Shown piece after piece: positions 1 through 64,000 of a stretch of DNA of 64,000 nucleotides (position 1 is the first letter of the stretch; each line of letters starts with the position of its first letter). The notes beneath the pieces were generated by a model, which saw only the letters and a list, made by a program, of their open reading frames with translations, was not told the DNA's origin and made no database searches. The stretch is from Moheibacter lacus (GTDB lineage Bacteria; Bacteroidota; Bacteroidia; Flavobacteriales; Weeksellaceae). Location of the stretch: assembly GCF_014042165.1 (NCBI RefSeq), contig NZ_JACDZE010000001.1, positions 1,510,595 to 1,574,594 of the forward strand, written 5' to 3'. Position numbers and translations under genes: made by a program.

Positions 1-434
1 CCAGAAGGATGGCGCGTGAAATAGTTTCTGAAAGAAAATTGAATCCAATTCGCACCATCGGACAATTGAAACAAATATTTCATTATATCCCCAAAAACAA
101 AGAGAATAAAATACTTGCACAGCTTTTTCAGTCCCTCAGGATTGAGGTGAATGATGAAATGGCGGCTCTTCGAGAGCTTTTGATTCAGTGTGGAGAAATA
201 ATTGAGCCTGGAGGGAAATTGGTGATGATTTCTTACCATTCACTCGAGGATAGGCTAGTGAAACGCTATATGAAAACGGGACTTTTTGAAGGCGAACCGG
301 AGCGTGATATTTATGGAAATTGGGAAGCACCTTTTAAAGTAGTGCAATCCAAAGTGATCATTCCTGATGGTAATGAAATCGAAGAAAATCCAAGAGCGCG
401 TAGTGCTAAAATGCGTGTCGCAATAAAAAATTAA
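1..434 (+). CDS. rsmH: 16S rRNA C1402 N4-methyltransferase RsmH (MraW), C-terminal part
   Basis: The N-terminus lies before the window; about 143 residues remain, in a frame open from base 3. RsmH transfers a methyl group from S-adenosylmethionine to the N4 of C1402 in 16S rRNA. The visible part has the typical helical insert (IRTIGQL, LFQSLRIEVNDE) and the family signature SYHSLEDRLVKR near the middle of the fragment, followed by the usual C-terminal run ending in ARSAKMRVA. An internal ATG at base 9 is not the true start. It heads the dcw operon here and is followed after 3 nt by ftsL, the normal flavobacterial order. The identification is secure; only its length is limited by the window edge. 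Confidence 0.95.
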   Translation, partial: RRMAREIVSERKLNPIRTIGQLKQIFHYIPKNKENKILAQLFQSLRIEVNDEMAALRELLIQCGEIIEPGGKLVMISYHSLEDRLVKRYMKTGLFEGEPERDIYGNWEAPFKVVQSKVIIPDGNEIEENPRARSAKMRVAIKN

Positions 435-437
435 CCG

Positions 438-782
438 ATGGCTAAAAACAAAAAAAGTAACATCAATTTTAAGGATATCTTAAAAGGGAAATTTTTGGTT
501 GACGACGGTTCTTTGCAGAATTGGCGATTTGTGATGTACCTGGTTTTTTTGGCATTCATCAGTATTTCCAGTTCACATTGGGTTGATAAAAAAGTAGTGA
601 AAATCAATAAGTTGGATGAAGATGTTTCCAATCTTAAAGCGCAGTTTACAGATGCGCATCGATTGCTTATGAAAATGCAGTTGGAGCCTGAGATAATGAA
701 AAAATCGGAAGCCATCGGTATAAAGTTAACAGATGAACAGCCGTATGTGCTAATTAAAAAAGTGTATGATCAAGAACCGTAA
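438..782 (+). CDS. ftsL: FtsL-like cell division protein
   Basis: This is a 114-residue bitopic protein between rsmH and ftsI, the position of ftsL. A basic cytoplasmic stretch of about 28 residues is followed by one membrane segment (about 30-47) and a periplasmic part with a heptad-like helix (about 55-90), the expected FtsL architecture. FtsL works with FtsB and FtsQ to activate the FtsW-FtsI septal synthase. Sequence conservation in the family is weak, so the call rests mainly on topology, length and position. Its end overlaps the ftsI start by 17 nt, which suggests translational coupling. Confidence 0.85.
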   Translation: MAKNKKSNINFKDILKGKFLVDDGSLQNWRFVMYLVFLAFISISSSHWVDKKVVKINKLDEDVSNLKAQFTDAHRLLMKMQLEPEIMKKSEAIGIKLTDEQPYVLIKKVYDQEP

Positions 783-2733
783 AAATTTATTGGTTAGAGG
801 TTATGTGGTTGGCTTCGGGCTTTTGCTGATTGCCATTGGGGTTTTGTATTCCATGGTGAAAATTCAAATTGCGGAAGGTCAAAAGCTAGATGATTTCGCA
901 CAGCAAAACTTTCGATTGTCTACAGAATCAGCTGAAAGAGGAAATCTCTATGCTTCAGATGGAGATTTGCTGGCAACAACTGTTACCATTCACAATATTT
1001 ATTTAGATTTAACTGTAGTCAAAGACGAATTATTTGAAGCAGAAGTTGGGGTGTTATCAGATTCACTTTCTCGTATGTTTCAAAAGCCGGCAGCTTATTT
1101 CGAACAAAAATTAAGAGCAGAAAGAAAAAAGAAAAATAGATACATGACCTTGATAAAAGGGTTGGATTATCAAGATTATTTACGGATCAAATCATTTCCA
1201 ATTTTTAGAGAAGGACAAAACAAAGGCGGATTTATCCATGAAACCAAACCCAAAAGGGAATTGGTGTTGGAAGATGTCGGGGCAAGGACGATAGGGTACG
1301 ATGATAGTCGCGGAAAAACAGGTTTGGAAGGTGCTTATTCGCATGAATTAGCAGGAAGAGAAGGTAAGCGATGGGAACAGTTTATGGGGCGTGGACAATG
1401 GAAGCCATTTAAGTCTTGGGAACAAGAACCGGTAAATGGTTCAAATGTTTATACCACTATAGATGCTGGAATGCAGATTGCGGCTTATGCAGCATTGCAA
1501 GAGCAATTGATTGAATTTCAAGCGGAATATGGTTGCGTAGCTGTGATGGAAGTGGAAACCGGGAAGATTAGGGCAATCGTTAATTTGAAAAGAATTACAG
1601 ATTCGGTTTATTCGGATGTTTACAACTATGTGGTGGGAGAAGGTTCAGAGCCTGGCTCAACTTTTAAAACGGTTTCGATATTGGCAGGGTTAGAAAATGA
1701 AAAATTCACACCTGAAACCACTGTAAATACCGGTAATGGATCCTATCGATTGTACAATAGAACCATCAGAGACACACATGGTTATGGGACTATTGATGTT
1801 GAAAAGATTTTAGTAAAATCTTCAAACATCGGAACGGCTAAATTGATCAATGCCGGATATGGAAGTGATCCGCAAGAATATTTTGATCAATTGGAAAAAT
1901 GGAATTTAACGAAACCATTGGGGATCGATATTCAAGGTGAAGCCACGCCTCAATTCCACAAGCCAACTGACCCCAACTGGAGCAATATTACACTTCCTGT
2001 CATGTCCTATGGTTATGGATTTAAATTGACGCCTCTCCAAATTTTGACTTTTTACAATGGGATTGCCAATGGTGGAAAGTTGTTAAAGCCATTGTTCATA
2101 GATAAAATTGAGAAAAGCGATGGACAAGTAATCGAATACAAACCAAAAGTTTTGGTGAAACGCATGTCCTCTGAAGAAAATATAAAAGCTGTAACTGAAA
2201 TGTTGAGAAAAGCGGTAGCTGAAGGAACTGCCAAAAATATATTTACTGAACATTACGAAATCGCAGGTAAAACCGGAACGGCTCGTGTCGAATACTGGAT
2301 CAAAGACCAAAAAATGCGCTATCGGGCTTCATTTGCAGGATTTTTTCCGGCCGATAAACCCAAATATACTTGTGTCGTAATTGTTCATAAACCGACCAAT
2401 AACAAAGGCTATTATGGCGGAACAGTAACTGCGCCTGTTTTTAAAAAAATTGCGGATTGGGTGTATTCACGTACGCCAAAAGAAACGCCGGAACTCCCAA
2501 AATTGGTCAATGTTGAGAAAATTTTAAATAGCACGCCTGCATTCAAAGCAAATTTTGAAAGTCAAAAAATACCAAATGTAATCGGGAAAAGTGGCGAATC
2601 TGTAATTCCGGCTTTGGAGAATTTAGGTTTGGAAGTAAGGTATACCGGAATAGGAAAGGTGGTCAATCAGTCTTTGCCAGCTGGTGTGAAATTTAGAAAA
2701 GGAGAAACAATTTATTTGGTTTTGGAAGGATGA
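766..2733 (+). CDS. ftsI: Septal peptidoglycan transpeptidase FtsI (class B PBP) with PASTA domain
   Basis: The 655-residue class B penicillin-binding protein cross-links septal murein. There is one N-terminal membrane anchor (about 12-32), a PBP dimerisation domain (about 55-210) and the transpeptidase domain. The active-site motifs are present: STFK at 298-301 (Ser298 nucleophile), SSN at 352-354 and KTG at 502-504. A C-terminal PASTA domain (about 600-655) follows, starting IPNVIG. PASTA is best known from Gram-positive PBPs and kinases, but it is also found on FtsI of Bacteroidota. The start overlaps ftsL by 17 nt and the stop overlaps the murE start (ATGA). It probably pairs with FtsW encoded downstream. 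Confidence 0.97.
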   Translation: MIKNRKNLLVRGYVVGFGLLLIAIGVLYSMVKIQIAEGQKLDDFAQQNFRLSTESAERGNLYASDGDLLATTVTIHNIYLDLTVVKDELFEAEVGVLSDSLSRMFQKPAAYFEQKLRAERKKKNRYMTLIKGLDYQDYLRIKSFPIFREGQNKGGFIHETKPKRELVLEDVGARTIGYDDSRGKTGLEGAYSHELAGREGKRWEQFMGRGQWKPFKSWEQEPVNGSNVYTTIDAGMQIAAYAALQEQLIEFQAEYGCVAVMEVETGKIRAIVNLKRITDSVYSDVYNYVVGEGSEPGSTFKTVSILAGLENEKFTPETTVNTGNGSYRLYNRTIRDTHGYGTIDVEKILVKSSNIGTAKLINAGYGSDPQEYFDQLEKWNLTKPLGIDIQGEATPQFHKPTDPNWSNITLPVMSYGYGFKLTPLQILTFYNGIANGGKLLKPLFIDKIEKSDGQVIEYKPKVLVKRMSSEENIKAVTEMLRKAVAEGTAKNIFTEHYEIAGKTGTARVEYWIKDQKMRYRASFAGFFPADKPKYTCVVIVHKPTNNKGYYGGTVTAPVFKKIADWVYSRTPKETPELPKLVNVEKILNSTPAFKANFESQKIPNVIGKSGESVIPALENLGLEVRYTGIGKVVNQSLPAGVKFRKGETIYLVLEG

Positions 2734-4190
2734 AATTAAAGGATTTATTACATGGCGTTAAAATAATTGAAACCATAGGTTCCACTGATTTGGAGATTTC
2801 GGCTGTGCAATTTGATTCGAGAAAAATTGAATCCGATTCTCTTTTTGTTGCACAAAGCGGAACACAAGTGGATGGTCATGATTTTATCCAAAAAGCAATT
2901 GAATTAGGCGCTGTAGCAGTCGTTTGTGAAAGAATTCCGGCTGATTTGAATCCAAATATAGCGTATATTTTGGTTGAGAATTCCGCGATCGCACTTGGTT
3001 TCATCGCTTCGAATTTATATGGAAATCCAACGCAGAAATTAAAGCTCATCGGCATTACAGGTACTAATGGAAAGACCACAACGGCAACATTGACTTATAA
3101 TTTGTTGGAGGCTTTAGGTTATCCGACGATTTTGGTTTCGACCATCCGAATTTTAATCCATGGAAAAGAAATTCCTTCTTCCCATACGACGCCTGATATT
3201 TTGACTTTGAACAAAATTTTCAGTGAAGCTGTAAGTGCAGGTTGCGAATTTGCAGTGATGGAAGTGAGCTCGCATGGCATTCATCAAAATAGAATTGCTG
3301 GTTTGCATTTCCAAATGGGTGTTTTTTCCAATATTTCGCATGATCATTTGGATTACCATAAAACCTTTGCCCAATACATCAAAGCAAAAAAGCAATTCTT
3401 CGATCATTTGCCAAAGTCAGCTGATGCATTGACCAATATCGACGATAAAAACGGAATCGTGATGTTGCAAAATTCGGCTGCAAAAAGATATTCGTACGCA
3501 TTAAAAACCGACGCCGATTTCAAAGCCAAAATTCTCGAAAATCAATTTGAAGGAATGTTGCTTTTATTGGATGGGAAAGAATTCTGGACGCCTTTGATCG
3601 GACAATTTAATGCTTACAATTTATTGGCGGTTTATTCCATTGCAAGATTATTGGGATTTGAGCAAGAAGAAATTTTGACACAACTCAGCACTTTGAAAAA
3701 TGTAGACGGACGGTTCCAATCTTTTATAACAGAAAGCGGAATTGTAATCATCGTGGATTATGCACATACACCAGACGCTTTGGAAAATGTATTGAACACC
3801 ATTCAAAATATCCGTACCAGAAACGAAAAGTTAATAACGGTTGTCGGTTGCGGCGGTGATCGCGATAAAACCAAACGACCGGAAATGGCAAGAATTGCAT
3901 CGGCAGAATCAGATTTGGCAATTTTCACCTCTGACAATCCAAGAACGGAAGATCCTGAAATCATTTTAACAGAAATGGAAGCAGGAGTTGAACCACAAAA
4001 TTTCAAAAAAACACTCAAAATAACCGATCGCAAAGAAGCCATCAAAACGGCTTTGAAGTTGGCGGAGAAAAACGATATCCTTTTGATCGCCGGAAAAGGC
4101 CATGAAACCTATCAGGAAATCCAAGGAGTAAAACATCATTTTGATGATATGGAAATCACGAAAGAATTAAGCAATCAACTCAATAAATAA
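2730..4190 (+). CDS. murE: UDP-MurNAc-tripeptide synthetase MurE (meso-diaminopimelate adding)
   Basis: MurE adds the third residue of the stem peptide to UDP-MurNAc-L-Ala-D-Glu in the cytoplasm. The 486-residue protein has the three Mur ligase domains. The ATP loop GTNGKTT is at 111-117, the lysine expected to be carbamylated lies in the AKKQFF stretch near 220, and DNPR is at 402-405. DNPR is the substrate-binding motif of meso-diaminopimelate-type MurE, so the predicted third residue is meso-DAP rather than lysine. This fits the dapF gene found elsewhere in the window. The start shares ATGA with the ftsI stop, and mraY begins 2 nt after its end. Confidence 0.97.
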
Positions 4191-4192
4191 CT

Positions 4193-5419
4193 ATGTTGTA
4201 CTATTTATTTGACTTTTTGGACAAACAATTTAACATACCGGGATCGGGGATGTTTCAGTATACTTCATTCCGAGCTGGAATGGCGGTTTTGACGGCTTTG
4301 TTGATCGCATTGTTTTTTGGGAAGAAAATCATCAATTATTTGCGTCGTGAACAATTGGGTGAAACGGTTCGCGATTTAGGATTGGAAGGTCAAAAAGAGA
4401 AATCAGGAACACCTACGATGGGTGGAATCATCATCATTTTGGCAACGATCATTCCTACTTTGTTGTTTGCAAAATTGGAAAATATTTACATCATCATTTT
4501 GTTGGTTTCAACACTTTGGTTGGGGGCCATCGGATTTCTAGATGATTACATCAAAGTATTTCGAAAAAACAAAAAAGGATTGGCCGGGAAGTTTAAAGTT
4601 TTAGGTCAATTGGGGTTGGGATTATTTGTAGGAACCATGATTTACTTCAGTCCGGATGTAACGGTTAAACACCAAGTTCCGGTAGAGCAGGCACAAGTTA
4701 TGGGTCAAAATATCGTCAAATTTAGTGATGAAGAAAAAAGTCTGGACACGACGGTTCCATTTTTGAAAAACAATGAATTCAATTATGGTCAATTGCTTTT
4801 TTGGATGGACGAATCCGGAAAATTAAAATACGAATGGATCGTTTTTCTAATTGCTGTAATTTTCATCATCACTGCAGTTTCAAACGGAGCGAATTTAACC
4901 GATGGAATTGATGGCTTGGCGGCAGGATCTTCTGTTATCATTGTGGCGGCATTGGCGTTGTTTGCCTTTGTTTCGGGGAATATCATTTTTTCAGATTATC
5001 TCAATATCGTATTTATTCCACGAACAGAAGAAGTGGTGATTTTCTGTACGGCATTTATCGGAGGATTGATTGGATTTCTCTGGTACAATACTTATCCGGC
5101 TCAAGTTTTCATGGGCGATACGGGCAGTTTGACCATCGGTGGACTGATCGCTGTAATTGCCATCATCATCCGTAAAGAACTTATGTTACCGGTGCTTTGT
5201 GGGATTTTCTTTGCAGAGAGTTTGTCGGTGATGTTACAGGTTTCTTATTTCAAATATACCAAAAGGAAATTTGGAGAAGGACGCAGGATTTTCCTGATGT
5301 CGCCACTTCACCATCATTTTCAGAAAGAAGGTTTTCACGAGAGTAAAATCGTGAATAGAATGTTGATCGTCGGATTTATTTTGGCAGTAGTAACCATCAT
5401 CACCTTAAAAATGAGATAA
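4193..5419 (+). CDS. mraY: Phospho-MurNAc-pentapeptide translocase MraY
   Basis: MraY makes lipid I from UDP-MurNAc-pentapeptide and undecaprenyl phosphate at the inner membrane. The protein is 408 residues with about ten membrane segments. Family signatures are present: [10 protein letters not shown] (catalytic Asp pair region), [10 protein letters not shown], and the C-terminal HHHFQ motif. It is about 45 residues longer than the roughly 360-residue proteobacterial enzyme because of a polar insertion near residues 150-205, between the LDDY motif and the following membrane helix. Similar insertions are usual in Bacteroidota, so I read it as a lineage feature and not an error. It is separated by 2 nt from murE and 1 nt from murD. 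Confidence 0.97.
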
Positions 5420-5420
5420 G

Positions 5421-6755
5421 ATGCAAGAGAAGTTGGTCATATTAGGAGGAGGAGAAAGTGGTGTAGGAGCTGCATTATTAGGAAAAAAAGAAGGATTTCG
5501 GGTGTTTCTTTCGGACAGAGGAAAGTTGAAAGAAGAATACCGAACGAAATTGATGGATAACGGAATTGAATTCGAAGAAGAAAAACATACCGATTCTAAA
5601 ATATTCAATGCTGATCTGGTGATAAAAAGTCCGGGGATTCCAAAAAAGTCAGAATTGATTCAGAAATTAAAAGAAAAACAAATTCCTGTTGTTTCTGAGA
5701 TCGAATTCGCATCGCGGTATACTTTGGCAAAAATCATTGCCGTAACCGGAAGTAATGGAAAGACGACCACGACATCGCTGATTCATCATATTTTGACCGA
5801 AGCAGGACTGAATGTAGGAATGGGTGGAAATATCGGGAAGAGTTTTGCAGAACTAGTGGTGAATGATGAATACGATTTTTATGTATTGGAAATCAGTAGT
5901 TTTCAGTTGGACGATGTGGTTTCATTCAAACCTTATATCGCAATTTTATTGAACATCACACCAGACCATTTGGATCAATACGATTACAAATTAGAATTAT
6001 ATGCACAGTCAAAATTTAAAATAACGGAAAACCAATCACATGAAGATTATTTCGTATACAATTTTGATGACGACAACATAACAGAATTATTAAAAGAAAT
6101 CAACACAGAAGCACAAAAAGTACCATATTCTATGAACAAAGAATTAAATGACGGAACCTTTCAGGAGGGAGAAAATGTAGTAGTAAATTTTCCGGATCGT
6201 TTGGAATTAAACGCCTCAGAATTTGCATTGAGAGGAAGACATAATGTTTCCAATACGATGGCAGCAGCGACAGCAGCCAATATTTTAAAAATCAGAAAAG
6301 AAACGATCAAAAGAAGTTTGTTTGACTTTAAGGCAGTAGAGCACCGTTTGGAATCAGTTTTAAAAATTGGTGGAATCGAATTCATCAATGATTCAAAAGC
6401 AACAAACGTCAATGCTACCTACTATGCGCTTGAGAGTATGAATGCGCCCACGGTCTGGATCGTAGGCGGAACCGATAAAGGAAATGATTATGCAGAATTA
6501 ATTCCTTTGGTGAAAAAGAAAGTAAAAGCCATTGTTTGTTTGGGGTTGGATAACTCAAAGATTTTGGCAGCATTTGATGGCTTGGTGGACAATATGATCG
6601 AAACCAAATCCATGCAAGATGCAGTTCGATCTGCTTATATGTACGGTGGAAAAGGTGATGCAGTTTTGTTGTCTCCGGCTTGTGCCAGTTTTGATTTGTT
6701 CAAAAATTATGAAGATCGTGGAGATCAATTTAAAAAAGAAGTAAAAAATCTATAA
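5421..6755 (+). CDS. murD: UDP-MurNAc-L-alanine:D-glutamate ligase MurD
   Basis: MurD attaches D-glutamate to UDP-MurNAc-L-Ala. The 444-residue protein has an N-terminal Rossmann-like UDP-binding domain (LGGGESGVG near residue 8), the ATP loop GSNGKTTTT near residue 112, the conserved HLDQY segment, and the C-terminal ligase domain with NDSKATN and GGTDKGND. Length and motif order are normal for the family. It follows mraY by 1 nt and precedes ftsW by 3 nt, so it is cotranscribed with the rest of the dcw cluster. Confidence 0.97.
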   Translation: MQEKLVILGGGESGVGAALLGKKEGFRVFLSDRGKLKEEYRTKLMDNGIEFEEEKHTDSKIFNADLVIKSPGIPKKSELIQKLKEKQIPVVSEIEFASRYTLAKIIAVTGSNGKTTTTSLIHHILTEAGLNVGMGGNIGKSFAELVVNDEYDFYVLEISSFQLDDVVSFKPYIAILLNITPDHLDQYDYKLELYAQSKFKITENQSHEDYFVYNFDDDNITELLKEINTEAQKVPYSMNKELNDGTFQEGENVVVNFPDRLELNASEFALRGRHNVSNTMAAATAANILKIRKETIKRSLFDFKAVEHRLESVLKIGGIEFINDSKATNVNATYYALESMNAPTVWIVGGTDKGNDYAELIPLVKKKVKAIVCLGLDNSKILAAFDGLVDNMIETKSMQDAVRSAYMYGGKGDAVLLSPACASFDLFKNYEDRGDQFKKEVKNL

Positions 6756-6758
6756 TCG

Positions 6759-7961
6759 ATGAATTTGGGATTTCTGAAAAATTATATCAAAGGAGACAAA
6801 TACCTATGGGCATTCATTGTCATATTGGCTATTTTTTCCTTTCTTCCGGTTTATTCGGCAAGTTCCAATTTGGTGTACACGGTTGGTTCAGGTTCGGTTT
6901 TTTCCCACATGGGAAAACACGCGGCCTTTTTGATCGTGGGACTTATCATTATCATCGGGTTGCAACGTGTTGATTATAAATATTTTGGCGGTTTGGCGTT
7001 ATTGGGCTTACCGATTGTATTCATTTTGCTCGTCGTAACCCTTGTTCAGGGAACGACGATCGAAGGAGCCAATGCCGCACGATGGTTAAAACTCCCCGGA
7101 ACCTCCATCACGATTCAAACATCCACGTTTGCTTCCATGGTTTTATTGGTATACATCGCTCGGTACCTGACCAAAATTCGGGACAAAGAAGTAACTTTTG
7201 TACAGTCCTTCTTTCCTTTGTTTTTTCCAATGTTCGTCGTCATCGGATTGATATTTCCGGCCAATGGATCAACCGCGGTTATCCTTTTTGCCATGTGTAT
7301 GACGCTCTTATTTATAGGAGGATTTCCATGGAAAATATTGGCGGGAATCTTTGGGTTTGGGGTGATTGCCGGCGGAATATTTATTTTCGTTGCACTCAAT
7401 TATGGAGATTTGATTCCCAACTCTCGTGTGCATACTTGGAAGTCGAGGATCGAAAATTTCTCTAAAGATGACGGAATCGAATCCTATCAAGTTCACCATG
7501 CCAAAGCAGCGATCAATCGAGGTGGTATCAGTGGAGTAGGACCAGGGAAAAGCGTTTTCAAACAAACATTGCCTCAGTCTTCATCTGACTTTATTTTCGC
7601 CATAATTGTGGAAGAATACGGTATTGCTGGAGCAACGGTATTGATTTTTGTCTTTGTACTAATTCTCCTGAGAATCATGGTAGTTGCGACGAAAATCCAT
7701 ACATTTTTTGGGACACTGCTCGTTTTTGCGGTTGGCGTTCCGGTTATATTCCAAGCCATGGTCAATATGGGCGTTGCCGTAAATCTTTTTCCGGTAACGG
7801 GACAGCCATTGCCCATGATCAGCTATGGTGGAACTTCCCTTTGGGTAACTTGTATAGCCTTGGGGATTATTTTGAGTGTGAGTCGAGCGATCAAATCGCC
7901 TGAAGAAATACAATTAGAAGAAAAAAGAAACACAGATGCAGTCATCCAAGACATCGCCTAA
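6759..7961 (+). CDS. ftsW: Septal peptidoglycan glycosyltransferase FtsW (SEDS family)
   Basis: This 400-residue SEDS protein polymerises lipid II at the septum together with FtsI. It has about ten hydrophobic helices, a large extracytoplasmic loop near residues 210-275 with the conserved GGxxGxGPGKS-like stretch, and a C-terminal PMISYGGTS motif typical of SEDS enzymes. The soluble tail is short. The last 26 nt overlap the murG start, the longest overlap among the neighbouring genes of this operon, which suggests coupled synthesis of the lipid II-making and lipid II-using enzymes. Confidence 0.95.
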   Translation: MNLGFLKNYIKGDKYLWAFIVILAIFSFLPVYSASSNLVYTVGSGSVFSHMGKHAAFLIVGLIIIIGLQRVDYKYFGGLALLGLPIVFILLVVTLVQGTTIEGANAARWLKLPGTSITIQTSTFASMVLLVYIARYLTKIRDKEVTFVQSFFPLFFPMFVVIGLIFPANGSTAVILFAMCMTLLFIGGFPWKILAGIFGFGVIAGGIFIFVALNYGDLIPNSRVHTWKSRIENFSKDDGIESYQVHHAKAAINRGGISGVGPGKSVFKQTLPQSSSDFIFAIIVEEYGIAGATVLIFVFVLILLRIMVVATKIHTFFGTLLVFAVGVPVIFQAMVNMGVAVNLFPVTGQPLPMISYGGTSLWVTCIALGIILSVSRAIKSPEEIQLEEKRNTDAVIQDIA

Positions 7962-9042
7962 AATCATCATCAGCGGAGGAGGAACTGGTGGACATATTTA
8001 TCCTGCAATTGCGATTGCGGATGAAATCAAATCCCGTTTGCCCAAAGCCGAAATTCTATTTGTAGGCGCATTGGGGAAAATGGAAATGGAAAAAGTACCA
8101 AAAGCGGGTTACCAAATCAAAGGTCTACCCATCGTAGGACTGGATCGTGGGAATTTATTGTCCAATTTTTCTTTTCCTTCGAAACTCTTGAAAAGTTTGA
8201 GTTTGGCGAAACAAATCATCAAAGAATTCAAACCGGATGTCGCTATTGGAACCGGCGGATACGCCAGTGGGCCGCTTTTATGGCAAGCCTCCAAAATGAA
8301 AATTCCGGTCGTCATTCAAGAGCAGAATTCTTTTCCTGGTATCACCAATAAATTATTGAAAAACAAAGCTGCAGCGATTTGCGTAGCTTATGAAGGAATC
8401 GAACAATTCCCTAAAAATAAAACCCATCATACCGGAAATCCAATTCGGGCAGCCATCTTTCAAAATTTGACGTCCAAAGATGTTGCTTTGAAATCCTATG
8501 GTTTGGATCCAAATAAAAAAACCATTTTGTCTATCGGTGGAAGTCAGGGGTCACGTACATTGAACAATGCTTGGAAAGCCGATTTGCAGAAAATTCAAGA
8601 CGCCGGAGTTCAATTGATTTGGCAAACGGGGAAATTGGATTACGAAAAAATTAAAAATGAAGTTTCGGATGAATTCAATGGAATTCACATCACCGAATTT
8701 ATTTACGATATGAAAACGGCATTTGCGGCGGCAGATGTAATCGTTTCACGCGCTGGGGCTATGGCGATTTCAGAATTATCATTGGTTGGAAAACCTGTGA
8801 TTTTGGTGCCGTTTCCATTTGCGGCAGAAGACCATCAAACCAAAAATGCAGATGCACTGGTCAAAGAAAATGCTGCCATAAAGTATGCAGATACTGAGGT
8901 TCCGGCGCATTTGCTGGATGCAGCATTGGAGTTGGTTCAAAATGAAGAAAAGCAATTGTCTTTGTCCACCAATTTGAAAAAATTGGGAAAGCCAAATGCG
9001 ACTAAAGAAATCGTGGATATTTTGTTAAGTCAAATTAAATGA
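7936..9042 (+). CDS. murG: UDP-GlcNAc:lipid I GlcNAc transferase MurG
   Basis: MurG converts lipid I into lipid II on the cytoplasmic face of the membrane. The 368-residue GT-B enzyme has the first glycine-rich loop SGGGTGGHIYPA near residue 14, the second, SIGGSQGSR, near residue 200, and the donor-binding stretch with SRAGAMAISE and PFPFAAEDHQ. The start chosen gives a short lead before the first glycine loop and lies inside the ftsW end. The stop overlaps the murC start by 4 nt. Confidence 0.97.
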   Translation: MQSSKTSPKIIISGGGTGGHIYPAIAIADEIKSRLPKAEILFVGALGKMEMEKVPKAGYQIKGLPIVGLDRGNLLSNFSFPSKLLKSLSLAKQIIKEFKPDVAIGTGGYASGPLLWQASKMKIPVVIQEQNSFPGITNKLLKNKAAAICVAYEGIEQFPKNKTHHTGNPIRAAIFQNLTSKDVALKSYGLDPNKKTILSIGGSQGSRTLNNAWKADLQKIQDAGVQLIWQTGKLDYEKIKNEVSDEFNGIHITEFIYDMKTAFAAADVIVSRAGAMAISELSLVGKPVILVPFPFAAEDHQTKNADALVKENAAIKYADTEVPAHLLDAALELVQNEEKQLSLSTNLKKLGKPNATKEIVDILLSQIK

Positions 9043-10379
9043 GCGTTTTAGATAAAACATATTATTATTTCATAGGAGCCGGAGGAATCGGGATGAGTGC
9101 GCTTGCGCGTTATTTTAAATTTTTGGACAAAGTCGTTTTGGGCTATGATAAAACCCACACTGAATTGACCGCTGAATTGCAAAAGGAAGGAATCGATCTG
9201 CATTTTGACGATGATGTTGCCAAAATTCCCAATTTTCTTACGCCTGAAAATACTTTGGTCGTTTTCACTCCGGCAGTACCGAAGAATCATACCGAATATT
9301 TGTATTTTACTGAAAATGGATTTCAAGTGATGAAACGCTCGGAAGTTCTCGGTGAAATTACGCGTTCCACTTATGGAATTGCAGTCGCCGGAACACATGG
9401 AAAAACGACGACTTCTTCTATTTTAGGGCATATTTTACACGAAGCCAAATTGGAAAGCACTTCTTTTCTCGGCGGTGTTTTGGAGAATTATAATTCTAAT
9501 TTTCTGATCAATGGAAACAAATATACCGTTTCGGAAGCGGATGAATTTGATCGTTCTTTTTTGCGACTTTCTCCCAAAATCGGGATCATCACATCGATGG
9601 ACGCCGACCATTTGGATATTTATGGAAACAAAGAAGAATTTGAACAAACTTTTATCGAATTCAGTCAAAAGATCACAGAAAAATTATTTGTCCGAAAAGG
9701 ATTGCCCATTGCAAATGCCACGACCTACGGTGTAGAGTCGGGAGCTGAAGTGGATGCTGTGAATATCAGAATTGAAGATGGAATTTATCATTTCGATTTG
9801 AAAATCAAAGGTGAATTGATTGAAAATTTCGAATTGAAATTACCAGGAAAACACAATGTTGAAAATGCAACAGCTGCCATTGCAGTTGCACTTTATTTAA
9901 AAGTTCCGGTTGAAGAAATTAAAAAAGCATTGTCCAAATTCATCGGAGTAAAAAGAAGATTCAACCGTTGGGACATCAATGGAAAAGTGTACATCGATGA
10001 TTATGCGCACCATCCCACGGAATTAAATGCAGTGATCAGTTCTGTAAAAGAAATGTTCCCCGGAAAAAAGGTTTTGGGTGTTTTTCAGCCGCATCTTTTT
10101 TCTCGAACACGTGATTTTATGGATGGTTTTGCGGAGAGTTTAGGGTATTTTGACGAACTGGTTTTATTGGACATTTATCCCGCTCGTGAGCTGCCGATTG
10201 AAGGCATTACTTCAACAGTTTTGGCAGATAGGATTTCGAATAAACAAGTAGAGGTGACTGAACTTTCAGATGCATTGGAGAAAATCAAAACCAAGGATTT
10301 TGATGTTTTGGTTACGGTGGGCGCAGGGAACATTGATACATTGGTTAAACCTATAAAAAATTGGTTGAATGAGCACTAA
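9039..10379 (+). CDS. murC: UDP-MurNAc:L-alanine ligase MurC
   Basis: MurC adds the first amino acid, L-alanine, to UDP-MurNAc. The 446-residue protein has the N-terminal GAGGIGMSALA nucleotide-binding loop near residue 14, the ATP loop AGTHGKTTTS near residue 116, the conserved DADHLD segment and IDDYAHHPTE in the C-terminal domain, all in normal order and at normal length. It follows murG with an ATGA overlap and its end overlaps ftsQ by 11 nt. Confidence 0.97.
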   Translation: MSVLDKTYYYFIGAGGIGMSALARYFKFLDKVVLGYDKTHTELTAELQKEGIDLHFDDDVAKIPNFLTPENTLVVFTPAVPKNHTEYLYFTENGFQVMKRSEVLGEITRSTYGIAVAGTHGKTTTSSILGHILHEAKLESTSFLGGVLENYNSNFLINGNKYTVSEADEFDRSFLRLSPKIGIITSMDADHLDIYGNKEEFEQTFIEFSQKITEKLFVRKGLPIANATTYGVESGAEVDAVNIRIEDGIYHFDLKIKGELIENFELKLPGKHNVENATAAIAVALYLKVPVEEIKKALSKFIGVKRRFNRWDINGKVYIDDYAHHPTELNAVISSVKEMFPGKKVLGVFQPHLFSRTRDFMDGFAESLGYFDELVLLDIYPARELPIEGITSTVLADRISNKQVEVTELSDALEKIKTKDFDVLVTVGAGNIDTLVKPIKNWLNEH

Positions 10380-11112
10380 ATGGACATTGGTAAAAACCGT
10401 TTTGGGAATTGTGGTCCTGATTTTTCTAGTCAGTTTCTCCGCCAAAAGACATGGTTGTAAACCGGTGACAGATGTGAAAATAAAAGTGGACCATGAGTCC
10501 GGAAAATTTTTTGTGAACGATAGTTTGGTGAGAAAAGTACTGGAAGGAAAACAATTTAAAGTTTCAGAAGTAGCGCTTGGCAATATGGAAGTTGATCAAG
10601 TTGAAAGCCTTCTGGACCGAAATTCATTTATAAAAAAATCAGAAGTTTTTCAAGATGTCAATGGAGAATTGAATGTGAAAATATACCAAGAAACGCCTAT
10701 AGCTCGTATTAACACTGGCGTGGATGAGTTTTATCTTTCTGAAGATTTGAACAAAATGCCGCTTTCAACCTTGCATTCGGCAGAAGTTTTAATCGTCGGA
10801 GGCAGAATAGAAGAGGAGGATTTTGAAGGGCTGAAAGACTTGACAGAATACATTTCGGCTGATAAGTTGTTGAAAAAACACATCATTGCTGTTAAAAAAG
10901 AAAAGCCAAATTCATTTATTTTGTTAGTGAACAAAGGTGATTATATCATTGAATTTGGTGAATTAAAAAATTTCGACTCAAAATTTGAGAAATTAAAGTT
11001 GTTTTATGATCAATTTCTCGGAAAAGTCGGACTCAATTATTACGAACGAATCAATCTAAGATATAATAACCAAATTGTTGCAACCAAAAGAATTAACGAT
11101 GATAAACAGTAG
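10369..11112 (+). CDS. ftsQ: FtsQ-like cell division protein
   Basis: This is a 247-residue bitopic protein between murC and ftsA, the usual place of ftsQ. One membrane helix (about residues 7-24) is followed by a periplasmic part with a POTRA-like region (about 30-100) and a beta domain. Sequence similarity in this family is weak across phyla, so the call rests on topology, size and gene order. FtsQ bridges the early and late division proteins by binding FtsL/FtsB. It overlaps murC by 11 nt and ftsA by 14 nt. Confidence 0.88.
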   Translation: MSTKWTLVKTVLGIVVLIFLVSFSAKRHGCKPVTDVKIKVDHESGKFFVNDSLVRKVLEGKQFKVSEVALGNMEVDQVESLLDRNSFIKKSEVFQDVNGELNVKIYQETPIARINTGVDEFYLSEDLNKMPLSTLHSAEVLIVGGRIEEEDFEGLKDLTEYISADKLLKKHIIAVKKEKPNSFILLVNKGDYIIEFGELKNFDSKFEKLKLFYDQFLGKVGLNYYERINLRYNNQIVATKRINDDKQ

Positions 11113-12496
11113 AGGAATAGCCGTAGGCTTGGATATAGGAACCACCAAAATAGTCGCGATGGTGGGACGCAAAAACGAACACGGAAAAATAGAAATATTA
11201 GGTGTTGGAAAAGCAAAAAGTTTGGGTGTCCACAGAGGTGTGGTCAACAACATTACCCAAACGGTTAATTCCATCAAAGAAGCGGTTGCAGAAGCTGAAG
11301 CAGCTTCCGGATACAAAATCACGGATGTTACAGTTGGAATTGCGGGGCAACATATCCGTTCTCTTCAACACAGCGATTATATCACGCGACCAAATTATGA
11401 AGATGTCATCGATGAAAATGATTTGAAAAAACTGGTGAACCAAGTTTATAAATTGGTGATGTTACCGGGCGAAGAAATCATCCATGTTTTACCACAGGAA
11501 TTCAAAGTAGACAGCGAAGGCGAAATCACGGAACCTGTAGGGATGTATGGAAGCCGTTTGGAAGCCAATTTCCATGTGGTTGTCGGACAAGTAACTTCGA
11601 TTAAAAATATCGCACGCTGTGTGAAAAATGCCGGATTGAATTTGGCAGGAATCACATTGGAGCCGATTGCTTCATCAGACGCAGCGTTAAGCAAAGAAGA
11701 AAAAGAAGCAGGTGTTGCGCTTATCGACATAGGAGGTGGAACGACTGATATTGCGATTTTTAAGGACAATATGATCCGTCATACGTCTGTCATTCCATTT
11801 GGAGGAAATGTGATTACGGAAGATATCAAAGTAGGATGTTCCATCATCGAGCGACAAGCGGAATTGTTAAAAGAGAAATTCGGTTCAGCTTGGCCGGGTG
11901 AGAACAAAGAATCTGAAATCGTTTCGATTCCGGGACTTAGAGGTCGTGATCCTAAAGAGATTTCTTTGAAACGTCTTTCTCAAATCATCCATGCAAGAGT
12001 ACAGGAGATTTTGGATCAAAGTTATTTGGAATTGAAACATTATGGTTGCGACGATCAAAAAAGAAGATTGATCGCCGGGATTGTGATGACCGGAGGTGGT
12101 TCTAAATTGAAACACATCAGACAATTGACCGAATATTTAACTGCGATGGATGTACGCATCGGGTTTTCAAACGAACACATCGTTGGTGATATGGTAGACG
12201 AACTTTCAGGTCCGGAATATGCCACTTCAGTCGGTTTGTTGATGAAAGGTTTGGAGAAATTGGAAGAAAACATGGATGAAATCTATGAAGAAGAAGTCAT
12301 GCAAGTGATGAATGGTGGAGATGAAACCATCCAAGAATCGGCTCAAGAGAAAGTTGAAGTCGAATCTTTATTGGAAAATGACAAACCGGAAATACCAAAA
12401 AAACAAACGGTACAAAAAGTGAAAAAACCAAAAGGACCATCGGTTTTTTCAAAATGGACGGATAAATTTATCCAAATGATCAATGAAACTGAATAA
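11099..12496 (+). CDS. ftsA: Cell division protein FtsA (actin-like membrane tether of FtsZ)
   Basis: FtsA is an ATP-binding actin homologue that anchors FtsZ to the membrane. I chose ATG at 11099, giving 465 residues beginning MINSRGIAVGLDIGTTK, because the phosphate-1 loop (DIGTTK) should lie about 14-20 residues from the start. A TTG 24 nt upstream would add 8 residues with no family support. Further marks are the phosphate-2 loop IGGGTTDIAIF, the 1C subdomain and the adenosine motif MTGGGSKL. The C-terminus has a charged linker and ends in an amphipathic helix (FSKWTDKFIQMINE) suited to membrane binding. It overlaps ftsQ by 14 nt. Confidence 0.96.
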   Translation: MINSRGIAVGLDIGTTKIVAMVGRKNEHGKIEILGVGKAKSLGVHRGVVNNITQTVNSIKEAVAEAEAASGYKITDVTVGIAGQHIRSLQHSDYITRPNYEDVIDENDLKKLVNQVYKLVMLPGEEIIHVLPQEFKVDSEGEITEPVGMYGSRLEANFHVVVGQVTSIKNIARCVKNAGLNLAGITLEPIASSDAALSKEEKEAGVALIDIGGGTTDIAIFKDNMIRHTSVIPFGGNVITEDIKVGCSIIERQAELLKEKFGSAWPGENKESEIVSIPGLRGRDPKEISLKRLSQIIHARVQEILDQSYLELKHYGCDDQKRRLIAGIVMTGGGSKLKHIRQLTEYLTAMDVRIGFSNEHIVGDMVDELSGPEYATSVGLLMKGLEKLEENMDEIYEEEVMQVMNGGDETIQESAQEKVEVESLLENDKPEIPKKQTVQKVKKPKGPSVFSKWTDKFIQMINETE

Positions 12497-12523
12497 TTAA
12501 AACTGAACCAAAAAATTATAGAT

Positions 12524-14266
12524 ATGAGTAGCGGAGATTTTATGTTTGACTTACCCAAACAACGTTCATCATCCATCAAGGTGATCGGCGTAGGAGGTGG
12601 CGGAAGCAACGCGGTCAATCACATGTATCAGCAAGGAATAGAAGGAGTGGATTTTGTGGTTTGCAATACAGATGCGCAAGCTTTAAACAATAGTCCAGTT
12701 CCAAATCGCATCCAATTGGGGCAATCCACAACTGAAGGAATGGGCGCCGGAGCCAATCCTGAAGTAGGTGAACAAGCCGCTCTTGAAAGCATAGATGACA
12801 TCAAAAAGTTTTTGGATGCCAACACCAAAATGGTTTTCATCACAGCCGGAATGGGCGGTGGAACCGGAACAGGTGCAGCTCCAATTATCGCGGGAATATC
12901 CAAAGAAATGGGCATTTTAACGGTGGGAATCGTGACAGCTCCTTTTTATTTTGAAGGAAATATGCGATTGGAACAGGCGGAAAGAGGAATTGAAAAATTG
13001 CAAAAAAATGTCGATTCCTTGATCGTCATTAACAATGATAAGCTTCGCGAATTATATGGAAACCTTGGTTACAAAGCGAGTTTTGCAAAAGCCGACGAGG
13101 TTTTGACAACAGCCGCAAAAGGAATTGCCGAAGTGATTTCCAAACACTATGCGACCAATATCGATTTACGTGATGCCAGAACTGTTTTGGCAGATTCGGG
13201 AACTGCCATCATGGGAACCGGAACTGCAAGTGGCGAAAGCAAAGCGAAAGAAGCGATCAATTCAGCATTAGATTCTCCATTGTTGAACAATAATAAAATT
13301 ACCGGTGCTCAAAATGTTTTGTTGCTCATCGTTTCCGGTGAAAATGAAGTGACAATGGACGAAATCGGAATCATCAACGAACATATCCAATCTGAAGCCG
13401 GAAACCATGCCAACATCATCATGGGAGTAGGGGAAGATTTATCACTTGGTGATAAAATCAGCGTTACGGTTGTGGCAACGGGTTTTCCGATGGAAGATCA
13501 GGTTTTTACCGGTCGTGAAGAAGAAAAAGTATTTCATCGACTAGAAGAAGAACAACCTTTGGTTCAAAAACTTTCCAGCGAAACACCTTTTCCAGTTCGC
13601 GTAAAGAAAATGGTGGAGGAAGAAATTCCCGAAAAAAAAGTAAAAGTTGAAGAAAAACCCCAAGAAATCAAATTCTTTCTTGAAGATACAGAGGAGAAAC
13701 CTCAAGTGAAAGAAGTGGAAGAAAGTTGGGAACCTCAATTGAAAAAAGATGTTCAACAGCCTTTGTTTACGGAGGAAATTGAAAAAAAGGAGGAGCGAAT
13801 CCAATATCAATTTGAAGAAGAAAAAGTTGAATTTCAAGCTGAGGAAATCGAAGAAGAAGATGAAACTCCTCAAACCATGATGTTTACTTTGGATGATGAT
13901 TTTGAGGAGGAAACAATTCAGTTTCAAAAACCGATGACATCCACCCAAACGGCTCAACCTGAGGTGAAAAAGGAAGTGGTAAAAGAAGTGGAAGAAAATG
14001 ATCCTTTTGACGCACCTATTTCTCAATCTCTTTCTCAAGCGATCGAAGAACGCAGAGCGAGATTGAAACAATTCAACTATAAATTCAAAAATACGTTGCA
14101 AAATAAATCCCTGGACGAAGTGGAAAACATTCCGGCTTATAAAAGACAAGGATTGAATTTGAGTGAAAGGGAGGACAATGCACCTTCAGATTTCATCATT
14201 ACAAAAGACAGCAACAACGAAACGAAAATAAGACCGAACAATTTCCTACATGATAATGTTGATTAA
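12524..14266 (+). CDS. ftsZ: Cell division GTPase FtsZ with long acidic linker
   Basis: FtsZ is the tubulin-like GTPase that forms the Z ring. The GTPase core (about 15-330) has GGGGSNA near 24, the tubulin signature GGGTGTG at 111-117 and the T7-loop residues NIDLRD at 212-217. The 580-residue chain is much longer than the roughly 383 residues of the E. coli protein. Residues about 335-560 form a low-complexity linker rich in Glu, Lys and Gln, and the last 15 residues (ending FLHDNVD) look like a conserved C-terminal peptide for FtsA or other partners. A 27-nt gap separates it from ftsA, and a strong terminator follows 28 nt after the stop. Confidence 0.97.
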   Translation: MSSGDFMFDLPKQRSSSIKVIGVGGGGSNAVNHMYQQGIEGVDFVVCNTDAQALNNSPVPNRIQLGQSTTEGMGAGANPEVGEQAALESIDDIKKFLDANTKMVFITAGMGGGTGTGAAPIIAGISKEMGILTVGIVTAPFYFEGNMRLEQAERGIEKLQKNVDSLIVINNDKLRELYGNLGYKASFAKADEVLTTAAKGIAEVISKHYATNIDLRDARTVLADSGTAIMGTGTASGESKAKEAINSALDSPLLNNNKITGAQNVLLLIVSGENEVTMDEIGIINEHIQSEAGNHANIIMGVGEDLSLGDKISVTVVATGFPMEDQVFTGREEEKVFHRLEEEQPLVQKLSSETPFPVRVKKMVEEEIPEKKVKVEEKPQEIKFFLEDTEEKPQVKEVEESWEPQLKKDVQQPLFTEEIEKKEERIQYQFEEEKVEFQAEEIEEEDETPQTMMFTLDDDFEEETIQFQKPMTSTQTAQPEVKKEVVKEVEENDPFDAPISQSLSQAIEERRARLKQFNYKFKNTLQNKSLDEVENIPAYKRQGLNLSEREDNAPSDFIITKDSNNETKIRPNNFLHDNVD

Positions 14267-14294
14267 TTTGATTGGTTGAAAGGTTGGTTAAATT

Positions 14295-14322
14295 TTGCCC
14301 TTGGAAACAAGGGCAATTTTTT
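14295..14322 (+). terminator. Intrinsic terminator of the dcw operon
   Basis: A perfect 9-bp stem TTGCCCTTG/CAAGGGCAA encloses a GAAA tetraloop and is followed by six T. It lies 28 nt after the ftsZ stop and ends the plus-strand operon. Confidence 0.9.
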
Positions 14323-14336
14323 ATGTAATTTTTGGT

Positions 14337-14807
14337 TTATCTCTCCAAAATCCCCTTTAAATCCGCAGGCGAATAATCCACCGACTTCAACGTCTTATCA
14401 TCACCTTTACGGAAAACCAAAAACAGTCCATCGACTTCTTTGAAATAACTTTTTGTTCCGTCTTTTTCCAGATAGTGTTTCATCGTGGCTTCTGCTTCTT
14501 CAACAGTATTGCAGGCTTTGCTCATGTTGGAACGCTGGACTTCGTCAAAGAGTTCGGAGAATTTATCTTTTAATCCAAATTCGAGAATCGCACCGGACAA
14601 AACGTATTGGATATCACAAAGCGCATCGGCAATTTCCACGATGTCTTTGTCTTTGATCGCTTGTTCCAATTCTTCTAATTCTTCTGCGATTAAAGACACA
14701 CGCAATTTGCATCTTGCTTCGGATGGAATTTGAGGCGATTCTAAAATTGGATGTTGAAAGGTTTTGTGGAATTCGGCTACTGAAGTTAAACTTTTTGGGT
14801 CTTGCAT
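14337..14807 (-). CDS. MazG/PRA-PH-type nucleotide pyrophosphohydrolase family protein
   Basis: This protein of about 156 residues is of the all-alpha NTP pyrophosphohydrolase type. The metal-binding pattern is visible as EELEELEQAIKDKD followed about 10 residues later by EIADALCDIQYV, the ExxE...ExxD arrangement of MazG-like and phosphoribosyl-ATP pyrophosphohydrolase-like enzymes. Such enzymes hydrolyse NTPs or dNTPs to monophosphates; the substrate cannot be told from sequence. I chose the ATG at 14807 (MQDPKS) over a TTG 21 nt upstream, because a good promoter ends just before it. It stands alone on the minus strand, tail to tail with ftsZ. Confidence 0.8.
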   Translation of the reverse strand: MQDPKSLTSVAEFHKTFQHPILESPQIPSEARCKLRVSLIAEELEELEQAIKDKDIVEIADALCDIQYVLSGAILEFGLKDKFSELFDEVQRSNMSKACNTVEEAEATMKHYLEKDGTKSYFKEVDGLFLVFRKGDDKTLKSVDYSPADLKGILER

Positions 14808-14825
14808 TTTTATAAAATTGAAGTA

Positions 14826-14855
14826 CAAAAATAATTGGATTTACCATTTTACAAA
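14826..14855 (-). promoter_or_regulatory. Flavobacterial-type promoter for the pyrophosphohydrolase gene
   Basis: Read on the minus strand, TTTG (14852-14855) is followed after 18 nt by TATTTTTG (14826-14833), an exact fit to the flavobacterial TTTG/TAnnTTTG promoter. The expected transcript start leaves a leader of roughly 12 nt before the ATG at 14807. Confidence 0.65.
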
Positions 14856-14856
14856 C

Positions 14857-14893
14857 CACAAAGTTCACAAAGATTTACACAAAGAGCACAAAG
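14857..14893. repeat. Four CACAAAG direct repeats
   Basis: CACAAAG occurs at 14857, 14866, 14878 and 14887, spacing 9, 12 and 9 bp. It lies directly upstream of the pyrophosphohydrolase promoter and downstream of the sucC terminator. Similar short iterated words occur between genes in many Bacteroidota genomes; no function is known to me. Confidence 0.7.
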
Positions 14894-14901
14894 TTATCCA
14901 A

Positions 14902-14931
14902 CAAAAAAGAGGACTCAAACTGAATCCTCTT
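14902..14931 (-). terminator. Intrinsic terminator of sucC
   Basis: On the minus strand a 7-bp stem AAGAGGA/TCCTCTT with an 11-nt loop is followed by a T run (complement of the A run at 14903-14908). It lies 36 nt after the sucC stop. Confidence 0.8.
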
Positions 14932-14966
14932 GCTTTATATTTTTTACATTGTACTTTATACAATTT

Positions 14967-16160
14967 TTACGCGACTACTTCTTTTACACGATCAGCTGCC
15001 TCTTGTAAAGTAATGGCTGAAAGTACTTTCAATCCTGAATCGTCGATCATTTGTTTGGCGATTTCAGCATTGGTTCCTTGAAGTCTTACGATGATCGGAA
15101 CTTGGATCGCATCGCCCATGTTTTTATATGCATCCAGGATACCTTGTGCCACACGGTCACAACGAACGATTCCACCAAAAATATTCACCAAAATCGCTTT
15201 TACATTTTGGTCTTTTAAGATGATTCTAAATGCTTTTTCAACGCGTTCTGCGTCAGCCGTTCCTCCTACATCTAAGAAGTTTGCTGGGTTTCCACCTGAC
15301 AATTTGATGATGTCCATCGTCGCCATCGCTAATCCGGCTCCGTTTACCATACATCCTACGTTTCCGTCCAATTTCACGAAATTCAAACCTGCATCTCCTG
15401 CTTCTACTTCCGTAGCATCTTCTTCTCTTGTATCTCTTAAAGCAGCCAAATCCGGATGACGGAAAAGCGCATTGTCGTCAAGCGTTACTTTGGCGTCAAC
15501 CGCCATGATTTGGTTATCTGAAGTTTTCAAAACCGGATTGATTTCAAACAAAGAAGCATCGATTCCTACAAAAGCTTTGTAAAGTGCATCGATGAATTTC
15601 ACACCATCTTTAAAAGCCGCACCGCTCAATCCCAGATTGAAAGCGATTTTACGGGCTTGGAATCCTTGTAATCCAACTGCTGGATCTACTTCTTCCAAAA
15701 ATATTTTTTCCGGAGTTTCTTCTGCAACGGTCTCGATGTCCATTCCACCTTCAGTTGAATACATGATCATGTTCACACCTTTTGCACGGTTTAGCAAAAC
15801 CGAAACATAGAATTCTTCCGTTTCTGTTTCTCCTGGATAATATACATCCTCTGCGATCAAAACCTGGTGTACTTTTTTACCTTCAGCAGAAGTCTGAGGT
15901 GTTACCAACTGCATCCCGATGATGTTCTGGGCATTTTCTTTCAGTTTGTCCAAGTTGGGAGAGAATTTTACTCCGCCTCCTTTTCCACGGCCTCCGGCAT
16001 GAACTTGGGCTTTTACGACCCAACCTTCATTTCCGTTCAATTCCGTCATTTTTTTGGCAGCCTCAACTGCTTCGTCAGGCGTGGAAGCGACGATTCCTCT
16101 TTGGATTTTAACACCGTATTTACTTAAGATTTCTTTTCCTTGGTATTCGTGAAGATTCAT
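14967..16160 (-). CDS. sucC: Succinyl-CoA synthetase (ADP-forming) beta subunit
   Basis: SucC is the nucleotide- and substrate-binding subunit of succinate-CoA ligase in the TCA cycle. The 397-residue protein starts MNLHEYQGKEIL, the near-invariant family N-terminus, which fixes the start at 16160 rather than 24 nt further out. An ATP-grasp domain (about 1-240) contains KAQVHAGGRGKGGGVK, and the C-terminal flavodoxin-like domain contains NGAGLAMATMD and the glycine loop FGGIVRCD. Length is normal. The partner sucD is not next to it here. A TACTTTTG promoter element lies about 22 nt upstream. Confidence 0.97.
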   Translation of the reverse strand: MNLHEYQGKEILSKYGVKIQRGIVASTPDEAVEAAKKMTELNGNEGWVVKAQVHAGGRGKGGGVKFSPNLDKLKENAQNIIGMQLVTPQTSAEGKKVHQVLIAEDVYYPGETETEEFYVSVLLNRAKGVNMIMYSTEGGMDIETVAEETPEKIFLEEVDPAVGLQGFQARKIAFNLGLSGAAFKDGVKFIDALYKAFVGIDASLFEINPVLKTSDNQIMAVDAKVTLDDNALFRHPDLAALRDTREEDATEVEAGDAGLNFVKLDGNVGCMVNGAGLAMATMDIIKLSGGNPANFLDVGGTADAERVEKAFRIILKDQNVKAILVNIFGGIVRCDRVAQGILDAYKNMGDAIQVPIIVRLQGTNAEIAKQMIDDSGLKVLSAITLQEAADRVKEVVA

Positions 16161-16181
16161 TTGAAAAAATTTTGTTGTAGG

Positions 16182-16189
16182 CAAAAGTA
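16182..16189 (-). promoter_or_regulatory. Probable -7 promoter element of sucC
   Basis: On the minus strand TACTTTTG matches TAnnTTTG exactly and lies about 22 nt before the sucC ATG. The -33 element is weak (TTCG at a suitable distance). Confidence 0.45.
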
Positions 16190-16244
16190 AGCATTCTGCC
16201 GAATTTTATCGTCTTAATTTGAATTGATTTTGGTCAGGGAAAAT

Positions 16245-17063
16245 TTATTCGAAATATTCAATCTCTCTTTCATAAATCATGTTTAATTTCCCGTTGGTCG
16301 AACTCTTTTGTGTAATCCAATTTCCATGTGCGTCATAGACATAGTTGTAAATGGTTTCATTTACATTACCGGTCTTCTCATTAATATATTTGGCTAAAAT
16401 GACATTGTTATTTTCATCATATTGACTTTCTATTTTTTGGGATATCGTATCTCTACGAATCTTTATGACCTCCATTTGATTTTTTTTATTGTATTCAAAG
16501 TTTCTTATTTCATTTCCTTTGATTACGTATCTCTTCATTTTTGAAAGTTGATTTTTAGCATTATAATTGAATTGAATCCAAATCAGGGTATCGCCAGATA
16601 TTGATTTTTTAAACTTTTCGATTTCATTTCCTCTAGCATCATATCGTATTGTTTCCGTTGCGGTCAATTCATCTTTATCATTAAAATATTGGTTTTCTAT
16701 TTGTCTTCTTTTATGCTTAGAAACCCAATATTCATTCCGAACAGGATTGTCCCAAAAATCAAAACCTTTTATTGGTGAATTGTTTCCGTCAAATTGATAT
16801 ATAGACTTTTTGGATAATTTTCCTTCGGTGTCATAATGCTGTTTTTCAATCAAAGAACCAAATCGGTTGTAAATTTCAATGTTAAAAAGATAATTAGTTA
16901 GAATTTCTTCACGGTTTAATTCCTCACGGTTTCCTTGAACATAAAGGGCTGTTGTTATTTTTTTGATTTTGGGTGAATTAGCATTCAAATCCTTTTTTAA
17001 AGCGGAACAAGAATGAATTGAAATGAGCACTATAAATAAGTATAGAAAATTAATGTTTTTCAT
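16245..17063 (-). CDS. Unknown lipoprotein with YD/RHS-like repeats
   Basis: This 272-residue predicted lipoprotein has a hydrophobic signal and a lipobox ending at Cys19 (SIHSCS), so it should be anchored in the envelope. The mature part has repeated segments of the type Y-D-x-x-G/N-N (YDTEGKLSKK, YDARGNEIEKF, YDENNNVILAK, VYDAHGNWITQK), resembling the short YD repeats of RHS-type proteins and of many Bacteroidota surface lipoproteins. I do not recognise a specific function. It lies between sucC and an unknown membrane protein in an AT-rich stretch that looks accessory. Confidence 0.6.
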   Translation of the reverse strand: MKNINFLYLFIVLISIHSCSALKKDLNANSPKIKKITTALYVQGNREELNREEILTNYLFNIEIYNRFGSLIEKQHYDTEGKLSKKSIYQFDGNNSPIKGFDFWDNPVRNEYWVSKHKRRQIENQYFNDKDELTATETIRYDARGNEIEKFKKSISGDTLIWIQFNYNAKNQLSKMKRYVIKGNEIRNFEYNKKNQMEVIKIRRDTISQKIESQYDENNNVILAKYINEKTGNVNETIYNYVYDAHGNWITQKSSTNGKLNMIYEREIEYFE

Positions 17064-17093
17064 GAAATTATATATTATTTGAGAAAATTATCC

Positions 17094-17480
17094 TTACATC
17101 TTTTCAACTTTTTCATCTATTTTTTGAAACCATTTCATCATGAAGTCCAATCCAAACCCCATGAGGATCGCAAGTATTAGCCCTGTTATGATAAAATCAA
17201 ATACCATATCCTTTTTTCTGATGGTCATCCAAATGATTTCAATTAGAATAAAAAATAGGAAATACACAATCGATGAATGGATTTGAAACTTTGGAAATTT
17301 AGCGTAAAACCAAATGTAAAAAATACAAAGAATAATGGAAGGAACTACAAATACTGATAAATACAAATAAACATAACCATAAAAAATGATAGAAATTCCT
17401 TCGCCGAAAATTATCATCAATTGAACAAGAAGGAATATAAATGAATAAATGATAACAGCAAAGTATTTAAGTATGCCCAT
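17094..17480 (-). CDS. Unknown small integral membrane protein
   Basis: About 128 residues with four hydrophobic helices, starting MGILKYFAVII at 17480; a more distant in-frame start at 17540 would add 20 residues and is less likely. The sequence is rich in Ile, Phe and Tyr and ends in a short charged tail (KIDEKVEKM). No family is recognised. It sits 30 nt upstream of the YD-repeat lipoprotein on the same strand, so the two may be cotranscribed. It is clearly AT-rich even for this genome. Confidence 0.5.
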   Translation of the reverse strand: MGILKYFAVIIYSFIFLLVQLMIIFGEGISIIFYGYVYLYLSVFVVPSIILCIFYIWFYAKFPKFQIHSSIVYFLFFILIEIIWMTIRKKDMVFDFIITGLILAILMGFGLDFMMKWFQKIDEKVEKM

Positions 17481-17548
17481 TATTGAATTAATTCTAAGGA
17501 TTTTAAGTTTTAGAATCAAAAGATATAAAATTCCTAACAATGCATTTT

Positions 17549-18238
17549 TTATTTAGACAAACCCACCAAAAACCGAAACCCTACGCCTCGTATACTTTCG
17601 ATCTGTACCGCATCATCTTCCACCAAATATTTCCTGAGTCGGCTGATGAATACATCCAAACTCCGGCCGGAAAAGAAATCGGATTCTTCCCAAAGATGGT
17701 TCAGCACTTCTTCGCGTTTGATGATCCTGTCCCGGTGTTGATAAAGAAAACTAAGAAGTTGTGCTTCTTTTTCGGTGAGGTTTCGTTCCGACTTTTCGGT
17801 TTTAAGCAACAAATTTTCCGGTTCAAATCGGAATTTACCAAAAGAATAGGTAGTCAATTTGGGCGATTCAACTTTTGACTTGCGTTTCAATATATTTTGA
17901 ATACGAAGGATCAATTCATCCGCATCAAAAGGTTTTGTGATATAATCATCTGCTCCTAGCTTCAATCCGGTTAAAACATCCTCTTTCATCTTTCTGGCAG
18001 TTACAAAAAGAAAAGGCAAATCGGGATGCGACTTTTGGAGTTTTTCTGCCAATGTAAATCCGTCTTCCTGTGGCATCATCACATCGAGAATTAACAAATC
18101 ATATGTATTTTGTTTCAATTCTTCTCGGGCTTCGACGCCATTGAAAACCCGATGCGCTTGAAATTGATTCAAAACCAAATACTGTTGGAGCAAATTCCCC
18201 AAATCCAAATCGTCCTCGACTATCAGAATTTTTATCAT
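17549..18238 (-). CDS. OmpR/PhoB-family response regulator
   Basis: The 229-residue protein has a receiver domain (1-118) with acidic pocket E8-D9-D10, phospho-acceptor Asp52 (LILDVMMP), Thr80 and Lys102. A winged-helix DNA-binding domain (about 128-229) follows, with the family pattern LTEKEAQLLSFL and RSLDVFISRLRKYL. Proteins of this type bind direct repeats spaced 10-11 bp. It lies 78 nt downstream of the histidine kinase on the same strand and is its likely partner. It resembles RprY-type regulators of Bacteroidota in size and layout, but I cannot prove that identity. Possible target boxes lie at 19739-19767. Confidence 0.93.
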   Translation of the reverse strand: MIKILIVEDDLDLGNLLQQYLVLNQFQAHRVFNGVEAREELKQNTYDLLILDVMMPQEDGFTLAEKLQKSHPDLPFLFVTARKMKEDVLTGLKLGADDYITKPFDADELILRIQNILKRKSKVESPKLTTYSFGKFRFEPENLLLKTEKSERNLTEKEAQLLSFLYQHRDRIIKREEVLNHLWEESDFFSGRSLDVFISRLRKYLVEDDAVQIESIRGVGFRFLVGLSK

Positions 18239-18273
18239 TTTTTTATTCGTTTTGCGAAGTTCGAAGCTCGAAA

Positions 18274-18311
18274 TTCGTAAATCTAACTTCGTAAATCGTC
18301 TTTCGTAAATC
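18274..18311. repeat. Three 14-bp tandem units with core TTCGTAAATC
   Basis: TTCGTAAATC occurs at 18274, 18288 and 18302, an exact 14-bp period, in the 78-nt gap between the kinase and regulator genes. No function is known; it resembles short dispersed words common between flavobacterial genes. Confidence 0.7.
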
Positions 18312-18316
18312 GTACA

Positions 18317-19687
18317 TCAACTCACCGGAATTTTCAAAATAAAAGTACTTCCTTTTTTCAACGAACTTTGCACCAAAATATTTCCACCCAAACCCTTCAT
18401 GATCTGCTTGCAGAGATACAATCCGAGACCCAAACCTTTTGCATCGTGTCGGTTTCCTTCTGAAACTCTATAAAATTTCTCAAAAATCTTTTCCTGTTCT
18501 GAAGCCGGAATGCCCATTCCCGAATCTTGGATTTCGATGATGTAATCTGAATGGTTTTGAAATCCATTGATGAGAATTTCAGATCCTTTTGGGCTGTATT
18601 TTTCAGCATTTTGCAAAAGATTTTGAAGTACACGACCCAGTTGATACGTATCGGTTTCTAGAAAAAGTTCTTTTGGTTCGATTGCTAAAATGATTTGATG
18701 GTTTTCCGAATGATAATCAGCCAAAAATTCGTTTAGAAATTGAACGATTTCCACTTTTTTTAGCTGAATTTTTTGTTCATCTACGGAACTTTCCAAAACC
18801 CTGTCCACGATGTTCTGGATCCGATTATTTTGTCGCTCCATGGATTGGATCATCTGGTCCAAAATTTCAGGATTCTCGATGACTTCTTTTTTTTGTAAGG
18901 ATTGGATAATCAAGTTCAATGAAGCGAGTGGTGTTTTTAGTTCATGTGTAATATTATTGGCAAAATCGGTTTTGATTTCTGCAATTTTCTTTTGTTTGAT
19001 GAAAGACCGAAAAATATGGTAAAAGAGATAGATCACTGCCAATATCAAACAAAATGCACCGATGAGCATCCATTTCATTTTATTCCAAATTTTCTGCTGG
19101 AAATTGGAAATATCCATGTTCACGGTTGATGAATGTTTGTAAAAAAAATCAGTTGAAAGGTTTTCATCTTCCAAATCCAAATCTTCAGATGTTTGGGTAA
19201 TTCCGCTGCTGAGGTGGAAACCATTTCCATCAAACCTTTGTCCGATGTAAACCAGCGGAGGATCGACCAAACGAAGGATGGTATCCTGGGCGAATTCTGT
19301 GATGAAAACGATTTGTTTCAATTGAAATTTGAGTTGGACTTCCTTTAAAATAGGATAATCTTTCCATTGACTTTTCAAATATTTTTGGCTTAAATTACGG
19401 ATAGAATCCGACAAACTTTGCGCTTGAAGGTGAAACTGGATTTCATTGATCGAATCTTGGGCTTTTAACCAAGCAATTTTTTTAATTTCTGATACAAATT
19501 GATCTTCCAATGAATCCAATTCTGGTGATTCGATGACGGGTGCAATTTCTTTTTTAACTTCATTGACATAGGTTTCTGAAATCAATTGGTAGGTGTTTTG
19601 AATCAAATAATATTGAATTGAAATCAAGCCTCCGAGGATCACCAAGCAGGAAATGATCAGGATTTTGATTTGGTTTTTTGGCTTCAT
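18317..19687 (-). CDS. Membrane sensor histidine kinase
   Basis: This 456-residue kinase has two membrane helices (about 8-30 and 206-226) around a periplasmic sensor of about 175 residues that I do not recognise. HisKA follows, with the phospho-acceptor His248 in NNITHELKTPLASL. The HATPase domain shows an N-box (QNLLQNAEKYS), G1 (DSGMGIP), an F-box and G2 (KGLGLGLYLCK). No HAMP domain is evident. It precedes the OmpR-type regulator and is divergent from a small exported protein. A TATTTTTG promoter element lies at 19695-19702, very close to the start, so the mRNA leader may be very short. Confidence 0.93.
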   Translation of the reverse strand: MKPKNQIKILIISCLVILGGLISIQYYLIQNTYQLISETYVNEVKKEIAPVIESPELDSLEDQFVSEIKKIAWLKAQDSINEIQFHLQAQSLSDSIRNLSQKYLKSQWKDYPILKEVQLKFQLKQIVFITEFAQDTILRLVDPPLVYIGQRFDGNGFHLSSGITQTSEDLDLEDENLSTDFFYKHSSTVNMDISNFQQKIWNKMKWMLIGAFCLILAVIYLFYHIFRSFIKQKKIAEIKTDFANNITHELKTPLASLNLIIQSLQKKEVIENPEILDQMIQSMERQNNRIQNIVDRVLESSVDEQKIQLKKVEIVQFLNEFLADYHSENHQIILAIEPKELFLETDTYQLGRVLQNLLQNAEKYSPKGSEILINGFQNHSDYIIEIQDSGMGIPASEQEKIFEKFYRVSEGNRHDAKGLGLGLYLCKQIMKGLGGNILVQSSLKKGSTFILKIPVS

Positions 19688-19694
19688 GGCTTCA

Positions 19695-19767
19695 CAAAAA
19701 TACTCAAGTCAAATTATATTTAAACTTGAATTTCGTACATTAACCCTTCATTAACCTTGGATTAACC
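19695..19767. promoter_or_regulatory. Divergent control region with three ATTAACC boxes spaced 11 bp
   Basis: The region between the kinase gene (minus) and the exported-protein gene (plus) holds ATTAACC at 19739, 19750 and 19761, exactly one helical turn apart, the arrangement bound by OmpR/PhoB-type regulators. A dyad TCAAGT/ACTTGA (19704-19709 and 19724-19729) and a minus-strand TATTTTTG element (19695-19702) lie next to it. Autoregulation by the neighbouring pair is an inference. Confidence 0.5.
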
Positions 19768-19821
19768 ATTTTATCTTTTTGATTTTCTGAATTTTGTAGA
19801 AAGAATTTAAAACTATAGATC

Positions 19822-20232
19822 ATGAAAAAAGTATTATTCGGTTTGGCGATGGTTTTATTAAGCATCCAAACCTTTTCTCAAAACAACTCTAGCGTTTCAT
19901 CCAATTCAAACGTTTCCATTTCCGTGAGCAGTGATGACGATGATTATACTTATTTTGCCAAATTTGACACGGAAAAAACCGCTGCCGCAAAATCGCTCAT
20001 CATTAAATCGCTTGGAAATCCAACTACTGAATCCGGGAAATCATCCATTTGGGAAGGAAAAGGTTATGAGATTTCCATCAAAGAAGGAAAGGTAGAAATG
20101 GAATTGGACAAAGAAGCAGTCACCAAATCTTTTCAATTGAAAATTGAAGATTTAGGCAAACAAATATCTGAGACCGTCGGAAGTAAAAAATCGCCTAGAA
20201 CTCCTAAAACACCCAGAACTTCTCGAAAATAA
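19822..20232 (+). CDS. Small exported protein of unknown function, next to a two-component system
   Basis: The 136-residue protein has a clear signal peptide (about 1-19, ending TFSQ), a Ser/Asn-rich lead, a run of four Asp near residue 37, a folded-looking middle of about 70 residues (EKTAAAKSLIIKSLGNPTTE) and a basic Lys/Thr/Pro/Arg tail in which TPK- and TPR-like words repeat. No family is recognised. It is divergent from the histidine kinase and shares a control region with it. A periplasmic accessory or output of that system is possible but only inferred from position. DUF5916 follows 76 nt later on the same strand. Confidence 0.65.
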   Translation: MKKVLFGLAMVLLSIQTFSQNNSSVSSNSNVSISVSSDDDDYTYFAKFDTEKTAAAKSLIIKSLGNPTTESGKSSIWEGKGYEISIKEGKVEMELDKEAVTKSFQLKIEDLGKQISETVGSKKSPRTPKTPRTSRK

Positions 20233-20263
20233 TTGACACATCAAATAAATTTATAAATTTTTG
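20233..20263 (+). promoter_or_regulatory. Weak candidate promoter of the DUF5916 gene
   Basis: TTG (20233-20235) and AATTTTTG (20256-20263) are 20 nt apart and fit the flavobacterial promoter with one mismatch in the -7 box. The element starts at the stop of the preceding gene. Confidence 0.35.
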
Positions 20264-20308
20264 TAACAATTAGAAATCTCGCTCGTCTCTTAAAGAAACA
20301 ACTACCTT

Positions 20309-22822
20309 ATGTCTTTTATCATACGAATCATAGTTTTTATTATATCATTATTTATCGGTTTTTATGTACAAGGTCAGGAGAACGATACCATTTCGAGAAA
20401 GAAAATTCATCTGGTTAAGGTATCGGAATCTCCTAAAATAGATGGAGTTTTAGATGACGTTGTTTGGCAAAATGCACCGATTGCGACCGACTTTGTTGAG
20501 CGACAACCCAACAACGGTAAACCGATTCCTGATAGTTTAAGGACTGAAGTAAAAGTCGTTTATGATGACCGTGGAATTTATTTCGGTGCGTTTATGGCTG
20601 ATCCTGAGCCAAATAAGATCTTGAAAGAATTGACCGAACGAGATGGAATTGGCAATGATGATTTCTTTTTTGTTTTGCTAAATGGTTACAATGACCGCCA
20701 ACAGAGTTTACAATTCATCGTGACAGCAGCTGGTGTTCAATATGACGCCAAAATGACCAATGGAAATGAGGACAGCTCCTGGAACGGCGTTTGGTACAGC
20801 GATGTGCAAATCACTTCAGAGGGCTGGATCGCCGAAATATTTATTCCTTATTCGGAAATCCGTTTTCCGGATGGAGATCAGCAAATCTGGGGATTGCAGA
20901 TGGAACGCGAATTCAGACGCGACCGGAAAAGATTTAGCTGGAATTTTGTGGACAATACAAAAGGTGCATTTTCCATTTACGATGGCGAAATTCATGGCAT
21001 TGAAAACATCGATCCGCCGACTCGGCTTTCATTTCAACCTTATTTGTCGGGTTATTTGAACAATTATGATGGCGAATCAGAATTTGTGTTCAACGGCGGA
21101 ATGGATCTGAAATATGGGATCAATGATGCTTTTACGCTTGACATGATTTTGATTCCCGATTTCGGTCAAACCAAATTTGATCCGACGGTTTTGAATCTCA
21201 CTGCTTTTGAAGTGCAATATGCAGAACAACGTCCATTTTTTACAGAAGGAACAGAATTGTTCAACAAAGGAAATCTTTTTTATTCGCGTAGAGTCGGTGG
21301 TTTTCCAAGTTTGTATCCGGAATTGGCAGAGGATGAGGTGGTTTTAGAATTTCCCGCAAGAGTAGATTTGATCAATGCGATGAAAATTTCAGGTCGCACC
21401 AAAAAGAATTTGGGGATCGGATTTTTTAATGGATTGACAGAAAGAACGTATGCAAAAGTAAAAAATGAATCAACGTTGGAAGAGCGAAAAGAATTGGTAG
21501 AACCCTTGACCAATTACAATGTTCTCGTGCTGGACCAACGGTTTGGAGAAAATAATTCGGTTTCATTTGTCAACACCAACACTTTTCGGGAAGGAAATCA
21601 CCGCGATGCCAACGTTTCGGGTTTGTATTATAATTTGACCAACAAAAAAAATACTTGGAATTATTGGGGAGACGTCGAGGCCAGTTGGGTGAATCTTGAG
21701 GATGATTTATGGGGTTTTGAAGCCACTTCCGGTCTTGCCAAAATCAGTGGAAAACACCGCTATCAAGCGAGTTTTTTCTTGAGAACAAAAGATTATAACA
21801 TCGATGATTTGGGGTATACAGGTCAGACGAATTACATCAATTATTTTGGGTATTATGGTTATCGGTATTTGCAACCCAAAGGGAATTTCAACAATTTGAA
21901 TTTGAATTTCAATCTGAATTTGAGCCGACGTTTGGATCCTGATTTGTACAATTATTTCATGTTCAATTTCAATTCGAGTTTCACGACCAAATCCTTTTTC
22001 ACCTTTGGTGGCGGATTTGAAACCACGCCATTTGGGACTTATGATATTTATGAACCGAGAACGGAAAATCGGCATTTAAAAATTCCGGATTATTATGATA
22101 CTTGGGCTTGGATTTCTACGGATTATCGAAAGAAACTGGCGCTGGATGCGACGTTGGATTGGTACAAATATGCAGAACGCGGCATGGGAAGATTGATCAT
22201 CAATTTTTCACCTCGCTTCAGAGTTTCAGACAAATGGAAATTGTACCTAAATACCCAAACCACGCTTTCTGACAAAGAATATGGATTTGTCAACAAAGAT
22301 GCAAACGAAATTTATTTCGGGAAACGCGATAGAAATACAGTAGAAACTTCGCTCGAATCCCAATACATTTTCAACGAAAAAATGGCGCTGAACCTCGCTT
22401 TCCGTCATTATTTTACCGACGTAACTTATGAAGAATTCTATACACTGGAAGAAAACGGAGATTTGACTGAAACAACTGCTTATTCCAATAATCATGATGC
22501 GACCTATAACAGTTGGAACATCGATTTGCGATTCAGTTGGTGGTTTGCGCCGGGAAGTCAGTTGAGCTTGCTGTATAGAAACGCAATTGAAGGTTATGAT
22601 GAGGTTTCAGAAACCAGTTTCCGGGACAATTTTGATTATTTGTTTGACCAACCGCAATTGAATAGTTTTTCCATCCGAATTTCCTATTTCCTCGATTATA
22701 ATCGAATGAAAAATTGGTTCAAAAAGAAACCGGAGATAGAGGAAACGGCTCGCCGAAACGCATATCACGAAAGAAAGAGTTATGCGTATAAACGGAATTC
22801 GACTAACTTTGGAATGATGTAA
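20309..22822 (+). CDS. DUF5916 outer-membrane-type protein with CBM9-like N-terminal domain
   Basis: This 837-residue exported protein begins with a signal peptide (about 1-22, ending YVQGQ). Residues about 30-215 form a CBM9-like beta-sandwich (KIDGVLDDVVW, WIAEIFIPYSEIRFP), and the remainder is the DUF5916 region, with many alternating aromatic/polar strands that look like an outer-membrane barrel. Such proteins are widespread in Bacteroidota and their function is unknown; the CBM9-like part suggests binding of a carbohydrate or other ligand. It lies 76 nt after the small exported protein and may be cotranscribed or have its own weak promoter. Confidence 0.85.
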   Translation: MSFIIRIIVFIISLFIGFYVQGQENDTISRKKIHLVKVSESPKIDGVLDDVVWQNAPIATDFVERQPNNGKPIPDSLRTEVKVVYDDRGIYFGAFMADPEPNKILKELTERDGIGNDDFFFVLLNGYNDRQQSLQFIVTAAGVQYDAKMTNGNEDSSWNGVWYSDVQITSEGWIAEIFIPYSEIRFPDGDQQIWGLQMEREFRRDRKRFSWNFVDNTKGAFSIYDGEIHGIENIDPPTRLSFQPYLSGYLNNYDGESEFVFNGGMDLKYGINDAFTLDMILIPDFGQTKFDPTVLNLTAFEVQYAEQRPFFTEGTELFNKGNLFYSRRVGGFPSLYPELAEDEVVLEFPARVDLINAMKISGRTKKNLGIGFFNGLTERTYAKVKNESTLEERKELVEPLTNYNVLVLDQRFGENNSVSFVNTNTFREGNHRDANVSGLYYNLTNKKNTWNYWGDVEASWVNLEDDLWGFEATSGLAKISGKHRYQASFFLRTKDYNIDDLGYTGQTNYINYFGYYGYRYLQPKGNFNNLNLNFNLNLSRRLDPDLYNYFMFNFNSSFTTKSFFTFGGGFETTPFGTYDIYEPRTENRHLKIPDYYDTWAWISTDYRKKLALDATLDWYKYAERGMGRLIINFSPRFRVSDKWKLYLNTQTTLSDKEYGFVNKDANEIYFGKRDRNTVETSLESQYIFNEKMALNLAFRHYFTDVTYEEFYTLEENGDLTETTAYSNNHDATYNSWNIDLRFSWWFAPGSQLSLLYRNAIEGYDEVSETSFRDNFDYLFDQPQLNSFSIRISYFLDYNRMKNWFKKKPEIEETARRNAYHERKSYAYKRNSTNFGMM

Positions 22823-22833
22823 TTCTCATTTTT

Positions 22834-23190
22834 ATGCTAAAATCCATCTGCCCAAAACTTCCGATGCGCGATAAAGCCGCAACGAAAAATTATTATTTGA
22901 ACCAATTGGGATTTGAACAATTTGGAAGCGATGAATATCTGGATTATTTAATGGTGAAAAAAGACGAAATCGAAATTCATTTTTTTCTTTTCAAAGATTT
23001 AAACCCAAAAGAAAATTATGGTCAAATCTATATCAGAGTAGAAAAAATAGAAGATTTGTACGAATCATTTTTAACCCAAAAAATCGAAATTCATCCCAAC
23101 GGAAAACTGAAAGCTACACCTTGGGGCATGAAAGAATTTCATTTGCTCGATCCGGATAATAATTTATTGACCTTTGGTCAAGTCATTTAA
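22834..23190 (+). CDS. VOC-superfamily (glyoxalase/bleomycin-resistance-like) protein
   Basis: A 118-residue single VOC domain with two beta-alpha-beta-beta-beta units: an N-terminal MRDKAATKNYYLNQLGFE segment, central EIHFFLF and the C-terminal WGMKEFHLLDPDNNLLTFGQ motif. Members bind metal or drugs as dimers; its ligand cannot be told from sequence. It starts 11 nt after the DUF5916 stop and is convergent with the transporter gene. Length is normal for the bleomycin-resistance-like branch. Confidence 0.85.
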   Translation: MLKSICPKLPMRDKAATKNYYLNQLGFEQFGSDEYLDYLMVKKDEIEIHFFLFKDLNPKENYGQIYIRVEKIEDLYESFLTQKIEIHPNGKLKATPWGMKEFHLLDPDNNLLTFGQVI

Positions 23191-23217
23191 AATTCAAAAT
23201 TTATAATTTTAAATAAT

Positions 23218-23985
23218 TTAAGATTGCGCATCTTTTAATAATTTCCTCGCCAAGTCTTTTCCCAGAAAGGAATCAACCAAATAGTGAATCACATACAAAA
23301 TCGGCGTCAACAAAACCGCAACCGTAAACTTATAGATATATCCCACCAGACAAATTGCTAAAACCGTTTGCCAAGTCCAGTCATAAGCGGGATTTAGATA
23401 AAATGCGATAAAGGCCACGACAAAGGAATCGATGAGTTGAGAAACGACTGTTGATCCGGTTGCACGCAACCAAAGCGCTTTTTCGCCGGTCCATTTTTTG
23501 ATGCGGTGGAAAATGGAAACATCCAAAATCTGCCCCAAAAGGAAAGCGGTCAATGATCCAAAAATGATCCACATTCCTTGTCCGAAAACCTTATTATAAG
23601 CCAAATCCATTTTGATGTTTTCGCCATTTACTTCTTGAATCAACCAAAAATCAGATGGCGTAACTTGAATCGAAATCCAGGTCATTCCAAAAAGAAATAA
23701 CACCAAAATAGCGGTCAAAATTGACAAAAACCGAACTTGTTTCACACCGAAATATTCGTTGATGATGTCGGTCATGATGAACACCAAAGGCCAGGTTAAA
23801 CTTCCAGCTGACATATCAAGAGAAAGATTTTCTACGCCAAATAATTTCCAATTGACCGGTTCGAAACCGAGGGTTTTCTCGACTGAAAAGATTTTCACAC
23901 CGATGAACTCAGACAAAACCGTGTTGGCGACAAAAAATGCGGCCAAAACGATGAGCAGTCGGCTTTCTTTGGTTTTAAATGTCAT
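23218..23985 (-). CDS. Queuosine-precursor transporter family (VUT/YhhQ-like) membrane protein
   Basis: This 255-residue integral membrane protein of the VUT/YhhQ family imports queuosine precursors such as preQ0/preQ1. It has about six helices and the family stretches LTWPLVFIMTDIINEYFG, QILDVSIFHRIKKWTG and ATGSTVVSQLIDSF. Acidic and polar residues sit within the membrane regions as expected. It is divergent from the glycosyltransferase gene, with only 47 nt between them. A TAATTTTG promoter element lies just upstream. Confidence 0.9.
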   Translation of the reverse strand: MTFKTKESRLLIVLAAFFVANTVLSEFIGVKIFSVEKTLGFEPVNWKLFGVENLSLDMSAGSLTWPLVFIMTDIINEYFGVKQVRFLSILTAILVLFLFGMTWISIQVTPSDFWLIQEVNGENIKMDLAYNKVFGQGMWIIFGSLTAFLLGQILDVSIFHRIKKWTGEKALWLRATGSTVVSQLIDSFVVAFIAFYLNPAYDWTWQTVLAICLVGYIYKFTVAVLLTPILYVIHYLVDSFLGKDLARKLLKDAQS

Positions 23986-23989
23986 TTTT

Positions 23990-24024
23990 CAAAATTAGAA
24001 AATTTGGATTTAATTTGTAGCAAA
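23990..24024 (-). promoter_or_regulatory. Candidate promoter of the queuosine-precursor transporter
   Basis: On the minus strand, TTTG (24021-24024) and TAATTTTG (23990-23997) are separated by 23 nt, at the upper limit of flavobacterial spacing. The -7 box is an exact TAnnTTTG match a few bases from the ATG. Confidence 0.45.
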
Positions 24025-24032
24025 TTCAAACT

Positions 24033-25679
24033 GTGCCGGACAAACGACTCATTTACGGAATCCTGATTTTATTTCTTGTCAATTTGGCACAAGCTTTTTT
24101 TACGCCGATTTCAGAAGATGAAGCTTATTATTGGTTATGGTCGCAAAATTTGGATTGGGGTTATTTTGATCATCCGCCGATGGTCGCTTGGTGGATTTCA
24201 GTCGGATATGAATTTTTTCAAAACGAATTGGGTGTCAGGTTGTTAACGGTTATTTTTAATAGCTTAAGTTTGTTTTTTCTTTGGAAAATACTGAATCCTA
24301 AAACCCAAAGTCAAATCAGATTATTTTACGGAATTATCGCTTCAGTTTTGGTTTTTCAAGTTTTCGGATTTCTTACAACGCCCGATGCACCTTTGTTGTT
24401 TTTTACAATTTTCTATTTGTTTTCGCTGAAAAAGTTTTTGGAAAAAAACTCGACACTTTCAACAATTTTATTGGCGATTTCCTTTGCAGGATTGATGTAC
24501 AGCAAATACCACGGCGTTTTAGTAATCGTATTTACGTTGCTTCCGATTATTAAAATCTGGTGGCGAAATCCGAAGTTTTATCTCGCAGTTTTGGGAAGTT
24601 TGGTTTTGTATGCACCGCATATTTTCTGGTTGTTTGAGAATGATTGGATACCGATTCAGTATCACTTTTTGGAAAGAAGTTCGGATGAACATTTTGAGTT
24701 CCGAAAGTTTTTCAATTATCTGGGGATTTATTTTCTGGGTGCAGCTCCTCTATTGACTTATTTTATTTGGAAATCCATTTTTCAATTCAAATCGGAGAAT
24801 TCGTTTCAAAAAAGCATTTGGTGGCTTGCGATTTTACCGGGGATTTTCTTTTTCTTTTCCATTTTTAAGGACAATGTCCAGCCGCAATGGTTGCTCATCA
24901 GTTTCATAGCGATGGCATTGGTTCTTTATTTTCATTATCAAAATCGGGTAAATTTAAAATGGATTTTGAATTTAAGTTACATCGGAATTTTATTGATGCT
25001 AATATTGCGCACGCTTTTAATTCTTCCGGAAATTTCCCCTTTTGAAAAAAACAAAAATTTTGCTGAAGCAGCTGCGAAATTCAATCCCGAATTCGCCATT
25101 TTTGAGAAATACCAGGAAGCATCCATTTACAAATTTTACAATCCACAAACCTCGGTAGCGGTGCATAGAACGCTTGGAAACCGTAAAAGTCAATTTACGC
25201 TTTGGGGTTGGGAAGATGATTTTTATGGCAAAACGATTACTTATATTTCGCCATGGGTGAAATCGGAAAATTCATTTAAAGGCTATAAAAACCGGAATTA
25301 TTATTTAAAAGAAATTTCCAATTATCAACCGTTTGACGGAATTGAAATTGAAACAATTGATCAACTAAAAGTTCAACTTGGAGAAGAAATCGAATTGGAA
25401 GTTAAAATTATCAATCATCAGAAGCATCCAATTTCAATTGCTGGAAAGTCAGATTTTCAGTTGAATATCAATTATTACAAAGATTTACAATATGAAATCG
25501 AATATGCTGTTCAAATTCCATTGAGTGAATTTATTTTGAAACCCAATGAATCAAAAGAATTGAAAATCAAATTCAAAAACATTGAAAAAAAGGGTGAATT
25601 CAAAGCTTGTTTGGGGTTGAATTACCAACCAATTGGGACTTCTTATTTATCTAAACCGATTTTGATTTCGACTAAATGA
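24033..25679 (+). CDS. GT39/ArnT-like polyprenyl-phosphate-dependent glycosyltransferase
   Basis: This 548-residue GT-C fold membrane protein has about ten helices. The first loop carries the acidic catalytic motif region EDEAYYWLWSQNLDWGYFDHPP, the hallmark of dolichyl/undecaprenyl-phosphate mannosyl- and aminoarabinosyl-type transferases (GT39/GT83, PMT_2). The C-terminal ~120 residues form a soluble beta-rich domain. The start codon is GTG. It probably adds a sugar from a lipid carrier to a protein or glycolipid outside the inner membrane; the donor and acceptor are unknown. It is convergent with mltG, separated by 1 nt. Confidence 0.85.
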   Translation: MPDKRLIYGILILFLVNLAQAFFTPISEDEAYYWLWSQNLDWGYFDHPPMVAWWISVGYEFFQNELGVRLLTVIFNSLSLFFLWKILNPKTQSQIRLFYGIIASVLVFQVFGFLTTPDAPLLFFTIFYLFSLKKFLEKNSTLSTILLAISFAGLMYSKYHGVLVIVFTLLPIIKIWWRNPKFYLAVLGSLVLYAPHIFWLFENDWIPIQYHFLERSSDEHFEFRKFFNYLGIYFLGAAPLLTYFIWKSIFQFKSENSFQKSIWWLAILPGIFFFFSIFKDNVQPQWLLISFIAMALVLYFHYQNRVNLKWILNLSYIGILLMLILRTLLILPEISPFEKNKNFAEAAAKFNPEFAIFEKYQEASIYKFYNPQTSVAVHRTLGNRKSQFTLWGWEDDFYGKTITYISPWVKSENSFKGYKNRNYYLKEISNYQPFDGIEIETIDQLKVQLGEEIELEVKIINHQKHPISIAGKSDFQLNINYYKDLQYEIEYAVQIPLSEFILKPNESKELKIKFKNIEKKGEFKACLGLNYQPIGTSYLSKPILISTK

Positions 25680-25680
25680 A

Positions 25681-26703
25681 CTATTTAATTCCTCTTTCTT
25701 CCAGCCATTTCCGGTATTTCGCAGCATTTCTCTCGTGTTCAGCAAAATCATTGGTAAAACTATGGTAGCCGGGACGATCGGGGTCGGCACAGAAATAGAC
25801 AAACTCATGTCCATCCGGATTCAAAACCGCATCCACAGCCGTCATGTTGGGCAAACAAATCGGTGCCGGCGGCAAACCTTTTACCCGATACGTATTATAA
25901 TCCGACGGAACCGCCAAATGCCCATAATAGACGCGTTGGATTTTCTGGTTAAAACCATTTTGGAGTTTGAAGGCATAGATGGAAGTGGGATCTGCTTCCA
26001 GACGCATATTTTTTGCCAAACGATTTAGATAAGCCTGTGCGACTTTGGGTTGCTCGTCGGTTTTTGAAGCTTCCATTTGGACGATAGAAGCTAAGGTGAA
26101 AACTTGCAACGGCGTAAATTTCATGGTTTCAGCTTTTTGAGCACGTTCTTCATTCCAAACTTTATCAAATTCACCGATCATTTTTTCGACGAATTTATCT
26201 CCTGACGTGGCCCAATAATAATTATACGTATTCGGTACGAAATACATTTTCACGGTTTCTGCTGTCAAATTCGGGTCTTTTTGTTTCGCCCAATTGACAA
26301 TTGCATTCACAATCTGAGCAGAATCAGCTTCAATTTTTTTCGAAACCGAACCTGCGAGATGAAAAATCGTAGGTTCGTTTCGGATCATCAAACTCACTTC
26401 TTCTTGGTTTCCGATGATCAGTTTATTTACCAGAGATTTATTGGTCTCCCCCTCATTCAATTTGTATTTTCCGGGTTTTAAAAGAGAAGGCAAATCTTTT
26501 GATTCAGCATAATTTTTAAAACTTTCTTGATTTTCCAATTTGCTTGAGAGTGAATCCAAAACTTCGTTGAAATCAGCTCCCGTTCTTACATAGAGAAAAC
26601 CATCTTCTTTGATATTTTTCTTTGAACCTTCAAAAAAAGTACAATTGATCAAAATCGAACTGCATATAAAACTGACGCATAAAATTTGAAATATCTTCTT
26701 CAT
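25681..26703 (-). CDS. mltG: Endolytic murein transglycosylase MltG
   Basis: MltG (YceG) cuts nascent glycan strands inside the chain and sets their length. The 340-residue protein has an N-terminal hydrophobic segment, a LysM-like region and the catalytic domain with Glu211 in LASIVQMEAS and the conserved AQAYLNRL...RLEADPTSIYA stretch. Residues 15-21 (SSILINC) look like a poor lipobox, so it is either a lipoprotein or held by a simple anchor. It follows dapF by 16 nt on the same strand and is probably cotranscribed, a pairing that joins diaminopimelate supply and murein processing. Confidence 0.93.
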   Translation of the reverse strand: MKKIFQILCVSFICSSILINCTFFEGSKKNIKEDGFLYVRTGADFNEVLDSLSSKLENQESFKNYAESKDLPSLLKPGKYKLNEGETNKSLVNKLIIGNQEEVSLMIRNEPTIFHLAGSVSKKIEADSAQIVNAIVNWAKQKDPNLTAETVKMYFVPNTYNYYWATSGDKFVEKMIGEFDKVWNEERAQKAETMKFTPLQVFTLASIVQMEASKTDEQPKVAQAYLNRLAKNMRLEADPTSIYAFKLQNGFNQKIQRVYYGHLAVPSDYNTYRVKGLPPAPICLPNMTAVDAVLNPDGHEFVYFCADPDRPGYHSFTNDFAEHERNAAKYRKWLEERGIK

Positions 26704-26719
26704 TTTGATTCAAATAAAT

Positions 26720-27505
26720 TTATATTTTCATTTCAATTTCCCCTCCAAAAACGTATTCTGCCGGACCGATTAACCAAATATTTTCATATCCACCGGAGAG
26801 ATTTTTTTCAAATTTCACTTTCAATTCACCACCCATTGCTGAAACGTTTACTTCTGAGGTCGAAATTTTACCTGCTTCAAAAGCTGCGATGACAGCCGCT
26901 GTAATTCCCGTTCCGCAAGCGAGGGTTTCATCTTCAACGCCTCGTTCATAGGTTCTGATTTTGAGCGAATTTTCAGAAGTAATCTCGACGAAATTCACGT
27001 TGGAGCCATCTTCAAAATAAGGTGCGCCATAGCGGATTTGTTTTCCATGATTTTTCACGTCAACATCTTCAACTTTTTGTACAAATTCGATGTGGTGTGG
27101 CGATCCGGTGTTGAGAAACAAATGATTTTCAAAGTTCTGGACTTCTGGAACATTGGACATTTTCAATTCTACACCATTTTCATTTAAGATGGCTTCATGT
27201 TCACCATCGATGGCTTGAAAAACGGTCTTGTCCTGAATCAGATCTAAATCATGTGCAAAACGAACGATGCATCTACCACCGTTTCCGCACATGGTGCTCT
27301 GTCTTCCGTCAGAATTGAAATAAACCATTTTAAAATCGGAAATATCATCATTTTGCAATAAAATCAATCCATCAGCACCTACACCGAAATGTCGGTCACA
27401 GATCATTTCAATTTGTTTTTCGTCCTGAGGAAAGGTTTCGGTGCGATCATCCACCATCACAAAATCATTTCCGGCGCCTTGGTATTTAAAAAAGGGAATT
27501 TTCAA
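26720..27505 (-). CDS. dapF: Diaminopimelate epimerase DapF, TTG start
   Basis: DapF converts LL- to meso-diaminopimelate, the cross-linking residue of this murein. The two active-site cysteines are Cys73 (MCGNGGRC) and Cys197 (ACGTGITAA). I start it at the TTG at 27505, giving 261 residues beginning MKIPFFKYQGAGNDF, the normal family N-terminus and length. No ATG is available. An outer in-frame TTG at 27574 would add 23 hydrophobic residues and lies upstream of a good -7 promoter box (27521-27528), so it should not be transcribed. mltG follows after 16 nt. Confidence 0.95.
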   Translation of the reverse strand: MKIPFFKYQGAGNDFVMVDDRTETFPQDEKQIEMICDRHFGVGADGLILLQNDDISDFKMVYFNSDGRQSTMCGNGGRCIVRFAHDLDLIQDKTVFQAIDGEHEAILNENGVELKMSNVPEVQNFENHLFLNTGSPHHIEFVQKVEDVDVKNHGKQIRYGAPYFEDGSNVNFVEITSENSLKIRTYERGVEDETLACGTGITAAVIAAFEAGKISTSEVNVSAMGGELKVKFEKNLSGGYENIWLIGPAEYVFGGEIEMKI

Positions 27506-27520
27506 AAGAATTATTTTGCA

Positions 27521-27528
27521 CAAATTTA
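27521..27528 (-). promoter_or_regulatory. -7 promoter element of dapF-mltG
   Basis: On the minus strand TAAATTTG matches TAnnTTTG exactly, about 15 nt before the proposed TTG start. No good -33 TTTG is seen. Its position supports the short form of DapF. Confidence 0.45.
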
Positions 27529-27600
27529 GAAAAAAATCAAAGAGATCATTAAATTGGAATATGCTTTGAGGCAATAGGGATTAAAGGATTGATAATTTTT

Positions 27601-27652
27601 GTTAAAGCAGCGTTAAACCGCTTGTATAGCATATTTTAATCTCTCAAATTTG
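27601..27652 (+). promoter_or_regulatory. Candidate promoter of the HtrA gene with an 11-bp-spaced GTTAAA pair
   Basis: GTTAAA occurs at 27601 and 27612 (11-bp spacing), directly upstream of a TTG (27622-27624) that is 20 nt from CAAATTTG (27645-27652). The -7 box has one mismatch to TAnnTTTG. The position just upstream of the -33 box would suit an OmpR-type activator. Confidence 0.4.
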
Positions 27653-27698
27653 AATCGTTTTTGAAACTAACGTAAATTAATAATCAAGTTAAATACAG

Positions 27699-29189
27699 AT
27701 GAAAAAATATTTAGGATATGTGATAGTTGGACTTTTAAGTGCAACTTTTGCTTTGGTTGGAATGAAATTTTTGAGTTCTGATGCAGATGGGGAAATTGTA
27801 ACTTCTGCAAGAGGTGATCAAAACAATGGTGCTTTTGATTTTGTAGATTATAAAGGGAATTATGCTTTTTCTGCACCTGATTTTGTAGATGCTTCGCAAA
27901 AAACGGTCAATGCGGTGGTAAGCATCAATAATTTTTCAAACCAAACCCAAAACCAAAGGATGAGTGATCCTTTTGAGTTTTTCTTTGGATATCCACAACA
28001 ACAGAGAGATCCTGATTTGCCAACCGGACAAGGTTCTGGTGTGATCATTTCGGAAGACGGCTATATCGTGACCAATAATCACGTGATCAAAGGTTCGCAA
28101 AAGATTGAAGTGATCTTAAATAATCAGAAATCTTATTCGGCTGAATTAATCGGAACTGATCCCAACACGGATATTGCTTTGATTAAAATCGAAGATAAGG
28201 GATTACCGTTTATCAAATTTGTAGATTCAGACGGAATCAATGTTGGAGATTGGGTTTTGGCGGTTGGAAATCCGTTTGGGTTGAATTCTACTGTAACAGC
28301 CGGAATCGTTTCTGCAAAAGGAAGAAGCATCGATATTTTACGTCGAAATGCAACGAATCCAATCGAATCATTTATCCAAACAGACGCAGCCATTAATCCG
28401 GGAAATAGCGGAGGAGCTTTGGTCAATCCAAACGGAGATTTGGTAGGAATCAATACCGCAATTTCTTCTCAAACCGGAAGTTATGTCGGATATGGATTTG
28501 CAGTTCCTTCCAATTTGGTGAAAAAAGTAGTAGAAGACATCAAAAAATATGGTTTGGTTCAACGCGGATATTTGGGAATCGAAGGAATGGATTTGAATGA
28601 CGAATACAGAGTCAAACAGTACAACAAAGAAAGAGGGACAGACCTGAAATCTCAACAAGGAATTTTAGTGCAAACTGTTACCGATAATGGCGGAGCGCAG
28701 GATGCCGGGATCCGTAAAGGAGATATCATCACAGAAATTGATGGTCAAAAAGTGACGAGTTTCGGGAAATTGTCTTTTGCCATCGGAAGCAAATATCCGG
28801 GTGATAAAGTACAAGTAAAAGTAAAGCGCGATGGAAAAGAAAAAGAGTATACGGTTACCCTTCGCGACCAAAAAGGAAATACGAGCAAACGTTCGATTTC
28901 AGATTTGACAGTAACGGAAAAATTGGGAGCAGAATTTGAGCCATTGACTGATCGTCAGAAAGTAAGTTTCGGGATTGATTATGGTGTGATGGTGAAAAAT
29001 TTGGAACCCAATAGCAAATTAAGCGGTGTAGGAATCGGTGAGAACTTTATCATTTTGAAAGTGAACGATAAAGAAGTAAGCGATCAAAATGATATAGAAA
29101 AAATCCTCAAATCCCATAAAGGGAAAGTTTCCATCAGTTATGTGGATCCTTATGGAAGAATCTATACGAGAGGATTTACACTGGACTAG
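27699..29189 (+). CDS. degP: Periplasmic Do-type serine protease (HtrA/DegP family)
   Basis: This 496-residue exported protease and chaperone degrades misfolded envelope proteins. An N-terminal membrane/signal segment (about 4-25) is followed by a trypsin-like domain with the catalytic triad His128 (TNNHV), Asp158 (NTDIALIKI) and Ser237 (NPGNSGGAL). Two PDZ domains follow at about 275-370 and 395-490. Between signal and protease lies a disordered Asn/Gln/Phe-rich stretch typical of Bacteroidota members. Size and two PDZ domains place it with DegP/DegQ; these two cannot be separated by sequence alone. A strong terminator follows. Confidence 0.94.
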   Translation: MKKYLGYVIVGLLSATFALVGMKFLSSDADGEIVTSARGDQNNGAFDFVDYKGNYAFSAPDFVDASQKTVNAVVSINNFSNQTQNQRMSDPFEFFFGYPQQQRDPDLPTGQGSGVIISEDGYIVTNNHVIKGSQKIEVILNNQKSYSAELIGTDPNTDIALIKIEDKGLPFIKFVDSDGINVGDWVLAVGNPFGLNSTVTAGIVSAKGRSIDILRRNATNPIESFIQTDAAINPGNSGGALVNPNGDLVGINTAISSQTGSYVGYGFAVPSNLVKKVVEDIKKYGLVQRGYLGIEGMDLNDEYRVKQYNKERGTDLKSQQGILVQTVTDNGGAQDAGIRKGDIITEIDGQKVTSFGKLSFAIGSKYPGDKVQVKVKRDGKEKEYTVTLRDQKGNTSKRSISDLTVTEKLGAEFEPLTDRQKVSFGIDYGVMVKNLEPNSKLSGVGIGENFIILKVNDKEVSDQNDIEKILKSHKGKVSISYVDPYGRIYTRGFTLD

Positions 29190-29218
29190 ACCGATTTAAG
29201 TTTTCATAGTTTTAGGTT

Positions 29219-29249
29219 CGGCACAACTCGAAAGGTTGTGCCGTTTTTT
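29219..29249 (+). terminator. Intrinsic terminator after the HtrA gene
   Basis: A 9-bp GC-rich stem CGGCACAAC/GTTGTGCCG with a 7-nt loop is followed by six T, 29 nt after the stop. Confidence 0.9.
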
Positions 29250-29262
29250 ATATATTTGATTT

Positions 29263-29778
29263 GTGAAAAAATTATTAGGAATATTGATCATAGTTTGTGT
29301 TTTTGGAAACTCAAAAGCGCAAGAAAAGGGAGGTTTGATGAGCCATTTACTCGTCAATGTCGGTTATGCCAATTTAAATGGAAACTATTTCAAACTGGGA
29401 CCGGAAGTGTATTTGACACAGACTAACGGAAATTTAATCGACCTTAGCGCAACCGCCAACATGGCCTACTTTGATAAACAATTTGTAGTCGTTCCCGAAT
29501 TGGGCATCGGTTATCAATTCAACGCCAAAAAAGTCAAAAACCGAATCGATCCTTATCGCGAATATGTGAACAGTACGTTTTATTCGGCTCGTGTAAATGT
29601 TTCGCCATGGAATGTTACACCTGAAATCGGAATCGCAATGGCCGGAATCGTAGAAGCCAATGTCGGATATTCCTTTCAATTTGCCGACCATGACCATACA
29701 TCTTTTGACGGAATCAAATTTGGTTTGACGATTCATATTCCGACGATTTATTTTGTGAGCGAAGCAGGACTTTATTAA
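29263..29778 (+). CDS. Exported protein of unknown function, barrel-like
   Basis: The 171-residue protein starts with GTG and has a signal peptide (about 1-19, ending NSKAQ). The rest is a series of short alternating aromatic/hydrophobic strands (VGYANLNGNYFKLG, LSATANMAYF, FVVVPELGIGYQF, VGYSFQF), ending in LY, which suggests a small outer-membrane barrel. No family is recognised. It begins only 13 nt after the preceding terminator and precedes the flavoprotein gene by 6 nt, so the two are probably cotranscribed. Confidence 0.6.
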   Translation: MKKLLGILIIVCVFGNSKAQEKGGLMSHLLVNVGYANLNGNYFKLGPEVYLTQTNGNLIDLSATANMAYFDKQFVVVPELGIGYQFNAKKVKNRIDPYREYVNSTFYSARVNVSPWNVTPEIGIAMAGIVEANVGYSFQFADHDHTSFDGIKFGLTIHIPTIYFVSEAGLY

Positions 29779-29784
29779 ACTAAA

Positions 29785-31263
29785 ATGAATAAGAAATTAT
29801 CCAAACGCGAATTTCTCAAACTTGCCGGAATGAGTAGTTTGGGTCTAATCTTCTGGCAATGTTATGATGCCAAAAAAGAAGAAACGAAAAATGAAGTTGC
29901 AGAAGATTTGGAGAACAATTCCAATCCTGCGCACATTGAAAAACTTGAATTCTCCGATCAAGATGTTCAATTTCTAACACGAAACGATGAGAAATTTGAC
30001 GAATTAAGAAAAGGATTCAACAAACGATTTGATAATTTACCCAAAATAGTGGCGCTTTGTTTTACGACCAAAGGTGTTCAAGCCGCAGTTCAAAAAGCAA
30101 AAGAAGAGAAACTGAAAATCTCGGTAAAAAGTGGTGGGCATAGTTTTGAAGCTTTTTCCAGTTCGTCTGATAGTTTGCTGATTAATCTATCCCAAATGAA
30201 CCAAATCAATTGGCTTGATGATGAAAAAGTCGTTTTGCAACCCGCTTGTTTGCTGCAAGAAATTTATGCCGATTTTCTACCGAAAAAGAGAATTATCCCT
30301 GCCGGATCCTGTGGGACAGTCGGCATTGCCGGTTTAGCTTTGGGCGGCGGATATGGATTTTTTAGTCGGAAATATGGTTTGACTTGTGATAATTTGACCC
30401 GAATTCAGCTGGTGGATGGAAATGGGGAAATTCAGAATTCCGATGAAAATCCGGAATTGCTTTGGGCGTGTAGAGGAGGAGGGAATGGGAATTTTGGTGT
30501 GGTCACCGAATTGGAATTTAAAACCCATCCAGCGCCTGATTCCTTTAGTTCTTATCGGTTGAAATACCGGAATTTGAATGTTGACAGATTTATGGAATTG
30601 ATCCGCGCTTGGTTTTCTTATACTTCCGATTTGCGCAAAGAAGCCTTTTCGGCATTCGTTTTAAACGGAAAAACCTTAACGGTTTTGATTACGAATTATC
30701 AAAAAAATTCGAGGGAATTTGAATCGAGTTTTGCTGAATTGAGAAATTTGGCAGACGAATACAAACCTACTTACAATCAAAATTTGGCGGCAGCCTTAAA
30801 AAGATATTACGGTCGCAGAGAACCTCTCTATTTCAAAAATGCTTCGGCCGGTTTGTACAAAGGAATTCAAGATATAGAAGAAATTCTTCCTCAAGTTTTT
30901 GAAAAGGTAATCTCCAAATCAGGCATGATTTACCAAATTAACACACTCGGAGGTGAAATCAATAATCTAGAATTTGAAAAAAATTCTGCTTATCCACACA
31001 GAAGTTTTCCGTATCTGAGTGAATTGCAATCCTATTGGGACAACGCATCACAGGGAAAATCTTTCTTAGAGAAATTTGAAGAAATCCAGCAATTGTTTCA
31101 CAACGCCGGAATTTCTGCCCAATACCGAAATTATCCCGATATCAATTTCCCAAATTGGGAAACGGCTTATTTTGGGAAGAATTACGGAAAATTACAGCAA
31201 ATCAAATCACAACTGGATCCGGAAGATTTGTTTCATTTCGAACAAAGCGTTCGGAAGAGCTAA
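29785..31263 (+). CDS. FAD-linked oxidoreductase, berberine-bridge-enzyme-like
   Basis: This 492-residue flavoprotein has an FAD_binding_4 domain (about 85-260) and a C-terminal BBE segment (YRNYPDINFPNWETAYFG). Both possible covalent FAD anchors are present: His119 in SGGHS and Cys176 in AGSCGTVG, the positions used for bicovalent flavin in BBE-like oxidases. Members oxidise alcohols, sugars or alkaloid-like substrates; the substrate is unknown. An N-terminal hydrophobic segment ending at Cys26 suggests export as a lipoprotein or a Tat-like substrate. Its last 62 nt overlap the tail of the convergent glycosyltransferase gene. Confidence 0.88.
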   Translation: MNKKLSKREFLKLAGMSSLGLIFWQCYDAKKEETKNEVAEDLENNSNPAHIEKLEFSDQDVQFLTRNDEKFDELRKGFNKRFDNLPKIVALCFTTKGVQAAVQKAKEEKLKISVKSGGHSFEAFSSSSDSLLINLSQMNQINWLDDEKVVLQPACLLQEIYADFLPKKRIIPAGSCGTVGIAGLALGGGYGFFSRKYGLTCDNLTRIQLVDGNGEIQNSDENPELLWACRGGGNGNFGVVTELEFKTHPAPDSFSSYRLKYRNLNVDRFMELIRAWFSYTSDLRKEAFSAFVLNGKTLTVLITNYQKNSREFESSFAELRNLADEYKPTYNQNLAAALKRYYGRREPLYFKNASAGLYKGIQDIEEILPQVFEKVISKSGMIYQINTLGGEINNLEFEKNSAYPHRSFPYLSELQSYWDNASQGKSFLEKFEEIQQLFHNAGISAQYRNYPDINFPNWETAYFGKNYGKLQQIKSQLDPEDLFHFEQSVRKS

Positions 31264-32230
31264 ATGCTAGAATCTGGCGGACGATTTTCTCAGATTGGTC
31301 GACATAGTCGACTTCGATTTTCTGTTCTGCATCTATCCATTCCTGGATTTTTCTTAAGTCAAATGCGCGATTGGATTCTACACCCAATTTTTCAAGCGCA
31401 ACGGCATTGCATTCTTGTTCGTACTGATTTTTAATAGGAATCACAAAGAGTTTCTTTTTGAGAAAAAGCGCTTCGGCAGGCGTTTCAAACCCGGCGTTGC
31501 AAAGGATTCCATCACAGTTTTCAAAAGATCGTAAATATTCGGTTTGGTCGATCGGGAAAACAAAAACATTTCCTTTTACATAGATTTCCGTCGCTGTTTT
31601 GGAAAAAATCCGCCAATCGACATGGGTTTCATTTAGTTTTTCAATTAAAAATTCGTCCGAAAAACTCGGCAAATATGTCATGTAATATCCTTTGTTTTGA
31701 GGATTTAGATTTCGGATCGCGGATCGGATGATGGGTTTGAAAATTTTGGGGTGATAATTTTCAAAATGAAAGCCAAAATGTTCTTGAGTTGGCGCATAAT
31801 GTTTTAGAACCAATTCGCCTAAAAGATTTTTATTTTTTGGTTTAGGTGTTTGGTCAAAAAGCATGGAAGCTTGATGGCTCACGCCCACAATATTGGGATA
31901 TTTGGATAATTTACAAGCCCAAGCAGAAATCGGTTCAAAATCATTCAACACCAAATCATATTCCTTTACCGGAACAGATTTGATGTCTTTCATTGCTTTG
32001 AAAAAATTATTTTTTAAAGCTGTTTTTGTATAAGAAAGTCCGCCTTTTGCATCATACAAAAGGGAAATGCCTTTGAACTGAAATTTGGGTTCTTGTGGAA
32101 GCACTATTTGGGATTGATGCCCACTTACGAGTAGATCAACTTCTGCATATTTGTTGAATAAGGGAAGTAATTCTTGGGCTCTGGCGATATGTCCGTTTCC
32201 GGTGCACTGAAGTGCATATAATACTTTCAT
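31202..32230 (-). CDS. Glycosyltransferase family protein (Glyco_trans_1_3-like)
   Basis: This 342-residue GT-B-like protein has an N-terminal nucleotide-fold with GNGHIARA near residue 12, a feature of MurG-like and teichoic/glycolipid transferases, and a C-terminal CDGILCNAGFETPAEAL stretch for the sugar nucleotide. It has no signal and should act in the cytoplasm. The acceptor is unknown. It lies 86 nt downstream of the LpxH-like phosphoesterase on the same strand, which hints at a role in glycolipid assembly. Its C-terminal 20 codons run antisense to the flavoprotein gene. Confidence 0.82.
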   Translation of the reverse strand: MKVLYALQCTGNGHIARAQELLPLFNKYAEVDLLVSGHQSQIVLPQEPKFQFKGISLLYDAKGGLSYTKTALKNNFFKAMKDIKSVPVKEYDLVLNDFEPISAWACKLSKYPNIVGVSHQASMLFDQTPKPKNKNLLGELVLKHYAPTQEHFGFHFENYHPKIFKPIIRSAIRNLNPQNKGYYMTYLPSFSDEFLIEKLNETHVDWRIFSKTATEIYVKGNVFVFPIDQTEYLRSFENCDGILCNAGFETPAEALFLKKKLFVIPIKNQYEQECNAVALEKLGVESNRAFDLRKIQEWIDAEQKIEVDYVDQSEKIVRQILAFSSSERFVRNETNLPDPVVI

Positions 32231-32316
32231 TTTTAAATTTTTATAAAAATAGATGTTCAGCCAAATCCTTTATTTATTAAACGGATAAGTGCTAAATCAA
32301 ATAGCATACCTAAAAT

Positions 32317-33141
32317 TTAATTTGGACTGGTTACGGAAGAAATGAGTTGTTCCAAACTCAATTCAAAAATTTCTTCTTCTTCTTTTTGGTTCAATTTTTC
32401 TTTGTTTTCTTCATAAGAAAAAATACTCCATTTTCCTTTGTGGTATTCAAGTGCGCTCAAATTTTCGATCCAATCTCCTGAATTCAAATACATACAGTTC
32501 CCTTTTTTAGAAACGATTTTGCGGATTTGAGGTTGATGGATATGTCCGCAAATTACAAAGTCAAATCCTTTTTCTATGGCCAACTCTGAAGCTGTATTTT
32601 CAAAATCGGAAATATATTTGACCGCTTTTTTGACGCTGTTTTTTATCTTTTTTGAAAGTGAATATTTTTCACGTCCCATCTTCGCCAGTCCCCAATTGAT
32701 CAAATTGTTCAATTGAATCAACAAATCATAACCCACTCCACCGAGGCGGGCTATCCATTTGGAATGCTGAACGGAGGCGTCAAAAACATCACCATGGAAA
32801 ATCCAAGCTTTTTTACCATCCAGATCGATGATTTCCTTATTGGTCAATTTTATTTTTCCCAAATGCAAATCGGTAAACTTGCGCAGCATTTCATCATGAT
32901 TTCCCGTGATATAGATCACTTCGGTTCCTTTTACCGCAAATCCGATGATTTTTTTCAATACGCTCAAATGTTTTTTGGGGAAATACCTTTTCTTGAATTG
33001 CCAAATGTCGATGATGTCGCCATTTAAAATCAGGGTTTTGGGTTGGATAGAATTTAAATAGTTTAACAATTCTTTCGCTCTACATCCATAAGTCCCGAGA
33101 TGGATGTCTGAAATAACGACTAAATCAACCTTTCTTTTCAT
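32317..33141 (-). CDS. LpxH-like metallophosphoesterase (UDP-2,3-diacylglucosamine diphosphatase family)
   Basis: The 274-residue calcineurin-like phosphoesterase has all metal-binding blocks in order: DIHLG near residue 12, NGDIID, GNHDE, FHGD and CGHIHQP. The family hydrolyses UDP-2,3-diacylglucosamine to lipid X in lipid A synthesis, but it is broad, and a second lpxH is often present, so the substrate is not certain. A basic helical insert (about 150-190: GREKYSLSKKIKNSVKKAVKY) suits membrane contact. The glycosyltransferase follows after 86 nt. It is divergent from the LolD-like gene across a 219-nt gap containing a 15-bp inverted repeat. Confidence 0.83.
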   Translation of the reverse strand: MKRKVDLVVISDIHLGTYGCRAKELLNYLNSIQPKTLILNGDIIDIWQFKKRYFPKKHLSVLKKIIGFAVKGTEVIYITGNHDEMLRKFTDLHLGKIKLTNKEIIDLDGKKAWIFHGDVFDASVQHSKWIARLGGVGYDLLIQLNNLINWGLAKMGREKYSLSKKIKNSVKKAVKYISDFENTASELAIEKGFDFVICGHIHQPQIRKIVSKKGNCMYLNSGDWIENLSALEYHKGKWSIFSYEENKEKLNQKEEEEIFELSLEQLISSVTSPN

Positions 33142-33180
33142 CTGTTTATTTTTTTGTATTAATCGTCAGATGGAACCTTT

Positions 33181-33231
33181 TATGTTTAAAATAGTTATTC
33201 CGCAGTGTGTTTAAAGACTATTTTAAACATA
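33181..33231. repeat. 15-bp perfect inverted repeat in a divergent intergenic region
   Basis: The arm at 33181-33195 (TATGTTTAAAATAGT) is the exact reverse complement of 33217-33231, with a 21-nt spacer that itself contains TGTTTAAAG. No T run follows, so it is not a usual terminator. It may be an operator, an RNA hairpin or the remains of a small mobile element. Confidence 0.75.
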
Positions 33232-33360
33232 TCGGTTTCATGAAGTGTTTCTGCAAATTAACAGCAGCCATTTAAATTGAATTTTAGGGAATTGTTAGAA
33301 TTGGATTAAATATTCAACTATTTTCGACAGGTCTAATGTCAATTTTCTTAATTTAGCCTC

Positions 33361-34029
33361 ATGATTTTGGCCAATAATATTCACAAGCGTTTTGGAGATT
33401 TAGAAGTATTAAAAGGCGTTTCACTGGATGTCAGTGAAGGCGAAATTGTTTCGATCGTAGGTGCTTCCGGTGCAGGGAAAACGACTTTGCTTCAGATTTT
33501 AAGCAGTTTGGAAAAAAGCACAGATCCGCAAACTTATTTTACCCAAATTCTGATCAAAAGAGAAGATATTACCCAAATGTCCGATGCTAAATTATCCAAA
33601 TTTCGAAATGAAAACATCGGATTTATTTTTCAGTCCCATCAATTGCTGCCCGAATTTTCAGCGATCGAAAACGTTTGTATTCCGGGTTTTATAGGTAAAA
33701 CCAAACCGAATTTGGTTCAGAATAAAGCCAAAGAACTTTTGGAATTCTTAGGGCTAGGAAATCGTTTGGAACATAAACCATCTCAACTTTCCGGTGGTGA
33801 ACAGCAACGCGTGGCAGTTGCCCGCGCATTGATCAACCAACCGGCCGTTATTTTTGCGGACGAACCTTCCGGTAATTTGGATTCAAAAAACGCTGAAGAA
33901 TTGCACCAACTCTTTTTCCGATTGAGAGAAGAATTTGGGCAAACCTTTGTGATCGTGACACATAACGAGGAGTTGGCAGATATGGCTGACCGGAAATTGG
34001 TGATGGCGGACGGGAAGTTTGAGATTTGA
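33361..34029 (+). CDS. LolD-like ABC transporter ATP-binding protein
   Basis: This 222-residue ATPase has Walker [10 protein letters not shown] near residue 35, a Q-loop, signature [15 protein letters not shown], Walker B VIFADEP, D-loop SGNLD and a switch His in VIVTHNEE. Among ABC ATPases it fits the LolD/MacB/FtsE branch by length and by [13 protein letters not shown]. LolD powers release of lipoproteins from the inner membrane. No LolC/E permease is adjacent, so the partner must be elsewhere; assignment to LolD is by similarity. Confidence 0.85.
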
Positions 34030-34100
34030 GTTCTTGCTTTTAAATAGAATGGATCTTGTAGATTCATTTCAAAAAATTATTCCCCAAAAACTGAATCATT

Positions 34101-35792
34101 ATGGTTTTGAAATTTCTGAATTGGATGTACATTTTTTGGATATGCCTCGGGATGGGAATGCTGATTCAGCCCTTTGTTCAGAAAAACTCCAACCTATTTT
34201 TTGTTCTACTTTTTGGGCTTTTTGGAGAAATGATGTTGATTCATTTTTTTGCCATTTGGCTTCCCATAAACGAAATTTTTTACGGAGCTAATTTTTTGTT
34301 TGCTTCTTTTATAATTCTCATTCGTTTTCAAACCATTAAAACGCAACTGAAATCTTGTTTCGCAGAGTGGGAATCATGGAAAATCCCAATTCAAATTCTG
34401 GGAGTTTTGTTGACCACTTTGATTCTGATGCAATCCGCCACCAAGCCTTTTATCGTTGACAATGAAACGTATTATATACAGACCATCAAATGGTTAAATG
34501 AATTTGGTTTGGTAAAAGGATTGGCCAATCTTCATTTCTTTTTTGGTCAAATGTCAGGATGGCATTTGTTGCAAAGCGGATTTAATTTTGGTTTTATTTC
34601 TAATTCTCTCAATGATTTGAACGGATTTATGATGCTGATTTTCACCTTTTTTTCATTGCATCATCTCAATCGATTTTTTCAAAGCAGAATCACGATGGAT
34701 CTTTTTTTGGGACTGATTCCGGTAGGTAATTTGTTTTTCTTCCAATTTTTGAGTGCTCCATCTCCAGATCTGCCTGTTTTTTTAATTTCTCAACTCATTT
34801 TTTATCTTTTTTATAAAAATTTCATCGACTATCAAGGAGAGTTCAAACTCCTTTTGCTGTTGGTGATTTTCTTGATTTTCATAAAAATAACTGTTTTGCC
34901 GCTCTTAATTTTACCATTGGTTTTATTGATCCGACATCAACTTTTTAAAATAGAATGGCGATTTATGATGCTGATAGCGCTGATGTCAATTTCTTTGTAT
35001 TTCTTGAAGAATTATATTATTTCCGGATATTTGATTTATCCGATTTCCATATTCAGTTCATTGCTAAATCCGGACTGGAAATTGTCTCCTGAAATGGCGA
35101 AATTTATGATGCAAAACATGAAAGTCGACTCTTTGACCGGTTTGGATTTTGAAGAAATTCAGCGCCAAAGTTTTTTTGAATATTTTAAAAATTGGTTGTT
35201 AGAACCGGGTTTGCGAAGTGTTTTCAATAAATTGATCATCTTGCTTTTATTGATTTTCCCTATTTGGATCAGAAAAAACAAAACCTTGTTTTGGTTGTAT
35301 ATTTATGCTTTGGTTCAGTTTGGTGTTTTGTATTTTACTTCTCCCCAATACCGGTTTTTCATGCCATTGATTACCGGTATGAGCCTGTATATTTTGGCGA
35401 AATTATTATTAAACAACTCAAAATTTGTTTTACCGATTTTTGGGTTTTTCGGTTTAATTGCATTAATTCCTTTGCTGTTTTCCATTAACGTTTCTAACAT
35501 CAAAAACAGTAATTTTATGCCTGATAAATTGGAACCTTATCGATTGAGAAATGTAATAGTTCCGGCAAATATTTCTCTTCATCAATTCGAATATGAAAAA
35601 GTAAGAGAAGGAAATTTTGAATACAATTCTCCAATTGGTGAAACTGAATTTTTCTGGATCACCGGCGATGGCGAATTGCCTTGTGTGAACCAATCGATGC
35701 TGGAATATTTTAAAAAATGGTACCATGTACGGCCGCAGTTGCGAACCGGAAATCTGGAAGACGGTTTCTATGCCGAAAAGATAAATAAATGA
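34101..35792 (+). CDS. Polytopic membrane protein, LIC_10190/GT-C-like
   Basis: This 563-residue protein has about eleven hydrophobic helices. The first large loop holds VDNETYYIQTIKWLNEFG, an acidic position comparable to the catalytic loop of GT-C glycosyltransferases, followed by a conserved-looking LANLHFFFGQMSGWHLLQ. The last ~80 residues are soluble. It resembles the LIC_10190-type membrane proteins of Bacteroidota and spirochaetes, for which I know no proven function; transfer of a sugar from a lipid carrier is a guess. It overlaps the next gene by 4 nt (ATGA), so the two are translationally coupled. Confidence 0.7.
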   Translation: MVLKFLNWMYIFWICLGMGMLIQPFVQKNSNLFFVLLFGLFGEMMLIHFFAIWLPINEIFYGANFLFASFIILIRFQTIKTQLKSCFAEWESWKIPIQILGVLLTTLILMQSATKPFIVDNETYYIQTIKWLNEFGLVKGLANLHFFFGQMSGWHLLQSGFNFGFISNSLNDLNGFMMLIFTFFSLHHLNRFFQSRITMDLFLGLIPVGNLFFFQFLSAPSPDLPVFLISQLIFYLFYKNFIDYQGEFKLLLLLVIFLIFIKITVLPLLILPLVLLIRHQLFKIEWRFMMLIALMSISLYFLKNYIISGYLIYPISIFSSLLNPDWKLSPEMAKFMMQNMKVDSLTGLDFEEIQRQSFFEYFKNWLLEPGLRSVFNKLIILLLLIFPIWIRKNKTLFWLYIYALVQFGVLYFTSPQYRFFMPLITGMSLYILAKLLLNNSKFVLPIFGFFGLIALIPLLFSINVSNIKNSNFMPDKLEPYRLRNVIVPANISLHQFEYEKVREGNFEYNSPIGETEFFWITGDGELPCVNQSMLEYFKKWYHVRPQLRTGNLEDGFYAEKINK

Positions 35793-36562
35793 ATCACAGC
35801 GAATTAAAATCATTTCTGGACGAAAAAGTCCAATTGTACAACCAATTACATTTCATCGATTCTGACCCTATTCAGATTCCACATCGGTTTTCAATGAAAG
35901 AAGACATCGAAATTTCAGGATTTCTTGCAGCGACTTTTGCTTGGGGGAATCGTAAAATGATCATCAATAAACTCGATGATTTGATGAATCGAATGGGGAA
36001 TTCACCTTATGATTTTGTGATGAATTATTCGGATAATGAATTTGAAAAAATAGAAGATTTCAAACATAGGACGATCAATTCAATCGATTTGGATTTTTAT
36101 TTCAAATCGCTACGGAATATTTATGAAAATCACGGCGGACTGGAAAATTCTTTTCAATTTGATAAATCTGATCAAGACAGTTTTCATGCAATAGAAAAAT
36201 TTCGCAGTATTTTTCTTCAAATTCCACATCAAATTCGCTCCGAAAAACATCTTTCTAGTCCTTCTAAAAATTCCGCTGCCAAACGGTTGAATATGTTTTT
36301 GCGGTGGATGGTGCGAGATGACAATCAAGGCGTAGATTTTGGGATATGGAAGTCCATTTCTACCGCACAATTGGTTTGTCCGTTAGATGTGCATTCAGGA
36401 AATGTCGCAAGAAAATTGGGGATTTTAACTCGAAAACAAAACGATTGGAAAGCTGCTTCTGAATTGCAAATGAGGTTAAAAGAATTTGCCCCAAAAGATC
36501 CGGTCAAATACGATTTTGCACTTTTTGGTTTGGGTGTTTTTGAAGGTTTTTCAAAACTTTGA
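35789..36562 (+). CDS. TIGR02757 (DUF2400) family protein
   Basis: This 257-residue all-alpha soluble protein matches the TIGR02757/DUF2400 family, recognised by DIEISGFLAATFAWGNRKMI, the central KRLNMFLRWMVR and the C-terminal CPLDVHSGNVARKLGI and DPVKYDFALFGLG blocks. The pattern recalls helix-hairpin-helix DNA glycosylases of the EndoIII/AlkA fold (a late conserved Asp), but no function has been shown that I know of. It overlaps the upstream membrane-protein gene by 4 nt and precedes the ABC exporter by 16 nt. Confidence 0.88.
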   Translation: MNHSELKSFLDEKVQLYNQLHFIDSDPIQIPHRFSMKEDIEISGFLAATFAWGNRKMIINKLDDLMNRMGNSPYDFVMNYSDNEFEKIEDFKHRTINSIDLDFYFKSLRNIYENHGGLENSFQFDKSDQDSFHAIEKFRSIFLQIPHQIRSEKHLSSPSKNSAAKRLNMFLRWMVRDDNQGVDFGIWKSISTAQLVCPLDVHSGNVARKLGILTRKQNDWKAASELQMRLKEFAPKDPVKYDFALFGLGVFEGFSKL

Positions 36563-36578
36563 TTACATTTGAAATCCG

Positions 36579-38375
36579 ATGACGATTCTCCAACTATTTA
36601 AAAACCTTTGGCCCTATGTGAAACCTTACCGGTTTTTGGTTTTTGCGGCTTTATTTCTGACGTTAATCGGTTCGTTTACGGCGCAGGTAAATGCATTGAC
36701 GCTTCAGTATACGGTTGATGAGGTCAATAAATTGGTCGAATCTGGAAAAGGTTTGAATTCAGGTTTAAACATTTTGGTGACGATTTCCTTGATTTTGTTG
36801 GGAAAAGAAATCCTAAATGTCATCATCACGTTTGGACAGAAATTTTACGCTGAAAAATTACGGATCTATGTTTCGCGTGATTTAGCACAGGCCGTTGTCG
36901 ATAAAATTTTAACGTATCGGATGGCTTTTTATACAGCGACGGATAACGAATCGGGTAAGCTGCAAACAAGGATTGACAGAGGAATTGAGAGTTTAACGCG
37001 ATTGGTTCAAAATTTTTTCATCAATATTTTACCGCTATTTGCGAATTCTTTTATCGCCTTGATTTTAATGTTCAATGCCAATTTTTGGGTAGGATTTGTA
37101 GGATTGATGATCGTTCCGGTGTATATTTTTATAACGATCAAACAAGCGAAAACACTAAGTGGCTGGCGCCGAAATATGCGAAATTTCCGTGAAAGCAAAA
37201 GCCAGGGAATCGTCAATATCATTCAGTCTATAACGGTTATCAAGTCTTTTAATCGCGAAGAAATCGAGTCGGACAAACAAAATCAAATCCAATACGATTT
37301 GACCGAAAATCAATTGAAAACGCAAAAAACAGGCTTTTTATTTAACGGTGCCAAAACGTTCATCGAACAAATCGGAGTCGTGATCATCATCATTTTGACA
37401 GCTTATTTGGTTTTGGATGGCCAAATGAGCATCGGGATGATCATGTTTCACATTTTGTTGTTTGGCAATGTAACGGCGCCAATCGGTCAATTGCATCGGA
37501 TTTTTGATGAAATGAACGATGCGATGATTTATTCGGAAAGTTTCTTCGAAATCTTAAATGCGGACCATGAATCTGAACATTCAGGAACCTATAAGCCGGA
37601 AAAATTTGAAGGAAAATTTGAGTTAAAAAATGTAGATTTCGTTTATCCAAACGGAACGCAGGCGCTTTATGATGTGAACATGGAAATTCTGCCCAATAAA
37701 ATCACTGCGCTCGTAGGGCTAAGTGGGGCAGGGAAGAGTACGATTGTAAATTTGCTCGATAAATTCTACGAACCGACATCTGGCGAAATTTTACTCGATG
37801 GAATACCGCTTCGGGATTATGATACCCAATTTTTACGCAACAACATCGGTTTAGTGCTTCAAAAAAACCATATTTTTAGTGGGACGATTGAAGAAAACAT
37901 CCGTTATGGTAACCCAAATGCTTCAGTAGAATTGGTTCATGAAGCAGCCAAACAAGCTTACATTTATGACCAAGTCATGGATTTGCCAAATCAGTTTGAA
38001 AGCAACGCACTTTTGCTTTCCGGCGGGCAACAACAAAGAATTGCTATAGCGCGGATGTTTTTGAAAAATCCTCCGATTATCTTTCTGGATGAGCCCACGG
38101 CGAGTTTGGATGCCATCGCAACGGAGCAAATTAAGAACAGTTTGGATGCGATCAAAAAGAACCGAACGGTTGTGATCATTTCGCATAGCATTTCCCAAAT
38201 CATCGATTCCGATCGGATTTTTGCGATGGAGCATGGAAAGGTGGTGGAGTCTGGTTCACATGAAGAGATTTATAATCAAAATGGCGTATATAAAGGGATA
38301 TTTGATGCGATGGCGAGAAGTTTAAACATCGATAAAATCGCTAAAACCTTTGATGAAGAAGAAGAAAATTTTTAA
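36579..38375 (+). CDS. MsbA-like ABC exporter (fused permease and ATPase)
   Basis: This 598-residue half-transporter has an N-terminal six-helix exporter domain (about 15-310) and a C-terminal ATPase with Walker A GLSGAGKST, signature LLSGGQQQRIAIARM, Walker B PIIFLDEP, D-loop TASLD and switch His in VVIISHS. It should act as a homodimer exporting lipid, drug or peptide. Nothing fixes the substrate; MsbA-type lipid export is possible given the envelope genes nearby. The esterase gene starts 3 nt after its stop. Confidence 0.9.
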   Translation: MTILQLFKNLWPYVKPYRFLVFAALFLTLIGSFTAQVNALTLQYTVDEVNKLVESGKGLNSGLNILVTISLILLGKEILNVIITFGQKFYAEKLRIYVSRDLAQAVVDKILTYRMAFYTATDNESGKLQTRIDRGIESLTRLVQNFFINILPLFANSFIALILMFNANFWVGFVGLMIVPVYIFITIKQAKTLSGWRRNMRNFRESKSQGIVNIIQSITVIKSFNREEIESDKQNQIQYDLTENQLKTQKTGFLFNGAKTFIEQIGVVIIIILTAYLVLDGQMSIGMIMFHILLFGNVTAPIGQLHRIFDEMNDAMIYSESFFEILNADHESEHSGTYKPEKFEGKFELKNVDFVYPNGTQALYDVNMEILPNKITALVGLSGAGKSTIVNLLDKFYEPTSGEILLDGIPLRDYDTQFLRNNIGLVLQKNHIFSGTIEENIRYGNPNASVELVHEAAKQAYIYDQVMDLPNQFESNALLLSGGQQQRIAIARMFLKNPPIIFLDEPTASLDAIATEQIKNSLDAIKKNRTVVIISHSISQIIDSDRIFAMEHGKVVESGSHEEIYNQNGVYKGIFDAMARSLNIDKIAKTFDEEEENF

Positions 38376-38378
38376 AAA

Positions 38379-39029
38379 ATGAAAGAACTAAAAGGAATCC
38401 AATATTTGGAAAGGAAACCAAGGATTCAACTGGAGAGAAATCCATTGATTGTATTGATCCATGGTTATGGGAGCAATGAAGCGGATTTGTTCAGTTTTGC
38501 AGAAGATTTGCCGGACGAATTTCATGTGGTCAGCGTTCAAGGGATTCATGCATTAGCACCAGATATGTATGCTTGGTACGAAATTGATTTTGTGAACATG
38601 GAGAAATTTAACAATGTTCCGCAGGGAATAGAATCGAGGAATCAATTGGTGGAATTTATCGATGGATTTACGACTGAAAATCAATTGGACAAAGAAAATG
38701 TTTGGTTGTGTGGATTCAGTCAAGGGGCGATTTTGAGTTATGCTATTGCGCTCAATTTCCCTGAAAAAGTAAAACACATCGCTTGTTTAAGTGGTTATCC
38801 AGAGCCAAATTTCATCGGTGAATTTAATTTGGAATTGGATTATTCGCAATTGGATTTTTTCATTTCGCATGGTGTTGACGATATGGTGATTCCGGTGGAA
38901 TGGGGCAGAAAAGGCAATCCAATTTTGGACGAATTGGGTATCAAAAATGAATATCATGAATACAGAAGTGGACATGGAATTGTTCCGCAAAATTATTGGG
39001 ATCTGATGTCATGGATGAAGAAAAGTTGA
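38379..39029 (+). CDS. Alpha/beta hydrolase (phospholipase/carboxylesterase family)
   Basis: The 216-residue serine hydrolase has the nucleophile elbow GFSQG near residue 114, an oxyanion segment HGYGSNEADL, the Asp in HGVDDMVIP and the His in SGHGIVPQ. It resembles acyl-protein thioesterase/carboxylesterase-type enzymes (Abhydrolase_2). No signal is present, so it acts in the cytoplasm on a small ester. It begins 3 nt after the ABC exporter gene and is probably the last gene of that transcript. Confidence 0.87.
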   Translation: MKELKGIQYLERKPRIQLERNPLIVLIHGYGSNEADLFSFAEDLPDEFHVVSVQGIHALAPDMYAWYEIDFVNMEKFNNVPQGIESRNQLVEFIDGFTTENQLDKENVWLCGFSQGAILSYAIALNFPEKVKHIACLSGYPEPNFIGEFNLELDYSQLDFFISHGVDDMVIPVEWGRKGNPILDELGIKNEYHEYRSGHGIVPQNYWDLMSWMKKS

Positions 39030-39056
39030 AAGAATTCTAAATTTTAAATTTTGAAT

Positions 39057-39089
39057 TTTGAATGATTCCCAATTCGATTCTTAACTTTG
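39057..39089 (+). promoter_or_regulatory. Flavobacterial-type promoter of pdxA
   Basis: TTTG (39057-39060) and TAACTTTG (39082-39089), 21 nt apart, match both consensus boxes. The leader to the pdxA ATG would be about 13 nt. Confidence 0.65.
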
Positions 39090-39108
39090 TAAATTATTAT
39101 TAGAATAC

Positions 39109-40173
39109 ATGAATCCACAAGAACAAAAACCCAAAGTAGCGATTTCAGTAGGCGATATCAATGGAATTGGTTACGAAGTAATCGTAAAGGCTTTGGCTGA
39201 TAAAAATATATTGGATTTTTTCACGCCGGTTATCTTTGGTTCGACCAAACATTTGAATTTCTTTCGAAATCAATTGAAAGATGAAACCATACAGTTTTTT
39301 GGGATCAATTCTGCCGATAAGGCCGTCGAAAAGAAAATCAATGTGGTGAATTTATGGAAAGAACCAGCGCAAATGGAGTTTGGGAATGCGACGGAGACTT
39401 CCGGTCAAATGGCTTTTGAATCGCTAGAAGCAGCAGCAGCTTCCGTAAAAAATGGAGACTGTGATGTGCTGGTTACCGCGCCAATCAATAAAAAGAATAT
39501 CCAGTCTAAAGCCTTTAATTTCCCCGGTCATACCGAATATTTAGGAGAAGTCTGGGGTGGAAAACCTTTGATGTTTTTGGTGACGGAGTCCTTAAAAGTC
39601 AGTCTGGTGACCCAACATATTCCACTCAAAGATGTGGCTCAAAAAATTTCCAAAGAAGCGATCGTAGAAAAGGTAAATGCTTTGAATGATTCGTTGAAAA
39701 TGGATTTTGGAGTGCGGAAGCCTAAAATTGCCGTTTTGGGATTGAATCCTCATTCGGGAGACAATGGCTTACTAGGGCAAGAAGAGCAAGAAATCATCAT
39801 TCCGGCGATCCAATCGCTTTATGAAAAAGGGATGTTGGTGTTTGGACCGTATGCAGCCGATAGTTTTTTCACCCCGTCTAACATAGGATCTTTTGATGCT
39901 GTACTTGGGATGTACCATGATCAAGCCTTGATTCCGTTTAAAACTTTGTGTTTTGAAGAAGGCGTGAATTATACCGCTTCTCTTCCTTATGTGCGAACTT
40001 CACCGGATCATGGCGTTGCTTATGATATTGCAGGTAAAGGCATAGCTGACGAAACTTCTTTCCGAGAAGCGATTTATATGGCGGTTAATGTTTTCCAAAA
40101 ACGAGCCGAATACAAAGAATTGACTTCAAATGTTCTTAAAACCAGAGAATTAAAGCCGGAAAGAGAACGATGA
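39109..40173 (+). CDS. pdxA: 4-hydroxythreonine-4-phosphate dehydrogenase PdxA
   Basis: PdxA oxidises 4-phosphohydroxy-L-threonine in the DXP-dependent pyridoxal phosphate pathway. The 354-residue protein shows the N-terminal SVGDINGIGYEV, APINKKNI, the metal-ligand regions FPGHTEYLGE, LNPHSGDNGLLGQEE and MYHDQALIPFK, and the NAD site TSPDHGVAYDIAGKG. Length is normal. It has its own promoter. The yceD-rpmF unit follows after 86 nt, with its own promoter. Confidence 0.96.
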   Translation: MNPQEQKPKVAISVGDINGIGYEVIVKALADKNILDFFTPVIFGSTKHLNFFRNQLKDETIQFFGINSADKAVEKKINVVNLWKEPAQMEFGNATETSGQMAFESLEAAAASVKNGDCDVLVTAPINKKNIQSKAFNFPGHTEYLGEVWGGKPLMFLVTESLKVSLVTQHIPLKDVAQKISKEAIVEKVNALNDSLKMDFGVRKPKIAVLGLNPHSGDNGLLGQEEQEIIIPAIQSLYEKGMLVFGPYAADSFFTPSNIGSFDAVLGMYHDQALIPFKTLCFEEGVNYTASLPYVRTSPDHGVAYDIAGKGIADETSFREAIYMAVNVFQKRAEYKELTSNVLKTRELKPERER

Positions 40174-40214
40174 ATTTAAAAATTCGATTGAATTAAATTT
40201 TTAATGAAAAACCT

Positions 40215-40244
40215 CTTGTTTTTCAACAAGATGTAGTATATTTG
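40215..40244 (+). promoter_or_regulatory. Promoter of yceD-rpmF with an overlapping dyad
   Basis: TTG (40216-40218) is followed after 18 nt by TATATTTG (40237-40244), an exact -7 box 16 nt before the yceD ATG. A 6-bp dyad CTTGTT/AACAAG (40215-40220 and 40225-40230) covers the -33 box and the spacer and could be an operator. Confidence 0.6.
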
Positions 40245-40259
40245 CCACCCGTTTGCGTT

Positions 40260-40814
40260 ATGGAGAAGTTGAGGTATTATAGTGTTTCCTTTGCAGGTTT
40301 GAGTTTGGGAGTGCATGACTTTGAATTTCAAATAGCGCAGCCGTTCTTTGATTTGTTTGAATTTGAGCAAGATTTTGAGCATCCTGAATTGAAACTTCAG
40401 TTGAAATTGGACAAAAAGAACAATTTTTTGGAATTGTTTTTTGATCTGTCCGGAACCATTGAAGTAAATTGCGATTTGACCAATGAGCCTTATCGTGAAG
40501 AAATTCAGGGAGCGTCTGAAGTTATCGTAAAGTTTGGAGAAGAATTTGACGATTCAGATGATGAAGTTTGGGTGATCCCGAGAGGAGAGCATCAAATCAA
40601 TATCGCTCAAATGGTCTATGAAATGACGATTTTGGCTTTGCCCAATAAACGCATTCATCCAGATGTAGCATCAGGAAAAAGCCATTCTGAAATGTTAGAA
40701 TTGCTTGAGCAATATGGTTTACAAGAGGATGGAGAGACAGCAATCGATTTAAACGAAGAAGAAAATGACCCGAGATGGGAAGCATTGAAAAAATTAAAAA
40801 ACAATAATAACTGA
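40260..40814 (+). CDS. yceD: YceD/DUF177 family protein
   Basis: The protein is about 184 residues with start MEKLRYYSVSF at 40260; a TTG 18 nt upstream lies inside the -7 box and is rejected. It shows the DUF177 core with EVNCDLTNEPYREEI and a long acidic tail (ENDPRWEALKKLKNN). The family is genetically tied to rpmF almost everywhere and is linked to 23S rRNA maturation in other bacteria and plastids. Here it precedes rpmF by 14 nt. Confidence 0.88.
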   Translation: MEKLRYYSVSFAGLSLGVHDFEFQIAQPFFDLFEFEQDFEHPELKLQLKLDKKNNFLELFFDLSGTIEVNCDLTNEPYREEIQGASEVIVKFGEEFDDSDDEVWVIPRGEHQINIAQMVYEMTILALPNKRIHPDVASGKSHSEMLELLEQYGLQEDGETAIDLNEEENDPRWEALKKLKNNNN

Positions 40815-40828
40815 TAATAATTTAAGTT

Positions 40829-41029
40829 ATGGCACATCCTAAGAGACGTCAGTCCACAACCAGAAGAGATAAACGTAGAACGCACTACAAAATTGAAGCT
40901 CCACAAATTGCTGTAGACAAAGCAACAGGTGAAGCACACCTTTACCACAGAGCTTACTGGCTAGACGGTAAAATGTACTACAGAGGGAAAGTGGTTATGG
41001 AAAAAAACCAAAGTGAAGAAGTAGAATAA
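40829..41029 (+). CDS. rpmF: Ribosomal protein L32 (zinc-free type)
   Basis: This 66-residue basic protein of the 50S subunit starts [17 protein letters not shown], the standard L32 N-terminus. It contains no cysteine, so it lacks the two CxxC pairs of zinc-binding L32 and is the zinc-independent form. It follows yceD by 14 nt in the usual order. A terminator starts about 14 nt after the stop and divides it from accB. Confidence 0.96.
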
Positions 41030-41042
41030 TTACTTCTTGAAG

Positions 41043-41094
41043 AAAATTGAAAAGCTGTTTCTGAAAATTTGGGGGCAGCTTTTTCAATTTTTTT
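41043..41094 (+). terminator. Intrinsic terminator after rpmF
   Basis: A long, slightly bulged stem formed by AAATTGAAAAGCTG (41044-41057) and CAGCTTTTTCAATTT (41076-41090) is followed by more T. It shows that the bases before 41145 are not coding, although the frame is open. Confidence 0.75.
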
Positions 41095-41144
41095 ATACAT
41101 TTGATACTTACACCCAAATTTTTTGCAAAAAAAAAGAATTCATT

Positions 41145-41627
41145 ATGGACATTAGAGAAATACAAAACCTAATCAAATTTGTTTCAAAATCAGACGTTGC
41201 AGAAGTCAATTTGAAACTGAAAGATATCGAAATCAAAATTAAAAACGTGGGTAGCCAAACGGTAACCTATGCTGCTCAACCTATGATGCAACCTCAAATG
41301 CCGGTTGCTGCTCCTGCTGCACAAGCTGCTGCTCCAGCTACTACTTCGGCTGATAAGCCAGTAGAAACCGCAGAGGACAATTCTAAATATGTAACGGTAA
41401 AATCACCTATGATCGGAACTTTCTATAGGTCATCTGGACCTGGAAAAGATCCGTTTGTTGCTGTTGGTGATACTGTTTCTTCAGGAAGTGTTTTATGTAT
41501 AGTTGAAGCGATGAAGTTGTTCAATGAAATCGAATCTGAAGTTTCCGGTAAAATCGTGAAAATTTTGGTAGATGATGCAACACCGATTGAGTACGACCAA
41601 CCATTGTTCTTAATCGATCCATCTTAA
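41145..41627 (+). CDS. accB: Acetyl-CoA carboxylase biotin carboxyl carrier protein
   Basis: AccB carries the biotin that shuttles carboxyl groups in malonyl-CoA synthesis. I start it at the ATG at 41145 (MDIREIQNLIKF, the usual N-terminus), giving 160 residues; the open frame back to 41037 runs through the rpmF terminator and is not coding. An N-terminal helical part is followed by an Ala/Pro/Gln-rich linker (about 43-75) and the biotinyl domain with Lys124 in EAMKL. accC follows after 63 nt. Confidence 0.95.
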   Translation: MDIREIQNLIKFVSKSDVAEVNLKLKDIEIKIKNVGSQTVTYAAQPMMQPQMPVAAPAAQAAAPATTSADKPVETAEDNSKYVTVKSPMIGTFYRSSGPGKDPFVAVGDTVSSGSVLCIVEAMKLFNEIESEVSGKIVKILVDDATPIEYDQPLFLIDPS

Positions 41628-41628
41628 T

Positions 41629-41682
41629 AAATTATGAATTTTGAATTCAATTCAATTCATAAAAATTATTCATTCATAATTT
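41629..41682. repeat. 11-bp inverted repeat between accB and accC
   Basis: AAATTATGAAT (41629-41639) is the reverse complement of 41672-41682. The AT-rich spacer repeats GAATTCAATTCAATT. No T run follows, so termination before accC is not expected. Confidence 0.6.
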
Positions 41683-41690
41683 AGAAAACG

Positions 41691-43058
41691 ATGTTTAAAA
41701 AAATACTAATTGCCAACCGGGGAGAGATTGCCATGCGCGTGATCAGAACTGCAAAAGAAATGGGAATCAAAACCGTTGCGGTTTATTCGACCGCTGATCG
41801 TGATTCTTTACATGTTCGATTTGCAGATGAAGCCGTTTGTATAGGACCTCCGGCCAGTTCAGAGTCCTATTTGAAGATTGCCAATATCATCGCAGCAGCT
41901 GAAATCACAGATGCAGATGCCATCCATCCCGGATATGGATTTCTTTCAGAGAACGCCAAATTTTCCAAAACTTGTAAAGACAACGGAATTAAATTCATAG
42001 GCGCTTCACCTGAACATATCGACAAAATGGGTGATAAAGCAACTGCCAAAGCTACCATGATCCAAGCAGGCGTTCCAGTTGTTCCGGGCTCAGAAGGGAT
42101 TTTGAAAGATTATGCTGATGCAAAGAAAATCGCCAAAAAAATAGGCTATCCTGTGATGATCAAAGCCACAGCTGGTGGTGGAGGAAAAGGGATGCGTGCG
42201 GTTTGGTCTGAAAAAGAATTGGAAAAACACTTCGAATCTGCCGTTCAAGAAGCGACTGCAGCATTTGGAAACGGTGGGATGTACATGGAGAAATTGATCG
42301 AAGAACCCCGCCATATCGAAATCCAAATCGCCGGAGACTCAAGAGGAAAGGCTTGTCATTTGTCTGAAAGAGATTGTTCTGTACAGCGCCGTCATCAGAA
42401 ATTGGTAGAAGAAACACCTTCACCGTTTATGACACCGGAATTGCGTGAGAAAATGGGTGATGCAGCTGTGAAAGCAGCAGAATTCATCGGATATGAAGGA
42501 GTCGGTACTGTGGAGTTTCTTGTAGATAAAAATGGAGATTTCTACTTCATGGAAATGAATACCCGTATCCAAGTTGAACATCCAATCACCGAACAAGTAA
42601 TCGACTATGATTTGATCAAAGAACAAATTCTTTTGGCTGCAGGTCAACCGATTACAGGAAAAAATTATTTCCCGAAATTGCACTCGATCGAATGTCGAAT
42701 CAATGCAGAAGATCCTTACAATGGATTCCGTCCTTCTCCGGGTATGATTACCAATATCAATATTCCGGGAGGTCATGGAGTGCGTGTAGATACGCATGTT
42801 TATGCAGGTTACCAAATTCCGCCTTATTATGATTCTATGATTGCGAAATTGATCGTGACTTCTCAATCGCGTGAAGAATCTTTGGCCAAAATGAAAAGAG
42901 CTTTGGATGAATTCTATATCGAAGGCATCAAAACAACAGTTCCATTTCATCGTCAATTGATGGATGACCCTGAATTTCAGAAAGGAAATTATACCACGAA
43001 ATTTATGGAAACATTTGAATTGGATCCAAGCTATGCGGATTCCTTTTCAGAATTATAA
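41691..43058 (+). CDS. accC: Acetyl-CoA carboxylase biotin carboxylase
   Basis: AccC carboxylates the biotin on AccB using ATP and bicarbonate. The 455-residue protein has the N-terminal [20 protein letters not shown], the ATP-grasp loop AGGGGKGMR, the EEPRHIEIQ and [15 protein letters not shown] blocks and [14 protein letters not shown], all at normal positions. It lies 63 nt after accB and is followed by a strong terminator. Confidence 0.97.
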
Positions 43059-43074
43059 ATAGTAAAAAATTAGC

Positions 43075-43107
43075 AAAAGCCGGATGAGTAAATCGTCCGG
43101 CTTTTTT
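43075..43107 (+). terminator. Intrinsic terminator after accC
   Basis: A 10-bp stem AAAAGCCGGA/TCCGGCTTTT with an 11-nt loop runs into further T. It lies 16 nt after the stop. Confidence 0.9.
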
Positions 43108-43133
43108 ATTTTGATTTTAACTTATTCTAAATA

Positions 43134-43158
43134 TAAATAATTGAAATACAATTATTTA
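43134..43158. repeat. 10-bp inverted repeat upstream of the twin-cysteine-module gene
   Basis: TAAATAATTG (43134-43143) and CAATTATTTA (43149-43158) form a perfect dyad with a 5-nt centre. It lies about 36 nt upstream of a TACATTTG box (43194-43201) and could be an operator. Confidence 0.65.
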
Positions 43159-43193
43159 AAATTAATCTTTCTAAGTTTTGCCTTACATTTGAA

Positions 43194-43201
43194 TTACAAA
43201 A
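43194..43201 (+). promoter_or_regulatory. Probable -7 element of the twin-cysteine-module gene
   Basis: TACATTTG matches TAnnTTTG exactly, 10 nt before the ATG. The -33 box is not clear and the leader would be very short. Confidence 0.4.
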
Positions 43202-43211
43202 ATGAAACGCC

Positions 43212-43460
43212 ATGAAAGTAAAATTAGCCCAATGCTGCGGAAATTGTGAACATTTTATCAATGGACAACTTTGTGCCGTACAAGAGATCGTTGTAAGTGA
43301 AAATCAAGTGTGTGAAGCCTATACGTTCAAACCGGTGTTGCATCGCGAAGATGATTGTTTGAAATGCTCAAAATTCCAAACGACCAACTGTGCCCATCCT
43401 GCAAAAGCAAGTGAAGGTATCATGTGTACCGTTTGGCTTCCAAGAATGGGACAGGTTTAA
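43212..43460 (+). CDS. Small protein with two four-cysteine modules, function unknown
   Basis: This 82-residue soluble protein has nine cysteines. Eight fall into two copies of the pattern C-x2-C-x7/8-C-x11/12-C: Cys9, 12, 21, 34 and Cys49, 52, 60, 72; Cys8 is extra. In both copies the second Cys is followed by two residues and Phe (CEHF, CSKF), so the gene looks like an internal duplication. Four cysteines per module suit binding of one Zn or Fe ion each. It is monocistronic, with terminators on both sides and an inverted repeat upstream. I do not recognise a named family. Confidence 0.7.
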   Translation: MKVKLAQCCGNCEHFINGQLCAVQEIVVSENQVCEAYTFKPVLHREDDCLKCSKFQTTNCAHPAKASEGIMCTVWLPRMGQV

Positions 43461-43486
43461 ACTCCTAATTGTTTTTATTTACATGG

Positions 43487-43516
43487 AAAGGGAAATCAAA
43501 AAGGTTTCCCTTTTTT
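43487..43516 (+). terminator. Intrinsic terminator after the twin-cysteine-module gene
   Basis: A 9-bp stem AAAGGGAAA/TTTCCCTTT is followed by three more T. It lies 27 nt after the stop and ends 7 nt before the convergent MATE gene stop. Confidence 0.85.
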
Positions 43517-43522
43517 GTTGTT

Positions 43523-44947
43523 CTAGACTTTCACTTTTTTCCATTTTCCTTTTCTAAATAAAATTATTCCGGCAATGGAAATAGCGGTTTCTGCAATCGG
43601 GATGGCTAAAAACACACCCATTTCATCTAGGTCAAAATACTGAGCCAAAACGTATGCGAGCGGAATTTGTAAAAACCAAAATCCAAATAGATTGATCCAA
43701 GTTGGTGTCCAAGTATCACCTGAACCGTTAAAAGCATTGACCATCACCATCCCGATTCCATAGAAAACGTATCCGCAACTCATGATGAAGATCGCTTGTT
43801 TGGCAACCTGTACCACTTCCAAATCATTGGTGAAATACGGCATGATATTTCCGGCAAATAAAAAGGTGAGTATCATGATGATGCTCATGTAAACAACATT
43901 AAATCTCGCCGTTAGGAAAACCGACTTTGTTGCTCTTTCTAATTGGTTTGCGCCCATGTTTTGTCCAACTAGAGTTGCAGCTGCATTACTCAGTCCCCAA
44001 GCCGGAAGCATGAAAAACATCATGATCCTTAAAGCGGTTTGGTAGCCTGCAGATGCTTCGTCTCCACCGGACTCTGCAACCAATTTGGCAAGTACGATCC
44101 AACTACAAGAAGCAATCACAAACTGCATCACAGCCGGTGCAGCTATTTTGATGATCGATCTAATTTGTTCCCAATCCGGTAAGAATTGATGGAGTTTGAT
44201 TTGTAAAGATTTGGAATTAAAAAACAAATGATAGCACTGATAAATGACACCGATGCTTCTTCCAGTTGTGGTTGCAATAGCTGCTCCGGTCAAACCCCAA
44301 CCTTCAAAATTCCCAATTCCCATCACAAAAATTGGTGCGAGGATGATGTTGCATAAATTGGCAATCCAAAGACTTTTCATAGCAATCGCAGCATTTCCTG
44401 TTCCTCGGAAAATTCCATTGATCAGAAAAAGCAATACGATGCTGATGCTTCCGCCCATCATGATTTGGACAAATGTTTTTCCATATTCGGCCGAAGCCTC
44501 TGAAGAACCCATCAATAATAGGATTTCCTTTGCGTAAATCACGCCCAAAATGCTTAATAACAAATTAATGCAAAACGAAATCAATAAGGTTTGGGCGCCG
44601 GCTTTGGCGGCGGCTTCCGGATTCTTTTCACCAATTCGTCTCGCCACAATAGCCGTTACAGCCATACTTAGTCCGATGCATAGCGAATAGATGATTGTCA
44701 ATACGGATTCCGTAAGTCCGACCGTTTGAACAGCAAAACTGCTGTTTTCCAAATGTCCGACGAGATAAAGGTCGACCAATGCAAATACCGATTCCAATAC
44801 CATTTCCAACATCATCGGGATAGCCAATAAAATCACGGCTTTGTTGAGATTTCCTTTGGTATAATCAAATTCTGCTTCTCCTTTTAAAGATTGGAGAATC
44901 AATTTGAAATAATGGGTGAATTTTTCTTTTTGATAAATGGATGACAT
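43523..44947 (-). CDS. MATE-family multidrug efflux transporter
   Basis: This 474-residue inner-membrane antiporter has about twelve helices in two related halves of the MATE fold (PMMLEMVLESVFALVDLYLVG in the first, APAVMQFVIASCSWIVLAKLVAESG in the second). It should export cationic drugs or metabolites in exchange for Na+ or H+. There is a soluble N-terminal tail of about 30 residues. It is single on the minus strand, with a TAAATTTG promoter-like box about 100 nt upstream (45049-45056). The substrate cannot be told. Confidence 0.92.
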   Translation of the reverse strand: MSSIYQKEKFTHYFKLILQSLKGEAEFDYTKGNLNKAVILLAIPMMLEMVLESVFALVDLYLVGHLENSSFAVQTVGLTESVLTIIYSLCIGLSMAVTAIVARRIGEKNPEAAAKAGAQTLLISFCINLLLSILGVIYAKEILLLMGSSEASAEYGKTFVQIMMGGSISIVLLFLINGIFRGTGNAAIAMKSLWIANLCNIILAPIFVMGIGNFEGWGLTGAAIATTTGRSIGVIYQCYHLFFNSKSLQIKLHQFLPDWEQIRSIIKIAAPAVMQFVIASCSWIVLAKLVAESGGDEASAGYQTALRIMMFFMLPAWGLSNAAATLVGQNMGANQLERATKSVFLTARFNVVYMSIIMILTFLFAGNIMPYFTNDLEVVQVAKQAIFIMSCGYVFYGIGMVMVNAFNGSGDTWTPTWINLFGFWFLQIPLAYVLAQYFDLDEMGVFLAIPIAETAISIAGIILFRKGKWKKVKV

Positions 44948-45090
44948 AAAAAATAGCTTAAATTGAAAAATGAAATTGGTTTTCCTAGGTATAATTCTTA
45001 CGCAAAGAATCCTATAGCTATTATTTCCATGATATTGATTTGAAAAAGCAAATTTAGAATAAAATGTAAAAAGTAGATTGACTTTTAAGA

Positions 45091-45124
45091 AAATAAAAAA
45101 GATCCTTATTTCTAAGAATCTTTT
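45091..45124 (-). terminator. Intrinsic terminator after the M48 protease gene
   Basis: On the minus strand a 12-bp stem with one G-T pair (45097-45108 with 45113-45124), closed by a GAAA tetraloop, runs into T. It lies 30 nt after the stop. Confidence 0.85.
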
Positions 45125-45154
45125 ACGTTTTATAGTTTACATTATACAATTGTA

Positions 45155-45961
45155 TCACTTTCCTTTATACGGACTTGCGTTATAATATTCCATCGCTTTT
45201 GGCATGATGGCTTGGATTTGAGCGATGCGGTTGCCCGGACTTGGGTGCGTACTCAAAAACTCCGGTGGTGTTTGTTGGCCAGATGAAGCTTGTTGCATTC
45301 TTTCCCAGAAAGCAGTTGCTTCCTGTGGGTTATATCCAGCCATCGCCATTAAATATAGTCCGGCTTCGTCAGCATCCAACTCCATGCTTCTTCCATATTT
45401 TAACATCCCCAATTGAGCACCCATTGGGTACAATTGATTGAAAATTCCATTCCATTGTTCGTTAGAAATTGCCATATTTCCACCAACCATGATTCCTTGA
45501 GCGACCATTGCGTTTGAAACTTGTTCTGCGCTATGTCCAGCCAAAGCATGCGAAACTTCGTGACCCATCACGACCGCTACACCGGTTTCATTTTTACAAA
45601 CCGGTAAAATTCCGGTATAAAATGCTACTTTACCGCCCGGCATACACCAAGCGTTCAATTGTTCGTTTTTGATTAAATTAAATTCCCATTCGTAGCCTTG
45701 AAGAGCACTTCCATGACCATTTTCCGCATAAAATTTCTCAGCAGCATATTTGATTCTTTGCCCTACGTTTTTGATCATTTTGGCGTCAGCAGAGGTATTG
45801 TCAACTTGACTTTGGTCCAGTACTTCATCGTATTGCGCAAATGCTTGTGGAAATAATTCCGCGTTTGAAACCAAAGCAAGGGATTGTCTTCCGGTTAATG
45901 GATTGGTAGCACATGACCAAAACATAAGTACGACGATCGGTAATGCAATATATTTTTTCAT
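45155..45961 (-). CDS. M48-family zinc metalloprotease lipoprotein (BepA/LoiP-like)
   Basis: This 268-residue predicted lipoprotein has a lipobox at Cys17 (FWSCATNP). The M48 domain carries HEVSH at 134-138 (zinc ligands His134 and His138, catalytic Glu135) and the third ligand Glu194 in ELDAD. The NPLTGRQ stretch just after the lipobox is typical of this branch. Homologues such as LoiP and BepA maintain outer-membrane protein quality. It starts 44 nt after the mutS stop on the same strand and may share its transcript. Confidence 0.92.
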   Translation of the reverse strand: MKKYIALPIVVLMFWSCATNPLTGRQSLALVSNAELFPQAFAQYDEVLDQSQVDNTSADAKMIKNVGQRIKYAAEKFYAENGHGSALQGYEWEFNLIKNEQLNAWCMPGGKVAFYTGILPVCKNETGVAVVMGHEVSHALAGHSAEQVSNAMVAQGIMVGGNMAISNEQWNGIFNQLYPMGAQLGMLKYGRSMELDADEAGLYLMAMAGYNPQEATAFWERMQQASSGQQTPPEFLSTHPSPGNRIAQIQAIMPKAMEYYNASPYKGK

Positions 45962-46005
45962 TTTTTAGGATTTTAGAAATTCAATTTACAACTATTATTC
46001 CAAAA

Positions 46006-48582
46006 CTATTTTCCCAATTTTCTTTTGATTTCATTTAATTTCATCAAAGCTTCAACGGGCGTTAAGGTGTTGATGTCCAAACCGATTAATTCTTCCCGGA
46101 TGGATTCTAAAATAGGGTCATCCAATTGGAAGAAACTCAACTGCATATTTTCTTCTGTAATTTTTTTCGTTTTATCCGCTATCTTTTCATTTACTTGCGA
46201 ATTTTCCAGCGTTTTCAACACTTCATTCGCTCTTTTCAAAACCCAATGTGGCATCCCGGCCATTTTTGCGACATGAATCCCGAAACTATGTTCACTACCT
46301 CCAGCAACCAATTTCCGCATAAACAATATTGTGTCGTTTGCTTCTTTGACGCTGACATTGAAGTTTCGAATTCGTGGGAATGATTTGGTCATTTCATTCA
46401 ATTCATGGTAATGGGTAGCAAATAAGGTTTTAGGACGAATTTTTCCTTCGTGCAAAAATTCTGAAATTGCCCAAGCAATCGAAATCCCATCATACGTACT
46501 CGTACCACGCCCGATTTCATCCAGAAGAATTAAACTTCTCTCCGACAAATTATTTAGTATGCTCGCTGTTTCATTCATTTCGACCATAAAAGTGGATTCA
46601 CCGGAAGAAATATTGTCCGAAGCCCCTACTCGGGTGAAAATTTTATCAACGATTCCGATTTCAGCTGATTTGGCCGATACGAAACATCCGATTTGCGCCA
46701 TGATGACGATCAAAGCCGTTTGACGTAAAAGAGCTGATTTACCCGACATATTGGGTCCCGTAATCATGATGATTTGTTGTTCTTTTGGAGCCAAAGCTAC
46801 ACTGTTGGCAATATAATTCTCGCCCGGTTTCAATAGTTTTTCGATCACCGGATGTCTTCCATCTTCGATCAATAAATCCAATTTATCGGTCATTTTTGGG
46901 CGGACATAATGGTTTTGCATCGCCAATTCTGCAAAATTGGAAAGCACATCCAATTGAGCCAAAATTTGTGCGGAATTTTGAATTGAGGTCAGATGATCAG
47001 ATAGATATTCTAAAAGTGCTGAGAATAGATTGGTTTCCAGCGCAAGAATTCTTTCCTCTGCTCCGAGAATCTGGTTTTCGTATTCTTTTAACTCTGCGGT
47101 GATGTAACGTTCTGCATTGACCAGCGTTTGTTTACGGATCCAGTCCTGCGGAACTTTGTCTTTATGGGTATTTCGAACTTCGATATAATAGCCGAAAACA
47201 TTGTTAAAGGAGACTTTCAAATTAGGGATTCCGCTTTTTTCAGACTCTCTGATGCGCAATTCTTCCAAATAATTTTTACCCTTATTTTGAAGTCCTCTTA
47301 AATGATCCAATTCTTCAGAAATTCCTTCTGCGATCACATTTCCTTTCCCGATTTGGTGAGGCGGATCTTCTGAAAGTTGAGTCAACAAATGGGTGTAAAC
47401 TTTGGTCCAATCATCCAATTGATCAATTAAAAAAGAAATGGATTTTTCTTTTTCTAAATTTTCTTTGATTTCAGAAGTGGTTTGTAGACTTTGTGCCAGA
47501 GATAGCAATTGTCTGGGCGTGATTCTTCCTGTCGAAATCTTTCCCGCCATCCTTTCTAAATCACTGATGGAAGAAATTTTTTCTCGAAGAAATATTCTTT
47601 TTTCGTCTTTTTTTAGAAAATAATCGACGACTTCATGTCTGGCTTTGATTTTTTCAATATCCTTTAAAGGCATGACTATCCAACGGTTGAGCAATCGCGC
47701 ACCCATTGCGGAACTGGTTTTGTCTAAAATGTTTAAAAGCGTGACCGAATCAGGATGAGGCGAATGAATCAATTCTAAATTCCGGATGGTAAATGGATCC
47801 ATCCACACAAAACTATTTTCATCCAATCTTTGGATTTGAGTAATGTGTTGTATATCAAAATGATGCGTTTCATCTAAATAAGAAAACACAGCACCTGCAG
47901 CGATTGTTCCCAATCGTAGATTTTCTATTCCAAACCCTTTCAAAGATTTCACTTTAAAGTGTTGGGTCAATTTGTCCATGGCATAATCCAGTTGAAATGC
48001 CCAATCCTCTATTTGGAATAGGCTTTTCACTTCCGGAAGGTCTAATTTTTTTCTTTTTTGGTAAATGATTTCGCTCGGGCGAAAGGATTGAACCAATTTA
48101 TGAAAATGGTTTTTATTTCCTTCAGAAACTAGAAATTCACCGGTTGAAATATCCAAAAGCGCAATCCCATACTGGTTTTCTGATTCATGAACGGCCATCA
48201 GGAAATTATTGGTTTTGGAAGAAAGTACTTCGTCGTTGAGTGCAACCCCCGGCGTAACCAATTCCGTTACGCCACGTTTTACGATGGTTTTGGTTAGTTT
48301 AGGATCTTCCAGTTGATCACAAATCGCGACTCTTAAACCGGCTCTGACGAGTTTGGGTAAATAGGTGTCCAAAGCGTGATGTGGAAATCCTGCCAATTCG
48401 ATGTGCGAAGCAGAACCGTTGGCACGTTTGGTTAAAACGATATCGAGGATTTTAGAACAACGGATCGCATCATCACCAAATGTTTCATAAAAGTCACCCA
48501 CACGAAACAGCAATAAAGCATCAGGATATTTGGCTTTGATGCTATTGTATTGTTGCATGAGGGGAGTTTCTTTTTTTGCCAA
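46006..48582 (-). CDS. mutS: DNA mismatch repair protein MutS
   Basis: MutS recognises mispairs and small loops and starts repair. The 858-residue protein has the mismatch-binding domain with FYETF near residue 27 (the intercalating Phe-x-Glu motif), connector, lever and clamp domains, and an ATPase with Walker A TGPNMSGKS and the conserved DEIGRGTSTYDG. Length is normal. It is divergent from an RNA methyltransferase gene across 129 nt, and the M48 protease gene follows downstream. Confidence 0.97.
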   Translation of the reverse strand: MAKKETPLMQQYNSIKAKYPDALLLFRVGDFYETFGDDAIRCSKILDIVLTKRANGSASHIELAGFPHHALDTYLPKLVRAGLRVAICDQLEDPKLTKTIVKRGVTELVTPGVALNDEVLSSKTNNFLMAVHESENQYGIALLDISTGEFLVSEGNKNHFHKLVQSFRPSEIIYQKRKKLDLPEVKSLFQIEDWAFQLDYAMDKLTQHFKVKSLKGFGIENLRLGTIAAGAVFSYLDETHHFDIQHITQIQRLDENSFVWMDPFTIRNLELIHSPHPDSVTLLNILDKTSSAMGARLLNRWIVMPLKDIEKIKARHEVVDYFLKKDEKRIFLREKISSISDLERMAGKISTGRITPRQLLSLAQSLQTTSEIKENLEKEKSISFLIDQLDDWTKVYTHLLTQLSEDPPHQIGKGNVIAEGISEELDHLRGLQNKGKNYLEELRIRESEKSGIPNLKVSFNNVFGYYIEVRNTHKDKVPQDWIRKQTLVNAERYITAELKEYENQILGAEERILALETNLFSALLEYLSDHLTSIQNSAQILAQLDVLSNFAELAMQNHYVRPKMTDKLDLLIEDGRHPVIEKLLKPGENYIANSVALAPKEQQIIMITGPNMSGKSALLRQTALIVIMAQIGCFVSAKSAEIGIVDKIFTRVGASDNISSGESTFMVEMNETASILNNLSERSLILLDEIGRGTSTYDGISIAWAISEFLHEGKIRPKTLFATHYHELNEMTKSFPRIRNFNVSVKEANDTILFMRKLVAGGSEHSFGIHVAKMAGMPHWVLKRANEVLKTLENSQVNEKIADKTKKITEENMQLSFFQLDDPILESIREELIGLDINTLTPVEALMKLNEIKRKLGK

Positions 48583-48711
48583 TTTCTTTTGTTTTAAGGA
48601 GTGCTAAGTTAACGAAATTGTCTGTTTCAGAAATGAATGTTGAAAAATTGGGGAGTAGGGATTTTATGAAATCCAATTGTATTTCATCTATGAATTATCG
48701 AATTTTGCGTC

Positions 48712-49245
48712 ATGAGAAAATTGAAATTAGAAGAATTGGGAAGAATATCGGTTGAAGAATTCAAAGAAACCGATAAAATTCCGGTGGTTGTTATCATGGA
48801 CAATGTTCGTTCTGCCCATAATATTGGCTCTGTTTTTCGGACAGCCGATGCTTTTTTAATTGAAAAAGTTTTTCTCTGTGGTATTTCTCCGACGCCTCCC
48901 AATAAAGAAATCAGGAAAACGGCTTTGGGAGCGACGGAAAGTGTGGATTGGGAACAAGTGGATGAGATTGGTGAATTGATCGAGAGGTTAAAAGGAGATG
49001 GTTATAAAATTCTATCCATAGAACAAGCAGAAGGAAGTACGAATTTGTCTGATTTAGAATTGGATGTAAAAGAAAAATGTGCTGTTGTGTTTGGTAATGA
49101 AGTAGATGGCGTTCAACAATCTGTTATCAATCAAAGTGATATTTGTGTTGAAATTCCGCAAGGAGGGACCAAACATTCCTTGAACGTAAGTGTTTGTGCA
49201 GGAGTATTGTTATGGGAATTTTATAAGAAATTCGAAATTTCTTGA
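48712..49245 (+). CDS. SpoU/TrmH-family RNA methyltransferase
   Basis: This 177-residue SPOUT methyltransferase has the three family motifs: NVRSAHNIGSVFRTADAF (motif 1), VFGNEVDGV (motif 2) and SLNVSVCAGVLLWE (motif 3), which form the knotted S-adenosylmethionine site. It most likely 2'-O-methylates a tRNA or rRNA ribose; the target is not fixed by sequence. It is shorter than full-length TrmH proteins. yidD starts 26 nt downstream. Confidence 0.92.
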   Translation: MRKLKLEELGRISVEEFKETDKIPVVVIMDNVRSAHNIGSVFRTADAFLIEKVFLCGISPTPPNKEIRKTALGATESVDWEQVDEIGELIERLKGDGYKILSIEQAEGSTNLSDLELDVKEKCAVVFGNEVDGVQQSVINQSDICVEIPQGGTKHSLNVSVCAGVLLWEFYKKFEIS

Positions 49246-49271
49246 TTATATAATTATTTTTGTTTTTCTAA

Positions 49272-49517
49272 ATGAATTCGTTTCAAAAAATCATCATTTT
49301 TCCATTTGTTGTTTTGGTTAGGTTTTACCAAATGGCGATTTCTCCTTGGTTGGGAAACAATTGCCGATTTACACCAACTTGTTCGCACTATATGTTGGAG
49401 GCTTTACGAACCCATGGATTGATAAAAGGTTTATATTTGGGGACGAAAAGAATTTTTAAATGCCACCCATGGGGTGGAAGCGGGTATGATCCCGTTCCTA
49501 AAAAAGAAAAAATATGA
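49272..49517 (+). CDS. yidD: Membrane protein insertion efficiency factor YidD
   Basis: This 81-residue protein contains the full YidD signature: [37 protein letters not shown] and [13 protein letters not shown]. YidD is a peripheral inner-membrane factor helping YidC insert proteins. It is not next to rnpA/yidC here, unlike in many bacteria. It overlaps lgt by 4 nt, which couples it to lipoprotein maturation genes. Confidence 0.95.
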
Positions 49518-50416
49518 CAAATTTATTTTTGGCGATTACCTGGAACATCGATCCGGTTTTATTTGATTTTGGATTTATCAAGATTCATTATTATAGTTTG
49601 ATGTGGATTTTGGCGTTTATGATGGGATGGTTTGTGATGAAAAAAATCATGGAGATCGATAAAGTTGACGTTAGATTATTGGATCCTTTGTTTTTATATG
49701 CATTTCTAGGCGTAATCATCGGTGCGAGATTGGGTGAATTGTTTTATAATTTCGATACTTATATGGGTATGCCTTTAGGGCAATCTTTACTTGAAGTTTT
49801 TCTTCCTGTTCAGCGAAATCCGGAAGCTTCCTCCTTTTTTGGATTGTTGCAGGGATATGAGTTTTCAGGATTCAGGGGATTGGCGAGTCATGGGGCGACA
49901 TTAGGTTTTTTGACTACGGCTTATTTGTTTAACCGTAAGTATTTAAAACGAAATCTTTTGTGGTTATTGGATAGAGTTGCGATAACAGTTCCATTGGGTG
50001 GAGCAGCGATCCGAGTTGGGAATTTCATCAATTCTGAAATAGTTGGTAAGGAAACAGATCTTCCATGGGCGGTAAAATTTGTGCAACAAAGTGCTGGATA
50101 TGGTGAGGTCGTTGCAAGACATCCAGCTCAATTGTACGAAGCGATTTGTTATGTGATCATTTTCTTTATCATTTGGCACATCTATAGAAAAACGGATAAA
50201 AAATATTTTCAAGGTTATATTTTCGGATTGTTTTTCGTGCTTTTATGGTGTGTGCGCTTTTTTGTCGAATTCTTCAAAGAAGACCAGGGTGATGAATTTG
50301 TAGCAGAAGCTTTGAATATAGGATTAAATAACGGTCAGATTTTGAGTATTCCATTTATCATCATTGGATTAGTCGTAATGATTACTTCAAAAAATAGACA
50401 ATATAAAGATCAATAG
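49514..50416 (+). CDS. lgt: Prolipoprotein diacylglyceryl transferase Lgt
   Basis: Lgt adds diacylglycerol to the lipobox Cys of prolipoproteins, the first maturation step. The 300-residue membrane protein has about seven helices, the Lgt signature [13 protein letters not shown] with the essential Arg and Asn, [10 protein letters not shown] upstream and HPAQLYEA downstream. Several lipoprotein substrates are encoded nearby, including the next gene. It overlaps yidD by 4 nt and precedes the DUF192 gene by 2 nt. Confidence 0.96.
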
Positions 50417-50418
50417 TT

Positions 50419-50937
50419 ATGAAAAAGGACCTTATAGCCATTTTACTCTTGACTATAGTTTTGGGATGTGAAAAAAGCAATTCATCTACGGTTTCAGAAG
50501 CAGAAGATGTTCAAGTTGAAATTGAATATACCAAAAACGGAGAATTGGAATTTCTGAATGAAAATGCGGAACCTATTAAAAAAATCGATATTGAAATTGC
50601 TGATACGCCCAATAAAAGAGCCAGAGGATTGATGGACCGATCTAAACTGGGAGAAACTCAAGGCATGATATTCATTTTCAATGATGACGAAATCCGTCCA
50701 CATACTTTTTATATGAAAGACACACGTATTCCGTTGGATATCATGTATTTTGATAAAGATTCGGTGTTGATCAACATCGCGAGAAATGCGCAGCCCGGAG
50801 CAGATTCAAAATTGGCCGGTGGAACGGTAGATGGCGCGGCTTCTGACTCAAAATTTGTAGTGGAAGTCAATGGTGGATTGGCAGATCAATGGGGTATAAA
50901 AGAAGGTATTACAAAAATCCGTTGGAATCAAAATTAA
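50419..50937 (+). CDS. DUF192-domain lipoprotein
   Basis: The 172-residue predicted lipoprotein has a lipobox at Cys17 (VLGCEKSN), a Ser/Glu-rich lead and one DUF192 domain (about 50-170) with the family blocks RARGLMDRSKLGETQGMIFIF, FYMKDTRIPLDIMYFD and VVEVNGGLADQWGI. The domain is a small beta fold of unknown activity, common as single exported proteins. It lies 2 nt after lgt, so it is probably both in the same mRNA as its own modifying enzyme and a substrate of it. Confidence 0.88.
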   Translation: MKKDLIAILLLTIVLGCEKSNSSTVSEAEDVQVEIEYTKNGELEFLNENAEPIKKIDIEIADTPNKRARGLMDRSKLGETQGMIFIFNDDEIRPHTFYMKDTRIPLDIMYFDKDSVLINIARNAQPGADSKLAGGTVDGAASDSKFVVEVNGGLADQWGIKEGITKIRWNQN

Positions 50938-50973
50938 TTTTTTATATTTATTCTAACTTAAAATTTTTGAAAT

Positions 50974-51345
50974 ATGGGAATGATCAAAGAATTCAAAGAA
51001 TTTGCTTTTAAAGGCAATGTTATAGACCTCGCAGTCGGTGTCATCATTGGAGCTGCATTTGGGGCAATCATCAGTTCGGCTGTTGATGACGTCATTACGC
51101 CATTGATTTTAACTCCGGTAATGGAGGCGTCAGGAGTGGCTAATTTAGAACAGTTGGCATGGAATGGTGTGAAATATGGTAATTTTATTTCAGCAATAAT
51201 TAAATTCATTTTAATTGCAATAGTACTTTTCTTCTTAATCAAAGGTGCTAATAAGTTGAATAAAAAAGAAGAAGCAGCACCCGCAGGGCCTTCAAATGAG
51301 GAAGTTTTATTAACGGAAATTCGCGACATCCTTAAAAACAAATAA
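50974..51345 (+). CDS. mscL: Large-conductance mechanosensitive channel MscL
   Basis: MscL opens on membrane tension to release solutes after osmotic downshock. The 123-residue protein starts with the amphipathic N-terminal helix (MGMIKEFKEFAFKGNVIDLAVGVIIGAAFG), has two membrane helices and a charged C-terminal helical bundle with a Lys/Glu-rich linker. Length and layout are normal for the family. It follows the DUF192 gene by 36 nt and ends with a terminator. Confidence 0.96.
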   Translation: MGMIKEFKEFAFKGNVIDLAVGVIIGAAFGAIISSAVDDVITPLILTPVMEASGVANLEQLAWNGVKYGNFISAIIKFILIAIVLFFLIKGANKLNKKEEAAPAGPSNEEVLLTEIRDILKNK

Positions 51346-51363
51346 TTAATATTTTCAATATAT

Positions 51364-51389
51364 AGCCGGTTTGATGACCGGCTTTTTTT
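51364..51389 (+). terminator. Intrinsic terminator after mscL
   Basis: A 7-bp stem AGCCGGT/ACCGGCT with a 6-nt loop is followed by a T run. It lies 18 nt after the stop. Confidence 0.9.
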
Positions 51390-51723
51390 ATGTTCAATTT
51401 TTTGTGAGATTTTTTTGAGAGTATATTTCATAAAATGATATCATTCAAGTTATATTCAAATATCATTTTGTTAAAATACTTGATGGTTGTACATCAACAA
51501 AACACGCCAAGTTGTTTAAAATAATTCTGGACTTTGCTCAAGGCTCTCAACCTACAACTCCTTTGAAGTTATAAACAGTCAGCATATAGGCTTAGGTTCT
51601 ATAACGCACCACGTATAGTTTCTATTTTTTGATAAGAGCTCATTTTTAGAAATGCACACAGTTTGATTTTACTTTAAATATAATTAGAAAGTGAATGGAT
51701 TTGTTTTGGAGATTTGTCAAAAT
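51390..51723. other. Gene-free intergenic stretch with several inverted repeats
   Basis: No convincing gene is seen in the 428 nt between mscL and the OmpA gene. The centre (about 51500-51660) is less AT-rich than nearby spacers. It holds a 12-bp palindrome AATGATATCATT (51434-51445), the inverted pair AAAATGATAT/ATATCATTTT (51432-51441 and 51460-51469), a hairpin TTGATG-GTTGTA-CATCAA (51480-51497), and TATAG/CTATA/TATAG words (51585, 51599, 51614) that could form alternative hairpins. No tRNA, tmRNA or SRP RNA signature was seen. Confidence 0.4.
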
Positions 51724-51755
51724 AAAAAAGGATGCCTTTGGAGCATCCTTTTTTT
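51724..51755. terminator. Bidirectional-looking terminator after the OmpA gene
   Basis: A 12-bp stem (AAAAAAGGATGC with its complement) and a 7-nt loop has T runs on both strands. It lies about 19 nt after the OmpA stop and mainly serves that minus-strand gene. Confidence 0.9.
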
Positions 51756-51773
51756 ATATTTTAATTTATTAGA

Positions 51774-53228
51774 TTACTGTTGGTACTCAACACCATCTAT
51801 AGATTCACCATAAGGTTTGAAGATCACGCGACGGTTTTCTAAATTTTTCCAAGCTGGACAGTTAGAAACTGGATCGCATTCTTTGTGTTTCAAATCAGAT
51901 TCACCTTTTCCTACAGGGACCATTTGGTCTGAAGATACACCTTTGTTTACTAAATAACGTACTACAGAAGCGGCTCTTCTTTCAGATAGATTTTGGTTGT
52001 AAGTTACACTTCCTGCAGCATCAGTATGTCCTTCTACATAGAATTTATAAGTTGGATGTGCCTGAAGGATATCAAAAGCGGCATTTAATTTTGGATAAGA
52101 AACTTCTCGGATGACATCTTTATCATAATCGAACTCAATTCCTTGTAATAAGTCAGAAATACTTGATGCGATCGTTCCTATACTAACTTCAACGATAGGT
52201 TTTGGACAACCGTTATTGGTCGGAGGGCCAGGGATTGTCGGACATTCGTCGATAGAGTCAAATACACCGTCGTTATCAGTATCCAAAGGACAACCTGCTC
52301 CATCAACTTTGATTCCTTCCGGTGTGTCTGGACATTTGTCATATAGGTTACAAACTCCATCATTGTCATCATCTGCACAAGGAACATTGGCAGCAGCCGG
52401 AATAGCTGAAATAGAGGTCAAAGGATCATGCCACTGTAAAGATTCTTCGTGTTTGCCTAATTTGAAATGGGCACCGATTGATAAGGTCAACATATTATCA
52501 TCACGACCTTCTTCTATATCGGCCAATGTAAATACTCCTGGAATTGGAGCGCCTGATGCGTCAAATTCTTCGTCACCAGTCATGACATACATGGCTTTCA
52601 TCTCTAAATCAAATCTTCTGCTTAATTTGTAACGGAGTCCGGTTCCGACTTGTGCATAAAAAGATCTGTCATCTAAATCTATATCGTCGATGGTTCTCCA
52701 TTGGTTATGACGACTTCCGTCACCATAGTTATACCTGGCTTTTCTTTCTGCTTCATAGCCTATTAATCCTGCACCAGCGTAAACATGCCAAGCCCATCTG
52801 TAAGGAGAATCATTGTCAATTCTTCTAAATAGATTGCTTAAGTTTAAATCACCAATTAAACTAATACCATAATACTCGGTTTTTCCATCCCAAGCATTGA
52901 TATAGTTTTGTTGATTTCCTTCACCATATTGACGAGTTTTTCCGTATTGTCCCATAAGGGCAATGCCAAAAGCATGTGTTACTTCTTTGGTAACGGACAA
53001 TTGGAAATCATATCCAGGGATAAATTTACCATCCCCCCAAGAAACCAAATCAGAATTTTGTAGAGCATTGGCTCCTACAAATGCAGAAATGTACCAATCG
53101 TTGAAATCTTTTTCAGCGTTGGTGAATTTTGTGGTTTCAGGTTTTTGAGCTAAAGAGTCGGTTGTTTGTTGTGCTTTTATAAACACAAAACATAACAATG
53201 TTAAAGAGAGTAAATAAATTTTTCTCAT
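51774..53228 (-). CDS. OmpA-family outer-membrane protein with thrombospondin type 3 repeats
   Basis: I start the protein at the ATG at 53228 (MRKIYLLSLTLLCFVFIKAQ, a good signal peptide), giving 484 residues; an upstream in-frame start 36 nt away would bury the signal. An N-terminal membrane beta-barrel (about 25-260) is followed by two TSP3-type calcium-binding repeats with DDDNDGVCN and DTDNDGVFD, then an OmpA domain with GHTDAAGS and NLSERRAASVVRYL that binds peptidoglycan. It links outer membrane and murein and is probably abundant. Promoter and terminator are both clear. Confidence 0.93.
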   Translation of the reverse strand: MRKIYLLSLTLLCFVFIKAQQTTDSLAQKPETTKFTNAEKDFNDWYISAFVGANALQNSDLVSWGDGKFIPGYDFQLSVTKEVTHAFGIALMGQYGKTRQYGEGNQQNYINAWDGKTEYYGISLIGDLNLSNLFRRIDNDSPYRWAWHVYAGAGLIGYEAERKARYNYGDGSRHNQWRTIDDIDLDDRSFYAQVGTGLRYKLSRRFDLEMKAMYVMTGDEEFDASGAPIPGVFTLADIEEGRDDNMLTLSIGAHFKLGKHEESLQWHDPLTSISAIPAAANVPCADDDNDGVCNLYDKCPDTPEGIKVDGAGCPLDTDNDGVFDSIDECPTIPGPPTNNGCPKPIVEVSIGTIASSISDLLQGIEFDYDKDVIREVSYPKLNAAFDILQAHPTYKFYVEGHTDAAGSVTYNQNLSERRAASVVRYLVNKGVSSDQMVPVGKGESDLKHKECDPVSNCPAWKNLENRRVIFKPYGESIDGVEYQQ

Positions 53229-53276
53229 AGATTGTTGTTTGGGTCGGTTAAAACAATTTTTCAATTAATATTGAGG

Positions 53277-53284
53277 CAAATTTA
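53277..53284 (-). promoter_or_regulatory. -7 promoter element of the OmpA-family gene
   Basis: On the minus strand TAAATTTG matches TAnnTTTG exactly. It lies 48 nt before the chosen ATG. The -33 box is weak (a T run rather than TTTG). Confidence 0.5.
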
Positions 53285-53305
53285 ATAAAATAATCCGTTA
53301 AAAAA

Positions 53306-53707
53306 CTATATCCTAATCTTTTTTACGAAGTTTCTGGAAAATAGTTGGTGATGTGGAACCATTAAATTTTTACTTTCAAATACAATTTGATTGAAAACCA
53401 ATAAATCTATATCGATGATTCGGTCTTGGTATTTTTGATCCGTTTTTTCATAAGTTCGTCCCATCTTTTTTTCTATTGATTTGATTGTTTTCAGGATTGA
53501 CATGGGCGATAAGACGGTGTTCAATTGGATGATTTGATTAAGAAAATCATATTTAGATTCAAATCCTTCTGGCGCGGTTTCGATGATTTTAGAACATTTT
53601 TCAATTGTCCCAATTTCTTTCTCAATGCATAGCCGAGCAGTTTTTAAATTCGATTCCCGGTCATTTAAATTCGAACCGAGTAACAATTGTATAGTGTTTT
53701 GCGACAT
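53306..53707 (-). CDS. folK: HPPK (2-amino-4-hydroxy-6-hydroxymethyldihydropteridine pyrophosphokinase)
   Basis: FolK transfers pyrophosphate from ATP to the pterin alcohol in folate synthesis. The 133-residue protein has the N-terminal LLLGSNLNDRESNL, the central SKIIETAPEGF and the conserved RIIDIDLLVFN metal-binding motif with MVPHHQLFSRNF. Length is a little short compared with the 158 residues in E. coli but complete. It is divergent from sppA with a 30-nt gap. OmpA lies downstream with its own promoter. Confidence 0.94.
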   Translation of the reverse strand: MSQNTIQLLLGSNLNDRESNLKTARLCIEKEIGTIEKCSKIIETAPEGFESKYDFLNQIIQLNTVLSPMSILKTIKSIEKKMGRTYEKTDQKYQDRIIDIDLLVFNQIVFESKNLMVPHHQLFSRNFVKKIRI

Positions 53708-53737
53708 ATGTCACAAAGTAATTAAATTTAGTTTTAA

Positions 53738-55513
53738 ATGAAAAAATTTTTTGGAAATGTATTTGCAGTAATCGTCGGTAACGTCCTAACATTCACATTG
53801 ATAGGGTTGGTTGTTGGTGGGATTGCATTATTTTCTTTGGCTAGTACTTGGTTTGAGTCGAGTGGGCCGAGAGAGGGTTCTGTGTTAGAAATTACCTTAG
53901 AAGCTCCGGTAAAAGAAAGTACCATGGACAACGAAGTCAGTTTATTTTCGCCACCTCCTGGGTCTGAAGTTTATTTTAGAGAAATTTTAAGATCCATAGA
54001 AGCTGCAAAAGAAGATGATAAAATTAAAGGAATTAGCCTAAAAGTGCAGCACTTTCAAGGTGGTACAACCCAGTTGACCGATATCCGAAATGCTTTGTTG
54101 GATTTTAAAACCTCCGGTAAATTCATATATGCATATTCGCACAACGCCACACAAGGTGCTTATTATTTGAATTCGGTAGCAGATTCTATTTTTCAAAATC
54201 CTATGGGGATGGTTTTGGTTCAAGGTCTAAGTGCGGAAGTCATGTTCTTTAAAAATTTTGGAGACAAATATGGTGTAAACTTTCAAGTGATCCGTCATGG
54301 AGCTTATAAATCTGCTGTTGAGCCTTATTTACGTGAAGATTTGTCACCGGAAAACCGCGAGCAACTTTCTGTTTTGTTGAATGATATTTGGGGGAATTTC
54401 TCTACGGATATGGCAAAATCCAGAAAGATGTCTGATGAAGATTTTAAAATGGTAGTCGATAGTCTGTACAGTTTCAATCCTGCAAAAGCATTGTCATTTA
54501 AATTGGTCGATAAAATTTCGCATGAAGCGGTGTATAAAAAAGCATTGGCAGATCGATTGGAATTAGAAACAGAAAAAGATAAAACCATAGAAGAAGTTTT
54601 GGACAAACATACCATTGCTTTGACCAAATATGCTACTACGCTTAAGCCTGAAAAGGGGAGAGATCAAGTTGCGGTTTTGTATGCTTCTGGAACCATTATG
54701 CCGGGCGAATCATATTCCGGAATTCAGTCTGAGGTTTACAAAAAAACCATTCGGGATTTAAAGGAAGATAAAAATGTAAAAGCAGTTGTTTTGCGTGTCA
54801 ATTCTCCGGGAGGAAGTGCAGATGCTTCAGAAGAAATTCTATATGAATTAAGAGAATTGCGTAAGGAAAAACCGTTGATCGTATCATTTGGAGATGTGGC
54901 TGCTTCTGGTGGATATTATATCGCGATGGAAGCAGATTCGATTTTTGCAAATCCCAATACGATTACAGGGTCAATTGGTGTGCTTGGCATGATTCCATCT
55001 GTGAAAAAATTGGTGAATAATGTTGGGATAACCACAGATTATGTTAATACGAACCAAAATTCAGATTTCTTAAAAACACCATTCAAACCGTTATCAGATT
55101 CCGGAATTCAAACCATGACGCTTATGACAGAAAGTGTTTATGAAATCTTTGTTAAACATGTGATGAAAGCCAGAGGGATGACTTTTGAGCAAGTGGATGC
55201 GATCGGTGGTGGTAGAGTTTGGTCTGGGGAGCAAGCTGTGAAACTGGGCTTGGTTGATAGAATTGGGTCGTTGGAAGATGCGATCAGTTCAGCTGCTGAT
55301 TTGGCTGAATTGGAAAATTATTCCGTGATGAGTTATCCGTTCCGCAAAGGAGGTTTTGAAGAGTTTTTACAAGAATATCAGACCACAAAAGCCGAAACCA
55401 TGGTTCGGGAAGAATTAGGTCAAGAATACTTTCAACTTTATCAAGAATTAAAATTCATGCGAGAATTTAAAGGAATTCAGTTGAGAATGGAATTTGATAT
55501 CAATTTGAATTAA
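53738..55513 (+). CDS. sppA: Signal peptide peptidase SppA, 67K type
   Basis: SppA degrades cleaved signal peptides in the inner membrane. The 591-residue protein has one N-terminal membrane anchor (about 7-30) and two ClpP-like halves. The catalytic dyad is Lys191 in RHGAYKSAVEP (first half) and Ser390 in DVAASGGYYIA (second half), matching the Lys/Ser pair of the E. coli protein. Length is normal for the long form. It is divergent from folK and convergent with the barrel gene, with a shared two-way terminator. Confidence 0.94.
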   Translation: MKKFFGNVFAVIVGNVLTFTLIGLVVGGIALFSLASTWFESSGPREGSVLEITLEAPVKESTMDNEVSLFSPPPGSEVYFREILRSIEAAKEDDKIKGISLKVQHFQGGTTQLTDIRNALLDFKTSGKFIYAYSHNATQGAYYLNSVADSIFQNPMGMVLVQGLSAEVMFFKNFGDKYGVNFQVIRHGAYKSAVEPYLREDLSPENREQLSVLLNDIWGNFSTDMAKSRKMSDEDFKMVVDSLYSFNPAKALSFKLVDKISHEAVYKKALADRLELETEKDKTIEEVLDKHTIALTKYATTLKPEKGRDQVAVLYASGTIMPGESYSGIQSEVYKKTIRDLKEDKNVKAVVLRVNSPGGSADASEEILYELRELRKEKPLIVSFGDVAASGGYYIAMEADSIFANPNTITGSIGVLGMIPSVKKLVNNVGITTDYVNTNQNSDFLKTPFKPLSDSGIQTMTLMTESVYEIFVKHVMKARGMTFEQVDAIGGGRVWSGEQAVKLGLVDRIGSLEDAISSAADLAELENYSVMSYPFRKGGFEEFLQEYQTTKAETMVREELGQEYFQLYQELKFMREFKGIQLRMEFDINLN

Positions 55514-55534
55514 TTCAAATTCAATAAAATTCAT

Positions 55535-55570
55535 AAAAAAAGGGTCTCTTAAACTAAGGACCCTTTTTTT
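55535..55570. terminator. Bidirectional terminator between sppA and the TonB-receptor-like gene
   Basis: AAAAAAAGGGTC and GACCCTTTTTTT form a 12-bp stem with a 12-nt loop, with T runs on both strands. Both convergent genes end within 25 nt. Confidence 0.9.
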
Positions 55571-55586
55571 TATGGTTAAATTAAAT

Positions 55587-58025
55587 TTATTCTCCTCCTT
55601 GCATTTCAAAGTCTCCTGAAACTTCACCTTGTTCTCTTCTTTGGTCTTTTTTGGATTGGTTAAATCTATACGTGAAAGTCAGATTGATGGATCTTACATT
55701 CCATCTGTTTCTGCTTTCCATATAGAAATCATCTCCAAAAGATTCAATTTCAAATGCACGTGAGTTGAACAAATCCCGAACGCTTAAAGAAAGGGTTGCA
55801 TTGTCATTCCAAAAATCTTTGTTGACAGAAAGATCTGCTGAATACATGGGTTTTCTTTCGCTTTGCGCCGATTTCATACCGGCTCTATAATTACCTGAAA
55901 GCTGAACTGAAAATTTAGCCGGTAGAGTGAAAACGTTGTTCAATCGGCCAAACCAGCTGAATCCTTCACCATCAAAATTGGTCGTAGTCGAAACGCTTGC
56001 TCCACTTTGATTGATATAAGTATCTGTATATTCTCCTTCTGTTTTGTATCCAAATAGATTGACGTTCCCCATCATGTTCCACCATTTTACCGGTTTGTAA
56101 GTAAAGGTCAATTCTCCACCATATCTGGATTCCGTCCCGACATTTATAGGACGTGTAACGATCGCTCCGGTTGCATTAATCGCCTGATAGCGTTGGATAT
56201 TATCTTGGGTGTTGGAATAATAAACGTTTGGTGTAATCATTAATTTCCCAATTTTGGCTACGTAGGACAATTCATAAGAATCTGTGTACTGCGGATCCAA
56301 ATCCGGATTTCCCATGAAAAGATTTCGGTTGTTTGAATAAGAAGTAAATGGAATCAAATCCCAACCTCTTGGACGACGAATTCTTCTCGAGTAGCTAATT
56401 TGCAATTGGTTGTCATTTTCAAATTCGTAGTTTAAAAATAAACTTGGAAAGAAATCGACATAATTTTTACGTGTAGTATTTTCGTTCAAAATGGATTTGA
56501 CCGTAATGTCCGAATTCTCCATACGCAATCCTGCAAAAAAGGAAAATTGCCCAAATCCTTGACCATATTGAGCATAAGCCGCATATACATTTTGTCTGTA
56601 GTCCGTTCTGTTGGCAAATTCAGGTTTTGAAACCCAACCATCTGTAGACAAACTGTCTACTGAAAAATCGGTTAAAGTTCCTTCTGATTCTCCTCTTGCA
56701 CCTATTTCCAGTCTGCCTTTTTCTCCAAATGGATACACATAATCAGCTGAAATGATGAACCGATTTTGGTATTCTGAACTAAATGATCTCTCCGTAGAAT
56801 TGACCGCATTTCCTGTCTCCCGCAAATCCCCAATTTCTGTTTCTTCAGAATAAGTTCCTCGGGCATCAATAGTGAATTCATGTCCCGGATCTAAAAATTC
56901 GTGTTTATAATTGAAATTTCCTTCAGCGCTATAATCATCTTCTTTCTCTCTTTCGGTTCTTAAAGAATTGGCAACGTTAAATAAATTTTCATCATAATCA
57001 GCATAATGAAGGTCTGATTGATTTTCGTTTTTTCCATATCGATAATTTCCGGAAACCGTAAAAGTATTTCGATCGTCTAAATAATATTCGGTTCCCAGCA
57101 TGATGTTGTAGCCATCATTGATCCGAGTCGACTCTCTATTCATGTCTTCATATCTTGGCACACCTAGTGAATCAAATCGGGTTGTATAAGAACTTCCTTC
57201 ACGGTCTCTTTCTGCATAGCGATAACTCAGGTTGCTAAATAAATTCCACTTTCCGGTTCTATAATTTAAATTTGCAGAAGCACCGACTGTAGTTGGGATG
57301 CCTCCGTTGATATTAATAGAACCATTAAAACCTTGAAGTTTCCCTTTTTTCAAAATGATGTTTATGATTCCGGCGCTTCCTTCGGCCTCAAATCGGGCAG
57401 AAGGATTGGTTACCACTTCGATTCTTTCCACGACATCTGCCGGCAAACTTTGGAGTGCAGTTGCCGGATCTGAAATTCCAACCAATGAGGAAGGTTTTCC
57501 ATCGATCAGAATGCGAACTCCTTCATTGCCGCGCAAACTTACGTTTCCTTCGCCATCAACCTGAACGGACGGTACGTTTTGTAAAGCATCAGAAACAGAG
57601 CTTCCTTTTGCCATTTGGTCTTGTGAAAGGTCATAAACTTTTTTGTCCAACTCCATTTTGTAAATAGGATTGGAACCGGTAATGGTCGCTCCTTCCAAAC
57701 TCACTACTGAATTTTCAGCCATTTTAAAACTCCCCAAATTTTTATTTTGGGTAACTTCTATGGGTTGTTCATAAGTGTTTCCGGTAAAGGATTCGATATA
57801 CAAAATATAATTTCCGGCGGGTGATTCAATGGTGAAATTTCCAGCTGCATCTGTAACAGTTCCGGCAATTTCCATAAAGGTTTCTACTTCTTGAATAGAA
57901 ATAGTCGCATATTCAAGCGGTTGATTTTCTGTGTTGGTAACTTTTCCGGTTAATGTGAATTCTTGTCCGAAGCTGATCAGGCAGCATAATAGAATGGGGA
58001 TAGAAAAAAGTTTTTTGGCTAACAT
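55587..58025 (-). CDS. TonB-receptor-like outer-membrane beta-barrel protein (OMP_b-brl_3 type)
   Basis: This 812-residue outer-membrane protein has a signal peptide (1-20, ending ISFGQ), a carboxypeptidase-regulatory-like beta domain (about 22-100), a plug domain (about 115-225: VSDALQNVPSVQVDGEGNVSLRGNEGVRILIDGKP is typical but is only cited here by its motif RGNEGVRI) and a C-terminal barrel of aromatic-girdled strands. The barrel lacks the canonical C-terminal TonB-receptor motif and fits the OMP_b-brl_3 branch. The transported substrate is unknown. There is no SusD partner next to it, so a polysaccharide locus is not indicated. Confidence 0.9.
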   Translation of the reverse strand: MLAKKLFSIPILLCCLISFGQEFTLTGKVTNTENQPLEYATISIQEVETFMEIAGTVTDAAGNFTIESPAGNYILYIESFTGNTYEQPIEVTQNKNLGSFKMAENSVVSLEGATITGSNPIYKMELDKKVYDLSQDQMAKGSSVSDALQNVPSVQVDGEGNVSLRGNEGVRILIDGKPSSLVGISDPATALQSLPADVVERIEVVTNPSARFEAEGSAGIINIILKKGKLQGFNGSININGGIPTTVGASANLNYRTGKWNLFSNLSYRYAERDREGSSYTTRFDSLGVPRYEDMNRESTRINDGYNIMLGTEYYLDDRNTFTVSGNYRYGKNENQSDLHYADYDENLFNVANSLRTEREKEDDYSAEGNFNYKHEFLDPGHEFTIDARGTYSEETEIGDLRETGNAVNSTERSFSSEYQNRFIISADYVYPFGEKGRLEIGARGESEGTLTDFSVDSLSTDGWVSKPEFANRTDYRQNVYAAYAQYGQGFGQFSFFAGLRMENSDITVKSILNENTTRKNYVDFFPSLFLNYEFENDNQLQISYSRRIRRPRGWDLIPFTSYSNNRNLFMGNPDLDPQYTDSYELSYVAKIGKLMITPNVYYSNTQDNIQRYQAINATGAIVTRPINVGTESRYGGELTFTYKPVKWWNMMGNVNLFGYKTEGEYTDTYINQSGASVSTTTNFDGEGFSWFGRLNNVFTLPAKFSVQLSGNYRAGMKSAQSERKPMYSADLSVNKDFWNDNATLSLSVRDLFNSRAFEIESFGDDFYMESRNRWNVRSINLTFTYRFNQSKKDQRREQGEVSGDFEMQGGE

Positions 58026-58046
58026 TGTCTAACTAAATATAATTAC

Positions 58047-58078
58047 AATAAAAATGCCTCCGGTTGAAGAAGGCATTT
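58047..58078 (-). terminator. Probable terminator after the Spy-like gene
   Basis: On the minus strand AAATGCCT and AGGCATTT form an 8-bp stem followed by a modest T-rich tail. It lies 20 nt after the stop. Confidence 0.6.
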
Positions 58079-58098
58079 ACTCGGTTTAAAATTCAAGA

Positions 58099-58467
58099 TT
58101 ATTTTACCGCCGTTTTAATTGCGGCTTTTTCTTGCTTTTCTTTTTCTTTAATTGCATCAAATTGTTCTGATTTTTTTATTTGTTCCGGCGTCAATACTGC
58201 GTTTATTTCTTGCTTTTGTTTGTCGTTAAGATTTTTGAAGTCTGCAGCAGTTCCAGATTTGCGCAAAGTGGATTTCTCGGTTTTGTACTTTTCTTGAATG
58301 TCCGAAATTTGCTGTTTCTGCGTGCTGTTTAAATTTAAATATGCACTCCATTCATCAAAATTGTTTTTCTTTTCAACTTTGACGGAAGTAGATGACATGC
58401 TTTTTTCTTGTGCAAATGAAAAACCTGCAAAAGCAAAAACCATCATGACTAGTAAGATTTTTTTCAT
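58099..58467 (-). CDS. Small exported helical protein, Spy/CpxP-like (LTxxQ)
   Basis: The 122-residue protein has a signal peptide (1-19, ending FSFAQ) and a mature part that is nearly all charged helix. Two LTxxQ-like words, LNSTQ near residue 47 and LTPEQ near residue 93, match the pattern of Spy/CpxP-type periplasmic chaperones. Such proteins often respond to envelope stress. The similarity is short, so the call is tentative. It lies 69 nt downstream of proS and upstream of the barrel gene on the same strand. Confidence 0.65.
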   Translation of the reverse strand: MKKILLVMMVFAFAGFSFAQEKSMSSTSVKVEKKNNFDEWSAYLNLNSTQKQQISDIQEKYKTEKSTLRKSGTAADFKNLNDKQKQEINAVLTPEQIKKSEQFDAIKEKEKQEKAAIKTAVK

Positions 58468-58536
58468 AATTTTTTGTTTTTAATTATCCAATAATAAGCC
58501 AAATGAATAACGAAAATAATAATTTTTTGTTAAACT

Positions 58537-60015
58537 TTAATAAGCTTTTGCATACAAGACTTTGAATTTTGCAGGATTTCCCGAATAAAAATCAACTTTT
58601 CCTTCTAAATCTACCTCTGAAAAAGGAATACAGCGAATTGTGGCTTTTGTTTCTGCTTTGATTTTTTCTTCTGTTTCGGACTCTCCATCCCAATAAGCAG
58701 AAATAAATCCGGTTTTATTCTCCAAAACATCTTTGAATTCTTCAAAATTGGAAACCTCAGTGGTGTGATTGGCTCGGAAATCTTTTGCTTTGTTGAAAAT
58801 ATTTTCCTGAATTTCATCTAATTTCTGTTCAATGGTTTCAGCTAGACCTTCTAATTTTTCAAAGGATTTTTCCAGCGTGTCTCTTCTGGCCATTTCCACT
58901 TGACCATTTTCTAAATCACGTGGTCCTATGGCGATTCTTAACGGAACACCTTTTAACTCATATTCATTGAATTTCCATCCCGGTTTAACATTGTCATCAT
59001 CATCAAATTTTACCGAAATTCCCTTTTGTTTCAATTCGTTGGACAATTTTAAAGCGACTTCAGCAATCGCATTTTTCTGTTCGTCATTTCGATGAATCGG
59101 AACGATTACAACTTGAATTGGTGCCAATTTTGGAGGTAAGACAAGTCCATTGTCATCAGAATGCGTCATGATAAGTGCCCCAATGAGTCGGGTAGAAACA
59201 CCCCATGAAGTTGCCCAGACATAATCAAGTGTACCTTCTTTTGAAGCGAATTTCACATCAAAAGCTTTGGCGAAATTTTGTCCTAAAAAGTGAGAAGTTC
59301 CTGCTTGGAGCGCTTTTCCATCTTGCATGAGTGCTTCGATGCATAAAGTTTCTTCCGCTCCCGCAAATCTTTCATTTGGGGTTTTGGTGCCTTTTATCAC
59401 CGGAATCCCCATGAATTCTTCTACAAATTCAGCATAGACATCCAGCATTTTTTTTGTTTCGTCCCAAGCTTCCTCTTTGTTTGCATGGGCAGTATGTCCT
59501 TCTTGCCATAAAAATTCGGCGGTACGCAAAAACAAACGGGTACGCATTTCCCATCGTACGACGTTTGCCCATTGGTTAATTAAAATCGGTAAATCCCGAT
59601 AAGACTGGATCCAATTTTTATAAGTGCTCCAAATAATGGCTTCAGAAGTAGGTCGAACTACTAATTCTTCTTCCAATTTTGCTTCAGGGTCGACGATGAG
59701 TTTTCCCGGATTTTCCACATCATTTTTCAGGCGATAATGTGTCACTACAGCACATTCTTTTGCAAATCCTTCTGCGTTTTTTTCTTCGGCTTCAAATAAA
59801 CTTTTTGGAACAAATAATGGGAAATAGGCATTTTGATGACCTGTTTCTTTGAACATTTTGTCCAATTGTTGTTGCATTTTTTCCCAAATAGCATAACCAT
59901 ATGGTTTGATGACCATACAACCTCTTACTTTTGAGTTTTCTGCCAATCCGGTTTGTGTTACTAACTCATTGTACCACTTAGAGTAATCTTCATTTCTTGG
60001 TGTAAGTTTTGCCAT
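58537..60015 (-). CDS. proS: Proline--tRNA ligase, short archaeal/eukaryotic type
   Basis: ProS charges tRNA-Pro. The 492-residue class II synthetase is of the short type, without the bacterial editing insertion: motif 1 region [17 protein letters not shown], motif 2 [25 protein letters not shown] (cited by [10 protein letters not shown]), motif 3 and the anticodon-binding domain with VVIVPIHR, ending in the C-terminal zinc-like/tyrosine-terminated domain typical of this form. Bacteroidota normally use this type. It starts 141 nt from the divergent lipoprotein gene. Confidence 0.97.
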
Positions 60016-60093
60016 CTTTAAAATTTAACAGTTATGAACTTTAACATATGTTTTATTGGCATAGTAATTGCCGTTTTATTAATAATGCGTATT

Positions 60094-60114
60094 TTTAGGG
60101 TTAAATCCTAAAAT
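60094..60114. promoter_or_regulatory. Dyad TTTTAGG/CCTAAAA between proS and the lipoprotein gene
   Basis: TTTTAGG (60094-60100) and CCTAAAA (60108-60114) are perfect inverted copies around a 7-nt centre, in the divergent gap. A minus-strand TAAATTTG box (60121-60128) lies next to it. It could be an operator for proS or for both genes. Confidence 0.4.
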
Positions 60115-60156
60115 AGCACGCAAATTTAAAGAATACTAATTGGTAAAAATATAAAA

Positions 60157-61401
60157 ATGAACAAAGTTTACTTATATCCTCAAAAATTCTTCAAATATTT
60201 GACTGCTTTGGTCATTGTGTTTGGAGTAGTTTCTTGTGCTTCTTCACAGTCTACAGCTGCGACAAGCGGGGAAACCGATGGTGTCTATTACAGCCCGTCA
60301 AAAGACGGTCGGGTAGAATCTGGTTATGATCAAACAGAAGCCGCTGCGTACGATATTCAAGTTGGAAGTCCTTATTTTGATGCCAATGGAAATGGTGCGG
60401 AAGACTTTTATTATGATGAACAAGTAGCTGAAAATACTTCAGACGATGTAAATATTTACACCGGAGGAAGCAATGTTTATGTAGCGTCTGGAGCAACCAC
60501 GGACTGGGGAAGATACGATGGACTTGATATTACCGTAAATAACTACGGATGGAACGATCCTTGGTGGGGTTGGGGTTACAACTCATGGGGTTGGGGCTGG
60601 GGAGCCAGTTTTAGATATGGTTGGGGTTGGAACTCACCTTACTATGGTTGGGGTGGTGGCTGGTACGGCTATAATCCTTATTGGGGGAATCCTTACTATG
60701 GTTGGGGTGGTGGCTGGTACGGCTATAATCCTTATTGGGGGAATCCTTACTATGGTTGGGGTGGTGGTTGGTATGGCTACAATCCTTATTGGGGAGGTGG
60801 TTACTATGGGAATGGCTACTATCACAGAGGAACGCTGGTAAACCCTGGAGTTCGTCCGGGAAGTTATTTATCACATGGAACACCTTATAGAAATTATTCT
60901 ACTTATAGAAATCAAAATAACCATAGAATAACTGATTCCAATCGACCGGTTCGAAATGGGAATTCAACTATTAGAAATGGAAACTTTTCATCAGAACACA
61001 ACTCATCCGTTCGTCCGGTTCGAGAAACCACAAGAGATAATTCACGAAATCATATGGATGCTACCAATTCACCAGTTAGAAATACCAGAAATAGCAATAT
61101 GACTTCTACTTCTAGAGAAAATGTTCGTCCGGTGAGACAAACTGCGCCAGCAAATGTAAGACCAAATACACCGAATCGAAACAACAGTAACATCCGCAGT
61201 AATTCCAATATCAGATCCAACTCAAATATGCGCTCCAATTCCAATATGCGCTCTAATTCAAATATGAGATCTAACTCCAACATGAGATCCAATTCAAATA
61301 CGCGCTCTTCATCACCATCTATCAGAAGTGGAAGTTCTTCAGGTGGAATGAGTAGCGGTGGATCTTCAGGAGGTGGAATCAGAAGCGGAAGTAGAAGATA
61401 A
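60157..61401 (+). CDS. Repeat-rich lipoprotein (Tyr/Gly/Trp repeats, then Arg-Ser-Asn repeats)
   Basis: This 414-residue predicted lipoprotein has a lipobox at Cys27 (GVVSCASS). Residues about 130-225 are very rich in Gly, Tyr, Trp and Pro, including three copies of an 18-residue unit (163-216) with YGWGGGWYGYNPYWGNPY. The middle is Asn/Arg-rich and disordered. Residues 347-382 are six copies of a six-residue unit (R-S-N-S-N-M/I/T), followed by a Ser/Gly-rich tail. No function is recognised; such proteins are common at the Bacteroidota cell surface. A frame read on the opposite strand through the repeats is not a gene. Confidence 0.75.
   Translation: MNKVYLYPQKFFKYLTALVIVFGVVSCASSQSTAATSGETDGVYYSPSKDGRVESGYDQTEAAAYDIQVGSPYFDANGNGAEDFYYDEQVAENTSDDVNIYTGGSNVYVASGATTDWGRYDGLDITVNNYGWNDPWWGWGYNSWGWGWGASFRYGWGWNSPYYGWGGGWYGYNPYWGNPYYGWGGGWYGYNPYWGNPYYGWGGGWYGYNPYWGGGYYGNGYYHRGTLVNPGVRPGSYLSHGTPYRNYSTYRNQNNHRITDSNRPVRNGNSTIRNGNFSSEHNSSVRPVRETTRDNSRNHMDATNSPVRNTRNSNMTSTSRENVRPVRQTAPANVRPNTPNRNNSNIRSNSNIRSNSNMRSNSNMRSNSNMRSNSNMRSNSNTRSSSPSIRSGSSSGGMSSGGSSGGGIRSGSRR
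60643..60804 (+). repeat. 54-bp tandem repeat, three copies, in the lipoprotein gene
   Basis: Units begin at 60643, 60697 and 60751. The first two are identical over all 54 bases; the third differs at a few positions and at its end. The unit keeps the reading frame (18 codons). Confidence 0.95.
61195..61302 (+). repeat. 18-bp repeat, six copies, in the lipoprotein gene
   Basis: Six in-frame 18-bp units encode R-S-N-S-N-x. The codons vary (CGC or AGA for Arg; AGT, TCC, TCT or TCA for Ser) while the peptide is kept, unlike the fresh 54-bp repeat. Confidence 0.95.
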
Positions 61402-61523
61402 TCAAGATTTAGAAAATTAGTATGAAACCGACATGGTTAAATTAATCTTTAAACATCAGCTTATTGATTATTTTTATCATCTAAGGTTGCATGTTCCAAT
61501 TGAAAAAAATATAAAATAAACGC

Positions 61524-62945
61524 ATGAAAAAAATTACAGCAATTATAACCCTGATTGCGGGTGTTGTTCACGCTCAAACTGTGCAAGATATCAATTCAGT
61601 TTCTGCCTATTCAAATGAAATAAACGCCGGAAGTGCAAGGTACATAGGGATGGGGGGCTCTATGGGGGCTTTAGGTGGAGATATTTCATCTATTGAACAA
61701 AACCCTGCAGGTTTGGCTTTGGCCATAGCATCTGATGTGAATGTTACTTTAGGCGTTAATAATTATAAAAACGACACGAAATTTGGAAATTCATTTGATG
61801 CGGATGATACCTCCGTTTTATTCCAAAACGTAGGTGGGACTTTCGTGTTTAATACCAATCAAACAGGATTCAATCGGTTTTCAATCGGTGTCAAATATTC
61901 ACAGCAATCTTTGGACAATTGGGTGAGAATGGGACGGAACGAAAACATTCAAGCCACTTATTTATCCAGTGAGGATCCTGAGGAATATACCACTTATACC
62001 ATGAATGGATACCATGATGAAGTCGTAGGGTATAAAACCAAAATGTCATTGGACTTTGGAGCAAGTTATAGTGATAAAATTTATCTAGGATTAGGTTTTA
62101 ATTTTCATGATGTACAATATGATAATTATGTGGTTTTTGATGAACAAACCGTTGGAGAAGACGGGACTTCTAATGTTTTTCGTTATGATTTAAATGGCAC
62201 ACCTTATACTGCTTCTGGTCAAGGATTTTCTTTAAGTGCTGGTGTGATTGGAAAAGTGAATGATAATGTCAGATTGGGACTGGCTTACCATAGCCCAGTT
62301 TGGTACAGAAATATTCAAGAAAGTTATTATGCAGATTTATTGTTCGGAGAAAATTACCGATATGATTTGTATTATAGTGAATATGATCGTAATGCAAATG
62401 GTCGATTGGTAGCGAGTGCAGGAGCAGTTTTTGCAAAATCATTGGCGCTTAATCTAGATTATACCTTGCACATGAATGGTTCAACCAAAATGATGCCTTC
62501 AGCAGATTTTGCTGGAACCAATACATTTTTTGATGATTATATGAAATCCAGTAGTGAGGTGAGAGCCGGGTTGGAATATAGAATCAATAATTTCAGAATT
62601 CGTGGTGGATACAATTATGTTCAAAGTCCTTTTGAGGAAATCACTTTGGACGCTGATTTAGGAAATGGAACTGTTGTAACCCAAAATTTCGACAAAGCTT
62701 TTAGAGGTGATACCAATCGATTTAGTTTGGGTGCAGGATATGATTTTGGCGGGTTCTATTTGGACGCTGCTTATCAATTCCAGAACCAAAAATACGATTA
62801 TGTATTTGGAAATGGAGAATATGTAGATTATGATTTGGGAGAAGTTTATTTGGCAGCACTTCCATTAAATGCAGACCATAATTATATTGCAGAAGTTAAA
62901 AACCAAACCGGAATGTTCTTGTTGACAGCAGGTTGGCAATTCTAG
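61524..62945 (+). CDS. FadL/OMPP1-type outer-membrane transport protein
   Basis: This 473-residue exported barrel has a signal peptide (1-17, ending VVHAQ). The N-terminal mature part has the family-typical GSARYIGMGGSMGALGGDIS and EQNPAGLA segments of OMPP1/FadL/TodX proteins, which take up long-chain fatty acids and other hydrophobic molecules. The C-terminus ends in Phe (TAGWQF), as barrel proteins do. The substrate is unknown. It lies 122 nt after the repeat-rich lipoprotein gene, and a two-way terminator follows. Confidence 0.88.
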   Translation: MKKITAIITLIAGVVHAQTVQDINSVSAYSNEINAGSARYIGMGGSMGALGGDISSIEQNPAGLALAIASDVNVTLGVNNYKNDTKFGNSFDADDTSVLFQNVGGTFVFNTNQTGFNRFSIGVKYSQQSLDNWVRMGRNENIQATYLSSEDPEEYTTYTMNGYHDEVVGYKTKMSLDFGASYSDKIYLGLGFNFHDVQYDNYVVFDEQTVGEDGTSNVFRYDLNGTPYTASGQGFSLSAGVIGKVNDNVRLGLAYHSPVWYRNIQESYYADLLFGENYRYDLYYSEYDRNANGRLVASAGAVFAKSLALNLDYTLHMNGSTKMMPSADFAGTNTFFDDYMKSSSEVRAGLEYRINNFRIRGGYNYVQSPFEEITLDADLGNGTVVTQNFDKAFRGDTNRFSLGAGYDFGGFYLDAAYQFQNQKYDYVFGNGEYVDYDLGEVYLAALPLNADHNYIAEVKNQTGMFLLTAGWQF

Positions 62946-62966
62946 AAGTTGGAAAATAAAAATAAG

Positions 62967-63001
62967 AAAGGTGACTGAAATTTTTTCAGTCACCTTTTTT
63001 T
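62967..63001. terminator. Terminator between the FadL-type gene and guaB
   Basis: AAAGGTGACTGAAA and TTTCAGTCACCTTT form a 14-bp stem with a TTT loop and a T run on the plus strand; the minus strand is also T-rich after it. Both convergent genes end within 22 nt. Confidence 0.9.
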
Positions 63002-63019
63002 ATGAATTGAATTCTAATT

Positions 63020-64000
63020 TTAATTCGAATAATTCGGTGCTTCTTTTGTGATCATCACATCATGTGGGTGACTTTCTGCCAAACCGGCATTTGAAATCTT
63101 TACAAATTTTCCGTTTTTAATTAGCGTTTCGATGTCAGCGGTTCCACAATATCCCATTCCGGCGCGTAATCCACCACAAAGTTGGTAAACCACATCTGCT
63201 AAACGACCTTTATATGGAACTCTACCTTCGATTCCTTCCGGTACCAATTTATTGGCATCTGACTGGAAATACCGGTCTTTACTTCCGCGTTTCATAGCAG
63301 AAAGTGAGCCCATTCCTTGATAAGCTTTGAATTTTCTTCCTTGGTAAATGATTTCCTCTCCGGGCGCTTCGTCTGTTCCGGCAAATAAACTTCCGATCAT
63401 AACCGTACTAGCCCCAGAAGCGATAGCTTTTACGATGTCTCCTGAGAGTTTGATTCCGCCATCGGCTATAATTGAAATGTTTTTTGTGTGCGCATATTCA
63501 TATACATCATAAATCGCAGAAAGCTGTGGGACACCCACTCCGGCAACCACTCTAGTCGTACAAATAGAACCTGGTCCAACTCCTACTTTTAGCACATTTG
63601 CTCCGGCATCTATCAAATCTTTTGCCGCCATTCCCGTAACGATATTTCCACCTACGATATCCAATTCAGGGAAAGCATTTCGTACTTCCCGTACCTTGTC
63701 GATTACTCCTTTTGAATGACCATGAGCAGAATCAAGCGCGATGATGTCTACGCCTTTGTTTACCAAAGCTTGAACTCTGTCCATCGTTTCGATTCCAACA
63801 CCTACTCCGGCACCTACACGAAGTCGACCTTGGCTGTCTTTACAAGCATTGGGGAATTCGGAAAGGTTGTCGATATCTTTTATGGTAATTAATCCAATTA
63901 ATTTTAGATTTTCATCGACGATTGGAAGTTTTTCTACCCGATTTTTTAATAAAATATCTTTTGCCTTAAATAAATCGGTTGTGATGTCAGATGTAATAAG
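63020..64000 (-). CDS. guaB: IMP dehydrogenase, C-terminal part
   Basis: GuaB oxidises IMP to XMP, the first step of GMP synthesis. The gene continues past the window edge, and 326 C-terminal residues are visible. The outermost ~45 residues are part of the CBS domains ([19 protein letters not shown]), then comes the barrel with GAGVGVGIE, the GGNIVT region, the catalytic loop GPGSICTTR with the active Cys and the flap GRVPYKGR. An internal ATG at 63784 is not the start. A shared terminator follows the stop. Confidence 0.96.

Follow-up and report, generated by a model that had tools for sequence, protein, structure and literature searches.

The 134-bp gap between the start of a sensor histidine kinase gene (19687, − strand) and the start of a gene for a small exported protein (19822, + strand; hereafter SP) contains three ATTAACC boxes. 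An initial annotation of this DNA read them as a binding site for the OmpR/PhoB-type regulator encoded nearby, which raises the questions of whether the boxes are a genuine control element, which regulator binds them, and which of the two divergent transcription units they serve. Positions refer to the window, the whole stretch of 64,000 nucleotides that was analysed.

An array of three boxes between divergent genes

The regulator encoded two genes away does belong to the OmpR/PhoB family, as annotated, with a receiver domain at 99.5 bits and a Trans_reg_C domain at 68.3 bits, both above the Pfam cut-offs. RprY is the closest named regulator family by NCBIfam profile score. Equivalence to RprY was rejected, as the regulator reaches 219.9 bits against the cut-off of 370 for NF051850; the regulators of six relatives (189.2–237.4 bits, NCBIfam) likewise fall below 370. 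On the other side of the gap, SP is followed by a DUF5916 gene with which it is probably co-transcribed. This gene also lies behind SP in G009, G079 and Galbibacter (L216), and in G038 with two genes between.

Table 1 Coordinates of the genes, boxes and promoter elements at the locus
Feature	Sequence	Position	Strand	Remarks
Response regulator gene, OmpR/PhoB type, RprY-like		17549..18238	−	Receiver and winged-helix domains; Pfam Response_reg and Trans_reg_C above cut-off
Sensor histidine kinase gene		18317..19687	−	In one operon with the regulator gene, which lies downstream; HisKA and HATPase_c domains above cut-off
Putative kinase promoter −7 element	TATTTTTG	19695..19702	−	Plus strand reads CAAAAATA
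Box 1	ATTAACC	19739–19745	+	Exact match; conserved
Box 2	ATTAACC	19750–19756	+	Exact match; conserved
Box 3	ATTAACC	19761–19767	+	Exact match; conserved; at the expected place of the SP promoter −33 element
Putative SP promoter −7 element	GAATTTTG	19789..19796	+	TTTG at 19793; conserved distance
SP, small exported protein, 136 aa		19822..20232	+	Likely main target; homologues in family
DUF5916 outer-membrane-type protein, CBM9-like domain		20309..22822	+	Pfam

The three boxes are exact copies at 11-bp steps, as first described (19739, 19750 and 19761). Single ATTAACC boxes occur in the window at chance level (10, against a mean of 11.0 in shuffles). The array had been called improbable by chance, and the numbers agree: arrays of three 7-mer copies at a constant spacing of 8–14 bp were absent from 20 of 20 Markov-shuffled windows, and by a product estimate from base composition an array of three ATTAACC at 11-bp steps is expected about 1e-7 times in 64 kb and 4e-6 times in the genome. 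A genome scan for repeated boxes, proposed with the initial annotation and run here with the TTAACC triplet, returned this locus as the unique exact site in the whole 2.77-Mb genome. Allowing three mismatches added 4 further places, against 31 for the reversed control pattern.

The sole other three-copy 7-mer array of 8–14 bp spacing in the window is a 14-bp tandem from 18274. It occupies the short intergenic gap between the regulator and kinase genes (18274–18316), where TTCGTAAATC-like letters stand in three tandem copies at 14-bp steps.

Conservation beside the kinase–regulator pair

We searched a family set of 197 genomes with a pattern of three TTAAC in which a T stands third after each of the first two boxes. 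The pattern is present in 47 of the 197 genomes (52 places), and its reversed control in 2. Two overlapping repeat runs (G103:C11:240058 and 240069) were dropped, leaving 50 places for analysis. Assigned by hand, these comprise 29 triplets directly upstream of a kinase homologue, 11 before an SP homologue that does not adjoin such a kinase, and 10 others.

Within the window genus the boxes go with the pair, as kinase and SP occur together in 4 of 6 genomes and all 4 carry the boxes, one letter of box 1 being changed in G038; the genomes lacking the pair, G055 and G069 (76% completeness), lack the triplet. Loss of the boxes from relatives that have the pair had been named as the result that would speak against an operator. 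The comparison went the other way: a regulator match at E 1e-60 occurs in 21 family genomes, and 19 of these have the triplet at the pair. They comprise 17 genomes in whose fetched locus 17 or more of the 18 box letters agree, the window's own genome, and G079, where kinase and regulator are on separate contigs and the triplet adjoins the kinase. In G082 the array at the pair is weak (15 of 18 box letters), and G062 (L282:3951-4400) has no triplet at the pair despite a nearly identical regulator (L080 compared with L078). By eye, the G062 DNA where the triplet would be contains an integrase-like gene, perhaps an insertion.

A broader scan of named genomes with the triplet pattern, the promoter not being required, gave at least 117 loci, a list that may lack records close to the genome studied here. 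The loci listed divide into 67 with a kinase, 42 without, and 8 at contig edges that were counted separately; at the 67, the triplet has a kinase homologue immediately to its left. The genera among the listed matches include Flavobacterium, Chryseobacterium, Epilithonimonas, Empedobacter, Myroides, Pedobacter, Riemerella and Galbibacter, together with metagenome-assembled genomes (MAGs) of Bacteroidales and Saprospiraceae. The right-hand gene varies between the loci listed. It encodes a protein of ~660–830 aa at many Flavobacteriales loci (three scanned are OMP_b-brl_3 barrels), an exported-looking protein of 217–247 aa in Bacteroidales-type MAGs (0 of 2 scanned reach a Pfam cut-off), a DUF6624 protein in Pedobacter duraquae (L236), and SP in the window genus and Galbibacter. 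In two Lachnospiraceae records (L167:2209-2235 and L182:7200-7226) an almost identical triplet stands towards the 3′ end of a kinase gene, where it could be chance or coding sequence.

The array keeps fixed or quantised distances to two probable promoters

Bacteroidota promoters are described, in passages of PMC2483708 and PMC7366714, as having a −7 element TAnnTTTG and a TTTG near −33. The end of box 3 is 21 bp from the octamer GAATTTTG, which puts this box at the place expected for a −33 element. If the first T of box 1 is taken as zero, a TTTG starts exactly at +53 in 27 of the 29 family kinase loci. At the 11 family SP loci this position reads TTTG in 3, TTTA in 7 and neither in 1, and at the 10 family loci with neither neighbour TTTG is found in 0. 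Among the matches listed in the broader scan, the 67 kinase loci have TTTG at +53 in 61 and TTTA in 3, and elsewhere between offsets 44 and 68 none of them has a TTTG; of the 42 non-kinase loci off contig edges, 6 have TTTG at +53 and 4 have TTTA, SP or barrel genes being present at several of them. The difference between 61 of 67 and 6 of 42 (matches listed) corresponds to a Fisher p of 2e-16, a value that is too small since the sequences are related and kinship is uncorrected.

A strict form of the pattern, which asks for three exact TTAAC and for TTTG at the proper distance, matches 4 of 395 genomes class-wide, with 0 for the control, and an order-wide shift-by-one control with the promoter gap one base shorter matches 0 of 395. 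The four are the genome studied here, G213 of the same order, G634 and G638; the last two have unlike spacers, look like chance and were not accepted as true sites. The strict form is patchy across the class, because so few genomes match and two of the matches resemble chance.

In relatives the distance between boxes and promoter is preserved to the base, which makes it very probable that the boxes are a genuine control switch. A functionless array, produced by chance or repeat expansion, would fit the chance-level frequency of single boxes and the repeat runs among triplets elsewhere (the two overlapping places in G103). It is scarcely credible given the minute expectation per window, the conservation at orthologous places and the fixed promoter distance, and the comparison of relatives contradicts it.

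The kinase side has a geometry of its own. At all 29 family kinase loci a minus-strand TAnnTTTG is found, its plus-strand image starting at −34 (21 loci), −35 (5) or −45 (3) relative to box 1. Among the matches listed in the broader scan, the kinase-side −7 elements of the 67 kinase loci form two distance classes, −33 to −36 (34 loci) and −44 to −47 (23 loci); 10 loci belong to neither class, and no element falls between the two. These classes, which were defined after inspection, are 11 bp apart, equal to one box step. This supports autoregulation; activity in the PhoP system, according to passages of PMC3335776, likewise depends on helical phase.

The window genus belongs to the −45 class. 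The initial annotation had pointed to two further motifs beside the array, and the four close loci (L133, L134, L294 and L140) separate them: the CAAAAATA box at 19695–19702 stands, its minus-strand TAnnTTTG being found at an unchanged distance in all 4, whereas the dyad TCAAGT (19704)/ACTTGA (19724), though present in the window, is absent from the same place in 4 of 4 (three congeners and G029) and was discarded as part of the operator.

Together with the conservation beside the pair, these distances make it likely that the adjacent OmpR/PhoB-type regulator uses the three boxes as its operator, in a position suited to activating SP and to adjusting expression of the kinase–regulator operon. 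Regulator molecules would sit head to tail on the ATTAACC boxes, one helical turn apart. Because box 3 ends 21 bp before GAATTTTG, bound regulator may replace the −33 element and so activate; the fixed spacing suggests that it would recruit RNA polymerase to SP and probably to the DUF5916 gene. Box 1 lies upstream of the opposite-strand kinase promoter at a helically quantised distance, and the same operator would also tune the kinase–regulator operon. The initial annotation's suggestion of autoregulation, with SP as a possible further target, gains support from distances to the two divergent promoters that are fixed or quantised.

The operator could instead repress SP or the kinase operon, as the boxes are close to both promoters and a protein bound at the −33 region could also block polymerase. 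Base-exact spacing that overlaps the −33 place is an activator's requirement, as for PhoP boxes in passages of PMC3335776; the argument is not decisive, and repression appears unlikely.

Candidate regulators for the boxes

Operator-linked regulators cluster on the tree, with 4 label changes against a shuffled mean of 13.2. A single clade is rejected (p-AU 1.8e-49) if two unlabelled rows inside the group count as outsiders, and is not rejected without these two rows (p-AU 0.317). When 7 Bacteroidales rows and L193 are set aside, the remaining 52 rows form one side of a branch with support 56/38. One origin of all operator-linked regulators is neither shown nor excluded by the tree.

The recognition helix is nearly constant in the operator-linked regulators, around RS(L/M)DV(F/Y). 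GRSLDVF is also found in three close paralogues of the genus (G000, G009 and G079), and a more distant paralogue group reads RSMDVY. Because these letters are common to the paralogue, sequence alone cannot name the binding regulator.

The close paralogous pair of the genus has boxes as well. Its loci (L292:4492-4562, which is G000:C8, L293 and L089) carry TTAAC boxes at 0, 11 and 32, and in 3 of 3 the distance from the first base of the last box to the TTTG of TAnnTTTG is 31 bases, as it is from box 3 here (22 to 53). No plus-strand gene of at least 90 aa starts close behind the paralogue boxes in L292 or L293. The operator grammar seems to belong to a wider group of regulators, because the paralogous pair keeps the 31-base distance from last box to TTTG with other boxes; specificity would then come from spacer letters and box steps.

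Another regulator might therefore bind the ATTAACC boxes, for example the closest paralogue in the same genome (C8:251922), with the neighbouring pair as one of its targets. The recognition helix of that paralogue is almost identical, and its own promoter also carries TTAAC boxes. Its boxes differ in spacer letters and in steps (0, 11, 32), and the ATTAACC triplet adjoins one type of kinase–regulator pair in the family and beyond, so that binding by another regulator is decidedly improbable and the neighbouring regulator is the most likely binder.

The small exported protein and other candidate targets

Homologues of SP occur in 18 of the 197 family genomes, in three kinds of arrangement. SP is divergent from the pair in the window genus, in Galbibacter and in G029 (a fragment at a contig end, from the nearest genus with the triplet); it lies away from the pair with its own triplet in Empedobacter and the Epilithonimonas group; and it stands directly behind the regulator in Flavobacterium (L159, L180, L184, L191 and L238). 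SP is likely a functional partner of the kinase–regulator system, because these three kinds of linkage lead to the same system. In Empedobacter tilapiae (L203:478-1425) an upstream neighbour of SP is a 315-aa protein with three copies of the SP domain; this record, with its three repeats, was left out of the alignment used for folding SP.

SP has no Pfam or NCBIfam family at E 0.001. A known Pfam family was rejected, as the weak matches of 13 homologues are scattered and mutually inconsistent. PepSY was found neither in Pfam at 0.001 nor among the 25 of 34 families listed for 13 members at E up to 5. The predicted model has a confident b-b-a-b-b-b-b-a core at residues 32–120. It has no clear match among solved structures: the best Foldseek E is 0.065 and the best VIA-align Z is 7.9, within the background stated by the tool. 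By analogy with DbfQ and CpxP, discussed below, SP may be a periplasmic modulator that tunes the kinase, a role we rate a little short of an even chance.

Further targets were sought with a two-box pattern at the promoter distance. This matches one other place in the same genome, C8:222600, which is also found in G079, and G055, without the pair, also has one match. C8:222600 overlaps the end of a sigma-factor-like reading frame and was set aside as coding sequence or chance. In five genomes of genus g20 (L092, L094, L096, L098 and L101; near locus position 4001 once oriented) a related triplet, TTAACCCTCCTTTAACCGTTCCTTAAC, lies upstream of an exported protein on the minus strand (298 aa in four, a 156-aa frame in L096). 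It has no kinase and no TTTG at +53, and is perhaps a target read in the other direction.

These strands can be joined in one broader reading, which is tentative and, as a whole, rather doubtful. Many OmpR-type systems of Bacteroidota would share the TTAAC/11-bp grammar, with the last box 31 bases before TTTG. Spacers and steps would separate paralogues with near-identical helices, the operator would be phase-locked to two divergent promoters, and the exported partner would be swapped by lineage (an outer-membrane barrel, a 220–250 aa exported protein or SP), SP being a new family of periplasmic kinase modulators.

Comparison with known systems

The layout around SP has a counterpart in Escherichia coli, where the small periplasmic protein CpxP is encoded divergently from the CpxRA regulator and kinase genes, is activated by the regulator and feeds back on the kinase. 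CpxP and SP are similar in layout, with no sequence relation found, and the likeness serves as a lead only. In Vibrio cholerae DbfQRS, passages of PMC12714742 describe a small exported protein of ~135 aa that adjoins a kinase–regulator pair, sometimes on opposite strands, and binds the sensory domain of the kinase. DbfQ is a PepSY protein in that account; SP has no PepSY match among the families listed. Porphyromonas gingivalis HaeRS, as described in passages of PMC3764172, is a two-component pair (PG0719–PG0720) beside the lipoprotein gene PG0717, whose regulator bound its own promoter and transport-gene promoters in gel shifts. The likeness lies in these described features, and those passages give no motif.

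RprXY is the nearest named family of Bacteroidota, yet the seven regulators scanned here score 189–237 bits, below its cut-off of 370. A term search of PMC3646045 and PMC6032018 returned no RprY operator motif in the text covered. A printed operator motif for this regulator group was likewise not found in open-licence full text, outside which most subscription papers lie.

As an element, the array has the hallmarks of OmpR/PhoB-type operators: tandem direct repeats, 10–11 bp steps and a fixed place before a promoter. Its closest likeness is the Salmonella PhoP box, given in passages of PMC3335776 as hexamer direct repeats 11 bp apart, (T/G)GTTTA-N5-(T/G)GTTTA, with activation that depends on helical phase to the promoter. 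The complement of the array here reads GGTTAA-N5-GGTTAA, with the same 11-bp step. In that account the PhoP box has two boxes, a sigma-70 −10 element and other letters, whereas this locus has three boxes and a Bacteroidota −7 element; also unlike PhoP as described there, it has divergent promoters on both sides and one main site per genome.

The class of mechanism is thus already known; the novelty lies in the element itself, with its width and strict geometry. If a motif can be tied to its promoter by a rule exact to the base, targets of these systems could be predicted from sequence in Bacteroidota, a phylum with its own promoter type. The locus is also a test case for target discrimination between two paralogous regulators whose recognition helices are almost identical.
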